A DNA stretch of 64,000 bases from Ptychodera flava (lineage: Eukaryota; Hemichordata; Enteropneusta; Ptychoderidae). The translations under genes and the position numbers were made by a program. Position 1 is the first letter of the stretch, and every line of letters starts with the position of its first letter. Positions 1-64,000 of this stretch are shown one piece after another. The notes under the pieces were generated by a model. The model was given only the letters and a program-made list of their open reading frames with translations. It ran no database searches and was not told the DNA's origin. The stretch covers positions 44,055,637-44,119,636 of the forward strand of contig NC_091928.1 of assembly GCF_041260155.1 (NCBI RefSeq), read 5' to 3'.

Positions 1-2093
1 AACAAACGGTAATATTTTATGTTTCTGTTCTATAGTGCTTTATTCAAGCTCAGGATTTCATTGTTCTTACTCTAAAGCAATAGAGAAGTCGACGGGTAGC
101 ACATAACATGCAATGCCTTAATTAGAGCAAATGTTTATCAAAGACGCGTAATTCATTTTGATCGAGGCACGGAACATATTGCACAGCCTGGCGGTATTAT
201 AGCTAATAAAGCTACTAGTCCAAACCCCCGTGGTGGACGGGCGGGCGTCTTTCTCTTCTCATTGGGCGGGGAACGCACTGGCAGGCACTTAGCAATACGC
301 ATCGAAATTTATTGTACTGATTTTGATAGGATTTTGGAGGTACTTTTTTGTCATACGAGGTCTAATTATAATGTAATCTTTTCATGCCGATTGTTTAGCT
401 AGTTTCCAATATTTTTACAATCAGACAATATACATCAAAACAGAACGCAACGTATTTCATCGAAATTAATAGGCGTTTGATTACTCTTAGTTTTATCATG
501 CCATATGCTGGATTAGCATATGTTATTAAATAACTTAATTGGGCGATATGTCTAAATTACACGTCCTGAATTTCTTATGACGTCATATTTCAAAGTACGC
601 TGATTATGGTTGAGCTGCATCGAGGCTTTTCAAAGGCATGACATAATAATGGTTAACTCCTTTGCATATCGAACGAATCATTGTAAATGGGGCATACATG
701 AAAATTGACGACACTGAATTTGAATATAGCGGTAATACACAACGTATGATAAGAAGATGTATTGATAAATAATGACTTTACATCATCTTTGAAATCACTC
801 AGCTCTGCAAGATACGTTTTACAATACATTGGGTCCGAAAGTTTGCTGCACTCTGTCATGGTAACAATGAATGACTTGCCAAATCAGTTGGCTTTGTCCA
901 AAAAATGCTGTGCGATTGACGAGATGGCACATACGCATTTCTGCTCACAGCAAAACTTCCTCTACAATCTTTCTCAAACTTTAGTGATGCAGTTGCACTA
1001 TTGAAGTCTTGTCATACTAAACCATTAGCTCCACTACTAAATCATTTATTGTTTGCATATTAATTATTAGTTCATTAATTTAGTTACTAATTATTCTATG
1101 AAATCACAAGGCTGGGGCTACCCATGCCTTACACTGATTTTCCTCATTTGCCGAACGAGAACCGTTATTCTTCTGCTCCGTCTGCAACGATCAAGTTGAA
1201 AAAGGCTCGGTGGGTGAGCATTCATCAAGGGTCAAGGATTGGTGTGTTTTTCACGGTTTGTCTTGGGGGGGGGTAGGCTACACACATAGCAACGAAACGG
1301 TAGTGAGGAGCTCTAGAGCGGATGGCGGCCGTGGGTAAGCTTATAGGGAGTGGAGATAAGATCGGCAGTTTCCTTGCATGGAGTAGGAAGAGAAAACTGG
1401 TTTGCCGGAGGAGACCATTACTTAAATCGTATCAGCATGTTTTCCACGTGACCAAAGTGTAATTTATTTGAGTACAGCGTATGTATGTTTAAAGTTACAA
1501 TCGGTCACACTTTCCGAAAAGCCTAACCCCGATGACTATATATGGAAACACAAGTGTTCAGATTCGGCGCATGGGATATGTACCTCCACGGAGTTGAGTT
1601 AAGCACGCTCTCTTGAACACAACACGATCACCTACCCACGACACGATAACAATATTCTTATCTTCGTTTGCAAGATTGCACAGCCCACTTTGCAGCATTT
1701 ATCTTGATACAAATCCCCTGGTTTTATAGCGCAGTCTTTGTCGGAAAAATGGGCAGTAGACCACGTGCTTTCTACATACGTTTATGATTAACTTTGCCGG
1801 AACACCTACACATAACTCCACGTTCTTGGCTTTAACAGATCTTTCAGTGCCAGTCTTTCGATGTCACGCGTTAAATATTGACACACGGCAATTTACAATA
1901 GTGAACGACTTGTAGAACCTTACTGAACACCACAAACTGCGATTTTATATGCACAAGAAAGGAATTGATGAAAGACACCCTTCCGTATATGTACGTTACG
2001 TACATTAAAGTATGTGTGTGTATTTGTACTGTATATATTTGTATAGAATACATCGTACACTGTCACATTGTATGCTACATATATGTATGAATA
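1..2093. other. Upstream intergenic DNA, no supported gene
   Basis: AT-rich with only short open frames that lack splice or family support. A palindromic TGACGTCA lies near 579 without an adjacent TATA/exon arrangement. Confidence 0.6.
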
Positions 2094-2130
2094 CTACATA
2101 TATATATATGAATACTACATATATATGAAT

Positions 2131-2200
<70 letters not shown>

Positions 2201-2276
2201 CCTATATATAAAGAGAGACAGACAGAGACAGAGACAGACACTAAGTCTGTACATATCTTCCAGTAATATATATATG

Positions 2277-2334
<58 letters not shown>

Positions 2335-2394
2335 GACAGAGACAGCAGAGACAGAGACTAAGTCTGTACATATCTTCCTAGTAATATATATATA

Positions 2395-2434
<40 letters not shown>
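2094..2434. repeat. (TA)n microsatellite with an embedded duplicated segment
   Basis: Three long TA tracts are separated by two copies of a roughly 60-bp GACAGA-rich segment that both contain CTAAGTCTGTACATATCTTCC (about 2211-2270 and 2331-2384). The tract plus spacer was evidently duplicated. Apparent Tyr-Ile reading frames here are artefacts. Confidence 0.9.
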
Positions 2435-2439
<5 letters not shown>

Positions 2440-2529
2440 TCATACGTCTCGTAGATATATTACGTTTACCTAGGTTCTTAGGAATAGCAAAATACCTCAA
2501 GCGCTCTCTGTTATCTTCTTCTACTTGAT

Positions 2530-3700
2530 TCAATATAGGCCTAACTAGTTACGATTGTGTTCGAGACGCCTCAGTGACAGTAGGCCTAATAAACTTCAAA
2601 GGCCTCCCGCCGACAGAAAATCTTGGTACAAATACAGACTATGTCGAACGTAGGCCGCTAGGGCTTAACTTTGGCCTATGTGAACAATCTTTCCAATAGA
2701 CCTATTGGCGCTCGATTGCGTGCCAATCTACACTCGTCCCTCCTGTAGGCCTAGGCCTAGTCTGATGTAGGCCTAGGCCTAGTTTAGGATATCATTTTAA
2801 TAAACAGGTGTCTTTTTAATTTAAGAGGGAGGGGTCGTCAGACCCATATGACAAACGCTATAGGCCTACTAGTAGGCCTACACTGTATTGCGAGGTACGT
2901 TGGCGATTGATGAAAGTTATTAGGCCTAATAGGCCTACATATTAGGCCTAACCATTTTGAACATCGTGGAATTTAGCCTAGGGAGCCTGAATGTTGCAGC
3001 TATGTTGACGAGATGCATCAAATACCGGGCATGATATCCCTACATGGTTTGAAGACAAAAAAAGTCGAACAGGCGTAGTTCTAACGACCCCCTCCCTTTA
3101 ACAACAAATCATGATCCCTCACTGTGAGTGGTAGCCTATCTAGGCCTACAAAAGAACGCCGTGTTTTTGTTCCTTTTTATGACGGAAAGTCGATATGATA
3201 TCGTATGTCCTCGGGCGCCCAATTGTAGGCCCAGGCCTACAAGCTTTAGGCCTAATAGCCTATAGGCCTATGTAGACTAGGCCTACACACCCAACAAAAA
3301 GGTACGGCGGTTATTTAACAGGCTTAAAAATGGGTGGATCCTCAGCCAAATTCACAAAAGTTTACCTTGGATCTAGGCCTAAATGAACTGAAGGCTTAAT
3401 CAAGTATGGTCGTATAAAAATGTTTGCGGTATTTTAGGGTAGGCCTAGTAGGCCCAGGCCTAGATTTAGATGCGTTGTCTCAATACAACGTAACAAAAGA
3501 TTGCAAAGGCGCAGTGCCTAGGCCTACATTTTCAAGAAAAGCGGGGGATAGGTCTACATCTCTGCTTTATGACAGCTCTATCGGATTTGCTGTAGGCCTA
3601 GGCCTAGGCTATACCTAAAATACACAGTCTAAAATACAAGTTTGCTCTTTGACAGCCGAGGACCTTTCAGTTTGAGGTGCGCACAGTCATTAGGCCTAGG
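2530..3700. repeat. Dense field of TAGGCCTA palindromes
   Basis: Dozens of AGGCCTA/TAGGCCTA units occur singly or back to back over about 1.2 kb. They often interrupt otherwise recognisable sequence, such as the E-family element at 2825-3097. The motif is rare in most of the rest of the window. Confidence 0.85.
2825..3097. mobile_element. TTAA-flanked inverted-repeat element, family E, copy 3 (diverged)
   Basis: Flanked by TTAA at 2821-2824 and 3098-3101. It shares GTTGGCGATTGATGAAAGTT and TGTTGCAGCTATG with copies at 26248 and 29464. Its interior is expanded by TAGGCCTA units and it lacks the left inner part of the family. Confidence 0.65.
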
Positions 3701-3735
3701 TCTGAAAACTTTTTTGTTGCCCGAATATTGACTCG

Positions 3736-3900
3736 CATAGCAACCGAGCAAGGACATTTTCGCCATCTATTTAATCCTGCAATCTAAAAAGTTGCTGTTG
3801 CTATAGCAACCACGTATTCATTAAAGGTGGAACCTGTGCGACGCATTCAGAACAAACAAAGGCGGGATGTCAATGCATAAACAATACGATCATAGCAACC
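3736..3900. promoter_or_regulatory. Cluster of three RFX-type X-box sites upstream of TIF1
   Basis: A perfect 14-bp palindrome GTTGCTATAGCAAC at 3797-3810 matches the symmetrical X-box bound by RFX factors. It is flanked by half-sites CATAGCAACC at 3736-3745 and 3891-3900. All three lie 200-370 bp before the TIF1 start codon, in the least repetitive upstream stretch. Binding is inferred from motif only. Confidence 0.45.
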
Positions 3901-4103
3901 GGATTGAAGCAGCGCATACTGGTTAGAACCGGCTGAAACCGGTTTTCAAGCGACGGCTTTCTGTCTCCGGAAGCCGTCGTATGACCAGAACGAGGCTTAC
4001 TATGGGTCAAAGTGACTGAGCGAGCACGATCCGTGGATCGTGTTCTATAGTCAGCCACATTGGACTTAAGGTTTCCCAAAAGTTTAAACGTAACGGTTAA
4101 AAT

Positions 4104-4263
4104 ATGACTTCGGAAGCGAGTACAACCGTTAATGGAGATAGCGCTGAGCAACCTCAGACCGTATGTGTTGTGTGCAAGAATGGTTTCGCGGGTAGGGAGC
4201 CGAAACTGATGCCGTGTTTGCATACGTTTTGTAAAGAGTGCATAACACCGGGAGACGATGGAG
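4104..4263 (+). CDS. TRIM24/33-like: TIF1 exon 1: start codon and most of the RING finger
   Basis: Encodes residues 1-53 with the first six RING ligands: C21, C24, C38, H40, C43 and C46. The donor is GAG|GTAAAT in phase 1. The last RING pair (CPTC, C57 and C60) comes from the next exon, so intron 1 of 8.9 kb splits the RING. Confidence 0.93.
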
Positions 4264-7200
4264 GTAAATATCTGTGTGTACGTGCTTGGGTCTTTCCGTA
4301 CGCGTAAGTCCTTTTGAACATTGAATGATTACACTTTGTACAAAAGTTACTCCAGTGATCTCCCCTGTTATAGTGGTTTTCGTCTCAGAATGCCCGAACA
4401 CCAATCCTATATGACAATGTCACTGGCGAATGATACGATCACATTGAACTCGTAACGCTGACAGACGTTGCATAAAGTTCGCACACACACACATCGCATT
4501 GAATCACACACAGATATGTGCAGTATTTGTCATGTAAATTGCTTTAGCGTCACAGGCTTCCATTTTCACATCATGTATATCCCAGTCTATGATTTCAGGG
4601 AAACTTAATGGTTGGTGACCGAACGTTTAACACTATAACAGCCCACGAGTTGCAATTTTTCTCGTAACTTTTTGTCACTGATAAACCATTTCGTTTACCA
4701 AAGTCACGTTTTCTGTATTTTGATTGCCAGAGGTCGACAATGTGACCCTGAGTTTTGACAGAGTATTAAAATTGGTTTAACCGCGTTTACTCCACGGTTT
4801 CGCCAAGCTTCAGGGCTTTAATTGGGGCATGGACCTAAAAAATAGACGTCCATGATCGGGGTCACAATGCACGACCTTGCCTCAAGGCCCTATGCTTTAC
4901 ATATTGATTTGACTTCTTATGGTTATGCAATGGCTTCAGTGACCTATGTACGATAACAACTTCACAAGCGAAAGAAATGTAGAGGTGGGGGAGGGGGCCC
5001 AAGACAAGATTTTAGTCTAAGTTGTTGAGCAAGTTGAGTGAGGTTCTCTCAAGTATATCTCTACTTCACGTTAAAAATTTCAAGTCGTTCCTTTGACTTT
5101 TTAAGGGTATATAAGGTAATAAACCCTTTGAGTGCCCAAGTCAATATTTGTCACTTTTCAAAAATATACCACAGTAGGGTGACCGGACGATTTTTAAAAC
5201 TGAATTTTTTGCCAAAATCTTGATTGCACCTGTTGAAAGTGCTGGTACAAAGTCCAAATCTGAAAAAATAATTTGGCTAATTAGCATAATCACAATTTGA
5301 CAGCCTCTGGAAAATCAAAGTTTCCAAATCTTTCCCTGAGAATATTGTAATGAGGAATAATGAGACAATATGACCAAAAATCGGATCAAATATTGTTAAA
5401 ATGGCTCAAAGATGACTCGCTGTACAATAATTAGTCCGGTGAAAGGTGCATCGATAGTTTCCAAATTATTTCTGTGCGAATATTGTATGGGTTGATGAGT
5501 CCCAGTGAAAGAAAATGGAAGATTGTCCTCACGCTGACCTTTGTGTTTACAGTATCATGGATACAAGTCATTGTTTCTGGTCAAGACAGGTGCGCACCGG
5601 TGAAAAAGCACGTTGTTCAAGTACGGCACTATTGCGAAATTTACTTCCTGCTTTGGAAAACCGTGGGCGCTAATTTGCGCTATATAGCTGAGCTTTTTTA
5701 GAGCACAAAACAAGTAGAAAAATATCATAGGTACAATTTGCCCGCATGGCCATTCCTTCCCTCCTGGAAAATGATGCCAAAAGTCATAGCCGTTTCAAAG
5801 TAAAAATTTCGTCAGCAGTTTCTCGGAAGAAAAAAGACCTTTTTAGGAATTTTTGCACTCATCTTGACTTCCTAGTCTTCCAACATTCACTATGAAATGC
5901 AAGTGTTTCCGTTCATGCGATCTCTCATAGTGACCGTTCGCGTGCGAGTAGACGACTTTCAAGATGGCGTCCCCTTCTGACGTTTGTTGACAAAATGTGT
6001 TCATAAACTTCAAGATTTTCACGTCATTACCATGTTCATAGACATAAATGTGCAAAACTTTTTCATACTTAAGGTGAATTTGTACAATTTATCACTACCT
6101 GGGTCCCCCTTTATGCCTTCGATTTCGAGCATTCACTCTCAGAAAACTTGTGTCAGCCCCATTGTAGGGAATAGGAGGGCCTCTCGTCCGGTCACCCTAA
6201 CCACAGACTATCTTTTAAAAGTCCAGACAATTTGTTTACAAGTAGACTTTTCCTCAAATTCTGATAAAGAAACTGTAGCCAATGAAAAGTTATCACCATT
6301 TAGTCTCAAATTTTCCTTTAGTCTAAAATTTTCAAAACTATTGCGGAAAAAATCATAAAAATTAAGAAAATGGTGTGCAAAAATTTAATTGGAAAAATTA
6401 CAATACTAAAGGAATGTAGGCCAGAATGTATATTTTTTTATTATTAGACAGACTGCTTGAAACAAACGTTTTGGCAAAAATGGCTGATTTATGACTGCCA
6501 AATTAGACAGCTATGAATACATTAACTTTTTAGGTCAGGACATGTCAAATCAACCAAGCTCATAAGTTCATCGGTTACACACACACAAACCTTTGTTACA
6601 TAACATACACTACGATGTCAAGTCACCAAGACAGGCCAGTGAAAACTCATGCTGGTCTTAGGGGGTTCTTTCAGTGGACACAATCCTTTCATTTGGCTTT
6701 ATGAGTACCGGTATGAAAAAACATGCCCTGAGAGTGATATATGACCTTGGCAGGCAAACTATGGAAGCAAGCCCTCCAATAATTGATTACCTGATATGTT
6801 GGGCAGCCAGGCCATAGAGAGGGCCACTTCTGTGTCAGTGAAGTAGTAGACCTTCTTTATGTACAGAAGCTTGGGTTTTCTTACACCCTGTCCTATGAAG
6901 TTCATAGTTCACCATCAGGTCAAGTTTGTTCAAACTTGTCAAGAACAATAAGTCCAATTTTAACAAAAAATGAACATTAAAGACCCCTGAAAACATACAT
7001 GTATGTAAATGTACATTTACTGTAAACATGATTTTGGCCGACTAACATTGCCATAGTATAACAGATCAAGCGAAGTGGGTGAAATATGTATGGTTTTGAC
7101 ACAATACTTATTTTTACTGCAAGTAATTATTACTAACTTTGCAAATTTAAAAGTTATACTGTCTGGCAGGGAAAGGGCCAAAAGTGATACTGTCTGGCAG

Positions 7201-10200
7201 GGAGGGAAAGGGTGAAAGAGGTCGCAGTCCCTGTATCTGCACCTAGAAGTGTAGGCCTTCAAAACTGAGTAGTATTATCAATGTGCTAGGTAGCACAGTT
7301 TATTTCTTGAGTAAAAAGTAATGTTATTTCCTCTACTGATTTTCCTCAATGTACATTATTGTCCAAACAGCTACAGTATGTGTACATGTATTTAACATTA
7401 CTTGAAGCCTTGCAGTATGGTACAAGAGAGCATCCATCAAGTGGCAATACAAGTTTGAAATTTCAAGTGTACAATTCAGTTGCGGTCACACTCACCCGCC
7501 CACACTGACCATTTCTATACAAACCACAATGCTCCCAACAGTTTTGTGTAAGCAGCCCCTATGGTTTACATACATGTATACATTGTATGTTTGTTATCAT
7601 TGTGTGCACACTTGAAGAGGTGAGGCCATAAGAATTATTTGTACACAACCATGGATTCATGCATATTACATTAATCACTGTATTCTATCTACATTCACTC
7701 TATTCTGTCTATGTACATGTATTCATATCTGTCAACAAGGGTAAAATTGACGGTCAGTTTATTGCCAGGTCAAGCCTATACAATAACACAAACACACGCA
7801 CTGACAATACCCTATGCTATACTTTGTCGTTAAATCTATTTGTTTCTAATATTGCGTGCTGTTGCTAGCAGTATGTTTAGTAGCAGTATTATCTTGAAAT
7901 TCGGCATCTGATCTCTGCGCAAGACTAATTGCCCTCAGCAGTATTGCCAATGGACCACTTCCCTGGGATTACTGCAAAGTGAAACTGGCTATGCTACATG
8001 TACATGTAGTTCGTTGAGCTAGACTACACAACAAGCTTGAAATGTTGAGGGCAGAGGCACATAGCTTAGCCAATCATTGAAGGGGGCTGTGACAGTATGA
8101 GAAAATCTGACAAATGGTGCGCATTGAATCTTTCAGTACCAGCGACAATGGACGCAGATTTATTTTAACTAAACACAATTTCCTGGTAGAGCATCCATGA
8201 AAGCATGTGTGAAGTAGTTATTTTGGTGTTGTGTTTTGTACAGCCCTTTTCTAAAGAATTGCTACTGGCCGGTAAAATTTCAAGCAAGTTCTGTAAATTG
8301 GGAAGAAAGTACAAAAGCTATATTCAGTAATGATGTAATTTTAATGACATTTAAAGTGTGCAGTTGAACGTAACCCGTATATCTTATGGCCAAGAAAATA
8401 TTTGTTTCCCCTTTGTGGGCGTCGCTGTAGTTGCTAGGCTCCATTACATGTAGTCAAACTTGATAGTGTTATGGACATTGGCTGATTGGATACTTTTGCC
8501 AAATTTACTACCATTGGCTTGTTACTAAGGGTGCAGTCATTGTTGCTAGGGAAAACAGGGTAATGTCTAAGCTGTGTGTTATTAAAGAGAAGAAATCTTT
8601 TTCAAGTTTACTAATTGGCCAGAAACGCATTAGTTTTGCCATTGCTATGGCCATGATCATGTTACTAGGATATGCTATTATAATTGTCATTCACACATAC
8701 AAAGTACATTTGCTGCTATAGGCATGGCCATTGTTGCTAGGAAAGTAATATTTTGCTTGATGGTATACGTGGAGCAGCCATAGCCATTTTCACTTTGAAT
8801 AGTTTGAAGGAAAAGACCTGTAGGAAAGTGAAAATTTGTGCTTGTTCTGTAATTGCACTACCAATCCATTTGGTACAGGTTTTAAGGAAGCAAGTTGCTT
8901 GCAAGCTAGGGGGACTGTGTTGATACTGTATGAAAATAGCCAAATACAATGTGTGTCATGAATATACATTTGTGGGACAAATTTTGGTTCTATATCAACC
9001 TTTTTCCATAAAAACCTCTAGCCCTTCTATGTAGCCTCCACTTGATGATTAGTAAGGTATAAGACAGTTAAGTATTGCTTCAAAACTGTTTTGTTAATTG
9101 TTTCCTTTACAGAACTGAAAGTTCTCAAGTTTCTTTTCATAAATGGCACATTACCAGTAAATGCAATGGCTCATTCAGGAGATGAAGATAGTTTTGGAGA
9201 TTTTTAAGGATAAATCAATATAAAATGTGAGGAAAGTTGTAAAATCCAGAATTACTGGGAAAATGAGTTCTCCCAAGCAGCATACCAGCAAAGAATTATA
9301 GAGTAGAGTAGAGAGTAGTCTGTCCCTGGTGAGGTGTAGACTTCAGTATCCATGTAGGAAACATGAATGCATCTGCAGTATTTCTCGGACTTTTTTTTTC
9401 CTGCCAGTTAAGTGTATTTGTATATTTGCCTAGGTTGTGGTTTGGTCTAAATGCATCTTGTCACAGTGGAAAAACCTTGTACATTGTACATGTATGACCT
9501 TCGTGCTCTGCAGCATGACCTTATGACCTTTCTGTCGTGGGCAATGAAATCAAATAGCAAAGTTGCTATTTATCCTGCACAAATTGACTTGTAATTTTCC
9601 GATTTGTTTGTCAAAACTGTCACTTTTTTAGAATTAGAAAAAGTGTACAAGTACATGTACATACTTTCATCTCTGCATATTAGTGGCTGGTGTTTTCTAC
9701 ACAGTGGATCAATTCTGTATACATGTGTGCAGAGACATGGGATCAGTGTGTTGAGTAAGGCATGCCTTTATTGGCACTTACATGTAGTGTGTGTACTTGT
9801 TCTGCAAAAATCCTCTGCTTTGTCATGCTGCTGTTCTTGCTTTGTCATGCTGTTGTTCTAAATGAATACACACTGTCACCATAAGTCAATACAGTGTACA
9901 CACATGTTTTCTTGACCTGTCTAAGTGCCTGTCATTACGGGGGTAAGAAAAATCTATCCAGAATTGTATGGCCCTCAGTCCAGTATCAGTATATATTCAA
10001 CCTTGTTTGCTAATCCCACATGCATGTATACTGTATACACTTTATACTATAAATCTAAAACCGCATGACTACAAATTCATTTATCTACTGGACAAGTGGA
10101 TTGGAAAAAATTCACAAGCCAGAGGGAAAAAAATTAGGTCCCCACATTGACCAATGAAATGACTGTCATCTAATAAAAGAAACGCTTTTATAATAATCCT

Positions 10201-13200
10201 GTGAAAGTTTGTTGTTTATTTACATCCGAGTGTACATTCTGGGTCTTTCCATTTCAATTCTCAGAAATCTGAGCGAGGGGTTCCTCAAATTCGTGGTACT
10301 CCTGAATAAGTAACAGTTGTACCAATCAAAGGATAATAGAGTCTGCTTCGGTCAATGGATCATGTTGTTCACCCAGGGTTGTGAGCTATCACCCGTGAAC
10401 TGCCATTGATACGTCTTGGCATGGCAACACATCTGGCATATTGCCATCGTTTGGAGCATGCTATGATGTGACAAATTATCTCATACATATACAGATATGA
10501 CGCTCCTATCACCATGGAGAACTTCTTGTGCAAAACAAGGCTGCAAATTCCCTTTCTTATACATGTATATGTCATCATGATAGGACCTTGGCTGTTATAA
10601 ACATGCAAATCTGACCGACTTCTGGTGTTGGGTCAAGTCCTTGTAACTGTAATCTGTTATACATGCACATTGGTGTAAATAGCCACAAATCCTGAATTTG
10701 TTCAGGGCCTTTGTACGCCAAGTGTAAGGTGTTCATTCTCAGTGGTATTAATCGCCAACATTTCAACTTTATCACTGCAAAGTTTCATTGCCAAAGTCAT
10801 AACTGTGTGAGCTATTGGTTCATGTGTCATACCGCGTTCTGTAGTTTTAATATTTCAAGTCACAGTGGAACATACACGTACATACATGAGTATAATATAT
10901 AACTTGCAGCTAATGAACACTAAGGTTAAGATAACACTTCGAACAAAAATGTCATTTGAAAGTGCAAGACTTTCACTCTTAGTTTCTGTATAGAGTAGTC
11001 CGTTAAAGAATCAGTGGACATTAGAGAGAACTTGCACCGTAGTAGTCCTAAATGGTTGACCTGGTTCAGCTTTGTGAAACAATTGAAATCCACAACTTCA
11101 AGTTCAAGGGCAAACCTCAATGAATGATCACCTTAGACCATGAAAGGATGCTTGACTGAGTCAGGCTTAAATTCTCAGGCAGACTTGTCCCAAGTCAGAA
11201 ATTGAAAATAAAACTACAATTTTGCTCAGATCAAGTCAGTGGAAATCATTACACACACTTGTCTCGCTCAAACATGCAGTATGCACCAAGTGCAGTGTAC
11301 TGTACACTGCACTTTTTGCATACTCTTATGTTTGAGCAAGACAAGTCTTGTGACAGTGTGCTACATGGGAGTCGGTCTCGTCAAACGGTCCAATCTTGTA
11401 AAATATGAGATGCTCACATGTGAATTCAGTTAAGAAATACATGCTGTACCAGGGAGATGGAAATATTATGCTCTACTACTTTTTAGGTACCTGTGATAAG
11501 CACCCAAAAATTGAAAGACTTCACCTTTTGCACAAACTCTCCTCAAGAAAACTTCGAATTTTTCTTTCCAAATGAAAAATGAAAAATCGGGGTCTCCTTG
11601 AAAAATTCGGCACAAGAGGCAAAAAGTTACTTGTATCTACCAACATTTGAAATTCAATGTGGCCACCATACCTTTATGACAAATTTCAAATGAACATAAT
11701 AGACGTAAAAATTTAGGATTATACATGCATCTGTCAATTTTACAACCTTATTTCAATAAAACTATAGACAGCATTATGTGTTCCCCTACAAAAATTGGTC
11801 TCGGCAGTAAAACAGGTAGTATAAATGTGTCAGCTGGGACCAGGGCCAACCCAAACATGTCCAACATTGTCTGTACTTAAAATTATCACCTTGAAGTGTT
11901 TTCATGTGCCTTAAAGTCTCCTTGGACTAGATAAAACTTGCCTGATACTTGCCCTCTCATAATGTGTCAATATTGAATTTTTCCAGGAGATAGGACTACA
12001 ATGTACATGCATATTCAATCACAGCAGACTGTGTTGGTGTGAATTTTACCACTTTACAAACTCGGTACTTGATGTACATGTACTGTACATGTAAGCTTTG
12101 CACACACTTTCACCAGTGTGTAGATATATAGTCCCACCTGTATGGTATTGTATTGTCTTTACATGCAGGGACCAAACTTCACAATGCGCCATTCAAGATC
12201 ACACTTGCATTAACCCCTTGACTACATCATTGCCACTGTTATAAGTGTTAAACGATTTAACAAACATATCGTGAACACATACAACTATACATGTAGGGGA
12301 CCTGGACAGAATTTTTTGCGCGCAAGAAATATGAAAGTAATTCCATTGTGGTGCAGAAAAGTTCTGACATTCTACATAGAATCAGATGTATAGTACATGT
12401 ACACAAAATATTGTCATTAGAGTTGCAGCAAACATTTTGAAGCAATAAGCTGGTTTACTAGTGTTCCAAATCGGACAAAAGCTCTAAAACATTCATCTTT
12501 CCTACATGTAGTTGTAAAACATTGGTACGTATCCCCCTTCCATCCCCTGTACATCCCATCATGTGTATATTGTATGGCCTAACTTTGCCTTGCAAAGCAA
12601 CACACAGTACAGTGACAGAAACATCAGGATTTGCAGTGAGAAAGATCGACGTGTGCTTTAACGTTACAGGATGCATGCAATATCCATGTATCCACAGTGA
12701 ACAAAAGCAGTACATTACATTAAGGCCCAATAACCAAGTGCTCTATCCTACTATTCCTAGTGTCTGTAGTACATGCATTTGTTATTGCTGAGATGACTTG
12801 CATACCACATAAAATTTTTGTGAACTGGTTAAAAACTGTGATATCATATTAACTTGTACAGCACTGCTTATGCTGTATGTCATCCAATATACATATACTA
12901 GTGTAAGTTGTAAGAATTTACGTTTCCCCAGGATTTTCTGGTAAAGGGGTGACTAATTTGCATAACAATAAATGTAATTGTTATGGTAATGCTTTTTTTG
13001 TTTACCCAAAATGAAAGAGTGGTGGCCATCACTCTATAATTGCTCTATGGAGAACACTAAGAAAGATACGTGCATAATCTCCAACCTCATTACATGAATT
13101 TACTCGCTAAAGTTTGCTCTAATATCATTTCACAGCCATTAGATGTCCGACATGCAAACAGGAGGTCAGAAACCCAGCCAGTCTCATAGACAACTACTTC

Positions 13201-16200
13201 ATGTTGGACGAGATCAGCATCAGTGGCGAGAACACGACGACCAGTACTACAGAATCTGAGACAAAGTGTACCAGCTGTGACGACAACGCCACGGTCACGT
13301 CGTACTGCGACGACTGCTCGGAGTGGCTCTGCGATGCTTGTGTGCAAGCCCATCAAAGAGTGCGAGTCACAAAGGACCACATAATCCAGCCGAAGGAGTC
13401 GGCGGAGGCGGCGCAGAAAGGAACGTCAATGAGTCCGGGAAGTTTTCGCGAGAGGCCTTTAATGTGCCCCTTACACAAACAGGAACAGTTGAAGTTGTAC
13501 TGTGAAACGTGTGATAAACTGACATGCAGGGACTGCCAACTACTAGGACACAAAGAGCACAAGTAAGTAGTAATACATATAAAGTGTGTATGAAAACATC
13601 TTTTTGAATATTTTAAGACCCCTGAAATCATACACGTAGTTACTATAAAAATGATTTTTATGGACTTGTACATTATATTTGTACAACTTGCCCAGTGGGT
13701 AAAAATATACATGGTTTTATACCAACTTTGCTTTTTACTGACTTCGCAAATGGAAAAGTGATACTGCCTGGCAGAATTAGGGTTGAGCTACTGTATAAGG
13801 CTGAAAATATAAAATTTTCTCATCAGCTTTTTAAACATCCAATACACTTGCACTGTTATCATCTGATTTCACTAGATATTACAATAGACTTCTGTAGTCA
13901 ATAAAATGCAATGCTTGCTGTGACCCCAAATTAATCTAGAATTATTGCTACAAGTTATGTTGGCTTCCAAGCAAATACATGCAATGTACGTACATGTAAA
14001 TGCATACACACCTGTGGTGGCCAATGACCTGAAGGCCATTTTCAGAGTGAAATTGTTTGTACTGTGTAGGTTTCATATGATAGCATGTAATTTGAAATCA
14101 GAAAGTTTCTTTGTGTATCCTATGGTACACATTGTACATGTAGATGTAAAACAGGGTCAACCTGAGGGCATTACCCTCCCAATAGAAAAGGAACCTAGAA
14201 AAATGTATCGTATTTCCTTGTTTTATGTAGAATATTTAGTCCTTGAACAACTGTTTCATTGCTACAACCCATACTGTATATTGTTCTAAGTTCAGTATAT
14301 CAGTGTTTTTTGTCAGGGACAGCACCCCGTAATATTTCCTGGGTTCCTTAAGAATATCAATTCTCATTTTGGAGGACAACAGACATGGAAATGGGGACCA
14401 AACACCATTAATTATCTTACAATGTGCCAAATCCTAGCAAAAAACCGTGCATTTGTTGAACAAAGATTGTTTGTAAAAGTTTAATTTGGTTTCTTAACCC
14501 ATTGACCCTGTTTGTTTGAATCGCACCAGGACACTTAAAGTTTCTTGTTCGTGCTTTGCAAGCCTGAAGTGAAAGAGAGTGTATTTTCGCATGAGTGAAA
14601 ATTAGTGGGTATATACATGTACTGTAGTTTTGATATATAAAAGAAGGCCGGGTATGGGAGGGGTGTGTTTCCCAGGCAGCCTCCTGTTGCCAGCCATAGT
14701 ATGTACATGTACATACCCTTCCTTTACCCCTATCCCTGTAATTCCCTGTATATGTCAGTTACTAGTGAAATCAGTGTCCAATCTGTGTTCGCTAATCTTC
14801 ATTTTTGCCTGAAAGTTGCCATTACTATAATGATGCAAAATATAATGGAATCACCATATATCCAAGATTAAGTATGACCAGGAAGTTATCACTGAAAAAA
14901 ACAAACTAAGTCTGTTCTGTTTTGCATGAATGACCTGTACATGTACAAGTTGCTTACATTATCATGCAAAGGGACTGGGAATCTTATTTGTAACAATCAA
15001 AGATCACATGTCAGCACGTGATATCAGATCTATCACTCAGATCAAAATAAGCTGTGTGAGCACTGTCTGCAGGGACACAGGATATATAAGGGTGCACTTG
15101 TTTGGGCTGGTGGCACTGTAAGATATCATTATTACATGTATGTAATGCAAGTGTACTTCCCTAAAACGTATCATGGCTTTACCTGGATTTAGGTGCCAAA
15201 CAAATTGTAAATATCAATTTGTATGTTGATATGAAGTTTTAACCATGCTTTCTTCATTTTGCCTTTCAGATATCAGTTTGTGAATGAGGCTGCGGCAAGG
15301 CAAAAGGGGACTATGACAGCCTTCCTCCAGAAACTGGAGGAGAAAAAACAGTTCATTGCCAATGCTCACAAGAGAATCCAAGAAAAACAAAAACAAATAA
15401 ATGAACTTGAAAACAAGACAAGTCAGGATATACGATTATTTATGTTGACTCTGATTAATGAAGTAAACAGGAGGGCGAAACGGTTACTGGCCGACCTCAA
15501 GGAGACGTGTGCTATTAAAAAGAAACGCTTGGAAGTGCAGGCACAGGAGGTGCAGCAACTAGGGAAACTGCTTGATCATTGTATGAACTTCACCACGAAC
15601 ACTGTCCTGAAAGGAAGCAATGCTGCATTGCTGTACAGCAAGAAAACCATTCTACAGCAGCTTGTGAATGTACTTCGCATCCCGTGCAACAAGACGCCGA
15701 TCTTCGGAATGGACATCAAGTTCCTCTTTGACATGAACAACGCCACCAAGCAGATTTCTAAGTTTGGGGTGTTGTTGATCAGCGACGCGTCGGGCCAAGG
15801 CAGCAACCCGAGCAACGTGGTTCAGCAGCTGAATCGAGCCATCCAGCAGGCACCCCGACAGGCTTTCTTGGGTGGTGGTGGGGGCGCTCATCCAAACCAA
15901 TCACCACCGCAGTACGGACAGATTCTCTATCAGCAGCAGCAGCAGCGACTCAAGCAGCAGCAACAGCAGCAGCAGCATCAACAGCAACAGCGACAACATC
16001 AGTGGCAGCAATTGCAACAGCGAAAGATCACCCTACAGCAGCTTGCCAATCAGAGGCAACAACAGCATCAGCCTGGCATGCCCCCTGCAGCACAGATCCC
16101 CACCTCTATGTCAGCAACTATGAACAGCCCGCCAACAGCTCCTGTCAACCAGTTTCAACGTCAACTGATTCAGCAGGGTGAAGTAAAACAAGAACCGCCT

Positions 16201-19200
16201 AGGCTATCACACATGCCTATGAACCCAAAGCCGCAAGTGCAACCTAGGTTGATTGCCCCGAAACCGTCACCAACACAAGCGACTGTGTTACACGGAAATC
16301 CGGTCATTTCTAACGTTGTATCGTTTGGCAACCTGACGCGTCTGTCGCCAAGCACCCTACGCCAGCTGAGTCCCTCAGTCCGCGACCTTCAAGAGGCTGT
16401 TTTTACGCATATGCCGCCTGCCCAGGGGAACAACCAAGTGAGCAGTGCCAGTGGGGGCGACAAACAACTGCCTACAAGTCCCCCTACTATGCCTGTGACT
16501 ATTCCATTCAACCAAGGACAGCAACAGGAGCACGTCAGCTCTGCCAAAACTGAAATCAAAAGTGAAGCGGAATCGCCACGGGAGAAACCGTCGTGTAGCT
16601 TTGAGAAAGCTGCACGAAAGGGGACCCCTCCGCTGAGTACAGGCTCTGGTCAAGTTGACACAACAGGGCTTCATTTAGGCAGCTCTCGGCCATCAAGCAA
16701 TGCCTCCTCTTGGTGAGTCCCACTCAATTGAATATTACTGTAAGCCCTTATCCTGCAGGGTCTGTTACATAGGTATTGAGCTAAAACGTGCGTGTATTTT
16801 CACCTACTTCCTCAGGTGTTATCCGAGGGTTACTCACCAAAAGTCATATTTACAATATCTTAAATTGAGTTGTTACTCATGCCTTACTGAGAAAATTGGT
16901 GAAATGGAATATGTCTTCTTGAAGTTATCTTATCTATATGATAGAGGACCTCACAATACATTTTATACTTTGATGGTGTGTGTTTTGCAGTGATGGTAGG
17001 AGCAGTGTCACTTCCGAGCCCAGCACAAGCAATGTACGTGTCAAACAGGAACCTATGAGTGCGGATGAGCCAAGTGCCTGTGGTGTTGTACCGCTGGATG
17101 AGCCAAGTGCCTGTGGTGTTGTACCGCTGGATTTCACTGTCAAGAGAAGTGACAGCCATATAGAAGACGATGATCCCTTGTCAATGTTTCCAGTAAGTCG
17201 ACTTTGATGTGTAAATTTTCATGGTATCCTGCAGAGGGCTTTCTAACACAGCAGTACTGAGCAGGGTTTTCCACAAGGGGATTATGAGGGGCGGGCAGCT
17301 ACTCAGTTTTTGGAACAATCTTTTCATACATTAAGAACTGTACTAAAGAATATAATTTCACAACAAAGTAGTATTCAAATTATGCATTCTTATGTAAATT
17401 AGCTATACATCTGTTGTTCAAAACTGTTTGGAACACAGAACACTGCTGCACAATCAAAAGTAAGACATTAGCACTGAGGCATGGGGAAGGGAACGCAAGC
17501 CATTTCACCAATTTCCATATTTCCGCATGATTTATCATACCTGAGAAACTCCCCTTGGCTGTATGTGTTTTAGTATTTGTTATGGACAACAGGATTGGCT
17601 TTCCACACGGTAATTATCCCAAGAGAAAACATCTGAAGCCTAACTTCTTTGCCAGCCTAATTGTTAACCACAGGCCCAACAAAATGGCCACAAAAAGAGC
17701 ACAGTGAAGGAAAACCATGGTGGCAAAATGCTGAACCAGTTTTCCATATTCATTCATGTACTGTCCTTTTGAAGGCTAAAACCAGTGACAGTGTAGATGC
17801 TTGCTGTAACATGTACATTCTCAAAAGACCATATCATCACACCCCTCTCCCACCAGTTTCCATTGAACATACAGGTCCAACCACAACCTTGAGGGGCTGA
17901 ACATTTCAGTGTCTGTGATTCCCAATTATTGACTGTCATCATAGTCAGTCATCACATTGTACATGTACAACACTTGTCTGTCTACATTCACTGTAAGCCA
18001 AGTGAAGGATTTTAGTCAAGGATAAGTGAAGCTATAAACGCCACCAGGGTTTCTGATTTAGTTTCTAAGGTTCCACAACGATATCAAAATAATCAAATTA
18101 TGAGACAGCAGCAATTTCACTTTAAGATAATGTAGAACTTGTGGCATATCTGAACTCCATGAAGCCCTTTTAGGATTTCTAGAAAGTTCTGTTGATAACT
18201 GAACAGCACTTCATGTGCATGTCATGTGCAAATCGTCTTGAGTCAAGGAGAAGTCTCTAGATTCAGTGACATGTCAATTTCATGTAGGGGCCTCACTGGT
18301 TACTCCTTCCTGACTGTTTTCTTGTGTTCCCGAAATATTTGCAAATAAAAGCACTGTGAGTGGAGAAACCAACCCAAACATAAGACTAGTTCAGAGAAAT
18401 TCTCTGAACACAGTTCAATATCATATACCGGTGCAGCACTCAGTGCTACTCGCTTGTACACCTGTATCTGTATGCAGTACATGTAAACACTGATTTCTTT
18501 TCATTTAAGGAACTTCTTGACATTGCAAATCCTGCTACCACACAACCAGAAAAGGGCGGCAAAGGTAGTAACCTTGGCAACGAGGGCAACGAAGTGCCGG
18601 AATCTCCTGAACCAACAGCAGGGCCCTCAGAAGAGAGGGCAAATGATGATGAGAGCGAGGATTACTGTGCGTGCTGTCACAATGGCGGTGATCTTCTGTG
18701 CTGCGAGAAATGTCCCAAAGTCTTCCATCTACAGTGTCACATTCCATCACTCACTGCCACGCCAAAGTAAGCCCTCTCTGTGCACACTTGTGGCTCTTTT
18801 GACTCAGGTCTAAAAAGTATGCCGTTGTCCAAAAAATAAGTTACATATATGTGTGTTGCAGGGAGTAAAGGCACCAGTTAATATATTTCAATATCAAAAA
18901 AATACACAAGGCCATTCATTTTATATGGACAAATCTTTCTTGTCATTGAATCTTAATCGAAAAGGATACTTTTATCCTACATACAAACATACCTGTGAAT
19001 GTCTACCAATATATGTGTGTACAGTAAAATTTGTCAGCGTGCCACACTTCCTTAAACAATAGTCTGAAGAATGGAAAATATGTCCAGAATGCAGAGGAGA
19101 ATTGAAACAGGAGAGTTTGGCAATGTTGTCCAAAGAATGAGTGTTGTTTGAATTAGGTCATTGGTATAGAGTCATTTTGAAGGACAGGCTGACAACATTT

Positions 19201-21279
19201 TTACCTTCTCGTGTCTATTATAGACAGAGAAGGTATTAGAGTTGAAAACCAGTATGCTGCTGTCAAGAACTTCCGTCTGTCAAGATCCGTTGACGGCATG
19301 CCATTGTGATGGGTCATATCATAAACTGGTGGGGGTTGTTCATGGCTCAGGTTGAGGTGTGGGAGAACGATTTTGAGCTATGACAAAAATCAGAAGGGAC
19401 TTAGCGACATAGCCACAGTGTTAAGCCTTTCTCCAAGGTTTCTTAGTTGACTACAATCTATTACAGACTACTGAGCTGACGTTAGGGGTACTCACTTTGT
19501 GTTTGCTCACTCTGTGAGCGCTAGTGTTTGGTACTGAATCTGGGCCTGTTGCATAATCTGCAGAGATGATCATATGCCTCCGAGTCTGAAAACTGTCATT
19601 GTGTAAGCCTGTCGGCATTTTCCTTGCATTTTTTCTCATTTAATTTTGCAAAATATCGGCGAGTACCTCAATATTTCAAGATAACCCTTTCTTCCCAATC
19701 GTTTCCTGGAGTTTCAGAGTCATATGAACGAAAATGAGTGAAAGTTTTAGACAGGAAAATCGGACGTCGGCCATGTTCAATGTTTACAGTACAATCAGAA
19801 GTTTACGTGGAGGAATTAACCAACAAACACAGGAGTGTTCATGATGCCCGCCCTCTAGAGGCAGACCCTCCTATATGAAGTACCACATTTGATGCTTGTG
19901 GAAAGCTTGACCACACAATGGAGCATTTAAACTTTTAGAAAATGACAAACTGAATAAGAAGGTATTCAGAAAATGTCAAATACTGAGGAAAAATGCGCAA
20001 ATATTCAAAATAAACAGGTTAACTGATTGGTCAGCTATAAAAAACAATGAAAATGTTTATGATCAAAAGTTTTTGAGATGCGCACATTTTAACAAATACA
20101 GAAATTATTAACATTATAAATATAAGACCAAACTATTTTTTCAGGGATGGGACAGGTTGGAAATGAGGGTGAGAGACAAAGGCACTCCTATTGCTGCATG
20201 TGGATGCAGCCACACCATTTCATTTACAGCATACTTATTCACTGTGTTGTGTTCAAGTTCCATATTGTACTGACTGTCATACAAGGATAACATAAGCAAA
20301 TCAAATCAAATTAGTTAAGGATCAATGCTGTTGTGGGATTTTGCTGAACATGGCTGATATTTCGCCCTATATATTTGGTATCCAGCAAAGGCATATTTTG
20401 ATGTCAAGTCAAAATTAACACTACATTGCTGACAATATATTTTACCGTTTCTGCATGAATTTTTCTTTTTTAAATTATAGTATATTAGTACTTCAAACAG
20501 ATTAACAGTTATCGTGATGTCAATCCATAATTTTACATCACAAAGACTGTAATTCTGCCAATTTCTTTGTTTTTCAGTCATTTTATAAATTTTGCACTGC
20601 ACAAGATGATTGAACAAATTGCAATGTTTGAATTTGTAAACTCAAAGAATAAAAATCCTTTGGTCACAAATTAAATTATTTTTGAAAAGAAATTTACTCT
20701 TAAACACTTTTAGCATATATTCTTTACACGGTCATGTATTTCAAGGAAAATATGCCTATTAAAAACAGTAATTTCTTCACTTTCAATTTTTTTTCAATAC
20801 TATGACAATTATCAGCCATGAGGTTATACAAACGCAAGACCAGATAGGCGTTTTTCATCATTTCCACAGGACTCTTTGGAAAATCCATTAAAAACAGTTA
20901 AAAGTTACTGGAAATGATCACTTGGTATACATTTAATTTACAGATGCCAGGTTGTGTATTTCACATGCACTCAGGTCAGTAAGGAAGTGCGTCATTACTA
21001 TTTTGGACTGTTAATTCTTTTTCTGAATTGTTTAACTTTTTTCCACATTGAACTATCTTTAGGCAGTTTATACTGTAGCTTAGAATTTTTTTGATTGATG
21101 TATTTAATCATCTTTTGGGTTCTTTGGGTCCATATCCCACCTCATGCCCCTACATCATCAACTATTTACCAACAACTCCATGCCAACAACCAATTACCTG
21201 ACCTGGCCACCACATTAGAGAAGGTACAGCGTCATTGACGGTATTTTTTGTAAGGTGGCATTTCTATCAAATATTTGTA

Positions 21280-21341
<62 letters not shown>

Positions 21342-24300
21342 TTTGTGAGATTGAGTGAGAGAGTGTGCCAAAGAGGATGTGTAAGAGACAGAACAGGGAA
21401 GTTAAGATGCAAGTGAACACTGATGTTTCCAGCATTAAAAACATTGTACAGTGTGTTTAACTAGTGTCAAAGAAATTCCTCAGTTAAAGGAAAACAGTGC
21501 TAAATTCTAGTAGCCCATTTCCGACTTTTAAAAATGTGTAAATGTAAATAACAGCCATGGAAGGTGTTCCCTGACAGCTTTGTTTCTCCGTAGCCTATTT
21601 ACACATGCCCTTTTTTGTGGCAAATTGATCCAGAATCTAGATATAGTCACTTTGGAATGCAGCAGTGAACAATCCAATGATCAGGTTGCTATTTTAGTTG
21701 AACAAGATTTCTGCTGATTCACCCTTGAACTTAGTAGAAAGCCTACTCCCATATAGGCAGGGATGAACCAGGCGTATTACCAGAAATCAAGGCAGAAAGG
21801 GGTATCTGACATCAGCTGCCTTGTGCCGATGATGTAAATGTATCTTGTATTTCATTTCTGTAATGTTATCCTGTTTTTCCAGTGATACATGGATCTGTGG
21901 TCTCTGCCAAGAAGTTGCCATGGAAACACATCAGGATAAAGACGAGGACGGTTCCCTGAAGAGGAAAGCTAGTTCTGGACTGGATGAATTTGAAACCAAG
22001 GTACAAAAAATAATGTCAGTAGACTCCTCCAGCTCACAGGAAACTGATTGTATCACTTTGATTAGCTAATTAGTAATTTACATATTGCCTTGAGTTTAAA
22101 TTGGAATTTATTGCGTCATTTGCATTGAGAAATATGACCTTCAGATTTAATAGCTCGAATTTTTCGTTAGTTCGTTTTTATTATCCTGCTTTTTTTTGTC
22201 AATAGTTGTATTTTGCTGATTTTCATGGATAGCCTAAAGTACATACAGGTACATTGTTTGATCTTAGTACCCAGGAAATACAAATTTTGTTTTGCAGACT
22301 TGATATTTGATGGCAACAGACAATATGAAATGAAATTTTTCCCACTTTATGAATCTTGCCGTGCTCAACACTGCATTCACAATGATGCTATGGGCAAATT
22401 TCTTGCTGATATAATGTTTCACAGAAAATTTACAATATATTGTATGAAATGCACTGTGTTTTAGAGCAAGATGTTGCAGACAATTCTAGTATCTGATCAG
22501 ATGAAATTTAATTTTGTCTTTCCAGAATTATTATAATACCATCTCTTCAATCAGACGGCTTTGTCCAGACAGCAAATTTAATCTCTGGGCGTGTGTGTTT
22601 TGTTATTGCTTTCTATTAGCAAAGCTATTTAAATAACAATAGAAGACCATATGGTCTGACTTGGCGCCCTCTTGTGGCCACTGATAATATTTTGTCATGT
22701 CCCTCATCAGTGCCAGTTTGTAGAAAAGTTGCCACCTGTAAACATGCAATAATAATTTGTCATGACTTTTCCAGGTGTGCCAGAAAATTTTATTGGAACT
22801 CTTTTGTCACAAGGCCAGTCCACCCTTTCATGAACCAGTTCCAAAAACGGTAAGCAGCTGCGATGTATGTACTAATTTCTAACTCACAACTAAATATTTG
22901 CATTCATTTCCTTTCTACTAACTCAACTTTGATCTTCTGATTGTGTTATCTCTGCAGTGAACAATTATCAATGTGTTACTCATGCATAGAGCACTATGAC
23001 CCAATGATTATGTCTGTGTCTGGTTTAGACCTTGCAAGACGATGTTTTGTGTTTATTAGTGGTTGCCATGGCAATGAAAAGTACCATCATAGTGATTAAA
23101 ATTTTCCTTACAAGTAGCGCAGTGACCTTTCACCTTTCTTGTAATGCTATCTGTGGCATAGTACATTGTAGCACAACTGTTGCATTCAACGTTTATACGG
23201 TATTGTCTGTTGCACTATCTTCACTAGAGAATCATGTGATAAATGTGTGCTAATGGGGTGAAAGAATTTCAAAAGCACAATCTGAAAGCAATATTATACC
23301 GTACCAAGGGAGTGAATGTCTCTTTATTTTCAGTGAAATTCAGATTGGTAGATTTTTAGCTGTAAAGACATAGGAGCTATCTTTTGTGTTGCACTTTATT
23401 TGTTGGTTGATCTATTGTGGTAAAATGGAATACTTTCCTAGGAATACAAAACAAAAATTGTACTTTACAAAAACTGTTGTGATATATATAATTTTAAATA
23501 CTACTTTGGTGTTAGATTTCATGTTTTGATAACTCTGGATGATTTTATTCACTTGCCAGGTTCCAGATTATTACAAGATAGTGGCCAATCCCATGGACCT
23601 CAGCACAATCAAACACAAACTAGAGAGCTATGAAAATATAGAAGACTTCATATCAGATTGTAGACTGGTGTTTTCAAACTGTGCCATCTTCAACGCTGTA
23701 AGTATTGCCTGTTGACTCAAAATGAAATTGTTGCGTTGTGTAGAGATAAAGGCAGGCATATGTGAGGCGGTCGAAGTTTGGACATGTTTGATTCAGGACA
23801 AATGCAGGTGCACATTTAGTATGCCTGAATCATTTTGTTTACATACCAGTGACACCCGGGAACTGGGAGGTGGTTACGCGTTGATCGTGATATTCACGAT
23901 TTGCTTCCTGTTTTGTTTGACACGTATCCTTACACTGATCATTAATTGATTGCTTGACAGTAAGCAGTCAGAATATGTGTAGTACGTTATCTTCATGTCA
24001 CAATGATAGACTGTTGCTGTGTGAAGTGAACTCAAAACGTCATTGAATTTTCCACAAGTTCAGTTGCAAAGTGTGTGCGGAGGTAGAAGCAAAAATTCAA
24101 AACAATGGAAAAATCTTAAAGTAATAAAGAAAATCATTTCCATGGTAACAAAATAACATAATAGTCTGTCTGTTCTGCAGTGGATGTCCCAAGTTAATTA
24201 CTCAATTATTGAAGTGATGGCTGGAATTTGCAATTCTTGATTTCCTGTAAGCATCATCCAAAGATTTGAAACAGTGTGTAATATTTTAATTTATGATATT

Positions 24301-24572
24301 TCTTATGGAAGACCCAAAGTTTCATGTCAGCAGTGTCAGAAGTATAAGTTTGCCTGTACACATGGATACAGAAGAAGAGATTACATAAATTTTGCTTCTT
24401 TGATTCCCTGCAGCCGGATTCTGCCGTTGGTAAAGCTGGAAAGAGGCTGGATAAATTCCTGACAAGGCTGTTGGAGAGATACCTATCGGATTATATCGGC
24501 TCAACATCTGAACAGCCGCTCAGGTTCAACAAGCGGAAGAAGAGACCGAACGAAATTGTCCATTACCACTGA
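4104..24572 (+). CDS. TRIM24/33-like: TIF1-family transcriptional cofactor / E3 ligase (TRIM24/TRIM33-like), nine exons
   Basis: Exons joined by hand: 4104-4263, 13136-13562, 15270-16712, 16991-17192, 18510-18766, 21883-22000, 22775-22849, 23560-23697, 24414-24572 (992 codons plus TGA). All introns are GT/AG and the frame stays open throughout. Domain order is RING (C21-C60), B-box 1 (C98-H135), B-box 2 (C164-H195), coiled coil (about 197-290), poly-Gln linker (about 417-464), PHD finger (C797-C838) and bromodomain (about 870-975, acetyl-lysine Asn939). This order defines the TIF1 (TRIM24/28/33/66) family: nuclear chromatin readers with ubiquitin/SUMO ligase activity that regulate transcription. 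Length is close to human TRIM24 and TRIM33. An in-frame TAA at 4098-4100 supports the chosen start. The C-terminus is basic (RKKRP), a probable nuclear localisation signal. TRIM24 versus TRIM33 cannot be decided; an invertebrate gene is probably pre-duplication. Confidence 0.95.
4264..13135 (+). other. TIF1 intron 1 (8.9 kb), no gene seen
   Basis: AT-rich intronic DNA with many TACATGTA-type palindromes. Several tracts at 8430-8740 carry RFX-like TTGCTAGG/TTACTAGG half-sites. One copy of a dispersed repeat lies at 6981-7172. All reading frames here are short and lack splice or domain support. Confidence 0.7.
6981..7172 (+). repeat. Dispersed TTAA-flanked repeat, copy 1
   Basis: Starts TTAAAGACCCCTGAAA and ends near CTGTCTGGCAG. 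It shares its ends and much of its interior with 13617-13774. Only the left TTAA is evident, so transposon identity is tentative. Confidence 0.5.
13136..13562 (+). CDS. TRIM24/33-like: TIF1 exon 2: end of RING, B-box 1 and B-box 2
   Basis: The acceptor is TTTCACAG. The first two bases complete codon 54, followed by IRCPTC, which finishes the RING. B-box 1 ligands include C98, C101, C111, C114, C119, C122, H126 and H135. B-box 2 runs from C164 to H195 and ends LLGHKEHK, a very conserved TIF1 border. The donor is AA|GTAAGT in phase 2. Confidence 0.94.
13617..13774 (+). repeat. Dispersed TTAA-flanked repeat, copy 2
   Basis: Starts TTAAGACCCCTGAAAT and ends ACTGCCTGGCAG. It is similar to 6981-7172 and sits at the start of TIF1 intron 2. 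Confidence 0.5.
13775..15269 (+). other. Rest of TIF1 intron 2, no gene seen
   Basis: Non-coding by context. It carries scattered TACATGTA motifs and short chance reading frames only. The acceptor for exon 3 is preceded by a good pyrimidine tract (TTCATTTTGCCTTTCAG). Confidence 0.7.
15270..16712 (+). CDS. TRIM24/33-like: TIF1 exon 3: coiled coil and Gln/Pro-rich linker
   Basis: The large exon (1443 nt, residues 197-676) opens YQFVNEAA, continuing the B-box 2/coiled-coil border. A heptad-rich helix follows, used in the family for oligomerisation. CAG/CAA-rich codons give a poly-Gln tract at about residues 417-464. The rest is a Pro/Ser/Gln-rich disordered linker with two possible SUMO sites, VKQE (K502) and IKSE (K626). 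I see no clear PxVxL HP1 box. The donor is TG|GTGAGT in phase 2. Confidence 0.92.
16991..17192 (+). CDS. TRIM24/33-like: TIF1 exon 4: acidic linker with an exact internal duplication
   Basis: Acceptor TTTTGCAG, donor CCA|GTAAGT; residues 678-744. It contains VKQEP (K695), a SUMO consensus, followed by two identical copies of an 11-residue unit ([11 protein letters not shown], residues 702-712 and 713-723). It ends with DDDPLSMFP, which leads into the PHD exon. Confidence 0.9.
17064..17129 (+). repeat. 33-bp perfect tandem duplication inside TIF1 exon 4
   Basis: Two identical 33-bp units, 17064-17096 and 17097-17129. They preserve frame and add 11 residues to the linker. There is no synonymous difference between the units. 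Confidence 0.95.
17193..18509 (+). other. TIF1 intron 4, no gene seen
   Basis: 1.3 kb between the linker and PHD exons. I see no repeats with clear borders and no supported reading frame. Confidence 0.65.
18510..18766 (+). CDS. TRIM24/33-like: TIF1 exon 5: N-terminal two thirds of the PHD finger
   Basis: Acceptor CATTTAAG, donor AA|GTAAGC in phase 2; residues 745-829 plus a split codon. It carries [16 protein letters not shown] and [12 protein letters not shown], giving zinc ligands C797, C800, C809, C812, H817 and C820. In the family this finger reads the unmodified histone H3 N-terminus. Confidence 0.95.
18767..21882 (+). other. TIF1 intron 5 with a (TG)n(AG)n microsatellite
   Basis: This intron interrupts the PHD finger. 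A TG dinucleotide run followed by a GA run lies at about 21281-21341, giving artefactual reading frames on the minus strand. Otherwise AT-rich with no gene seen. Confidence 0.7.
21883..22000 (+). CDS. TRIM24/33-like: TIF1 exon 6: end of PHD and PHD-bromodomain linker
   Basis: Acceptor TTTTTCCAG, donor AAG|GTACAA; residues 831-869. DTWICGLC supplies the invariant Trp and the last zinc ligands C835 and C838. A basic LKRKAS stretch follows. Confidence 0.93.
22775..22849 (+). CDS. TRIM24/33-like: TIF1 exon 7: bromodomain helix Z
   Basis: A 75-nt phase 0-0 exon (residues 870-894) encoding [17 protein letters not shown] and then EPVP. This matches the first bromodomain helix and the start of the ZA loop in TIF1 proteins. 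Acceptor TTTTCCAG, donor ACG|GTAAGC. Confidence 0.92.
23560..23697 (+). CDS. TRIM24/33-like: TIF1 exon 8: bromodomain core
   Basis: A 138-nt phase 0-0 exon (residues 895-940). [18 protein letters not shown] is the diagnostic ZA-loop segment, and NCAIFN ends with Asn939, the acetyl-lysine-binding position. Acceptor CTTGCCAG, donor GCT|GTAAGT. Confidence 0.95.
24414..24572 (+). CDS. TRIM24/33-like: TIF1 exon 9: last bromodomain helix and C-terminus
   Basis: Acceptor TTCCCTGCAG; residues 941-992 and TGA at 24570-24572. [16 protein letters not shown] continues the bromodomain, followed by a helix and a basic tail (RKKRP) ending in VHYH. Mammalian TRIM24/33 also end in a basic tail. Confidence 0.92.
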   Translation, partial: PDSAVGKAGKRLDKFLTRLLERYLSDYIGSTSEQPLRFNKRKKRPNEIVHYH

Positions 24573-26243
24573 TCAGGTTGCAACACTCAACAATAGTTTT
24601 ATCAGGAATTGCTTGCCTCAATATTGTGAAGGAGGGAGTGAGAGAAAGAAAATGTGCCACAGAAAGAAACATTCAGATCAAACTTCATCAGAAAATCACA
24701 TTTCCCCACAATGGTAGAAGCTGATGTTGGGTTTATGTAAAAATTATGGAGACTTTGTGGTGTTCACAATGCCTCACGTATACTGAAATCAACTTTTCAA
24801 TTTTGGCGTGTTCAATGTTGTTGCAGAATTTGGGAGGAATTTTTAGAGTCGCATACACCAGTCTATCTGAAATTTTTAATTATTTGGTACTCTGTAGATG
24901 TCCAAGTTTGAATGGTGATTTTAAATTGAAGAGGGGTAGATAAGATTTAGCCAAGACAAACGTTGAGTGAAAAATTGCCATTTTCAACCCTAGAAGTGTG
25001 TAAAACTCACTTGTAAGATGGCAGTGCACCAGTTATCTTTCAGTTATAGCTCGCAGCTTGCTTTAATCACGTTCAGGTCAAGTCATTCAAATCTGTGTAA
25101 AATTCAAAGGACTGGTAAGCTCTCTGTCATTGAACTCACTGTCACTGACTGTCACTGACTGTCAGGTTAAGTCTGTGAAAAAATCCCCCAGTTTGTATGC
25201 GATAGCAGTAGAAGTCTGAGATGTGTCATGTTTATACGTATGTGTTCGGAGACTTCCAATGTTGAAGTCTGTTGAACCATGGACATTGTATTCATTGCTA
25301 ATTTGTACATACTTAGTAATGGGTAAACCCAGCAGGAAAATGGTAGCCCTGATGTGCAGCATCTCGTAAGCTGTTATGCAATTGGGTGGCGAAATCTAAC
25401 AGTTATAATTAAATAATACAAATAGACTCCCTAAGTTGCTGTGAATAGTGACAATCGACCAATCAGATATAACCTTCCGAGCACGATGCACATCAGCTGG
25501 AATGGTAAAGTGAATAATTTAACATGACCTCTGTGTGGAATACCAGGTGTAGCAATGGTGAATCTGCTACTTTTGAAGCCATGATCACAGAGATCTTTCT
25601 CTGAACTGTTGTTACCCTGAAATGTACACAAGAAGCTCTCAATGTCCAGAGTGTATCTTAATTCACAATTCAAGTCAACACAAATATAAGGCTGAAAATC
25701 TTTGCTTACCTTCATGGGAGAGGCCAGATTTATGAACAAGGAAAGTCGTACATGAAAAACCAAAAAAAATCATTCCGATAATTTAATCTAATGAACTTGT
25801 TTAAACTGCCTGGTTAAATCATAGTTTGAACTCTTCATTCAGATGTTTTCATTCTGATTGAAAATGACAGATGTAGTAGATTCTGTGTAAAAAATTTATA
25901 AATATTGCACTTCTTGTGATGACAAGCAGCGTCTGAGACTGTCAAAATGCACCATCGGCAGTACCAACACAGATGTTCAATTGTTAAGGATGTGCGGGAT
26001 ACCATCTACTGAGGGAGGTGTGTGCCCATGAGTGTTCTGGGTACAGTCGACCTTGGGATTTGTGTACAGTGGGTATTTTCTGGGTACCCTCAACCCTGGG
26101 ATGTGTGATCATGATTGTTCTGGGTAACATCAAAGTTTGGATGTGTGCCCATGTGTGTCCTAGATATCAGCCCAGGGATGTGTTGTATACTGATCATGTG
26201 GAGATTTTAGCTGTTTGTTGTAGATGCTTCTGCAGTATTTTGC
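24573..26243 (+). other. Presumed TIF1 3' UTR and downstream DNA
   Basis: No new gene seen after the TIF1 stop. The 3' end of the transcript cannot be placed, as no canonical AATAAA stands out close to the stop. A short TGTCACTGAC tandem occurs near 25135-25165. Confidence 0.5.
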
Positions 26244-26247
26244 TTAA

Positions 26248-26585
26248 AGGGATACAGTCATAGGAACTGCGCTTAACCCTTTCACCACCATGGTTTGGTC
26301 GAAATCCATCGTTTTCTATTGTAAAGTTGGACCTGTTTACAGGGAATTGGGGGTGAAAAGGTTAAAGGTCAAATGGGACCCATATGACCAATGTAAACGC
26401 TGTATCCAAGGTACTATGCTGATTGATGAAACATAATACGTTTGTCATAATCTACATCGTTTTTGTCATAATCTACATCGTATAACTTAAATGTTGCAGC
26501 TATGATGATGAGGTGCATCTAGCACGAAATACATTGTTTGTAAACAAGAAACTCACACAGGCGCAGTTCCGATGATGGTTTCCCT
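26248..26585. mobile_element. TTAA-flanked inverted-repeat element, family E, copy 1
   Basis: TTAA lies at 26244-26247 and 26586-26589. Terminal inverted repeats read AGGGATACAGTCATAGGAAC at the left and, at the right, AGTTCCGATGATGGTTTCCC on the plus strand. The interior matches copies at 29464 and 2825. A small TTAA-bounded palindrome is inserted at 26277-26361. Confidence 0.75.
26277..26361. mobile_element. 85-bp palindromic element nested in E copy 1
   Basis: Bounded by TTAA at 26273-26276 and 26362-26365, with ends CCCTTTCACC and GGTGAAAAGG. The E copy at 29464 lacks it but has a different insertion at the equivalent TTAA. Confidence 0.65.
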
Positions 26586-27162
26586 TTAACAACGCCTTGT
26601 TTGTGCTGTTGTAAAAGACATTCGAATGTGGCTTCTAAGTCATAGTATCAGAAATGCATAGAAATGCATACATTTGTAAGTTACCCTTGTCTGTTCATTT
26701 GTGTGCCAGTTCCATATACTCACGGAAATGGTGTTGAGGCAACATTTTTCTTAAAGTGTGAAATATATTTATATATGCAGATAAAGAAGTGAAGCAATTG
26801 ATGTTTTTTAAAATCATTTTGAATATATTTTCATCAATTTATGTAACGCTCTTTAAAGATGGTATAAATTTTAATTAAATTTATAGAGCCAAGCTGTTTC
26901 CTTAATTTCAAATGATTGCTGCAGTTTGCAGTGTCAAGTTGTGCTGTCCGTTTTATGTTTCCCTTCCAGAATTTTGAATTAGTACGTTCATTCTGATAAA
27001 TTGTCTCATAATTTCCTGCCGCAATTTATGTCAGTGTTTCTTCAAGGGCCATAAATTCATATCAAAATAATTTACCACATGTCATTGTCTTCACTAGCAA
27101 ACAGGCAGTACCTGTTGCTTCCAAAGATGGTTTTATTTTTGTGTAATTTGATTTTTTTTTAA

Positions 27163-27491
27163 GGTAGAATGTGCCTCAGGGACAGATATTCTAACTCAAA
27201 CTTTTACAACACTTTTCTATTTTACCACTTGTTGGGGCTCATTATGGTGTTAGAAAAAAATTTCACCACTGTAGTTTTTTGAAAATCAAAAATTTGATTT
27301 TTCTCCATAGAGTTAAAGAGGGATGGCCACCACTTTGAATTTCAAATCAGTCAATTTGAAGTAATTTATGTCCCTAGTACCAAACTTTATACGGTGAGCC
27401 CCGATTTTTATTCTTGATTTTGAAAGAGATTTGCTGAAAGATTCGTTTAGGAACGTTTGAGCAACAGTCCACTTGCGAGGTGCATACTACC
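27163..27491. mobile_element. TTAA-flanked inverted-repeat element, family A, intact copy
   Basis: Perfect TTAA flanks at 27159-27162 and 27492-27495. Terminal inverted repeats are GGTAGAATGTGCCTC and GAGGTGCATACTACC. The interior is shared with 32991, 40932 and 45749. A TTAA target duplication is typical of piggyBac-type non-autonomous elements, although the termini are not the classical piggyBac ones. Confidence 0.8.
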
Positions 27492-27495
27492 TTAA

Positions 27496-29459
27496 TTAAA
27501 TACAAATAGTACTTCTGAGCGAAACTTCAATTATCAGATGAAATTCTCATAACTGTACTGGGTTGATTCGAAAGTGTGATCGAACAATTGGGCTTACAGA
27601 ATCTATTCGAAGTTACTTGTTGGTCTTGGCACACTTACCAATTTTTGATATTTCAGTGATATTGAAATCTCCATTCGTTGTATACCAATAGTTCCAAAGA
27701 TTTACTACCAAGATGGCACACATTTGTCTGAGAAATTCTTTTCAAATGTTATGTTCAGTAGTGTTGACATGCAAAGAATCAAGTTTCTGTGTGAGTTGTA
27801 AATTTCTGTCCCGAATTTTTCTGATGCTAGCAACTCTTCAAAAATAGACCATAAAAATACTTATAGTGGTCAAAGAAGAATTGTGAAAATGAGCCAAAGA
27901 AAAATATCTTCATGAAGCACTTTTATATTATATTACCGTAAGATTTGTAAGAATTCTTACAATCATACTCAGATACTGAAGTCAATTTCTTATCATTTTA
28001 AATTGTGAAGTTGGACTGACTTTCTGAAGGTTGTGTTCAGTGAATATACACTGTTGAAAAAGACCTCTTTTTCTATCGTCTTTGAAAAGCCACTTAGTTA
28101 GAACTTTCATTCTCTCCTCATTTGCCAAAGAAAATATATTATCTTTAATTTGCTGCCAGTGTTGTTGTGTTGTGACAAAATATTGAGAGTAGTAGCCATA
28201 GAAACCATGTAAATACTTCCACACAAATTTCACTGTTGTGTTTATTTAGTAGAGAACTGCAATAATCACAGACCTTAGTACTATGAGTAGACTTATCTTT
28301 TTCACCTGCAAACATTGGCACAACCTTGATGTTTTCAAGCGTGGTAGAACGGAGTTTAGCCTGGCATTTTGGTCAGTGCTGAATTACAAATACAGAAATC
28401 TCAGACCACCTGTGGAGGTGTAGACTGTAGAGGAAACAGAACTGATCCAAACTTTTGTTAGTATTTCCTATGTGACTGGCTGCCTTTATTATTTGTTCCT
28501 TTACGTGGATTGGCAGCCACATTGTAACACACAGCTAAAACAAGTGGACTCTTTTTCAGTCTAGCACCCTTAGCCACAGAACTTAATATTGTGCACACAC
28601 GCAGGTCTGCTGTACGACTGTAGTTGCCAGGAGTTCTCTCTAAGATCACCTGCGGGGGCCAAATGTAACAGTGCACCTAGGTACAAAAACACAACCACAT
28701 TACACAAACTCTTACAACATCTCCCCACTTCGGGCTTCAAAGCACCATGGTCTACTTTATGGGTAGACATTTGGTGAAGACATGTCGACAAATAGGTTGT
28801 ACCAAGAGCCTAGAGGGAGGGCAGATGTTAGGAGTTTGATGTCCCTCTTGTAAGCGGTACCCTGCTAGAAAAATTGGTGAGACTGAACAATTCTGGACCC
28901 ACATCGAACAATATTACAAATCTCCACAAACCTAGGTGGTCAAGTTGCTTCACATAGCTAGGGGAGCCCCCCTAAGAAAACCTGATTGTTTTCATAATGA
29001 AAAACAGCAGGCCCAGTATGTGTCAGTTGAGGTGAATAATGATAATAGTGTATCATAATGATTTCTTATATCATGAAGAAACATTTCAGACACATCGCAT
29101 GAAAAACTCCAAGTTACCTTGTTATGATTTTACTTAAACATCTATGCTATATTTATCTCTTTTGTATTTATAATACTTTAAATATATTTTGCACTCATGT
29201 ATTTAGAGGCAAGGACTATATTAGTTCACAATAAATGCATTCTCGCATTCTTTTTAATATCAACTTGTGGCGTGAGTTTGAATGTTTGGGACATGCATCG
29301 TGAAGTTGAAAACTTAGTTTATGAAATGTATTTATTTATTTATTCTGTCATCCAAAAGGCCAAAGGACGGTCCAATTACAGGGTCAGATACCCACCACTT
29401 TGTCAGCCAGTGGAAACGAGGTGTAAAGTGTCTTGATCTAGAGCACAACACTATAGTCT
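27496..29459. other. Intergenic DNA, no supported gene
   Basis: Three overlapping short frames at 28458-28791 on both strands have no recognisable family or splice context and look like chance. Confidence 0.55.
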
Positions 29460-29463
29460 TTAA

Positions 29464-30299
29464 AGGGAGTTAGTCGTCGGAACTGCTCTTAAAGGGGAAG
29501 TTCACCAAGGATGATTTTAACATATGTGCTAGCTTTGTGGTCACTTACCCTGGAAAAGCTATTTTCGCCATTTATAACTCGCAAGATTTTTTACAAAAAC
29601 CGATAGAAATAGTACAGGAAGTTGCCCATGTAATTTGAATCATGGGAAAAAGCGCCAAACTTGGAGCTTGCATAATGTGATATGGAAGGGACCATTTTCC
29701 CGTGGGTATGGCATTGTCCACTCACCTATGCTTAAACCAGGCTGTGCGTATTTACATAACTTTTGTTTATACCGAGTATCCTTGCATAGACGATGATTCA
29801 CTTATAATAAACTGTCCACTGTCAGATTTTGTGTTGCTGTTTACTACTGTGTTACTGTGAGTTGACAATGTGGGGGCCATACCCGTCCGGAAATGGTCCC
29901 TTCCATATCACGTTATGCAAGCTCCAAGCTTGGAGCTTTTTTCCCATGATTCAAATTACATGGCAACTTCCTGTACTATTTTTATCGTTTTTTGTAAAAA
30001 ATCTTGCCAGTAATAAATGGTGAAAATAGTTTTTCCTGGGTAAATGACCACAAAGCTAGCACATATGAAAAAATCTTCCTTGGTGAACTTCCCCTTTCGC
30101 TATAGGGACCCCTAAGACCAATGTAAACACTGTATCCAAGGTTCGTTGGCGATTGATGAAAGTTAAAACATGTTGGTCATAATGCACATCGTAAAATTTA
30201 AATGTTGCAGCTATGTTGTAAGGCTGCATCTACATATTGCAATCGTGCATGAAATACATTGTAAACAAGAAAGTTGCACATGCGCAGTTCTGCCGACTT
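29464..30299. mobile_element. Family E copy 2, interrupted by a foldback element
   Basis: TTAA at 29460-29463 and 30300-30303. The left end (AGGGAGTTAGTCGTCGGAAC) and the right part (30098-30299) match E copy 1. The two halves are separated by the 607-bp foldback at 29491-30097. Confidence 0.7.
29491..30097. mobile_element. 607-bp foldback element with arms of about 210 bp
   Basis: The left arm from AAAGGGGAAGTTCACC and the right arm ending GGTGAACTTCCCCTTT are inverted copies for about 210 bp each (29491-29700 and 29885-30097) around a 190-bp centre. Inserted at a TTAA (29489-29492) inside family E copy 2. Confidence 0.85.
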
Positions 30300-30316
30300 T
30301 TAACTCTTCTCAAAAT

Positions 30317-30918
30317 CAAGGGTACAACTGGTAAATTTCATGAATTTCGCAAAATCATCACAAAACATGTTTTGAAGGCTAATATACCGATTTTTCTTAA
30401 TTTTGACCTTGACCTAGAATTTGGAGTGGAAAGTAGAGCTGTTCGTAACTGCCCTCCAACTGGCATACATGGAAAATATGCCCTTCCACTGAATTTCGAT
30501 GCCCACTGCCCTCCGTATAGTCTGCCCGCTCCCCACAACAATTCAAGCTTCCCGCTGCCCTCTCCCCACTACTGAAATTCCCTATTGCCAACTAGATTCC
30601 CAGTAGGCAACCCAAATCAACACAAAACCATGCGAGCAGTTAGCAGTATACATTGGAACATTGCTCCCCTCTAAGTTAGGCGCTTTATTTCTCCTCAAGT
30701 TCCATCAACCACGCCGCTTTCCTTCCCGCCACGTATTTTACGGTGCCCACTGTCAAAAATTTTGTCCCCGCCCGCTGAAAGTAATGACATTTCTTCCCCG
30801 CCCACAGTAAATATCGATATTTTCTCCCCGCCCGCTGATTAGTTTTGAAATTTGCCCGCCCGCTGAAAAACGTCGCACGAACACCTTTTTGCACGAACAG
30901 CTTAGTTGGCGGCACCCG
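30317..30918. mobile_element. Family C element, second copy (about 600 bp)
   Basis: Closely similar end to end to 33560-34156. Its right terminus TTGGCGGCACCCG matches the other copy, while its left terminus is diverged. The CCCGCC-rich interior yields only artefactual open frames on both strands. Confidence 0.75.
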
Positions 30919-31551
30919 AGGGTAGGGGTGTACGCCGAAAGCTAACGAGAGCAGCAATTAACCAGCGCTAGCAAGGGTTGAAACGTCACCATCACCTCAT
31001 TTGATTTTAATCAGATGTCTAACATACTTTGCCCCCCCCCCCCCCAAAGAAATGCACAAGACTTTGGACTTGGCCCGTGTGGACGTTTTTGTGTTATCTA
31101 TGATATGTTTGAGCTGATATTATTGCTGTTCAGGGGACATTTTTGACTGGTTTCTTCTCATTGATACACACATCAAAGCGTAGGCGTCATAGGAAATATG
31201 CAAAAAACGAAAGCATTCTGAATAACTTTCGTTCAAGATTTCTCTGTAAATGGTCATTTTACATCAAGTCGTTGATGGAAAAGATATTATTTTGCCATCG
31301 TGAGTTGTTCGTTTCTTATTAAAATTGATCGGGCAACTTTTCTGTATTGGCTTTTCTGCATTTCGTGTCACTCACAGCCATTTCAAAATTAGGTTCGAGT
31401 CTTGACATTTTCCGCAGATCTAGTCTTTTTAAACTAGTAAAATGAATTGTTTTAGTCATGATTTGTATGTTGGTATGTTCACCGTATTTGTTTGTTTGTT
31501 TTGGGTTTTTTTACTTGTTTGTTTTAAATGTTTCACATGGTCGCGCGCATG
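30919..31551. other. Short intergenic stretch, nothing supported
   Basis: Contains a poly-C run at about 31034. No gene, RNA gene or bordered repeat is recognisable. Confidence 0.5.
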
Positions 31552-31750
31552 TAACACGATTGGAACTAATTTGGGATAATTGGATATCGTTAATCAGCAA
31601 ATGTAAACGCATCTACTTTTCCTTTTTGCAATTCACTTGTTATGTGTGATTTTTAATATCTCTACTTTCAGCTATATATCACGTATCACTTTTGATCAAT
31701 TTGAACAATAAAAAGATCCAATTATCCCAAATTACTTCCAATCGTGTTAT
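31552..31750. mobile_element. 199-bp inverted-repeat element
   Basis: The ends TAACACGATTGGAACTAATT and AATTACTTCCAATCGTGTTA are inverted copies extending about 36 bp through a shared GGGATAATTGGAT core. Size and structure fit a MITE. No second copy in this window. Confidence 0.75.
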
Positions 31751-32421
31751 AATGTGTGCATAGGCAGCCAGCTGGCCGGTTTTGAGTAAACCAGAGTTAT
31801 TTCTACTCACACTATACTAGGTAATTTAAAAGGTGTATAATTCTCAGGGAACAGTCGTGACAGCTGTTCACAACTGCCCCCCCCCCCCGCCCACCGGTTT
31901 TCCACTCTCCCCACTTCCTGCATGGAAACATTCCCGTTGCCCCTCTCACATTACAAGAACTAATTGCCACATGATCTTACCCTCCTCATCGACTCCTATG
32001 CTCCTCACCTCGAAAGCCGAATCCCAATCTGAGCTTTCTTCCCAGTTACCCGCTCAGCAAAAGGGAAAAATCCCCGCGCCCGCCACTGATGACAAAAAGT
32101 ACGCCCTCCCGTAAAGAAACCGCTTACGAATACTATTTTCGCAAACGGCATTCAACCGCTGTGTGTCTCCGAGTGTGCATGTGTTTTATAATCATGGCTT
32201 TATTCTATTCCCCTCTATTGTAAACTTCAAGAAAATAGAACGAAGCAATGCACGACCACAGGGTATGCAGGCAGTATTCGTACAAGTTATGAATGTGATC
32301 AATAAATGTCATGTATTAAACTTTTTGTCATCATACAAGTCTTACCTGTGGCGCATGTATGCCCATTACTGGTCATCTCTGAAAAGTATTTCAAAGAAAA
32401 CAGTTTATATTTCTTTATTAA

Positions 32422-32622
32422 CTTCCCTAATGCCCTTCATTAATTTGCTCTGCCGATCAACGCTGGCGGGGGTGGGGGGGGGGACTTACCACCATGACCG
32501 AATAACTGGTTAGCAGCTCATAAGGTCCGTCTTTCACCTTATGAGCTGCTAACGAGTTATTCGGTCAGGGCGATAAGCCCCTGCGCTGGCGATCGCCAGA
32601 ACAAATTAATGAAGGGGATTGG
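32422..32622. repeat. 200-bp hairpin with a long inner stem
   Basis: Outer arms CTTCATTAATTTG and CAAATTAATGAAG enclose an inner stem in which a TTAGCAGCTCATAAGGT arm pairs with ACCTTATGAGCTGCTAA around a 9-nt loop (about 32506-32559). It overlaps the end of a 116-residue open frame that I do not accept as a gene. Confidence 0.7.
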
Positions 32623-33294
32623 GGAGGGTAATTAAGAGCTGTAAACCGTTTTCTTGAAATACTGTGCAGTGATAGCGAGGGTAAAGTAATACTCACAAGC
32701 GCGTGCGCCCTCAATGATATTTTGTCGACACAGAATCGTCTTCCGAATCGGGGAAAATTGCGAAGGAAATGGTTTTAACTTCAGTCTTTTTGGCCGAATT
32801 TTCTCAAGTTAATGTGCCAGCAGGCAGAACAAAACGACGACAAACCGGAGAAAGTTGTAAATGGAAATTTAATGTACGCTGTCATGACTTGTTCGTTTCT
32901 ATCGTGGTTTTTTTTCAAAAAGCAAAACAAATAAATAAACAAACAAACGAAAGAACAAAACATGAAGATTGCAGGCGAATATGTACTTAAGGTAGAACGC
33001 GCCGCCTCGGGGACAGATATTCGGACTCTCAAACTTGTACAGTTCTTTTCTGATTTACCACTTGTGGGGGTTCATTTCAAGAGTGGTGAAAGAAAACTTT
33101 GTATCGGCTTAGTTTTTTTCGAAATTCGAAAATTTTATTTTTTTTCCATAGAGTTACCACAGGAATACCGACCATTTTGAATTTTGAATATCGGTAAAGC
33201 TTGAGTAATTTCCTTCTCTAGTACTAAAATTTGCATGGTTACCCCCAATTTTTTTCTTGATTTTGGAAGAGAATGGTTAAAAGATACCTTAAGG

Positions 33295-34883
33295 CCAAAA
33301 AAAAAAAAGCTGTTCAACGGGCGGGATGACTTCAAAGTTGGGTAGGTAGGTCGGATTTTGTTTTGATTTTTTTTGGGTTTTTCTTAAACAAACAGAACAT
33401 ATAATATAAACACTTTTTGCGTGTTTCATGCTTTTTCTTAGTCACATAACATATACTGGATATGTTGTTTAGTACGTTCATGATTTTTTCAATTTTTTGT
33501 TGACATGGGTTGGTTGTCTCAGAACAGCTTCTTTGCCTTCACTTCTACAGTTCAATCTACAGGTGCCGCCAACTGGTAAATTTCATGAATTTCTCAAAAT
33601 CATCACAAAACCTGTTTTTAAGGCTGATATACCGATTTTTCTTATTTTTGACCCTGACCTAAAACTTGGAGGGGAAAGTGAGAGCTGTTCGTAACTGCCC
33701 TCCCACTGGTATACACTGAAAATGTGCCTTCCACTGAATTTTGATGCCCACTGCCCTCCGGTATCTACAGTCTGCCCGCTCCCACTCCCCACAACAATTC
33801 AAGCTCCCTGCTGCCCTCTCCCTACAACTGAAATTCCCCATTGCCAACTAGATGCCCACTATGCAACCCAGATCAACACAAAACCATGCAAGCAGTTAGC
33901 AGTATACCTGGAACATTGCTCCCCTCTAAGTTATAGGTTCTATTGAGCACGCCGCTTTCCCCTCCCTCTACGTATTTTCCGGTGCCCACTGTCAAAAATT
34001 TACTCCCCGCGCGCTGAAAGTAATGAAATTTCTTCCCCGCCCACAGTAAATATCGATATTTTCTCCCCGCCCGCTGATTTGTTTTGAAATCTGCTCTCCC
34101 GCTGAAAAACTTCGCACGAACACCTTTTGCACGAACAGCTTCGTTGGCGGCACCTGAATCTAATGGAGTTAATTTCTGTGTTGGTGTAACCAGCGGTATG
34201 AGCACGGTGCATTCCAACCAAAACTCGCGACTCAGAAACTGACGGGTCAGCCCCGGGGATGTCCGGGGTGACGTCGTCGAGCGAGGGGAGCGAAATTAGA
34301 CCATTCGTCCTGTGTCGAAGTCAAACAAATATCACAAGGTTGACTCGTTGTGCATTCTCGACAACGGAAACACATGCAAATCATGTCCGTCCTGCAGTGA
34401 GAACTGCTGCTTACAATCACACATTCGATAGGAGAAAGCCATGACGAAAATCGGAACGAGTGATGACTCAAAGAACAATAAAGAATTTTCAAGGAACATT
34501 GAAAATAGGAACACTAGAAAATATAGACTGTACAACCACTCGGACGTGAAATAAACGCCGGTGAAACAATACAGTACAGAGTGTCTAAGCTATACGGAAC
34601 ACGTGGCGTAATAGTTTATTTCCCACGGCGTATTAACCCTGCCCTTCACCTTGACCAAATGTTTGTGATGCGCTTCCACCTTTACTCTTCAAATCATAGC
34701 CTGTATCACTCAAGTCAATGTTATCGAAAATGTGAAGGTCATTCATCTTACAGACAGATGTTCACTGAATAACATCTCCGCGTTTCTTCAGATTCGTAAA
34801 GATTTCGGGAAAAAAAAGAAAAATGTGGAGTGGTCCAAATATGGGTCGGTCGGGCCCGTTGAACAGATAATTTTTTTTTCTCG
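33295..34883. mobile_element. Family B element (about 1.59 kb) nested in family A
   Basis: Termini CTGTTCAACGGGC (33310-33322) and GCCCGTTGAACAG form an inverted repeat, each preceded or followed by an A/T homopolymer. Flanks read CCTTAAGG at the left and CCTAAGG at the right, a probable 7-8-bp target duplication. Contains family C at 33560-34156. I recognise no transposase. Confidence 0.7.
33560..34156. mobile_element. Family C element (597 bp) nested in family B
   Basis: Terminal inverted repeats CAGGTGCCGCCAA and TTGGCGGCACCTG, with a perfect flanking duplication AATCTA on both sides. The second copy is at 30317-30918. Non-autonomous, class uncertain (CAGG ends recall hAT, but the 6-bp duplication does not). 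Confidence 0.8.
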
Positions 34884-35462
34884 CCTAAGGAAAGTTGAGC
34901 AAAAGTTTAACCCTTTCACTTTCGAGGCGCATACTACCTTCAGGAAGTTGATAACATTTTTTTTCGATAATTTCAGTTCCAAGGAAGGAAAATCGCAATT
35001 AAATTATGACCCGGTTAGCAAGGACGTCTACAAAATTACATTGTAGGATATTTTAGATCAGAATTTAGTGGATTGGTTGACAAAATAAAGAATTCGCAGG
35101 ACAAAATCGATTTTAGTGTAGGAATTGATATTCGGAAACATAACGTTCATTTTGGTCTTGTAATCAGCGAAGGTGCGCCATGAGTTTTGTTGAAAAGTAC
35201 GTTTGCGAAACAACCCCCTACCCGTAGTCTTTGTATGGAAATGCAGACTTCTGCCATTGTTGAATCCGAGATATGCCTAAGGCACTGAAAGAAGTATCTG
35301 ATTGCAGATACGCTTTTTGAAGGTCACGCACGGAAAATATGACACATACTTCATTCGGTTACTCAAAATGGGGAAACGATGCGACATGTATATCGACAAC
35401 TTACAAAATGTTTCTAGTGAACACCTATGACCTGGTCATGAGGGCTATAGCGCTCGATTATA

Positions 35463-35809
35463 GGCAAAAAAATAAATAAATAAACTGTGCTGTTCCGAAA
35501 ATAGGGTAGGTAGGTCGGCAGGGATTTTTTTCCAAAATATTTTTATTTTTAAATATGAACTTTTCAAGGGTTCAGTGCGATCAAACACTGGTTCCAGAAA
35601 AACGTATCATACATATAAAGGAATAAAAACATAAAAGACGTCCTCGTTCAAGCAAAAATCAAATGCCAGGTAACGAACACGTGATTTTACGGTTTTTTTC
35701 GTTCTTTTTTTTTACTACCGTGTTTATGTAGCTCTAAAAAGTTCAGGGTCGGCAGGCAAAAAATAGGGTAGGTCGGGTTATCGGAACAGCACAATTTTTT
35801 TCTTTGGCC
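35463..35809. mobile_element. 347-bp inverted-repeat element related to family B
   Basis: Inverted termini contain GTGCTGTTCC and GGAACAGCAC, each beside A/T homopolymers and a GGGTAGGTAGGTCGG motif also present at the left end of family B (33338-33355). Confidence 0.7.
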
Positions 35810-37918
35810 TTACCCCAGGGGCCTTGCGTTATACCAGAAAAATATCGCTATTTCTAGAGGTAGAAGGCAGTATAGCGATGTGTTTCTCGTAACACACGGT
35901 ACGGCCACGAGGGATAATAAACGGGTGTTGTAGCCCGAATAAAGACCACGTTATAGGTGTTTTATAACTCATTACATGCCCATGCTCTTCTATGTTATTG
36001 CTTTGATGCACGGGCACTGAAACGATACATTAACAGAAGTTTACTGGGCAATCGTCCACAGCGGCTACAGTAGTGCCAATTCTTCACAAAAAGAAGAAAA
36101 AAATGTCCTTAGCATACCATAAAACGTCCTTGGTTCCACTTGAATCCTAGTTGTCAATGAGCTTTTCAAGTTCCTACGCTGCTGATATCGAAAAGCTTTC
36201 TGTTTTAGTCAGAGATTCGTTGCTCAATCCCGGGCGCCCATCATGCTCTAATCACCCGCCATTGTTTCAAAGCTGCAGACGACACCCAGCATATAGTCAC
36301 GTGACCGGGCACTTTTTCAACAACTATTTCCGGGGAGCCCTCTGACGTCACTTTTTTCGAACCATTAGGAACTAGTCGTACTAGTATTTATTCTCTCGTC
36401 ACGTGGCGTGTTCTGGCGAATTGCGACACGGAATGAGCAGGTGGCGTGTTATAAAGATTTCTATCTTATAGACTTACACAAAGTTAAAGTTGGGTGTCCC
36501 CTACCTTACAATCATGGCCTGATGTGCGACAGAGCATCGCCGATTGGCAAAGTTTTCCCAAATAAAAATTGCGCTGTCTTTCACTCGGAAATCTCAAAAA
36601 AGTGGAGCGCTTGGACGCAAAAAAAAAGAGATTCACTTCGGCATTTAATTTCATTATTGATATATTTCTCATATCTTTGTTGATATTGTAATGCAATCTG
36701 ACGAACGGAAGGGGAACGGGTTCATGAACATGCGTGTAATCATTTTGACAAAGCAACGCTGTGTGCTGTTCAGTTTCAAAATAAGCCAGTCCGAGTGTCT
36801 ATGAGTGTGGTAAAGTAAGGAGATAAGTATTTTGAACTTTTAATGTCCCCTGTTACGTTTCGGAATATTTAAATTGGGTTAAAAAATGAAGTCTTTCTTT
36901 ATTCAGAGCTAAGCTCAGGTTACTAAGAATAATATTTGCGTTCAAAGTTTCCGGCCACCCGATTTTCGTTTTCAAACCCGTAGACGTTAAGTTTTTTTCT
37001 CAACTGTCCGATAACATGTGACTCATATGCGATAATTCTAATTTCTCGAAGTCAGCAAGACATAAAGATCTAGCTTTCTCGTCATACATGACGGTTTTTA
37101 TTTTGGCCAACACGATCTATCTTTTCGGAGACCTAGTTGGAAAACCGCATTTATTTTTCAATTTCTTTTACTGTATACAGATCCTCCACACGGACGCAAC
37201 ATATCTACAAAACAGCGCCGCTCCTCCTGTACGTATGTCAGTATTGTTTTTTTTTTCTCCATAGGTGATGGCATTCCTTTTAAAACACATTCGCTGGCAC
37301 ACCGTGTACGTGCAGAAACGCAGGATCTCACGCACTGAACCATATAATAGTCACGCACAGGCTGCATTTGATGAATATTGACCACCGCTCGGTTAGGGTA
37401 GCCTCTTTCTGGGAACACAGTACGGTGCAATTACTGCCTGACAAGGAGTCTCCCATCGCATGTTATCATCAATGTCATCTCAACACCCATAAAACGCATA
37501 CATGCAAATCATTTATACCGACAGGTAAATGATTGACACGGAATTACCTGTGTTTAGTTCTTACTCATCCACAGTAGATTAAAGTTCAACTCTGGTGCCA
37601 TCGGGCTGCGGTGCAGTGTTAACCGTTAACGTTCAACCATATACGAGGGCATTGGACAAAAAGTTGCGTGCCTGTCTACCGCAGCTCTGCGTTTGATTTG
37701 TGAAAGACGGGCGCAGACCGCGCTTTTTATACATCGAGCGATAAATTTAGTCTCAAAGTTAGAAGGCACTTGATACGGCCATTGAGAATTCGGCGCACGT
37801 ATACTCCCGCCGTGACTAGAAAGCACACGTAGGCTTCGTGTTTGGAAGAATTCATCTTCCTTCGCCCGACCCGACCGGGGATTGCTGACGTGTGAGGTGG
37901 CATACGCGGAGACACGAA
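35810..37918. other. Intergenic DNA upstream of the small secreted-protein gene
   Basis: No supported gene. A TGACGTCA palindrome occurs at about 36343-36350. Chance frames only. Confidence 0.5.
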
Positions 37919-38015
37919 ATGGCTCGAGTTAATGCGCTCTGTCAGCTCATCAGCTCCATTTTATCAATCTTGCTTGGATTTTCCATCGTACTAGGTCTCA
38001 TGTTCGCGCATTCAG
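37919..38015 (+). CDS. Exon 1 of small secreted-protein candidate: signal-peptide exon
   Basis: MARVNALCQL followed by a hydrophobic run and FAHS, then a good donor (CAG|GTAGGTA). The ATG context is GAAATGG. The hydrophobic profile and precise donor make a chance frame unlikely but not excluded. Confidence 0.5.
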
Positions 38016-41000
38016 GTAGGTACAGATGATCTCGTTTCTCTATAACGCCTGTATCTCTTCTCTGTCGGTGAGTTGTAGCATTGTCCCCGAGGGAGAACGC
38101 TGGTGCTGCGAGGACGCGGACGGCGCGGCACGGCAAGTTTATTTTGACGATACACCGTCATGGTCATGACTTGTATGTGTTTCTGGGTATACAAATGGCA
38201 ATATCAGGTCAGGTCTACGAAAATAGAGCGTCCATTACTATGAACACTTCTAGTACATGGCAATATTGTACTGCGAGTATGTTCATCGCAGGATTCGGGT
38301 AGGATAAATATTAACGCAACGAATGCCGACAATATCCGAAAATGGCCGAGTGGCAACTCTTGGTTCTCAAGCACACCACCATTATTACGGTACGGAGTTG
38401 AGTGTTTTACAGTTTATTATCTGTTATGAGGTGACCGCTGTGAGAAATCAGTGTTCCATCGTCCAACCGCACAGTCGTCCTATCGTTTAGGACAGTTTTG
38501 TGGCTGGCACCAAAATAACCTTTGCACCCGGGTATACTTGACGAGGTTTCAAAATCAAATACGTCCACCGTTTTTGGTAGAGTAACCGTGATATGTCTAA
38601 CACCAGATAAGCACAACAGGAAAGATTTTTAAATTTGCCGTTTTAAAAATACCTTTTCACAGTCTTACCCATTTTGTAAAATGTATTCGAATTGTATAAA
38701 CTTGGTGGGGATAACGGGCACAACATTTTCTAACACTTTATAACCAGATGCAGTCGTTATGGTGAAAATGGCGCCGCGGTCCAAAGATCTTGCAACAGTA
38801 CACAATATGTATTGCTGAAGATATGGCTTTTCTACAGGTTGACAAAATATTCGTAAAATATAATAATAAGCTCAAGCGATGAGTACCACATATTTGTACT
38901 ATAGAAAACAGTATTCATACAATACATGATGACGACGATGATGATGATGATGATGATGATGGGATGATGATGATGGTGATTGTTTTTGTTGTTGTTTTTG
39001 TTGTTTTTGTTATCATTATTATTATTATTGTTGTTGTTGTTGTTGTTGTTGTTAGTCCAGTAATGATATTACTACTAGCCGTAGCAGCAGTATCTCCATC
39101 ATCGCCCTCCTCTTTCAACCCATCATCACCTCAAACGGGACAGCATCTAAAACTGGCGCCGAAATGCAACAATATTTTACATCAGCTAATTGACTAAGCT
39201 TACTAACAGAACCTTCAAAATAGTATAAATATGTATGAAATATGGTTATGGATTGAACGACTGTGAATTTAGCACAAATATGAGATGAAGTCGTTGATGC
39301 AGAATAACATTAAGCGGAAGCAAGTGGCATAATTGGTTGTTATTCCATTTAAACAGTTTAAGCATAGGACGTTACTGCAAGTGTAACTTGTTGTAACCTT
39401 GCACCGTTTACTAATTGAAGAAAGTTTCATCACCTAAGTGTACTGTTCACATACACAGCACGAGGGTTCTGCTAACGGTTGGGACTTATAGACATAAATA
39501 TGGGAATATTTTATGCAGTGTTTTTGAAAGTTAAGCAGAGAAACTATACGTTACATATAGAACTCTAAAGTCGATGTTTAGGATTTTAAAAGAATCCCCC
39601 AATAAATTTAACCATATCGATGCCAGACTAGTCAAGCCTGTGAAATTTAGAATTTTGATGATATGAATGAATGGTGTGAATCTGCAATAATGAATATAGT
39701 TCTGCAGTGTGGTCCGCAGCCTACGTGCAACTCGACATGACATCTCGAACAATGAATTCCCCTTTACATAGGCGTGTCACGATGAGATCATTGAATTCGT
39801 CCCCCGGTTGACCTCAGCTTGACCTCTCAGTGTTGCTAAGATAGAGCTATCGATCTTTGTGCAGAACAGTGGCTGTTACAAAGACACCAACATTTAAAAA
39901 ATGTGAAGATTCGATTAACAACTGCAAACTTAGAGTGGTTTGGTCTATTTTATGAAGGTTGCACGAATACTTGTTCAAAAGTAACTCTGTGCGCTATTAT
40001 AGAATGTCGTGCTGACACTTTATACGTCCACACAGCTTTGAAAAGAGCATTAAACGACAGTCTGTTATAAACTAGGGCTTTATCAGATAATGGTTTCAGA
40101 GTGTTTGCTTCCGCGTACGGAAGTCCACATATATTGAGTCTATCAGTGTCTCTCAGCTTTCGGAACGAGAATAAACTCATCAGAAGGCCGGTACAGATGG
40201 TTGATAACAGGCGGATACGTCACACGTAAAATACATCTGCACAGATCTGTGAAGGCAGTATTACACGTTGAATTGGTTGCCATAGCATTAGGAACGTTTG
40301 TTGTCGTGGAATGTCGGTCTGCTGTACCGGTTGTTTGAGCAATCCAACTGCGTCAAAAACCGATCTATTTTTATCTGAAGAGATACTTCTGTCCTCTGCG
40401 TTCGTTAGAGTGACAGCATGGCCTTTGTACGACATGTAAATATTTTCAGGTATCTTCCACCAGAGGAGCGAGCAAATCTGGAACCTTACTTCACAAGGTC
40501 GTTACTGAAGGTCATAAGACTGTGCATAAACTCCCCACTTTCACGCCCTCATGTTCGAAGACCAAAAGGCTTATTTCATACATGATACTGCATCAATCGT
40601 CACACTAAACAAACGTATAGAAATATATCTTGAAGCAGGGAAATTGTTGTAAGCTCCCAATGTTTCCTTTCTATGCTTGTAAGCCAGCTGCGAGAGAGGC
40701 CCGATTTCCGTTCATTTTTGATATATTTTGTGAAATAGATCTACAGTTCCTTGTTCCACTCCGTAATCATGTCGAAATGCGTCCTTTGAAATTGTCCATA
40801 CAGTCCGTATAAGTATACTGTCTGATGTAGTCTTTGGAAATGCTAGACTGGACCAGAATTCATGTTTCAAAAGCTACGGCATACTTTGAAATATGTGAAT
40901 TATGTTAAGACCAATATGTATATACATTTACGGTAGAATGCCTCCCGGGAACAGATAGTCGGACTCTCAGATTTTTACAATACTCTTCTGGTATACCACT

Positions 41001-42418
41001 TTTGGGGTTCATTTTAAAGCTCTTGGAGTAATGTTCACCGTCTTAGTTTTCGAAAATCGGAAAAAAATATTTTCACAATTGGAGATAACACAGTGATGGC
41101 GGCCATCTTGAATTTCAAATATCGGTAAACGGTGACCCTTGATTTTTCATTTCATGATTTAGTAAGAGGATGGTTGAATGTTTTATTGAGGAAAGCTCTA
41201 GCCAAAGTTTAAGTCTTGCATACTACCTTAACCACACCAAAGAGAAAAGAATAAAAACATTTCGATTTTCAGAACAAAAGATCAAAAGTTACTTTTCCGT
41301 TAATAGGGTTCCGTCGCCCTCTTACATTCTTTTTTATTTCAGTATTTTTCCCCTACTCTTCCAATCAATTACGCTGAGTCATCGGCCATGTGACATGTCA
41401 GAGGTCACAGTGCCTGTCTATGCGATGTACAAATATTTAAATGTAAAGAAAAAACTGTGTTGGAAGGGTGCTCGATCATATCAACTTGTTGCCAGCATAT
41501 ATCAATAGGGCATGTATTCATTAAACTTCAGCAAAATCTATACAGCTTTGGGCGAATATTTTCTTGGGTCCCAAGTGATTGTCAATTAATAATTATCAGA
41601 TATACGAATCAATTAGATAATTTAATGTCCATAAAATTATGGACACCAAAATTTATCACTAAGGACTCCTTGTTTGCTATGAGCAGTGTGTAAGTGTTTA
41701 AACAGTGTTCGTCCGAACAACCTATCTTTTCAGTCTATCTATCATATCAAGCAATCTGTTTATTCTAGATTGGTTCAACCGTCGTGTATGTGTTGCCATG
41801 TTATCAGTCGGTTGGTATGATTTTACGTTTTAATATTAACGTATCTCTGTGTATTTTTTGCGTATGCCAACCGCACTCATCATGATCCACACTATTGGTC
41901 TGCAAAGACTGATAATAATCTTATACATTTTTCACTGCCGTCCTTGCGAGAATACAGAAAGGTGCGAAGGCCCCGCGCATTCATATTGATAGGCATACGA
42001 AACTTGTCTCAAAACCAAAGGCGATTCAATTCAAAATGGCCGACAGATACTTTTCTTGCCATGTGCAGTATATGCAATTTGGCCAGTTTACTTGTGTTTG
42101 CAGACCGCCAAACCAACCAGATTCTAGCCTAAACCGTGTGCATGCGTACTAGCCAAAATATGGATCTTATAGGATTCAATTAGAGAGAAATAAAAGAAAT
42201 ATTTGAATTTTAGAATTATGTGTCCCAAATTGGAAAACCTCACTCTGAGTCATGTACCATGCAACATAAGCATATGATAAAACCGCTCAACTTTGACCTT
42301 ATTTAACCTCTGCTATCTTACAGGTCAACCTCCATTTGATCCAAGCCAAAATCACACCGACCATTGGAGTCAGGGAATGCATCATGACGTAGACCATGTC
42401 CATAGCGCCGGCCATTAA
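37919..42418 (+). CDS. Candidate two-exon gene for a small secreted His-rich protein (63 aa)
   Basis: Exons 37919-38015 and 42324-42418. Exon 1 encodes a start Met, a short polar segment and a strongly hydrophobic helix (ISSILSILLGFSIVLGLMF) followed by AHS, a plausible signal peptide or anchor. It ends at CAG|GTAGGT in phase 1. The only continuation I found is an acceptor CTATCTTACAG at 42323 in matching phase. It gives GQPPFDPSQNHTDHW, then a His/Asp-rich tail ending AGH and TAA. The 31-residue tail has seven His and one N-glycosylation sequon (NHT). No dibasic sites and no known family. A truncated relative of an MCFD2-like leader is conceivable but weak. The 4.3-kb intron and the joining are inferred. 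Confidence 0.45.
38927..39053. repeat. Trinucleotide microsatellite (GAT)n then (GTT)n
   Basis: GATGAC/GATGAT units run into TTTTTGTTG and pure GTT units. Poly-Val and poly-Thr frames across it are artefacts. Confidence 0.9.
40932..41227. mobile_element. Family A element, third copy
   Basis: Starts GGTAGAATGCCTCCCGGGAA and ends GCATACTACC followed by TTAA (41228-41231). The left flank TTAC is one change from TTAA. Interior similar to the 27163 copy. Confidence 0.7.
42324..42418 (+). CDS. Exon 2 of small secreted-protein candidate: His-rich tail
   Basis: Follows a pyrimidine-rich acceptor (CCTCTGCTATCTTACAG). In phase it reads QPPFDPSQNHTDHW, then GMHHDVDHVHSAGH and TAA. Confidence 0.45.
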
Positions 42419-44562
42419 CGTCACGTGACTGATTGCGGTGCGGGACACCAAGGTTGTGACTATGGAAACATACACATTTTAATACCTAGTACCTGAAGAT
42501 TTTTCGCCATTGAGTCATGACTGGAACACGTGACTAGCCACAATGTGAGAAGACGGCAATGTGCCTCACCTGAGAGATTATCATAGATTCCAGAACAACT
42601 ACGTCATTGACTTGAAGAGAAGTTGCTGATCAAAAAGCCGATATAGTAATTATTGCTGGTTGTTTTAAATCGATATGGAAAAATCTTGAATATCCGATAA
42701 TTAATGTGTAAACGAGATCTTTTTTATGCAATAAGCGATTTTAGAAATCACAACGTGCAATCTAAATAAGAATTGTCCTTACCTACGCATAATTTAAATT
42801 GATTTGAAATATGGGAAGAATATCTTTAATATATGACATCATATTGTTTTGAAAGTGTTATTGTTGATTTTTTGACTTAGTTTATAATTTTCATTGACAG
42901 ACTTTTCTCTCTAAAAATTGCCTATAAGTTTGCCCGAGTCATTATTACACGCATTTGGTATCGTACTCTGCCCTTCATAACTTTTATAAAGAAGTTCAAC
43001 AAAAGCAGAACTTTTTATGTATTTTTTTTTGCTTTCCATTCACCAGTGTACGAAAGGTGTATACACAGGTTATTGATATAAATTGTTTTTATCATTCTGC
43101 AAAATCTGTGTATGACTGCACTACTGTTACCATAGTGGCACTTCTCATTTTCTTTAAGAAAACATGGCAACGCGAAATTACAATTATGTTGCTATAGCTG
43201 ATACGAATGTTTTAATGTTTAAACCTCGTAAATTCCGCCAACATATTATTATTAGAAAAATGCTAAACGCCATTCTGTTGTTCTGTCGAAATTCTTATTC
43301 GCTTAGTGACATGTAGGCTAAAGGTAGCTAGTCGTTGACCGAACTTTGGCCCAGTTGTCTTTTCTGACGTCACGGTGTATTCATCTGCAAAAATCTCATG
43401 CAAGATTGATTTTTATATATATATATCATTGTTCATTTGAGAAAATTATAGTTTCCAGTTTCTCGGATAAAGAAGTAACGTTTCATATAGTTTTAAATTT
43501 TATGCGAATCAAGTTCTCGTCGGGGCGGATTATTCTAGAATTTTGAAGCGTACTTTGTGCGTTACGACAAGAGCGCCCGCAACGGTGGCTTCTGTCACTA
43601 TCTAGCCTAGCCATCAACGATACCTCAATTACAACGGAACTCAAAAGTGTTCAAACCGTCTTTATCGAAATATATCTTCCGTCGAAAAATCATATTCAGC
43701 AAAGTGTAAACAGTTATATAGGAAATTCCTGTCATGTTAATATGTTTTTATGTTGTAGGCCTGCGGAACTTGCAGATATTGTCATCAGCAGCATTCACAT
43801 GACCTCTTCCCAGATTTTCTTCTTCTGTCAGTCAGCTTTGTACGATCTTGCAAAGTTCATTTGCAAAGTTCATTTAGAGACCAATGCTTACAGAATTGTT
43901 CGCATGTGAAAGGGAGAAGTTTATTTTGCTGCCTTTTCCATGACTGTCAATTTATGAGATTCCATTGCTATGCAACTTGCCTTTAATGTAAAAAAAGGAA
44001 CCATCTCTCATTTCATACAGTAGTTTTTCTTCAAACAACTTCGCAATTCATGGACACCAGAAAAGTTGTAATGACGGATCAGTATGCCAAATTTTGAAAG
44101 GCAGACGGCTCAAACGACGAATACATAGTATTCCATGAGGCCCCACACTCTGAACCTGATGCTAACATCTTTTTTACACTTCATTCACAAGATGGTGCAT
44201 ATTTCAGTCAGCTTACGCTGGAGCAATAATCTATAATGTCCATCCTTTCTAACAGTTATTTCACCAGAGAGTGTCAGATTTGTGCTTGGATTCTAGAGTA
44301 TTTCAAATCAAAAGATTGATTATTAAAATCCATTATTTATTTTGAATTTCTAGTGTTTTGACGTTGTGATTAATTATCTTGTGAGTGTTTAAGCTCTTCG
44401 CTAGTATTGTCTCATCTGGCAAGTCCTCGGTGTCGATTGTTTGAAGACACTCCATTCACATAGCCTAGTGCTCGCCAAAATGTCAATGAGGTGGTAATGC
44501 ATGTGATCTGTATGTGTGTGCTTTAGTAAACCAAGGTTACTTGTTGTTAGCTATACACCAGG
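42419..44562. other. Intergenic DNA, no supported gene
   Basis: AT-rich with only short frames. A short TA run near 43415. Confidence 0.5.
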
Positions 44563-44644
44563 TAGACTCAAAGATCCGTCGTTCGAGGGCGCTCTTTAGG
44601 CTCCCTTCTCTTAAGCGCCCTCGAGCGACGGATCTTTCAGTCTA
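44563..44644. mobile_element. Short palindromic element, copy 1 of the TAGACTGAAAGATCCGTCG family
   Basis: Near-perfect palindrome with ends TAGACT(C)AAAGATCCGTCG and CGACGGATCTTTCAGTCTA. Flanks TACACCAGG and TACATCAAG are a possible degraded 9-bp duplication. The second copy is at 53188-53288. Confidence 0.75.
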
Positions 44645-45530
44645 TACATCAAGTATAGCAAATTTAAAGCATTGAAAAGGGGCAAGCAATAGGGGCTGCC
44701 CGGCTTACTAAAATTAAACACGAATGTGTATAAAATAATTGAACAAAATATCCAATCTATCATAGACCACAAATGAAAAATTCAACCACAGGTATGGGCT
44801 CACGGATGTTTCATTGCCCCTACCGAAATGTCGGAGAGATCACAGTCATCTTAATGAATCGATGATGTGAGCGATCACGAGGTAAAGACCTACCTCATTC
44901 CCGTTAACCGAGAAGAAATTTAGAATAGCTCTATTTTGTATCACGCAAAAATAATATTACCTTCAGCTTGTCAATATTAAGTTCAACTCTTTCCTTCTTT
45001 GTAATATTTCGCGGTTTGCAAAGGTAAGGTTTGACTAGTTAAACAACAAGCAATGAGGGTAAGAGGGTTCATGACCTACAGTCGACGAGACAGTTGTCGC
45101 ATGTGAAGGAAATCCTCTCGCGTCAAATCAATTAAACTCCAGTGGTGAAAATCAGCTTAGTAAATGGAGATCAAGAACAATAGGTATCCGGGGGATGATT
45201 TTCTCCAAGGAAGACGCCCTCAACGACAATCATACAGATATTTCGAAAACCTTTACTGCCGCCACTGAGTTGCACTCTACACCGTGACTATATTTTGTCA
45301 TTTGTTAGTCTTGATGTGTTTCCACCACTTTCATCCTGTTTATTTGTTAATCCCAAAAATATGTGGCAATATTTTTCCAACACACCCCGTTTATGTATAT
45401 CTGTATCCAATGTTATTTTTATTATTGCCACTTATAGCTCCCAGTGTTGTTTGTAGCGTGGTTTGGTAATATCGGATGAATAAATTTGCACGTCTACTGA
45501 TCTGGTTGCATATTTTCTGTTTATTCTGTA
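44645..45530. other. Intergenic DNA, nothing supported
   Basis: Between the palindromic element and the TATG microsatellite I see only chance frames. Confidence 0.5.
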
Positions 45531-45639
45531 TGTATGTATGTATGTATGTATGTATGTATGTATGTATGTATGTATGTATGTATGTATGTATGTATGTATG
45601 TATGTATGTATGTATGTATTTATGTATGTATGTATGCGT
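45531..45639. repeat. (TATG)n microsatellite
   Basis: About 27 nearly perfect TATG units. Both-strand repetitive reading frames across it are artefacts. Confidence 0.95.
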
Positions 45640-45748
45640 TTGTGTGTCTGCGTCTGTGTCTGTGTCCCTCAATGTATGAATGTATATCCTAAGATGATGA
45701 TGAAGAAGAATTTTTTTTTTCGCTTCTCTCTCAGAAAATACATATTAA

Positions 45749-46035
45749 AGGTAAAATGCGCCTCGGAGACAGATCTTCGGACTGCCAAACTTTTACAATA
45801 CTTTTTTTCTACCACTTGTGGGGGCTCATAGTGAAATCGATTTTTTCCCCGATAGAACTAACACAGGGAAGGCGGCCATTTTGAAATTAATGTCGGGTAT
45901 TTTGTTTGTCTTGTACTACATTTGCTCGGTGACCCATTATTTTTATTCTTGATTTCGAAAGAGAATGGTTTAATGTTTCCTTGAGGAATATTTGAGCAAA
46001 AGTTTAAGTCTTATAATTTTGAGGCGCGAATTATC
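45749..46035. mobile_element. Family A element, fourth copy
   Basis: TTAA at 45745-45748 and 46036-46039. Ends AGGTAAAATGCGCCTCGG and GAGGCGCGAATTATC. It directly abuts a family F element and shares the central TTAA with it. Confidence 0.75.
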
Positions 46036-46039
46036 TTAA

Positions 46040-46267
46040 AGCCTCACCAGCTGTAACTCTTGAAGTTTGTCGACCTCAAAATATCTTCCTATTCTCTCCT
46101 GGTTTTCTCTGAATTCCACCCTTTGAAGGGATATGGGCTTTTACTGCATTGGGAAACCATTCCCAGTAAATGTATACGTACACCTAAATTAGTACATTCT
46201 CACAAACTTATTTTAGCTTAAAAGTAAAATCATAAAAATAATGCTACAAGATACAGCTAGTGGGGCT
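46040..46267. mobile_element. Family F inverted-repeat element, short copy
   Basis: TTAA at 46036-46039 and 46268-46271. Ends AGCCTCACCAGCTGTAAC and GATACAGCTAGTGGGGCT are inverted copies. A longer copy is at 60026-60524. Confidence 0.75.
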
Positions 46268-46271
46268 TTAA

Positions 46272-47846
46272 ACAACGTCTCATGTAACATAAGTAGTTCC
46301 GGAGGAAACATGGACAACTAGTCTTTGGTCCCAGCTAAAACATCAAAGAAAGCCTGTTAGATTCCACCAATGTCGGCTGAAGTCGAACGACCACGGTTTC
46401 AAACTGACACAAAACAGACGCAGAGATAACATGTGTGCAACTGGTCAGCTTAAAATATTTTTATTGCACAAAATACATTCGACGAACAGTGAGTGATATG
46501 TATGAAGTGTTAAAACCCATGTCAAAATGTTCCTGAACGTTGAGAGAATACTGAAATACAAGTCTTTTAATAAATTACTCCAGCTTTTAAGACGGGCTTA
46601 TCATACAACATTTTACAGTGTTGCCTATGTGTGTCAGATTACTAAACTTTTAACGTGCACTTTCGCGCCACTTTTTTCGTTAGTGGAGTGACGTGTTTCT
46701 TCTAGCCTAATTGTGCAAAATTACATTTTTGACCATGAAAGACATCGGTCGTTTGAGTTCCAATATTTTAGTAAAATTGGCCACTAAAGAAATCATCGAT
46801 TACACTTTAACTACACTTAGTATCCGAGGTAAAGATGCTGGTAACACTATTGGAAGCGTACACTTAGGAATAAGCTCAAAAGCGTACAGGAATTACACTT
46901 ATCGCGATACTGACACAGCGCCCTCTGTGTTATATATGCCGATAGTTTCCAAATACTCAATAAAAATATTCGGAAACAACTAAAAAGCAATAGGTGTCAC
47001 GAGGGAAAAAACTTTACATGGTGTGTAAATCTCTTGTTCCACACAAATTTTGAGCGACATTGCTATCGGCGGGATGACCAGACCAACACCGTCTGCGGTG
47101 TTGACCTTTTTATCGGGACAAAGTGTCTAGCGTCTGTACACGGTTTGTTGTAAATGGCTGGTGGTGAGTGTGTATATATCACTACTATGTGTGTGTTGTT
47201 CAACTAAATACGTGTATCTAGACCACTCAACAACGTGTAATTGTTGCGTATACTATAGAAATACTCTCAAAACGCTCAAAACGCAAATCATAATATCTAA
47301 GAACATAAACGCTGCGCCTCTAAAGGGCCTAGGCGCTACATATCACTGAAATTAGTATGTGCAGTAATTGATTTTATTCTAATATATCTTGCTAAAGTTA
47401 TCCAAAATCCACGTCTTGTATTTAAAAAAAAAGAAAATTGTTATTTTCCCCCACAGAGGTCGCTCAACATTTTTTTTCAATAGATAATCCCTGCCGAAGA
47501 AGTAATTACACGTCATCTCCGAGTCATCTTTCGTTGGTGTAATATTCATGTGACTTTATGGATTTCATGGATAATCTTCTAAATCAGCAGGTTTCTTAGT
47601 TTGTGGGTTGACCAAATGAGCGCCCTCTATTTTCCTGACAACATTACTGTTTTAAGAGCCGAGAAAGCTGACATTCCGAAGAAACAATAATGTTCTCACG
47701 ATTGTACATCAAAAATATAATTCTGCTCATCGTTCAACGATCTTTCTATTTCATAACGAGACCAAAAGAATACTGGAAATGGCATTTTAGATCCTGCATA
47801 AGAAACAAAAGGATAAAGGAGAATAATTAATGAGCTGTTAGTTTAG
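46272..47846. other. Intergenic DNA, nothing supported
   Basis: A 90-residue frame at 46711-46983 has no family, splice or repeat support. Confidence 0.5.
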
Positions 47847-48012
47847 GTAGGTAGGTAGGTAGGTAGGTAGGTAGGTAGGTAGGTAGGTAGGTAGGTAGGT
47901 AGGTAGGTAGGTAGGTAGGTAGTAGGTAGGCAGGTAGGTAGGTAGGTAGGGAGGTAGGGAGGGAGGGAGGGAGGGAGGGAGGGGGAGGGAGGGAGGGAGG
48001 GAGGGAGGGAGG
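47847..48012. repeat. (GGTA)n then (GGGA)n microsatellite
   Basis: About 24 GGTA units grade into about 15 GGGA units. The latter half has the G-tract spacing of a G-quadruplex. Leu-Pro-Thr and Ser-Leu-Pro frames on the minus strand are artefacts. Confidence 0.95.
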
Positions 48013-48289
48013 TTGATAGGTAGGTTGCATGAATTGGTATGTATATACGGATATATAAGTATACATTGTGCGAGCATTCATGCGTGTATTATTTAACACG
48101 AAAAATATCAAATGATACATACGTAATGTAAATGAGATAATACCAATGAGTTTATGACACAGAACGGTAATTGGGAGGATTGTGTCTTTGACGTACAAGA
48201 ACACCAGTGCCGGGACGCATGACAACTTTAGCATTACAATAAGACAGAAACATATACACTAATATATGGGGCACAGGCGACCCAATAAG

Positions 48290-50825
48290 TACTACTGAGT
48301 TTTTCAGTGTTTTCTCTATCATTTTCTCTTCTTTCTTCATGCTCTGAATAATCGGAATAAATACAATAAATGGTTTATATAACATAACCTAGCCTCTGTG
48401 ACTCTTTATTTATTTTACACTCCATTACAAGGACGTATATCTCTCATACACACATGCTGTAATTAATTAGTCAACACAACTAATTATGCTAATCCGTTGA
48501 CTTATCAGGGATTTTACGGGTTGGTCAACATCGCGAAAGATAGGAATGGTTACTAAAACGGGAAGGTAAGAAGCTCTCCTGAAATGTGTCCAGAAATTAC
48601 CAAATTGCGGCCAGTCATGACCATTTATCCAAAATCTACTGCAGCCAATGTATTTCGATGGCCGAGGGGAGCCAGCTACTCTTATTTCAAACGTTTAAAT
48701 GGTCGCGAACAGTGCAAACCCTGCCAGTGCCTTGCCTGCAGTTCATGGCATGAGGACGTCCGTAAAGCAGGAAGTCGGAAGTTGAAACCTTTGACCTTTA
48801 CGTTGTTTATATGTGGGCAAACTTGTAAACATATTTCCCAGGGACAAGCCTGATTTTGACTAGGGTCAAAGTTCGTGTGTGTTAAGCGTGGTTCTCTCAA
48901 TCGGGTGGTGTTGCTAAGGTTTTGTCTGCCCACCGTCCGTGGAGTGGAGGGACGGTGGTCTGCCTAATGTCTGCTGTGCGTTCTCGATAATTTTGCTGTA
49001 TTTTTTCTCACAAACATTGGAAATTCGTTTAAGTTTTAAGAAACATTTCGTTCATGTAAGGAAATCATATAGCAAGTACTTCTTGCGCTGGTGCAAACTC
49101 TACGAAATATTATGATATCAACGATGTTTTCCATGATAGTTTACAAGGTTTCTTGTCTAAATTCGCGGAAATCATCAAGAATATCTAAAAAATACTACAC
49201 GTAATTATGACTACATTTTGTATGTGTAGAGGTGTTGTTTGCCGTTCCGAACGTATGTTCTACACGTACGCGACGTATGGTTATCACTGATCAGCTGACG
49301 ATGGAACGTAATTACGTGTAACTAAACTTCTCCATAACGATATGTTACCGGCAGACATGGAGATAATAGCGAGTGAATAGAAATGACGGTGACTGGTTTA
49401 AAAAATTCACAGTGCTGGTAAAAATTCTCACAGGCTTCTTAACGTAGTGGCCGACATCATCGGTGATGTCAGTTTGTGTTTCGATGTTGCGAGGTCACCG
49501 CTCAGGTGACTTTAGAGACGGGCTACACTGAGCCTCGTCAATCGCTTGTACGCCAGAAAAAGAACGGTCTGCGAGTAGCCATGACGGAAAAAAGCTGGAA
49601 AAACGGCGATAGCTTGGTGATTTTCGAGCGGATTTCTGGTAGTGGTAGGCTCCTAATAACCATGTTGTCGATGAGTGTTGGCAATTCGGGTGGAAAATAT
49701 GGACCCAAAGCTAGCCTAACAGTATAAACGAAGTTTTATAGCCCGTGCGCCGCTTCTTTCGGGAATTTTGTGCACTAACACTGCATAAGGCACGATTGAA
49801 AATCGATGAATTCCTTAGACTAGTAGCGACCATGGAGCTAGAAACTAGCTCTATGTAGCGACAAACTCTCTTTTACTATGCGAAAAAAGTAACCGGCGAC
49901 ATTAACTCTTTGACGCCGTACAGTCATTCTAGTCATGAGCTTGGTTGCTACCGTACACCAGAAAATAACCGACTTTGACGTCAAAGGCCTGTTGCTGGTA
50001 CGTACTTTGAGACAGAAAATAACGATATGTTACCGGTAGACATGGAGTTAATAGCGAGTGCAGAGAAATGAAGGTGACTGGTTTAAAAAATTCACAGTGC
50101 TGGCCAAAATTCTCCAGTGTGTGCTCCTGCTAATGTGTCACCATTGTGCCTTGAATCACGACGCGATTTGTAAATTATACTTGGTATATCATAGACTCTC
50201 TATTCTCGAGAGTCTATGGTATATACACTCCCAGAAAACGACGACGTGAAACATACATCTATATAATTTTGTTGAAAAACTCATGAAACGGCAACTCCGG
50301 CGATCTTTTTCTGCTTGGTCGGTCGATACTTTCTGGGTGGCATTTGTTACATGGAGCAGGACCATGTCTGCTTAGTTATGTTAGAATTTGGCGCTTGGCA
50401 ACGAAAAGCATGCGCGTTTCCAGTGTTCCTTTCGATCTAACTTCCCGTTTATTTTTGAATAATGAGCAGTGTTTGTTTGCGCATATCATGAATATATAAG
50501 CGTCCACTAGGTTTACGGACGTCCTCGGGACACGTTTCCCAAGATCTTCATACCTTCCCCTCTTTCATTAACATCACTATCTTTCCGATGTTGACCAACC
50601 TCTGATAAGTCCACGGATTAGCATAATTAGTTGTGTTGACTAATCAATTACAGCATGTGTGTATGAGAGATATACGTCCTTGTAATGGAGTGTAAAATGA
50701 ATAAAGAGTCAGTAGGTTAGGCTATATAGTCATTTATTTTATTTACTACGATCAGTCAGAGCATGAAGAAAAGGAGAGGGGCTGACTGTGACACAGAAAA
50801 CTGAGGAAAACTCAATAATAAGCTT
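48290..50825. mobile_element. 2.5-kb element with long inverted arms of about 250 bp
   Basis: The arm 48290-48543 is repeated in inverse orientation at 50577-50825; for example TTACAAGGACGTATATCTCT on the left appears reversed on the right. The centre contains a direct duplication of about 100 bp (49335-49437 and 50020-50118) and a 44-bp palindrome (50183-50226). No transposase is recognisable. It could be a foldback-type element or a local inverted duplication. Confidence 0.75.
50183..50226. repeat. 44-bp palindrome
   Basis: GTATATCATAGACTCTC is followed by a short loop and the inverse GAGAGTCTATGGTATATAC. Confidence 0.8.
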
Positions 50826-51096
50826 ATCAATATGTATGGGCCCCGCCTATGTATGGGGTCTGTAATTTTATGTAAATAAGCAAATGATTACCAAAATGCA
50901 CGAAATATTTGAGCACGAGACCTGATCTTTGCATACGACTTGCCAGAAAAGGTCAAATAAAGCTACTTGCTTGATTTCGTGTTTGTGTTGTTGTTGTTTT
51001 CAGATAACGCCCACAGTCGCGTTATGACTGTTGAGCCGATATAAAATGCCATTTTTTTCAAAAATGTTGTTTTGCTCCAGAAAGCATACCTTTCTT

Positions 51097-51229
51097 CTAC
51101 GAGGGTCTACCCGCCCTCAACGACACTGATCTGGAGAGGATAGCTTGTCTAGCGGCGTCTCTGAATTTTGATCTGACCGACTCACTCAGCAAGGTTGATA
51201 GTAAAGCGTCGCTTGTGTTCCTCTTCTCA
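51097..51229 (-). CDS. Prohormone exon 9: peptide copy 7 and stop
   Basis: Starts in matching phase after TTTCATACGTAG. EKR is followed by NTSDALLSTLLSESVRSK, then FRDAARQAILSRSVS and a short tail ending RPS and TAG. ILSR matches the ILAR of copy 6. A further donor-like GTATGC lies after the stop. A possible poly(A) signal (AATAAA on the minus strand) occurs near 50733-50743, inside the right arm of the long-inverted-repeat element. Confidence 0.8.
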
Positions 51230-54200
51230 CTACGTATGAAATATGCATAAATTTATGAGCAATGGCAGAAACGATAAATTATCATTGGCTGTTCCTCGTT
51301 TCGCGGGAAAATGTGTCAATGAGATACACAAGCGTGACTGCAACAAAAGTCTACAGAGCAGTATCACTTTTCAATTTTCTGATTTCTGCAAATGAAAATG
51401 GCGGCAATTTAAAAAACAGCGGTAAACTCAGAGAACTTTATAACTGAAGCTTTTCCCCATTATTTATTAGCAATTTTTTCTATTTTTCCCTTGGGTTGTA
51501 TTTTGTTCGCCTACCGCTACACGACAGCACCACGATCTATGCCTGAATCTGCAGGGATTTTTTGTTGTTTGTTTCCCGCTCATGTCAAAACTTGTTCACG
51601 TGTCTTGCCGGAAGAGAAATCGGAGGCCGAGGACAACAAACGACGAAATTGTGCCTCTCGAGACCGAGTTTTTTCGAATTTATTGAAACCTTCTTCTTGT
51701 AAAATTTAAAAACGGGAAAAATTTAGAATATTCTCGTTCAAAGTCAAGAAGAAAAATCATGGGTGACAAAATTTGGAATGGAGAAACAATATACCTTAAA
51801 TTTACAGATATTTGAAATTCAAAATGGCGTCTTTACCCCGTGAAATCTCTATGGGTGAAATAACGCTATCGGGTTTTACAAAAACAAGACGGTGGAAACA
51901 TTATTTACTCCACAAGGTGCACATGTGTTTACAAAAACACTGGATAGGTAAAGAATTGTAAAACTCCAAGAACCTAAGGTTCATTTTACCTTCAGATAAG
52001 GCCACATGAAATACGTGAGTTTCCGGTAAAACCTGGTTTACCCTAGAAAAACCCGCCAACCCTTTCACACATTTTTTTGCAATTTCTGAACAATATTGAG
52101 TAAATTCTCTATATTTTACCGTATTTCATGTGTCGCAGCCAACAAAAATAAAATAATACAATTTTCCCCGACCTACCAACCACAATTTTCGGAGGAATGT
52201 TACCGGAAACAAACGGTTTTCTATATTTGGCCTGAACTCAGTTTAATTTACTGTGAACACCAAGTTATCCAATATAACAACAAGACTCATTGGAAACAGT
52301 TGCACACTATATAAGGCCAAAAAATAGATTTGTTCTGGTCAGCGCACGCGTCATTTCAAGAGCTGCGCATCATGTCTTTTTTCTCGTAAAAAAATCTGGG
52401 TGAGTCAGACTTTCGTATGGTGGCTGGCCTAAATTCAAAGTTTTTATGATGCATGTCCTAAAATGCTGGAAAAAAACCGGAAGTATTTTGAAGCCAGTTA
52501 TAAAAGACAATAACTGTTGCGTCACTGGTGCCAAACCAGCATTGTTGCGAATTAAAAAGGGGGGGGGGGGAAGAAAAGAATGTCGCGCCATCGCATCACT
52601 TTTGCAGAATGGCAAGGACCAGAAACAGATCTTCTTTTTGGCGTAAATTAAAACAGAAGAAATCACAAATAGAACCATGGAGACATTCTTTGGTGGATTG
52701 GTAAAAAGAGGATAAAATCGATGCTAACAGGCATATTAATATTTATAAGAAAACCGTTTACACGTTATCTAAGGAAGTGATGAATTGTCACATTTGTTGA
52801 CGTCGATACGCTTTTATGAACGTCGAGAGTGATAAATTTCTCATGGAAGGCCGAGTTACTGTTACTTTTGACAAAATATGTCGTATTTTATCTCAATTAT
52901 TTTGATCTACTCCCCAAAGCATGTCTAAATACCGAGTGTTTGGATCATAAACGGGTACACTGTATATGATGTTGGTAATGACATATTTATATTTGTTTAG
53001 AACTTAAATCAAGTCCGGACCCGAATTCAGTCAATCGTCAACAATAACACTACACGCCTTACACATGCACGCATTATTGACGAGCCGACTATGTATTTGA
53101 AAATGTTGTAATGGGTGTAGACTAAGAAACCGTGGTTACTGCACGGAATAAACACTGATAAAAGATTGCCAAAAGTTACAATCACTGTAGACTGAAAGAT
53201 CCGTCGCTCGAGGGCGCTCTCTACGCTCACCTCTTGTGAGAGGAGGGGAGCGTAGAGAGCGTCCCCGAGCGACGGATCTTTCAGTCTACAATCACTGGGC
53301 CTTTTAAGGTTTGACGGAAATTCAAACAGCGGAGAATCTAAAAACCGATTTTCTTGAAGAATCATGACTTTGCGTGAGTGGAACAATGACTTGCCACAAT
53401 GCATTTACTTACATTTCATCGAGGTCGTCATCGCTTCTCTTCCCTTGGCGCTGACGAGCAAGAATTGCTTCCTTAAGAGCTGAGGCGTTGTTGTTGAAAA
53501 ACTGTTTCCTTAGTTGAGAATTCATGAAGGCATCTGCGGTGACGCGCTTGCTTCTGTAACAGTATAAAGAATTGAATAATTTCAAATTGTTTGGAAGCTG
53601 TTACTGGAAATAAAATATTTGTTCGATTGAGATAGGCGGATCCGACAAAATGAATATGATTAGCTATCTATCTGATTGTTTGATACAGAGATCTCTGTTC
53701 TCCCACAAATGTTTGTAAAAAGGATGTCGTATGTTTCATCGACATGACTGTTCACTATCATTCCGTCCCTCATGTGACTTGTCACGTGTTAGCAAGGTGA
53801 ACAGTTGTACTTTGCTTGTACAGAATCTCACTACCATGGCAAACATGTACTTTGAAATTTATTAAGTTAGATGTTTGGTTGATACATACATTGTATTTAC
53901 AATTTATTGGTGTGATAGTATTTTTAAGGGCCAATATATGGGATGACATAGGCAAGGGTAATCGATGGATCACAGATATGAATATGACAACAGACAGACT
54001 TGATGAAATATGATTTTCTCTCTTCAATGATATGACCTGGGTGCATGTCCAAAAGTCTGGTTTTTTTGTCAGCTAAAAAACTGTCGTCAGGCTGAATGCT
54101 CTGCTAGGCTAAATGTAATTTGAATCTCTGGTTGGTGACTCAGTCACACGTGACTTGGTACTAATTTGCATAATCACGCAGTTTGTTGAATACTTACTGT

Positions 54201-57200
54201 GGGACTCTAACGGATAGGTCGCCATATTGTTTCCTCAGGTTCTGCAATATTTTCAAGAAAGCCTGTCCCCGTAGATTAGACGCTCCTTGTGACATTATTT
54301 GTGAGTTCAGGGCATCCGCCATTGTTCTCTTCTCCCTGCCGCAAACGAAAAGTTTTGATAATAGCAGAAAGTCGTGCAGGCGATCAAGCAGATCATGTTT
54401 AACAAAATATTCCAAATCGCCAGAGCACAAGTATGGAAAAGACTTAGAGGAGGAATTCCCCAAGTCATTATTTTCACGTTTTTCTACATGTGGTTAAATT
54501 CTTTTTGAAGCCCTAGAAAGGGGTCTACAAACATTTTTTATGAGTTCACATATTCTAAATAAACAGCATATGAAGATTATATGACGTCATTGGCAATATT
54601 CAGCATGCTTTTGACAACATGTAGTCACCGTGAGTCAAACTTGACGCGTTGATAGAACAATGAAAGCAAAATTCAAACGACAGACAGACGTGGTGAACAC
54701 AGGATTGTTCGAAGACATTCGTAATAAGTATATGTAAATAGGAGATACAAGAAGAAAGGTAGAAATACGTGTGATGAGTGTTCCTTTTGCAACATACATG
54801 CACATCTTCAAATGCGCATTGCCACGTGGACGGATAGTGTAGGTCATAAGGTACCACAATGATATGCAAAGATGCATGGTTGTATAGAAATGTGTCGAAG
54901 ATTTGAACTGTGATATGCAAATTAATGTCTGTGCAAGGAGACAAGTGTTAACCTTATTTGTGTTGCAAAGTACTGCGCAGCCGTGTAAATGAAGTGACAA
55001 TTCATTCATCAACCAGTGTTTGCAAGTGACATACATCATAGAATCTTATCTGCGTGGTACAGCTCGAAGAATATACATAGGATGGCGAGAGATAGAGGAT
55101 AGTTCATTAAGAGACACACGAAAATGTGACGGCCTGGTGAGATGTAGGCGAAGAACTGCAAATGTTAGACGTTACAATACAACTTGAAATAAGTGAAGCG
55201 GATCACGTCACTAGGGTCAGATTGGCTTGGAGGGATTTCGTCTGCAACTTTACTGTAATTTGTGATCAACTTTTTTAGACATTTGTAAGCACAGGTAAAG
55301 GGAGCAAGAATGTTTATGCATTGAGGTGGATAATTTGAAATGTTATCACTTTGTACATTGATACCGGTAGTTAAAACGTTGATCCTTTGACACAGTACGT
55401 TGCATTTCAGAGGTTTACGTATTTTCAATCTCCAAGTTTCCTTTCTGACTGATATTTGACGGTATCCTCTTCAAGAAAGACAAAGAAAAGTGCAATGTTG
55501 AGTGTGTGCAATGATAGTCTTCGCCTGTTCGGCCATATTGTGCAAGGTATACCCATGATTCCTTGCGGTAGTTCGACGGATGGTCATATGGTAAGTATGG
55601 GTCTTGAACGTCACCAGTTATGCTGGAAATACTATTTTGCCGTGCCACGCTTTATCGTGCTCGTATCTGTGGAAGTTCCTTATCCATTTTGCGCTCTTTA
55701 CGCACTTTCCGCAAAGAATGATGGGTATTGACTGGCCACAGCCTATCAACTATGTGCACTTTGTGGAAGAGACATGTCATAGGTCAACAGGAAGTCACTA
55801 AAACATGAAAAGATTCCGCGCTTTTCATCTCACCGGGAAATAGGTTTTCGGTTGTCACAGCATAATGCACTATTGGATGTGCTGTTGCATCATGGCAACT
55901 GACAGCTTTGCATTCAAGACCACTGCAGCGAATGATTGCGCGTGAAATATCAGCCGCACTCCGGTGGGAGTCCTCAGGAGGCTAGGTACACCGAACAAAC
56001 ACATGCGCAACAGCGTTAGGTCTATTATGTGCGTGTGTGAAACATTTTGATCTTTGAACGCTAAGATCGAAAAGCAAAGCAGATGTATGCAACAAGTGGC
56101 ATCAAACGACTGATATCAACGAGCAGCTGTGCATGTTTGAGGTCAGGGTCTTCTTTCATGCCAAATAATTTATTCCAGCGTGCCACGTGACAGCCTTTCA
56201 GTGTTGGGTGCAAACGTTAACTAATATATATGAACCTATGACATTTTTAATTCTAGGCAGCCGGGGATAATATTGTTGCGTTAAGACGCCTGACGTTGCT
56301 AAATGACGGAAGGAACAGTATGACGTATTTCTACAGGATAACATTAATAAATCTTGAAGCCAAATTAGTCTTTAATGTTATTTTATGTTATGAAAATTGT
56401 TTATTCTGGATCTCCGTTCTTCAAAGCATGGTAACATATTGATTTTCGATAAACTTACTGAGAAAAGTAGACAAACAGAATAAGTGATTAAATAAATATG
56501 GTCACTGAGACTGGCATATTAGAGTTTTTCCTACATGTTGATATGTGACGACTGTATGGTAGTTTTCTTTGTACAGGAAACTGATTTATCAACTAAATTT
56601 ATTTGTTTGTACACACTTACGTATGCGTTATGATTTACAATTCAGTATTCCATATGATCGCATTTGTGTACGGACTAAATTCCTTTGACAGAGAGAATTG
56701 CACTGTGTTACACCCAATCTTCGTAGGGGGGGGGGGCAGTGAAATAACAGTAAGGAGATATGCTAGTCTCCCTCCCAGAACTTCTGAAATACTGACTTTT
56801 TAAACCATGCTTTGTTGACCAGAACAACCAGACGAGTGAGTCGAACAAAGGGTAAGGAATATTTTGACCAGGTGCAAAATTTCAACTGTCGGAGGCTCGC
56901 TATATTACTTACTCTTCGGGAAAAGTTTCCTCCGTGCTATCATCTACAATGGTTCTTGTGGGCAAAGTCGCGATAACGGATTTTACAAGTTTGATAAAAC
57001 GGCTGGGGAATGAAGCAATTAAGGAGGATAACTTGTCGTTAAAAAAATAAATTTTGGAACTAATATTCATGCATTCGAAAAGCAAATTAAGAGATTTAAA
57101 TAGTCTTACATAGGTCAAATGTTCATTTTACATTATTTAAGAGTACGTTTTGCCAGTTTTCAATAGCTCTGTCACTGTCGTTAGGATAAGTTCAGTCTTA

Positions 57201-60200
57201 TTAGCTTTTGTTCTCAATTTTACAGTGTGCATGCACGCACATACAATACCCAAATGTGCGATATTAACGTAGATATTCATTTCACTCAAAATAGTAAGAG
57301 CAGAAACTTCATAGGATTTAAGTGGTATTGTTTTGATATTTGAATACCCTAATATTTTCTGTGTACTTGCAGTACTAATAGCAAGCAAGCAAGAAATATT
57401 ACATGCACGCATGCTATAGTCGATACAGTTTCAAGAAAAAGGGACTTATCTGCGCATGCGTATTACTTACGCACGAGGTTGGGTAATGTCGCCGAATCGG
57501 GCTTGTAAGTTTTTAACTATCTTTTGAAGAGCCTGCCTCCGCATCTCTACAACAATATTGTGCATTTTTGTTGACATCAAGGCCTCTGACTGAACTCGTT
57601 TAGCTCTGATGGGTGATTGGTCGACGGAGAATTGAGACGAAGAAAGTTAAGCCTTTGTCAGTTTTGAGGTGCAAGGCGACATTGGCAAAAATTCAAGAGG
57701 TTAATGTAACAACAGGAGAAGCGTTAAAATACCGGGAATGTTCAATAAAGAAAGAATTGGGTGCATTCCGCGGCAATTTTGGGTTTATTTTACAGCTTTA
57801 CACCAGCAAAGTTAACATCGCAATTTAAAGAATAGAATAAAAATTACAATGTTACAGAAATAAATATTAATAACATTTACTTTTACAAATCAAAAGTGTT
57901 TGCCACTATCAGCGGGTGTTACTAACATAATGTAGCACATAATTTTGTGAGAGAAGGTTTGGATAACGCAAATAATTTTTGAGAGAAGGGAGGCAAAGAC
58001 CCTTGAGAATACCGAGGGTCTATGATGATAGAAGCAAGGAATTATTACGTAGCGTAGAGCGTGACACCGACGGCGCTGTTTCATAAAATGTTCCATCTTG
58101 AGCAGGAGACGCTGAAATTCGAAAATTCTCTTGCATTAGAAACCATGATTCCGCTTCTCGCCTCTATCGACAAAAGCGTGATTGGACGTTCTTGAAAATT
58201 GCGCCATTTGTGTCACCTGGAATTAATAATTTAAGTTTATATAAGCTAAAGCGCATGCGCGGAGAACGCACCCATAATGCCCCCAAAGGGAAGTGACGTT
58301 TATAAGAGGATAGATGAAAGCTGGTATCGGACAAGTGCGTTGAAGGGTAGAAAGCATATGCTATATGTAAAGAAGACAGGAAAGAATGAAATAGTTAGCA
58401 CAACTGGGCGGGAAAACCTGTGTCACTTTACTTACGCCGACCCGGCAGCCTTATTGTTAAGTTGCCCCATGTTACTGAGCAACCATCGCCGAAAAATGTC
58501 GTTGCTGTTTTCTTGCTGCAAAATGGACGACATTGCCGTATCTGCTACATTGCGTTTCCTTCTGTGAAAAAGAAAGCGAAGCGTATTTGTAAAGTAAAAG
58601 TGTTCAGTAGCGAGAGATTCGTTCTTTTGAATTGACTGGTGCCATTGTTTTGTTTTGTTTTAGTATTTCTATGCTAATGCTATTTTCCCTCTTAATTAAT
58701 ACATGTAAATCTTTGACCCTTCCGTAGTATTTACCCCAGACTTGGTCTCGTCCATTATTTCCGACAGGGGTGGCTGCAATGTTGGAAAAGGCGAACAAGT
58801 CCAAAAGTTGCGTTATAATGCCACTGATGTCAAGACTCCAAAAGCAGGTGTAATACCGGATACCTAGGTACCTCGGGCAGATATTTGAGACCTAGAAACA
58901 ACAGTTTCTTTAATGTCACTTGAGGATTTAACTTTTAGAAAAGATTATCTCGAGTTCATAAACACGTTATTTGCGAGTCCGCCCACCGTCGCAATCATTT
59001 GTAGCAGTGTTGCCACAGTGTGTGTATACTACTTAATTACAGGACTCAGAGAAAGAATCAGGCAAAGGGTAATTTCACAAGAAAGCATGAAACAGAACTA
59101 CGTTTTTGTAGGACAGTATTGGTGAAAGAAAATTACAGAATGTAGACCCGATTGGACCTTCTCATGTAGAGGCAGGATTTGGATCTCCAATCTGTTGACG
59201 TCATCAGCAGCGTTGGAGAAATGAACGGATGATTTTGTGAAAACCTAATACAGTGCTCAGGGACTAGGTCAACAAAAAATTAAAAATAGCACAGACAAAG
59301 TCTTTTGTCGATTACGTACGCCTTCATTACCTGACTATAATACGACTGTTTACAGGATTAAATCTGTTTTGGCAAAAATGATATTTTTGTCGGGGCGGAA
59401 TATTTAATTTTGCCCCACGAATACGTAATACTTTTCAGCCGGCCACTCAATCTTGAGAAATGATTGTCAATTCGATGTCAACGTCCAGTTTTACTATGCT
59501 CCCCAAGAATATCGCGCCATAGCATCTATATGGTAAAATTACTTTCCATCAAGTACTGACCAACTTTCGAATGGCACATGGCCAAATGTCGAAAAAAAAA
59601 TGCCAAAACCTATTTCATATTTAGCTACGTTTTAAATGATATAAAATGTACTTATCTATGAAGCAAAACCTAAAGATGCAGTTTTAATTTTAAAATTGTC
59701 ATAGTTTTCTCCCCAGACAAAAATTACCCAAAATGAAACAACATGAGAATGGAGCCTTATTGAAAGACACACGACGGACTGAAAAAAACTATGGCTACAA
59801 TGCTTCCATATAGTCTACTAAAGAAATACGTGAACATATAAAACAGCTTTAATTCAAGTAAATAAAAGTAGACAAGCAGTTACCATGCCCAATGTTAGAT
59901 AAAAACGAAGAGTTGTTTGCACGGCGCAAACCATAAAATAGTAAATAGTGGAAGATTTAAGCAGACGAATATTCTTCACTGATAAAAATTCATCAGCATG
60001 TATCTTCACACTCAGTGCACATTAAAGTCCCACTAGCTGTAACTCTTGAATTTGTTGACATAAAAAAGGCTTTCTATTTTCTCTGGTTTCTGATAAATTC
60101 TACCAATTTAAAGGATATATTCTTTTACTACTGAAAATTTGGACATGTAAATTTAAATTTTAAGCGTTATTTGATTTCCTGCCATTTTTAAAAAACTGGT

Positions 60201-62705
60201 AATATTACAAGGAAAACCAAGGATATGATGTCCCAGTGGAAAACATTCAGTACTATGCATTACATTGGACTACTCTGTTGTGTCTGTGAAGATTCAAATG
60301 CATATATGCACGACGTACAGCGTTTTTGCTTTATTTGCATGGGGTGCCAGTTTACGTTTGGGCACACGTTTATTATTTATCTTGTTCAAAATTGCACATG
60401 CAGTTCCAGTGGGCAGTTTATTATACTTGTATAAACACCCCTAAATGAGTACTTTCACACGAACTTGTTTTAGTTTGGAAGTAAAATCACAAAAATAATG
60501 CTAAAAGATACAGCTAGTGGGGCTTTAATACACTCTATATCCCCTTTCTATATAATGTCAAAGGAGGCATTACACGCGAGATATGCCGAGATCACACGAG
60601 ATGCTTGCCTACAAAGAAGATTTGCGGTTTCAAAATCTGCCCTTAGGCTCACTGCAGCGTCCCTGGAAAACCTTCACAATCACATTTCAACAATGGTACA
60701 GGTCAAACATCTTAACTTATTAATTATCATATTCAATAATTGTATTATTGATAACTTTACCAAATATTTTCAACCGACAGGATGTAAGATGGTCAACAAC
60801 AATTCGAAAGAGAAAGTGAGGATACAGTTAATGACATTCTTGCATATATGTACCAGAGTTCTTCTGTGGGCAGCTACAGCGCATGTGTGGTGACGAAAAT
60901 CGATAACACGTGACGGTGCCGACCAATCAATGTCCAAATTAATGACCTACTCTTTGGTGCGAGGCGTTTAATGAATATTAAATGCCTATCTGCCAGCTCT
61001 ACATAGTTCGATGCTTTGACAGAACACGTCGCTGGAAATCATCGCTGTGTAGTCTTTTTTTGTTTTGTTTTGTTTTCGTAGATCACTGAGATTCATGACT
61101 TACGGAGTGTCTTCGGTCTGCTGCGAATTCTTCCGTTCCTGTTGTTCGATTAAGTTTTGTATAATTCTTCTGAGTGCTTCTCTCTTAGCTTTGCTTCTTT
61201 CGTATTTTAACAGTGACGCCATGTACGTGTCGGCAACGTTTTTCTTACGTCTGTCAACACAACAGCCATGATCGCCGAAAAACTCACTGAATTAATATTT
61301 AAGTCGCCAGAGGGGGAGTTTAAATCACGATGAAAGCGTTAATACTTTCGTGCATTAGAAGCAAAGTTTGATGATAAACCAAGACGGTACAGATTGCGGA
61401 AGATTTGCCATTCGTTGTACATATTACACTAATTTTAAGAACATGATCTTTTGACATGATACTTCTTTAAAATAATCAATTGTTTTAAACGGTTAAAGTT
61501 GCTTAAACTTGAGAATACAGTTAATCATTATTGAACGAGGGAAGTGTCTACGTTTGTCTAACTGTGGGGACTAACCCAGATAGTGACAAATCATTCGCAA
61601 ACTGCTCCCCTGCCTTGGTAACTACACTACTTACACTACGCCGCCATGCTGTTGCAAACGCCGTAGAAACCAGTTATGCAGAGCCATGCTGCCCATTCTT
61701 TCGTGCTGCTTTCTAAGCAGTGAGGACATCGATGCGTCAGCGACATTTCCCCGCTTCATTCTGTTCGCATGACCATATTTAGAACAATTTAAATGTCACG
61801 TGCCCAAGAGCATGCGGACCGCAAATCAGCCGAGCCCAATGGACAGCCACACTGATGAACAGCTTGAAATTACGTCACACAAAACAGAATGCATGAGCAT
61901 GCGCAGTACTATATCATCGTTTGGGGTCTATGGCCATATATATACCTACGAATTCGAAGGAAAGATTTCATCAACACATAAAGCACATAGACCTACATAC
62001 ATGCAAACTATTCTGACATGCAATATTTCTGTTAGGGTATCTGTAACCGGATTTTACGGGAAGTGTTTGGCCTTGTGAAATTTCTCGACTAGAATCGTAC
62101 TTGTAAGCACATATGCACTTCGTAGAGCTTGTTATACGTAAATTAATAGAAAGTTAGCGTTCTGTAATTGTGAAGGAATCGTAAAGGATTACAGCATAAA
62201 TACGCGTGTGCGCACAGCAGTGAAATGTTCTGAAAATAAAATTTATTGTACGTTGTGTATAAGGTTGTCCAACATCAGTGTTAAACGCAACAGGTATAAT
62301 AGATGAAGCACAACACGTGTCCTTCCGCACTTCCTGTTCGGAGAGAAAAGCTCATGAAGATGCTTGTGATAGAAAGACGGCGTGAATAACGGACTTGTTT
62401 CCTGGAATCACAGAAATGTATCATTTTGTTCAGTCTGTCGTCATCGATTAAGACATTTCAGGTCTTATATTTTTATGCAACGTGTAACATTATTTCCTGG
62501 AAGAAAATTTGACGCATAGATCAAGTCTTAGCTGTCAAGCAAGTAATGTAGTGCAGACTAAAGCGTCCAACAAAGTACAAAGAAACCTTGGAGAAATCGA
62601 CATATGGACGTGAATAAGAATTTCTACTTACATAGGCGTTCCATAACTCTGTTTAACGGCCACCAATACTAGTACTAAGACTACCACCACGATAGATTTG
62701 TTCAT
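51097..62705 (-). CDS. Multi-peptide prohormone, class B1 receptor ligand-like (secretin/glucagon/PTH-type), nine coding exons
   Basis: Exons in order on the minus strand: 62705-62632, 61760-61635, 61250-61104, 58561-58436, 57605-57471, 57002-56913, 54335-54198, 53553-53413, 51229-51097. Joined, they give 369 codons and TAG. All eight introns are phase 2 and all donors are GTAAGT. A hydrophobic signal peptide is followed by seven paralogous peptides, each preceded by KR, RKR or RKK and each starting within a few residues with ADA, ADT, SDA or SEA, then [M/L/N]-x-[S/T]. This fits the N-terminal pattern of glucagon/VIP/GHRH peptides (x-[SA]-[DE]-[AG]-x-F-[TS]) with Met/Leu for Phe6. PTH (V-S-E-x-x-L) fits one residue out of register. 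Helical C-terminal halves follow. Predicted to be secreted, cleaved by prohormone convertases and to act on class B1 receptors. The family name is inference; the gene structure is seen directly. Confidence 0.85.
51230..53412 (-). other. Prohormone intron 8
   Basis: 2.2 kb holding the palindromic element and a poly-G run near 52559. I looked for another peptide exon with a KR-x-x-AD start and found none. Confidence 0.6.
53188..53288. mobile_element. 101-bp palindromic element, copy 2, with 9-bp target duplication
   Basis: Almost perfect palindrome from TAGACTGAAAGATCC to GGATCTTTCAGTCTA, flanked on both sides by CAATCACTG. The related copy is at 44563-44644. It lies in the last intron of the prohormone gene. 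A 9-bp duplication suggests a Mutator-like mobilising enzyme. Confidence 0.85.
53413..53553 (-). CDS. Prohormone exon 8: peptide copy 6, with C-terminal amidation signal
   Basis: 141-nt phase 2-2 exon. SKR is followed by a 33-residue peptide starting VTADAFMNSQLRKQFF and ending AILARQRQ, then G-K-R. Gly before a dibasic site predicts an amidated C-terminus. A short acidic spacer (SDDDLDE) follows. Similarity to GHRH is visible by eye (ADA, NS, RK, I..RQ). Acceptor CTGTTACAG, donor AT|GTAAGT. Confidence 0.84.
54198..54335 (-). CDS. Prohormone exon 7: peptide copy 5
   Basis: 138-nt phase 2-2 exon. EKR is followed by TMADALNSQIMSQGAS, then FLKILQNLRKQYGD. Helix ILQNL is shared with copy 2 (IIQNL) and copy 4 (IVKNL). 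Acceptor TTGCGGCAG, donor CA|GTAAGT. Confidence 0.83.
54336..56912 (-). other. Prohormone intron 6 with a possible relic copy
   Basis: 2.6 kb. At about 55262-55170 (minus) an acceptor ATTACAG is followed in the right phase by KVADEIPPSQSDPSD, but no phase-2 GTAAGT donor follows. Otherwise short chance frames. Confidence 0.5.
56913..57002 (-). CDS. Prohormone exon 6: atypical exon without the dibasic/ADA start
   Basis: 90-nt phase 2-2 exon after TTCATTCCCCAG. It encodes RFIKLVKSVIATLPTRT and the acidic DDSTEETFPE, then donor GA|GTAAGT. It keeps the reading frame but lacks a cleavage site at its start. An alternative acceptor at 57060 (exon from 57059, also in phase) would add FFNDKLSSLIAS, which loosely resembles the N-terminal motif of the other copies. 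It may be a degenerate copy or spacer. Confidence 0.6.
57471..57605 (-). CDS. Prohormone exon 5: peptide copy 4
   Basis: 135-nt phase 2-2 exon. AKR is followed by VQSEALMSTKMHN, then a helix RRQALQKIVKNLQARFGD. SEA replaces ADA, making this the copy whose N-terminus is closest to PTH (V-S-E). Acceptor CACCCATCAG, donor GC|GTAAGT. Confidence 0.82.
58436..58561 (-). CDS. Prohormone exon 4: peptide copy 3
   Basis: 126-nt phase 2-2 exon. RKR is followed by NVADTAMSSILQQENS, then FRRWLLSNMG. Its N-terminus is nearly identical to copies 1 and 2. Acceptor TTTTTCACAG, donor GC|GTAAGT. Confidence 0.84.
58562..61103 (-). other. Prohormone intron 3 with a family F element and a possible relic copy
   Basis: 2.5 kb. 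Contains the F element at 60026-60524 and, at about 60676-60595 (minus), a stretch reading LRADFETANLLCRQASR after TTTTCCAG in the right phase. It has the AD/LL spacing of the peptides but no KR and no good donor. Confidence 0.5.
60026..60524. mobile_element. Family F inverted-repeat element, long copy
   Basis: TTAA at 60022-60025 and 60525-60528. Ends AGTCCCACTAGCTGTAAC and GATACAGCTAGTGGGGCT. It has about 270 bp more internal sequence than the copy at 46040-46267. Confidence 0.75.
61104..61250 (-). CDS. Prohormone exon 3: peptide copy 2
   Basis: 147-nt phase 2-2 exon. RKK is followed by NVADTYMASLLKYERSK, then a basic helix (REALRRIIQNL) and an acidic spacer SQQTEDT. Internal KR/RR pairs might be cut or protected by the helix. 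Acceptor TGTTGACAG, donor CC|GTAAGT. Confidence 0.83.
61635..61760 (-). CDS. Prohormone exon 2: peptide copy 1
   Basis: 126-nt phase 2-2 exon. After MKR it reads GNVADASMSSLLRKQ, then a helix with NWFLRRLQQ. The Trp-x-Leu-Arg-Arg-Leu-Gln stretch recalls the receptor-binding helix of PTH. The next processing site (RKK) is at the start of the following exon. Acceptor GCGAACAG, donor GT|GTAAGT. Confidence 0.82.
61761..62631 (-). other. Prohormone intron 1
   Basis: 0.87 kb between the signal-peptide exon and the first peptide exon. A chance 92-codon frame on the plus strand (61800-62078) is not supported. Confidence 0.6.
62632..62705 (-). CDS. Prohormone exon 1: signal peptide
   Basis: Encodes MNKSIVVVVLVLVLVAVKQS and then YGTP, a classic signal peptide with a Val/Leu core. 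Cleavage is likely after SYG. Donor AT|GTAAGT, phase 2. The ATG lies about 72 bases downstream of a minus-strand TATA box. A CTGCAG acceptor-like site at 62722 leaves an alternative 5' UTR exon possible. Confidence 0.85.
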
Positions 62706-62776
62706 GCTTATGTTACAAGACCTGCAGCGTAAAAGATAATGAAAAAACTTGATTTCAGTGACCCTTCTCTGACCTC

Positions 62777-62784
62777 TTTATATA
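62777..62784 (-). promoter_or_regulatory. TATA box of the prohormone gene
   Basis: On the minus strand the sequence is TATATAAAG, 72 bases before the signal-peptide ATG. Transcription is therefore expected to start near 62750-62758, giving a 5' UTR of about 50 nt. Confidence 0.7.
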
Positions 62785-62803
62785 AGTGCGCGCGCAGCGA
62801 CTA

Positions 62804-62811
62804 TGACGTCA
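62804..62811. promoter_or_regulatory. Perfect cAMP-response element (TGACGTCA) of the prohormone promoter
   Basis: Palindromic TGACGTCA sits 19 bases upstream of the TATA box. CRE next to TATA is a known arrangement in neuropeptide promoters such as somatostatin. CREB control is inferred. Confidence 0.65.
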
Positions 62812-63532
62812 CAATTTCTGGTCAACTAATTTCGCTTGTACGACTGAATAACACAGGGCGGCGGGGGGTTTAAGCGATAGGTCACATTCAATCAATGTCA
62901 TGTTCAGCTTTACCTTAAACGTGTTAATGCCGTTTGAGTCGTTTGTAATCATCATATTCTGACTTTTCGACATTCATTTCATTAAATTGGGTGTTTTATT
63001 CATACCATTGCCCCATCATCATCACCTGTGACGGTGGTCCGTGATGACGTGTATCTTTAAATAACAATATAGTCGGAAAATGCTACTACGGGACAATAAA
63101 CGTAAAGACTCGCAAACGTGCAAACACCACTTATAAACAAAATATTAATTTATGTCTCATTTAACCTAAAACATATGAAATTAATCTGTGACATTTTTCA
63201 TTCTGGAACTGTCTATATTGACTAAACTTCTGAAAGGAATCGAGAGACCCATTGAGCGAATATTTTACGATTTATGTATGTTTTCCCCCTCATTTTCGTA
63301 GATCGTACAACGAAGCAAGCTCTTGATTTAATCTGAAATGCATGGCGACAATATTAATTTCTGGTTTTTTTTTTTACTTTCAAAGCGAATTCTAGACAAC
63401 TTTCGGACTGGTAAGCCGAAGTATTTTGAGGGACTTTATTGATCAATAGCTATCTTAATATTGTTCTCTAATGTAAAATCCACATCCAATAGTCAATTAT
63501 ATTGATAGCACTGACGTTATATGTTCACTTAC
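62812..63532. other. Region upstream of the prohormone promoter
   Basis: No gene seen. It would hold any distal control elements of the prohormone gene, but none is recognisable beyond the CRE/TATA pair. Confidence 0.5.
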
Positions 63533-63534
63533 AG

Positions 63535-63565
63535 ATGTGACCAACTTTGCCGGATCGGAGTTCAG
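63535..63565 (+). other. Micro-exon-like segment (31 nt)
   Basis: Bordered by TTCACTTACAG and GTGAGTG. In one frame it reads VTNFAGSEF, in another CDQLCRIGVQ. Read on the minus strand its edge gives a GTAAGTG donor, so it might instead belong to an upstream exon of the prohormone gene. Strand and reality are uncertain. Confidence 0.25.
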
Positions 63566-63651
63566 GTGAGTGACCCGGTTTCTAATCCCCGATTCAATGA
63601 GGGCAATGACATTTTCAAGTTTATTCAAAATGATGAAATACAAAGTTTTAA

Positions 63652-63838
63652 AGGTATACTGTCACCTGTTCCAATTTTGCCACAGTTACCATTGAAAGAG
63701 AAAATCTAACCAATCGCAGATTTTAAGCGGGTGGCCGCTTTTTTAGAACAGCGCCCTCACATGGACATTTTGAATACCAAGGAACGCCCCTTTGACCCTA
63801 TATGGGCATATTAGATTACAAGTGACTGTACACCTTTT
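63652..63838. mobile_element. Small inverted-repeat element at the window end
   Basis: Left end TTAAAGGTATACTGTCACCT and right end AGTGACTGTACACCTTTT are imperfect inverted copies. TTAA at 63648-63651 on the left only. Confidence 0.55.
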
Positions 63839-64000
63839 AGCGGGCACCGCAATTTGTCATTTTTTACGGAGTTGAAAATAACTGACCACGCACATTCATT
63901 GAGCAGGTATACTTTTTGCCAGGGAGGAGAAAATTTTCAGTTACCTTCCAGACTGTCAAGAGAAAATATTGATCAATGTTTTGTCTGCTTAATTCAGAGG

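Follow-up and report, generated by a model that had tools for sequence, protein, structure and literature searches.

A probable multi-peptide prohormone gene with same-phase peptide exons in the acorn worm Ptychodera flava, and its partial likeness to class B1 receptor ligands

Vertebrate proglucagon and the VIP/PACAP/GHRH precursors contain several related helical peptides of ~30-45 residues with basic cleavage sites, and the N-terminus of glucagon/secretin family members follows the motif H/Y-[SA]-[DEQ]-[GA]-x-F. Vertebrate PTH/PTHrP/TIP39 members carry one such peptide per gene. The PACAP/GCG gene of amphioxus is described as sorting its peptides by means of alternatively spliced exons (PMC9049855). 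PTH receptors have been reported in Ambulacraria, and the brittle-star searches outlined in the same source yielded no such precursor (PMC5627052); a PACAP-bait search of a P. flava transcriptome and hemichordate genomes likewise returned nothing, and searches are reported to have yielded no PACAP homologue from hemichordates or echinoderms (PMC7251081). Echinoderm PDF-type precursors are described as containing two peptides, 29-35 residues long, some of which may be C-terminally amidated (PMC4772807, PMC6586643); the sea cucumber precursor is alternatively spliced, the skipped exon being a spacer (PMC6586643), and putative PDF receptors have been reported in hemichordates (PMC3961327). CRH-type precursors of Saccoglossus kowalevskii have already been published under another accession (PMC4772807). 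In insects, iPTH is listed as the ligand of Tribolium receptors counted with the PTH/GCG/PACAP branch, and the lophotrochozoan QSGamide as its presumed counterpart (PMC7224569, PMC8557429).

The window, i.e. the whole stretch of 64,000 nucleotides that was analysed, was matched to the acorn worm Ptychodera flava, and the gene it contains is real, being represented by three protein models of one gene. An earlier note had proposed nine minus-strand exons in one open frame of 369 codons, and this was borne out: all nine were rebuilt on the minus strand, the joined frame has 369 codons and one stop, and all introns start with gtaagt, end with ag and lie in phase 2 (Table 1). Seven of the nine exons are present letter for letter across the three models. 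A signal-like N-terminus (hydrophobicity judged by eye) is followed in the same frame by related peptides with basic sites. Seven exons each encode one motif-bearing peptide behind a basic cleavage site; the basic sites after the split codon are MKR-G, RKK, RKR, AKR, EKR, SKR and EKR, each directly preceding its repeat at the same place in the exon, and [SA]-[DE]-[AT] was read by eye in all seven peptides. The 369 residues include no cysteine. Internal basic pairs are found in six of the seven peptides (exons 2-5, 7 and 8) and could shorten them. At the level of sequence, a real multi-peptide prohormone gene with one candidate peptide per exon is supported.

Table 1. Exons rebuilt in the P. 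flava window and the peptides predicted from them
Feature	Position	Strand	Content and occurrence
Exon 1, coding part	62632..62705	-	Signal-like MNKSIVVVVLVLVLVAVKQSYG followed by TPI; phase 2 donor
Exon 2	61635..61760	-	MKR and peptide GNVADASMSSLLRKQHERMGSMALHNWFLRRLQQHGGVV; cassette, skipped in model P0003
Exon 3	61104..61250	-	RKK and peptide NVADTYMASLLKYERSKAKREALRRIIQNLIEQQ...; cassette, skipped in model P0002
Exon 4	58436..58561	-	RKR and peptide NVADTAMSSILQQENSNDIFRRWLLSNMGQLNN...; in protein models
Exon 5	57471..57605	-	AKR and peptide VQSEALMSTKMHNIVVEMRRQALQKIVKNLQARFGD...; absent from models P0001-P0003
Proposed exon 6	56913..57002	-	Spacer without basic site or motif; splice signals and open frame; unsupported
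Exon 7	54198..54335	-	EKR and peptide TMADALNSQIMSQGASNLRGQAFLKILQNLRKQYGD...; in protein models
Exon 8	53413..53553	-	SKR and peptide VTADAFMNSQLRKQFFNNNASALKEAILARQRQ-G-KR; predicted C-terminal amide; in protein models
Exon 9	51097..51229	-	EKR and peptide NTSDALLSTLLSESVRSKFRDAARQAILSRSVSLRAGRPS and stop; in protein models

The exon 1 stretch has near-identical equivalents in Glandiceps and Saccoglossus. The protein models place the acceptor of this ATG exon upstream of the ATG, reading ...SCNIS-MNKS, and in them exon 1 probably starts near 62721. Proposed exon 6 has no homologue, and its likeness to the peptides never exceeds z 2.8. When both strands were scanned by a fixed rule for exon-6-like exons with a good pyrimidine tract, the entire plus strand had them at two donors, and the minus strand had none apart from this gene; because such exons are so rare in the window, the occurrence of exon 6 by chance is possible but not expected. 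The idea that chance accounts for both exon 5 and exon 6 was rejected, given the counterpart of exon 5 in Glandiceps; the mechanism proposed below does without exon 6, which was also excluded from all profiles.

A profile of 13 peptides, seven of which are from this gene, identified these seven peptide frames at 52-64 bits among 2222 six-frame ORFs, with the next ORF at 12.7 bits and reversed ORFs at 8.2 or less. That seven exons share a basic site and a motif, as the earlier note had stated, was upheld by leave-one-out profiles, which gave E values of 1.2e-12 to 5.9e-5 for all seven peptide exons, including 1.6e-5, 6e-9 and 5.9e-5 for exons 2, 3 and 4, respectively. With a profile built from the six Glandiceps and Saccoglossus peptides alone, five of the seven ranked first (E 4e-11 to 2.5e-5), exon 2 (0.0049) was narrowly outranked by an unrelated ORF (0.0047), and exon 4 was missed (0.54). 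The motif is absent from Glandiceps peptide 1, and this peptide was excluded from alignments and profiles and included in pairwise comparisons of peptides.

Unnamed relatives are present in two other acorn-worm families, represented by Glandiceps talaboti and S. kowalevskii, and relatives are thus found in three enteropneust families. Both proteins have the same layout, with a basic site before each repeat, and Gly precedes a basic pair in all three species; Saccoglossus peptide 2 (Sk 2) ends in Pro, followed by Gly-Lys-Arg. Clear counterparts in another worm were identified for exon 7 (Sk 2; score 134, z 27.5), exon 8 (Glandiceps peptide 3, Gt 3, score 87, and Sk 3, score 84, each with Gly before a basic pair) and exon 9 (Gt 4; score 117, z ~20, and 102 without the basic site). 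Less clear is the counterpart of exon 5, Gt 2, with a score of 72 (z ~13) including the basic site and 62 (z 10.6) without it, the latter barely above sister exon 7 at 59. The closest outside peptide to exon 2 is Sk 1 (score 53). These four peptide types with counterparts are therefore older than the split of these acorn-worm families. No branch of the peptide tree reached the strong-support mark, and the rows of exon 8, Gt 3 and Sk 3 adjoin round the drawn root and do not form one supported group. All seven protein clusters matched by searches are hemichordate, and no echinoderm protein was found in the protein searches, which need shared 5-residue words. In P. flava, G. talaboti and S. kowalevskii alike, the gene product is named only 'uncharacterized protein', and no mention of LOC100373259 or of six peptide fragments was found in the open-access papers searched. 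Within these papers and the sequence searches given here, the gene is undescribed, but a published S. kowalevskii PDF-type precursor (GI:187067819), reportedly from a 2013 PNAS paper, may be the product of the same gene.

All three P. flava models contain exons 1, 4, 7, 8 and 9 and one or both of exons 2 and 3, letter for letter, which amounts to six, five and five peptide exons. Exon 2 or exon 3 is skipped in two of the three models, and exons 5 and 6 are in none. Isoforms of the other two worms differ similarly: in Glandiceps, the exon-5-type peptide of X2 is missing from X3, and in Saccoglossus, X3 is without the first peptide present in X1. With all introns in phase 2, the reading frame survives the loss of any peptide exon. 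The delivery of seven hormones from one transcript, as envisaged earlier, was not supported by the P. flava models, which never contain exon 5; cassette splicing fits the models better, and it appears from these sequences that splicing chooses which peptides are made.

Searches of Pfam at E values up to 10 with the seven peptides and two precursors returned no hormone family, only chance matches at most. In the PDB, no hormone chain was matched by a ten-peptide profile (P. flava and Glandiceps peptides only) or by the exon 2 and exon 8 peptides singly. In profile-profile comparison with nine human glucagon/secretin-family hormones, a score of 17.6 over 35 columns was obtained in N-terminal register, and none of 100 shuffles (6.6, sd 1.5) reached it; the match is modest (E 0.0012, probability 20%). 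The score was 14.3 without GHRH and GIP, and 12.2 at most with Glandiceps alone or Saccoglossus alone. Reversed controls gave 10.6 (hormones reversed) and 11.1, more than one third of the excess over shuffles, and the first 14 hormone columns alone gave 7.0, a value as high in 2 of 25 shuffles. Other families scored lower: CRH, 9.4 (9 of 100 shuffles as high); PTH, 8.1 (18 of 100; three sequences only); PDF, 6.6 (16 of 100; a small set of protostome sequences); NPY, 6.3 (45 of 100); and CT, 5.0 (51 of 100). With so few or such short sequences, the PTH and PDF sets could not compete with glucagon/secretin on equal terms. Calcitonin-type peptides are described as having two N-terminal cysteines and, in many taxa, a C-terminal amidated Pro (PMC12638048); this type was rejected on the missing cysteines and the profile score.

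In a test anchored at the N-terminus, glucagon/secretin again came first (mean z 1.18, n=9; controls -0.25, n=12), and PDF was weak (0.57). Pairwise local scores between 14 hemichordate peptides and five hormone families plus 12 controls contained too much noise for any family to be singled out: the mean z was 0.79 for glucagon/secretin versus 0.33 for controls, 0.30 for five PDF peptides (best pairs 3.6 and 3.5) and 0.06, below controls, for CRH/DH44, and the top of all pairs was exon 9 with fly DH44 (z 7.0), which belongs to a different class B1 family. Short likenesses were seen between exon 2 and PTH and between exon 4 and TIP39. Of the hormone sequences compared, those of GHRH, GIP and PTH are identical to PDB chains, and two of the 12 controls (apoA1frag and myelin) are approximate or made-up helical strings. 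By eye, H/Y1 and F6 of the glucagon/secretin motif are absent from all seven peptides in that register, and the PDF core N-S-E-x-x-N-S-x-L is partial in exon 7. An AlphaFold model of the 300-residue isoform (4 sequences) predicted a helix over each peptide segment with a mean pLDDT of 38.6, and nothing was drawn from it; amphipathicity, measured as helical moments, was not significant for most peptides (two of seven at p < 0.07; exon 8 worst, at 0.69). The class B1 likeness proposed in the earlier note is partly supported by these comparisons: the resemblance is strongest to the glucagon/secretin family (no shuffle reaching its score), but PTH and PDF lie near background in low-power tests.

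Among other readings, the gene might encode the PDF-type precursor of hemichordates, enlarged to as many as seven peptides that would act on receptors of the PDF type, which we regard as unlikely but deserving of weight. The motif can be aligned with S-E-x-x-N-S-x-L of PDF, most clearly in exon 7. The two 29-35-residue, possibly amidated peptides of echinoderm PDF-type precursors (PMC4772807, PMC6586643), the alternative splicing described for the sea cucumber precursor, though of a spacer (PMC6586643), and the putative hemichordate PDF receptors (PMC3961327) also point in this direction. Against it, the PDF peptides, all protostome sequences, stand at control level both pairwise and by profile and are weak in the anchored test, and the protein searches, within their need for shared 5-residue words, yielded no echinoderm protein. 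Still less probable, in our estimate, is a neuropeptide family restricted to hemichordates that resembles class B1 hormones by chance and acts on some other receptor. Exclusively hemichordate clusters and the lack of a hormone match in Pfam or the PDB would be expected of such a family, and the reversed hormone profile scored 10.6, so helix-like composition accounts for part of the glucagon/secretin match; however, the forward in-register score exceeds the reversed and shuffled ones, and the length, the N-terminal acidic motif and the arrangement of one peptide per exon fit class B1 ligands. That the gene is no prohormone, and that its repeated exons belong to a different secreted helical protein whose basic pairs are incidental, is highly improbable, for although such pairs also occur inside six of the seven peptides, a basic site stands directly before every repeat at the same exon place, and before the repeats of the other two species, and Gly precedes a basic pair in all three species.

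Judging from the sequence features, we slightly favour an acorn-worm prohormone gene of the PTH/glucagon/PACAP kind, whose spliced same-phase exons would encode class B1 ligands. In this prohormone gene, one signal-peptide exon would be followed by a row of same-phase exons, each supplying one peptide of ~30-45 residues with its own basic site, and splicing would set the peptide mix per transcript. After entry into the secretory pathway, the precursor would be cut by prohormone convertases at the KR/RKR/RKK sites; the exon-8 peptide, at least, would receive an amide, and the products would activate receptors of class B1, most probably those of the ambulacrarian PTH/glucagon/PACAP type, whose ligands have been called missing in the literature. 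Somewhat short of an even chance is given to the fuller proposal that the gene provides these missing ambulacrarian ligands, i.e. up to seven class B1 hormones in a splicing-chosen mix, with a layout predating the split of the three acorn-worm families; in view of their PTH-like spacing and glucagon-like profile, the peptides might be close to the ancestor shared by the PTH and glucagon families. The gene is a candidate for a hormone that specialists have expected in acorn worms and that has so far been unfound. If it fills this ligand gap, receptor tests on a few peptides could link glucagon, PTH and PACAP with insect iPTH across bilaterians, and it appears to offer a simple natural case in which same-phase exon splicing sets the hormone mix of one gene.

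Compared with known systems, the acorn-worm peptides share with those of proglucagon and the VIP/PACAP/GHRH precursors a length of ~30-45 residues, the basic sites and [SA]-[DE] near the N-terminus, and this group gives the best profile match. Unlike these hormones, they have neither His/Tyr at aligned position 1 nor Phe at position 6, nor a Pfam hormone match, and their acidic residue comes fourth behind the basic site (fifth in exon 2), whereas it is the third in glucagon/VIP/PACAP/GHRH. Exons 3 and 4 share with PTH/PTHrP/TIP39 the spacing x-V-[SA]-[DE] behind the basic site, with one additional residue in exon 2, but the profile score is at background. Likeness to protostome PDF does not exceed that of controls. 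Echinoderm PDF-type precursors, compared by description, are similar in their related peptides, alternative splicing (sea cucumber) and possible amidation, but are described with two peptides versus up to seven (PMC4772807, PMC6586643). Insect iPTH and QSGamide share a conserved S-D near the N-terminus, whereas the Tribolium precursor, again compared by description, is reported to contain one amidated peptide (PMC7224569, PMC8557429). The amphioxus (Branchiostoma) PACAP/GCG gene, likened here by description, is reported to have four exons and to encode three peptides, of which a lies on exon 2 and b and c belong to the exon-3 transcript, and these are reported to activate the amphioxus receptor, whereas the acorn-worm gene has seven peptide exons with one predicted product each; both are invertebrate deuterostome genes with several related peptides, of class B1 in amphioxus and putatively so in the acorn worm, and the two alternatively spliced amphioxus transcripts also differ in peptide content (PMC9049855, PMC7251081).

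The nine exons (see table) are separated by introns that all start with gtaagt, end with ag and lie in phase 2, splitting a codon after its second base, so that the length of each of the seven internal exons is divisible by three. The joined frame comprises 369 codons, as the earlier note had described. Exon 1 encodes a hydrophobic N-terminus, read by eye as a predicted signal peptide, and its last residues are QSYG. In exons 2, 3, 4, 5, 7, 8, and 9, a basic site comes first and one peptide follows, and the seven peptides have a common core, [AS]-[DE]-[AT]-x-[MLN]-[SNA], which bears out the related motif previously noticed behind the basic sites. The exon 8 peptide ends with Gly-Lys-Arg, the usual C-terminal amidation signal. 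Internal basic pairs are present in six of the seven peptides, the exception being that of exon 9.

Features located in the window
Feature	Position	Strand	Remarks
Nine exons of the peptide gene	62705 down to 51097	minus	rebuilt from sequence
Proposed exon 6	56913-57002	minus	symmetric, open, exon-like; good splice signals
Foldback element	53171-53305		intron between exons 8 and 9
Recurrence of foldback core	44564-44643		inverted orientation
Probable TRIM24/33-like gene exons	13126-18770	plus	

The foldback element has 63-base arms (86% complementary) and a 9-base loop, and its 18-base core recurs in the window; it resembles a small mobile element of the foldback type. The plus-strand segment encodes B-box zinc fingers, a reading frame of 493 residues that is rich in Q and has no Pfam match, and a PHD finger slightly below the Pfam cut-off (23.5 vs. 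24 bits); it is probably part of a TRIM24/33-like gene.

In a database search, the spliced protein matched three Ptychodera flava proteins, all annotated as 'uncharacterized protein' and taken here as automatic annotation models: P0001, P0002, and P0003 (isoforms X2, X6, and X8, a numbering that implies additional isoforms). Four clustered sequences stand behind each of P0001 and P0003. By exact-string checks, P0001 contains exons 1, 2, 3, 4, 7, 8, and 9, P0002 contains exons 1, 2, 4, 7, 8, and 9, and P0003 contains exons 1, 3, 4, 7, 8, and 9; exons 5 and 6 are absent from all three. Relatives were found only in hemichordates, i.e. seven clusters in database protein searches (four in one of them), consisting of these three models, two isoforms of LOC144448420 from Glandiceps talaboti, and two of LOC100373259 from Saccoglossus kowalevskii. 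The three species represent three families of Enteropneusta, and the signal exon is nearly identical across the relatives. The gene is real, conserved, and unnamed. No echinoderm relative was detected, but these searches find only relatives sharing short exact words, and this absence is therefore weak evidence.

When the window's 2222 six-frame ORFs were scanned with a 13-peptide profile, which includes the seven peptides of this gene itself, the seven exon frames scored 52 to 64 bits, with the eighth-ranked ORF at 12.7 bits and reversed ORFs at 8.2 bits at most. Leave-one-out profiles, from which the exon's own peptide had been removed, recovered all seven exons (E = 1.2e-12 to 5.9e-5). With a profile of the six Glandiceps and Saccoglossus peptides only, five of the seven were top-ranked (E = 4e-11 to 2.5e-5); exon 2 (0.0049) fell directly below an unrelated plus-strand ORF (0.0047), and exon 4 reached 0.54. 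Exon 6 showed no clear similarity to any of the compared peptides (best z 2.8) and has neither a homologue nor a place in P0001-P0003. Under a rule for chance stretches of this kind, which asks for an open frame in symmetric phase 2, a gtaagt donor, and a pyrimidine tract, two donors qualified on the plus strand of the window and none on the minus strand outside this gene; a chance exon here is therefore possible, yet not expected, and the stretch may be either a real spacer exon or a product of chance.

Peptide similarities were scored without the basic site against the numbered peptides of Glandiceps (Gt) and Saccoglossus (Sk). Exon 7 scored 134 with Sk 2, exon 8 scored 87 with Gt 3 and 84 with Sk 3, and exon 9 scored 102 with Gt 4, whereas exon 5 scored 62 with Gt 2, barely over exon 7 of its own gene (59). 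For exons 7, 8, and 9, with exon 5 a less clear case, the counterpart in another worm is closer than the remaining same-worm peptides, and these types therefore predate the split of the compared worms. Exon 2 scored 53 with Sk 1, and exons 3 and 4 are nearest to each other and to exon 2; exons 2-4 seem to have arisen by local multiplication. On the peptide tree, in which no branch is strongly supported, the peptides of one worm do not group together: 5 changes are needed for the P. flava rows, and 440 of 500 shuffles came out as low. The first peptide segment of the Glandiceps protein P0004 (residues 30-72) lacks the N-terminal motif, and its tail resembles exon 3 (z 4-5; 5.0 in a further comparison); it may be a decayed hormone.

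No hormone match was obtained in Pfam (nine proteins submitted) or PDB (a ten-peptide profile and two single peptides). The peptides were also compared with hormone sets, of which the GHRH, GIP, and PTH sequences were checked, and glucagon/secretin ranked first in the pairwise, profile-profile, and N-terminal anchored tests. Pairwise mean z was 0.79 for glucagon/secretin, 0.61 for PTH, 0.33 for controls, 0.30 for PDF, 0.24 for CT (calcitonin), and 0.06 for CRH; the top single pairs were exon 9-fly DH44 (7.0), exon 4-GIP (5.8), and exon 8-GHRH (5.0; 30 residues without a gap), against 3.9 for the best control pair. The glucagon/secretin profile scored 17.6 vs. 6.6 (sd 1.5) in column shuffles, none of 100 being as high, whereas PTH, CRH, PDF, CT, and NPY scored 8.1, 9.4, 6.6, 5.0, and 6.3, with 18, 9, 16, 51, and 45 of 100 shuffles as high, respectively. 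The score was 15.3 without GHRH, 14.3 without GHRH and GIP, 14.1 for the glucagon/GLP/GIP subset, and 13.6 for the VIP-PACAP-GHRH-secretin subset. Glandiceps alone or Saccoglossus alone gave only 12.2, and hormone columns 1-14 alone gave 7.0 (2 of 25 shuffles as high). The reversed family scored 10.6 and the reversed hemichordate peptides 11.1, and more than one-third of the excess over shuffles is therefore helix-like composition. Anchored mean z was 1.18 for glucagon/secretin, 0.59 for PTH, 0.57 for PDF, 0.54 for CT, -0.17 for CRH, and -0.25 for controls, and eight of nine glucagon/secretin members scored best at an identical one-residue shift. H/Y1 and F6, hallmarks of the glucagon/secretin family, are absent from these peptides, which counts against strict membership. 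Kinship with the glucagon/secretin family is likely but not proven.

The gene could instead be the hemichordate PDF-type precursor. Putative PDF receptors occur in hemichordates according to PMC3961327, and a Saccoglossus kowalevskii PDF-type precursor is named in PMC4772807; this reading keeps a quarter of the probability because that published precursor, GI:187067819, could equal LOC100373259. Neither LOC100373259 nor any of six peptide fragments appeared in any paper of the open-access literature searched. PMC12638048 reports activation of sea cucumber PDF-type receptors by calcitonin-type peptides, and PMC8557429 puts the receptors of insect iPTH in one group with those of vertebrate PTH, GCG, and PACAP. 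PMC5627052 credits earlier studies with ambulacrarian receptors for parathyroid hormone, among others, and states that its own brittle-star searches turned up no precursors of this kind; PMC7251081 reports that PACAP searches of a P. flava transcriptome and of hemichordate genomes found nothing.

We regard the gene as a candidate multi-hormone precursor whose content varies with splicing and which encodes up to seven predicted class B1-like peptides. Models vary by entire peptide exons in all three species: exon 2 or 3 is missing from some P. flava models and exons 5 and 6 from all three, Glandiceps X3 lacks an exon-5-type peptide present in X2, and Saccoglossus X3 lacks the first peptide found in X1. 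The earlier proposal of seven hormones from one transcript does not hold for these models, in which the largest mix is six peptides and exon 5 never appears; it gives way to a reading in which one gene has seven peptide exons and splicing would draw a subset of them. The amphioxus PACAP/GCG gene is similar, its transcript a carrying exon 2 and its transcript bc exon 3, as described in PMC9049855.
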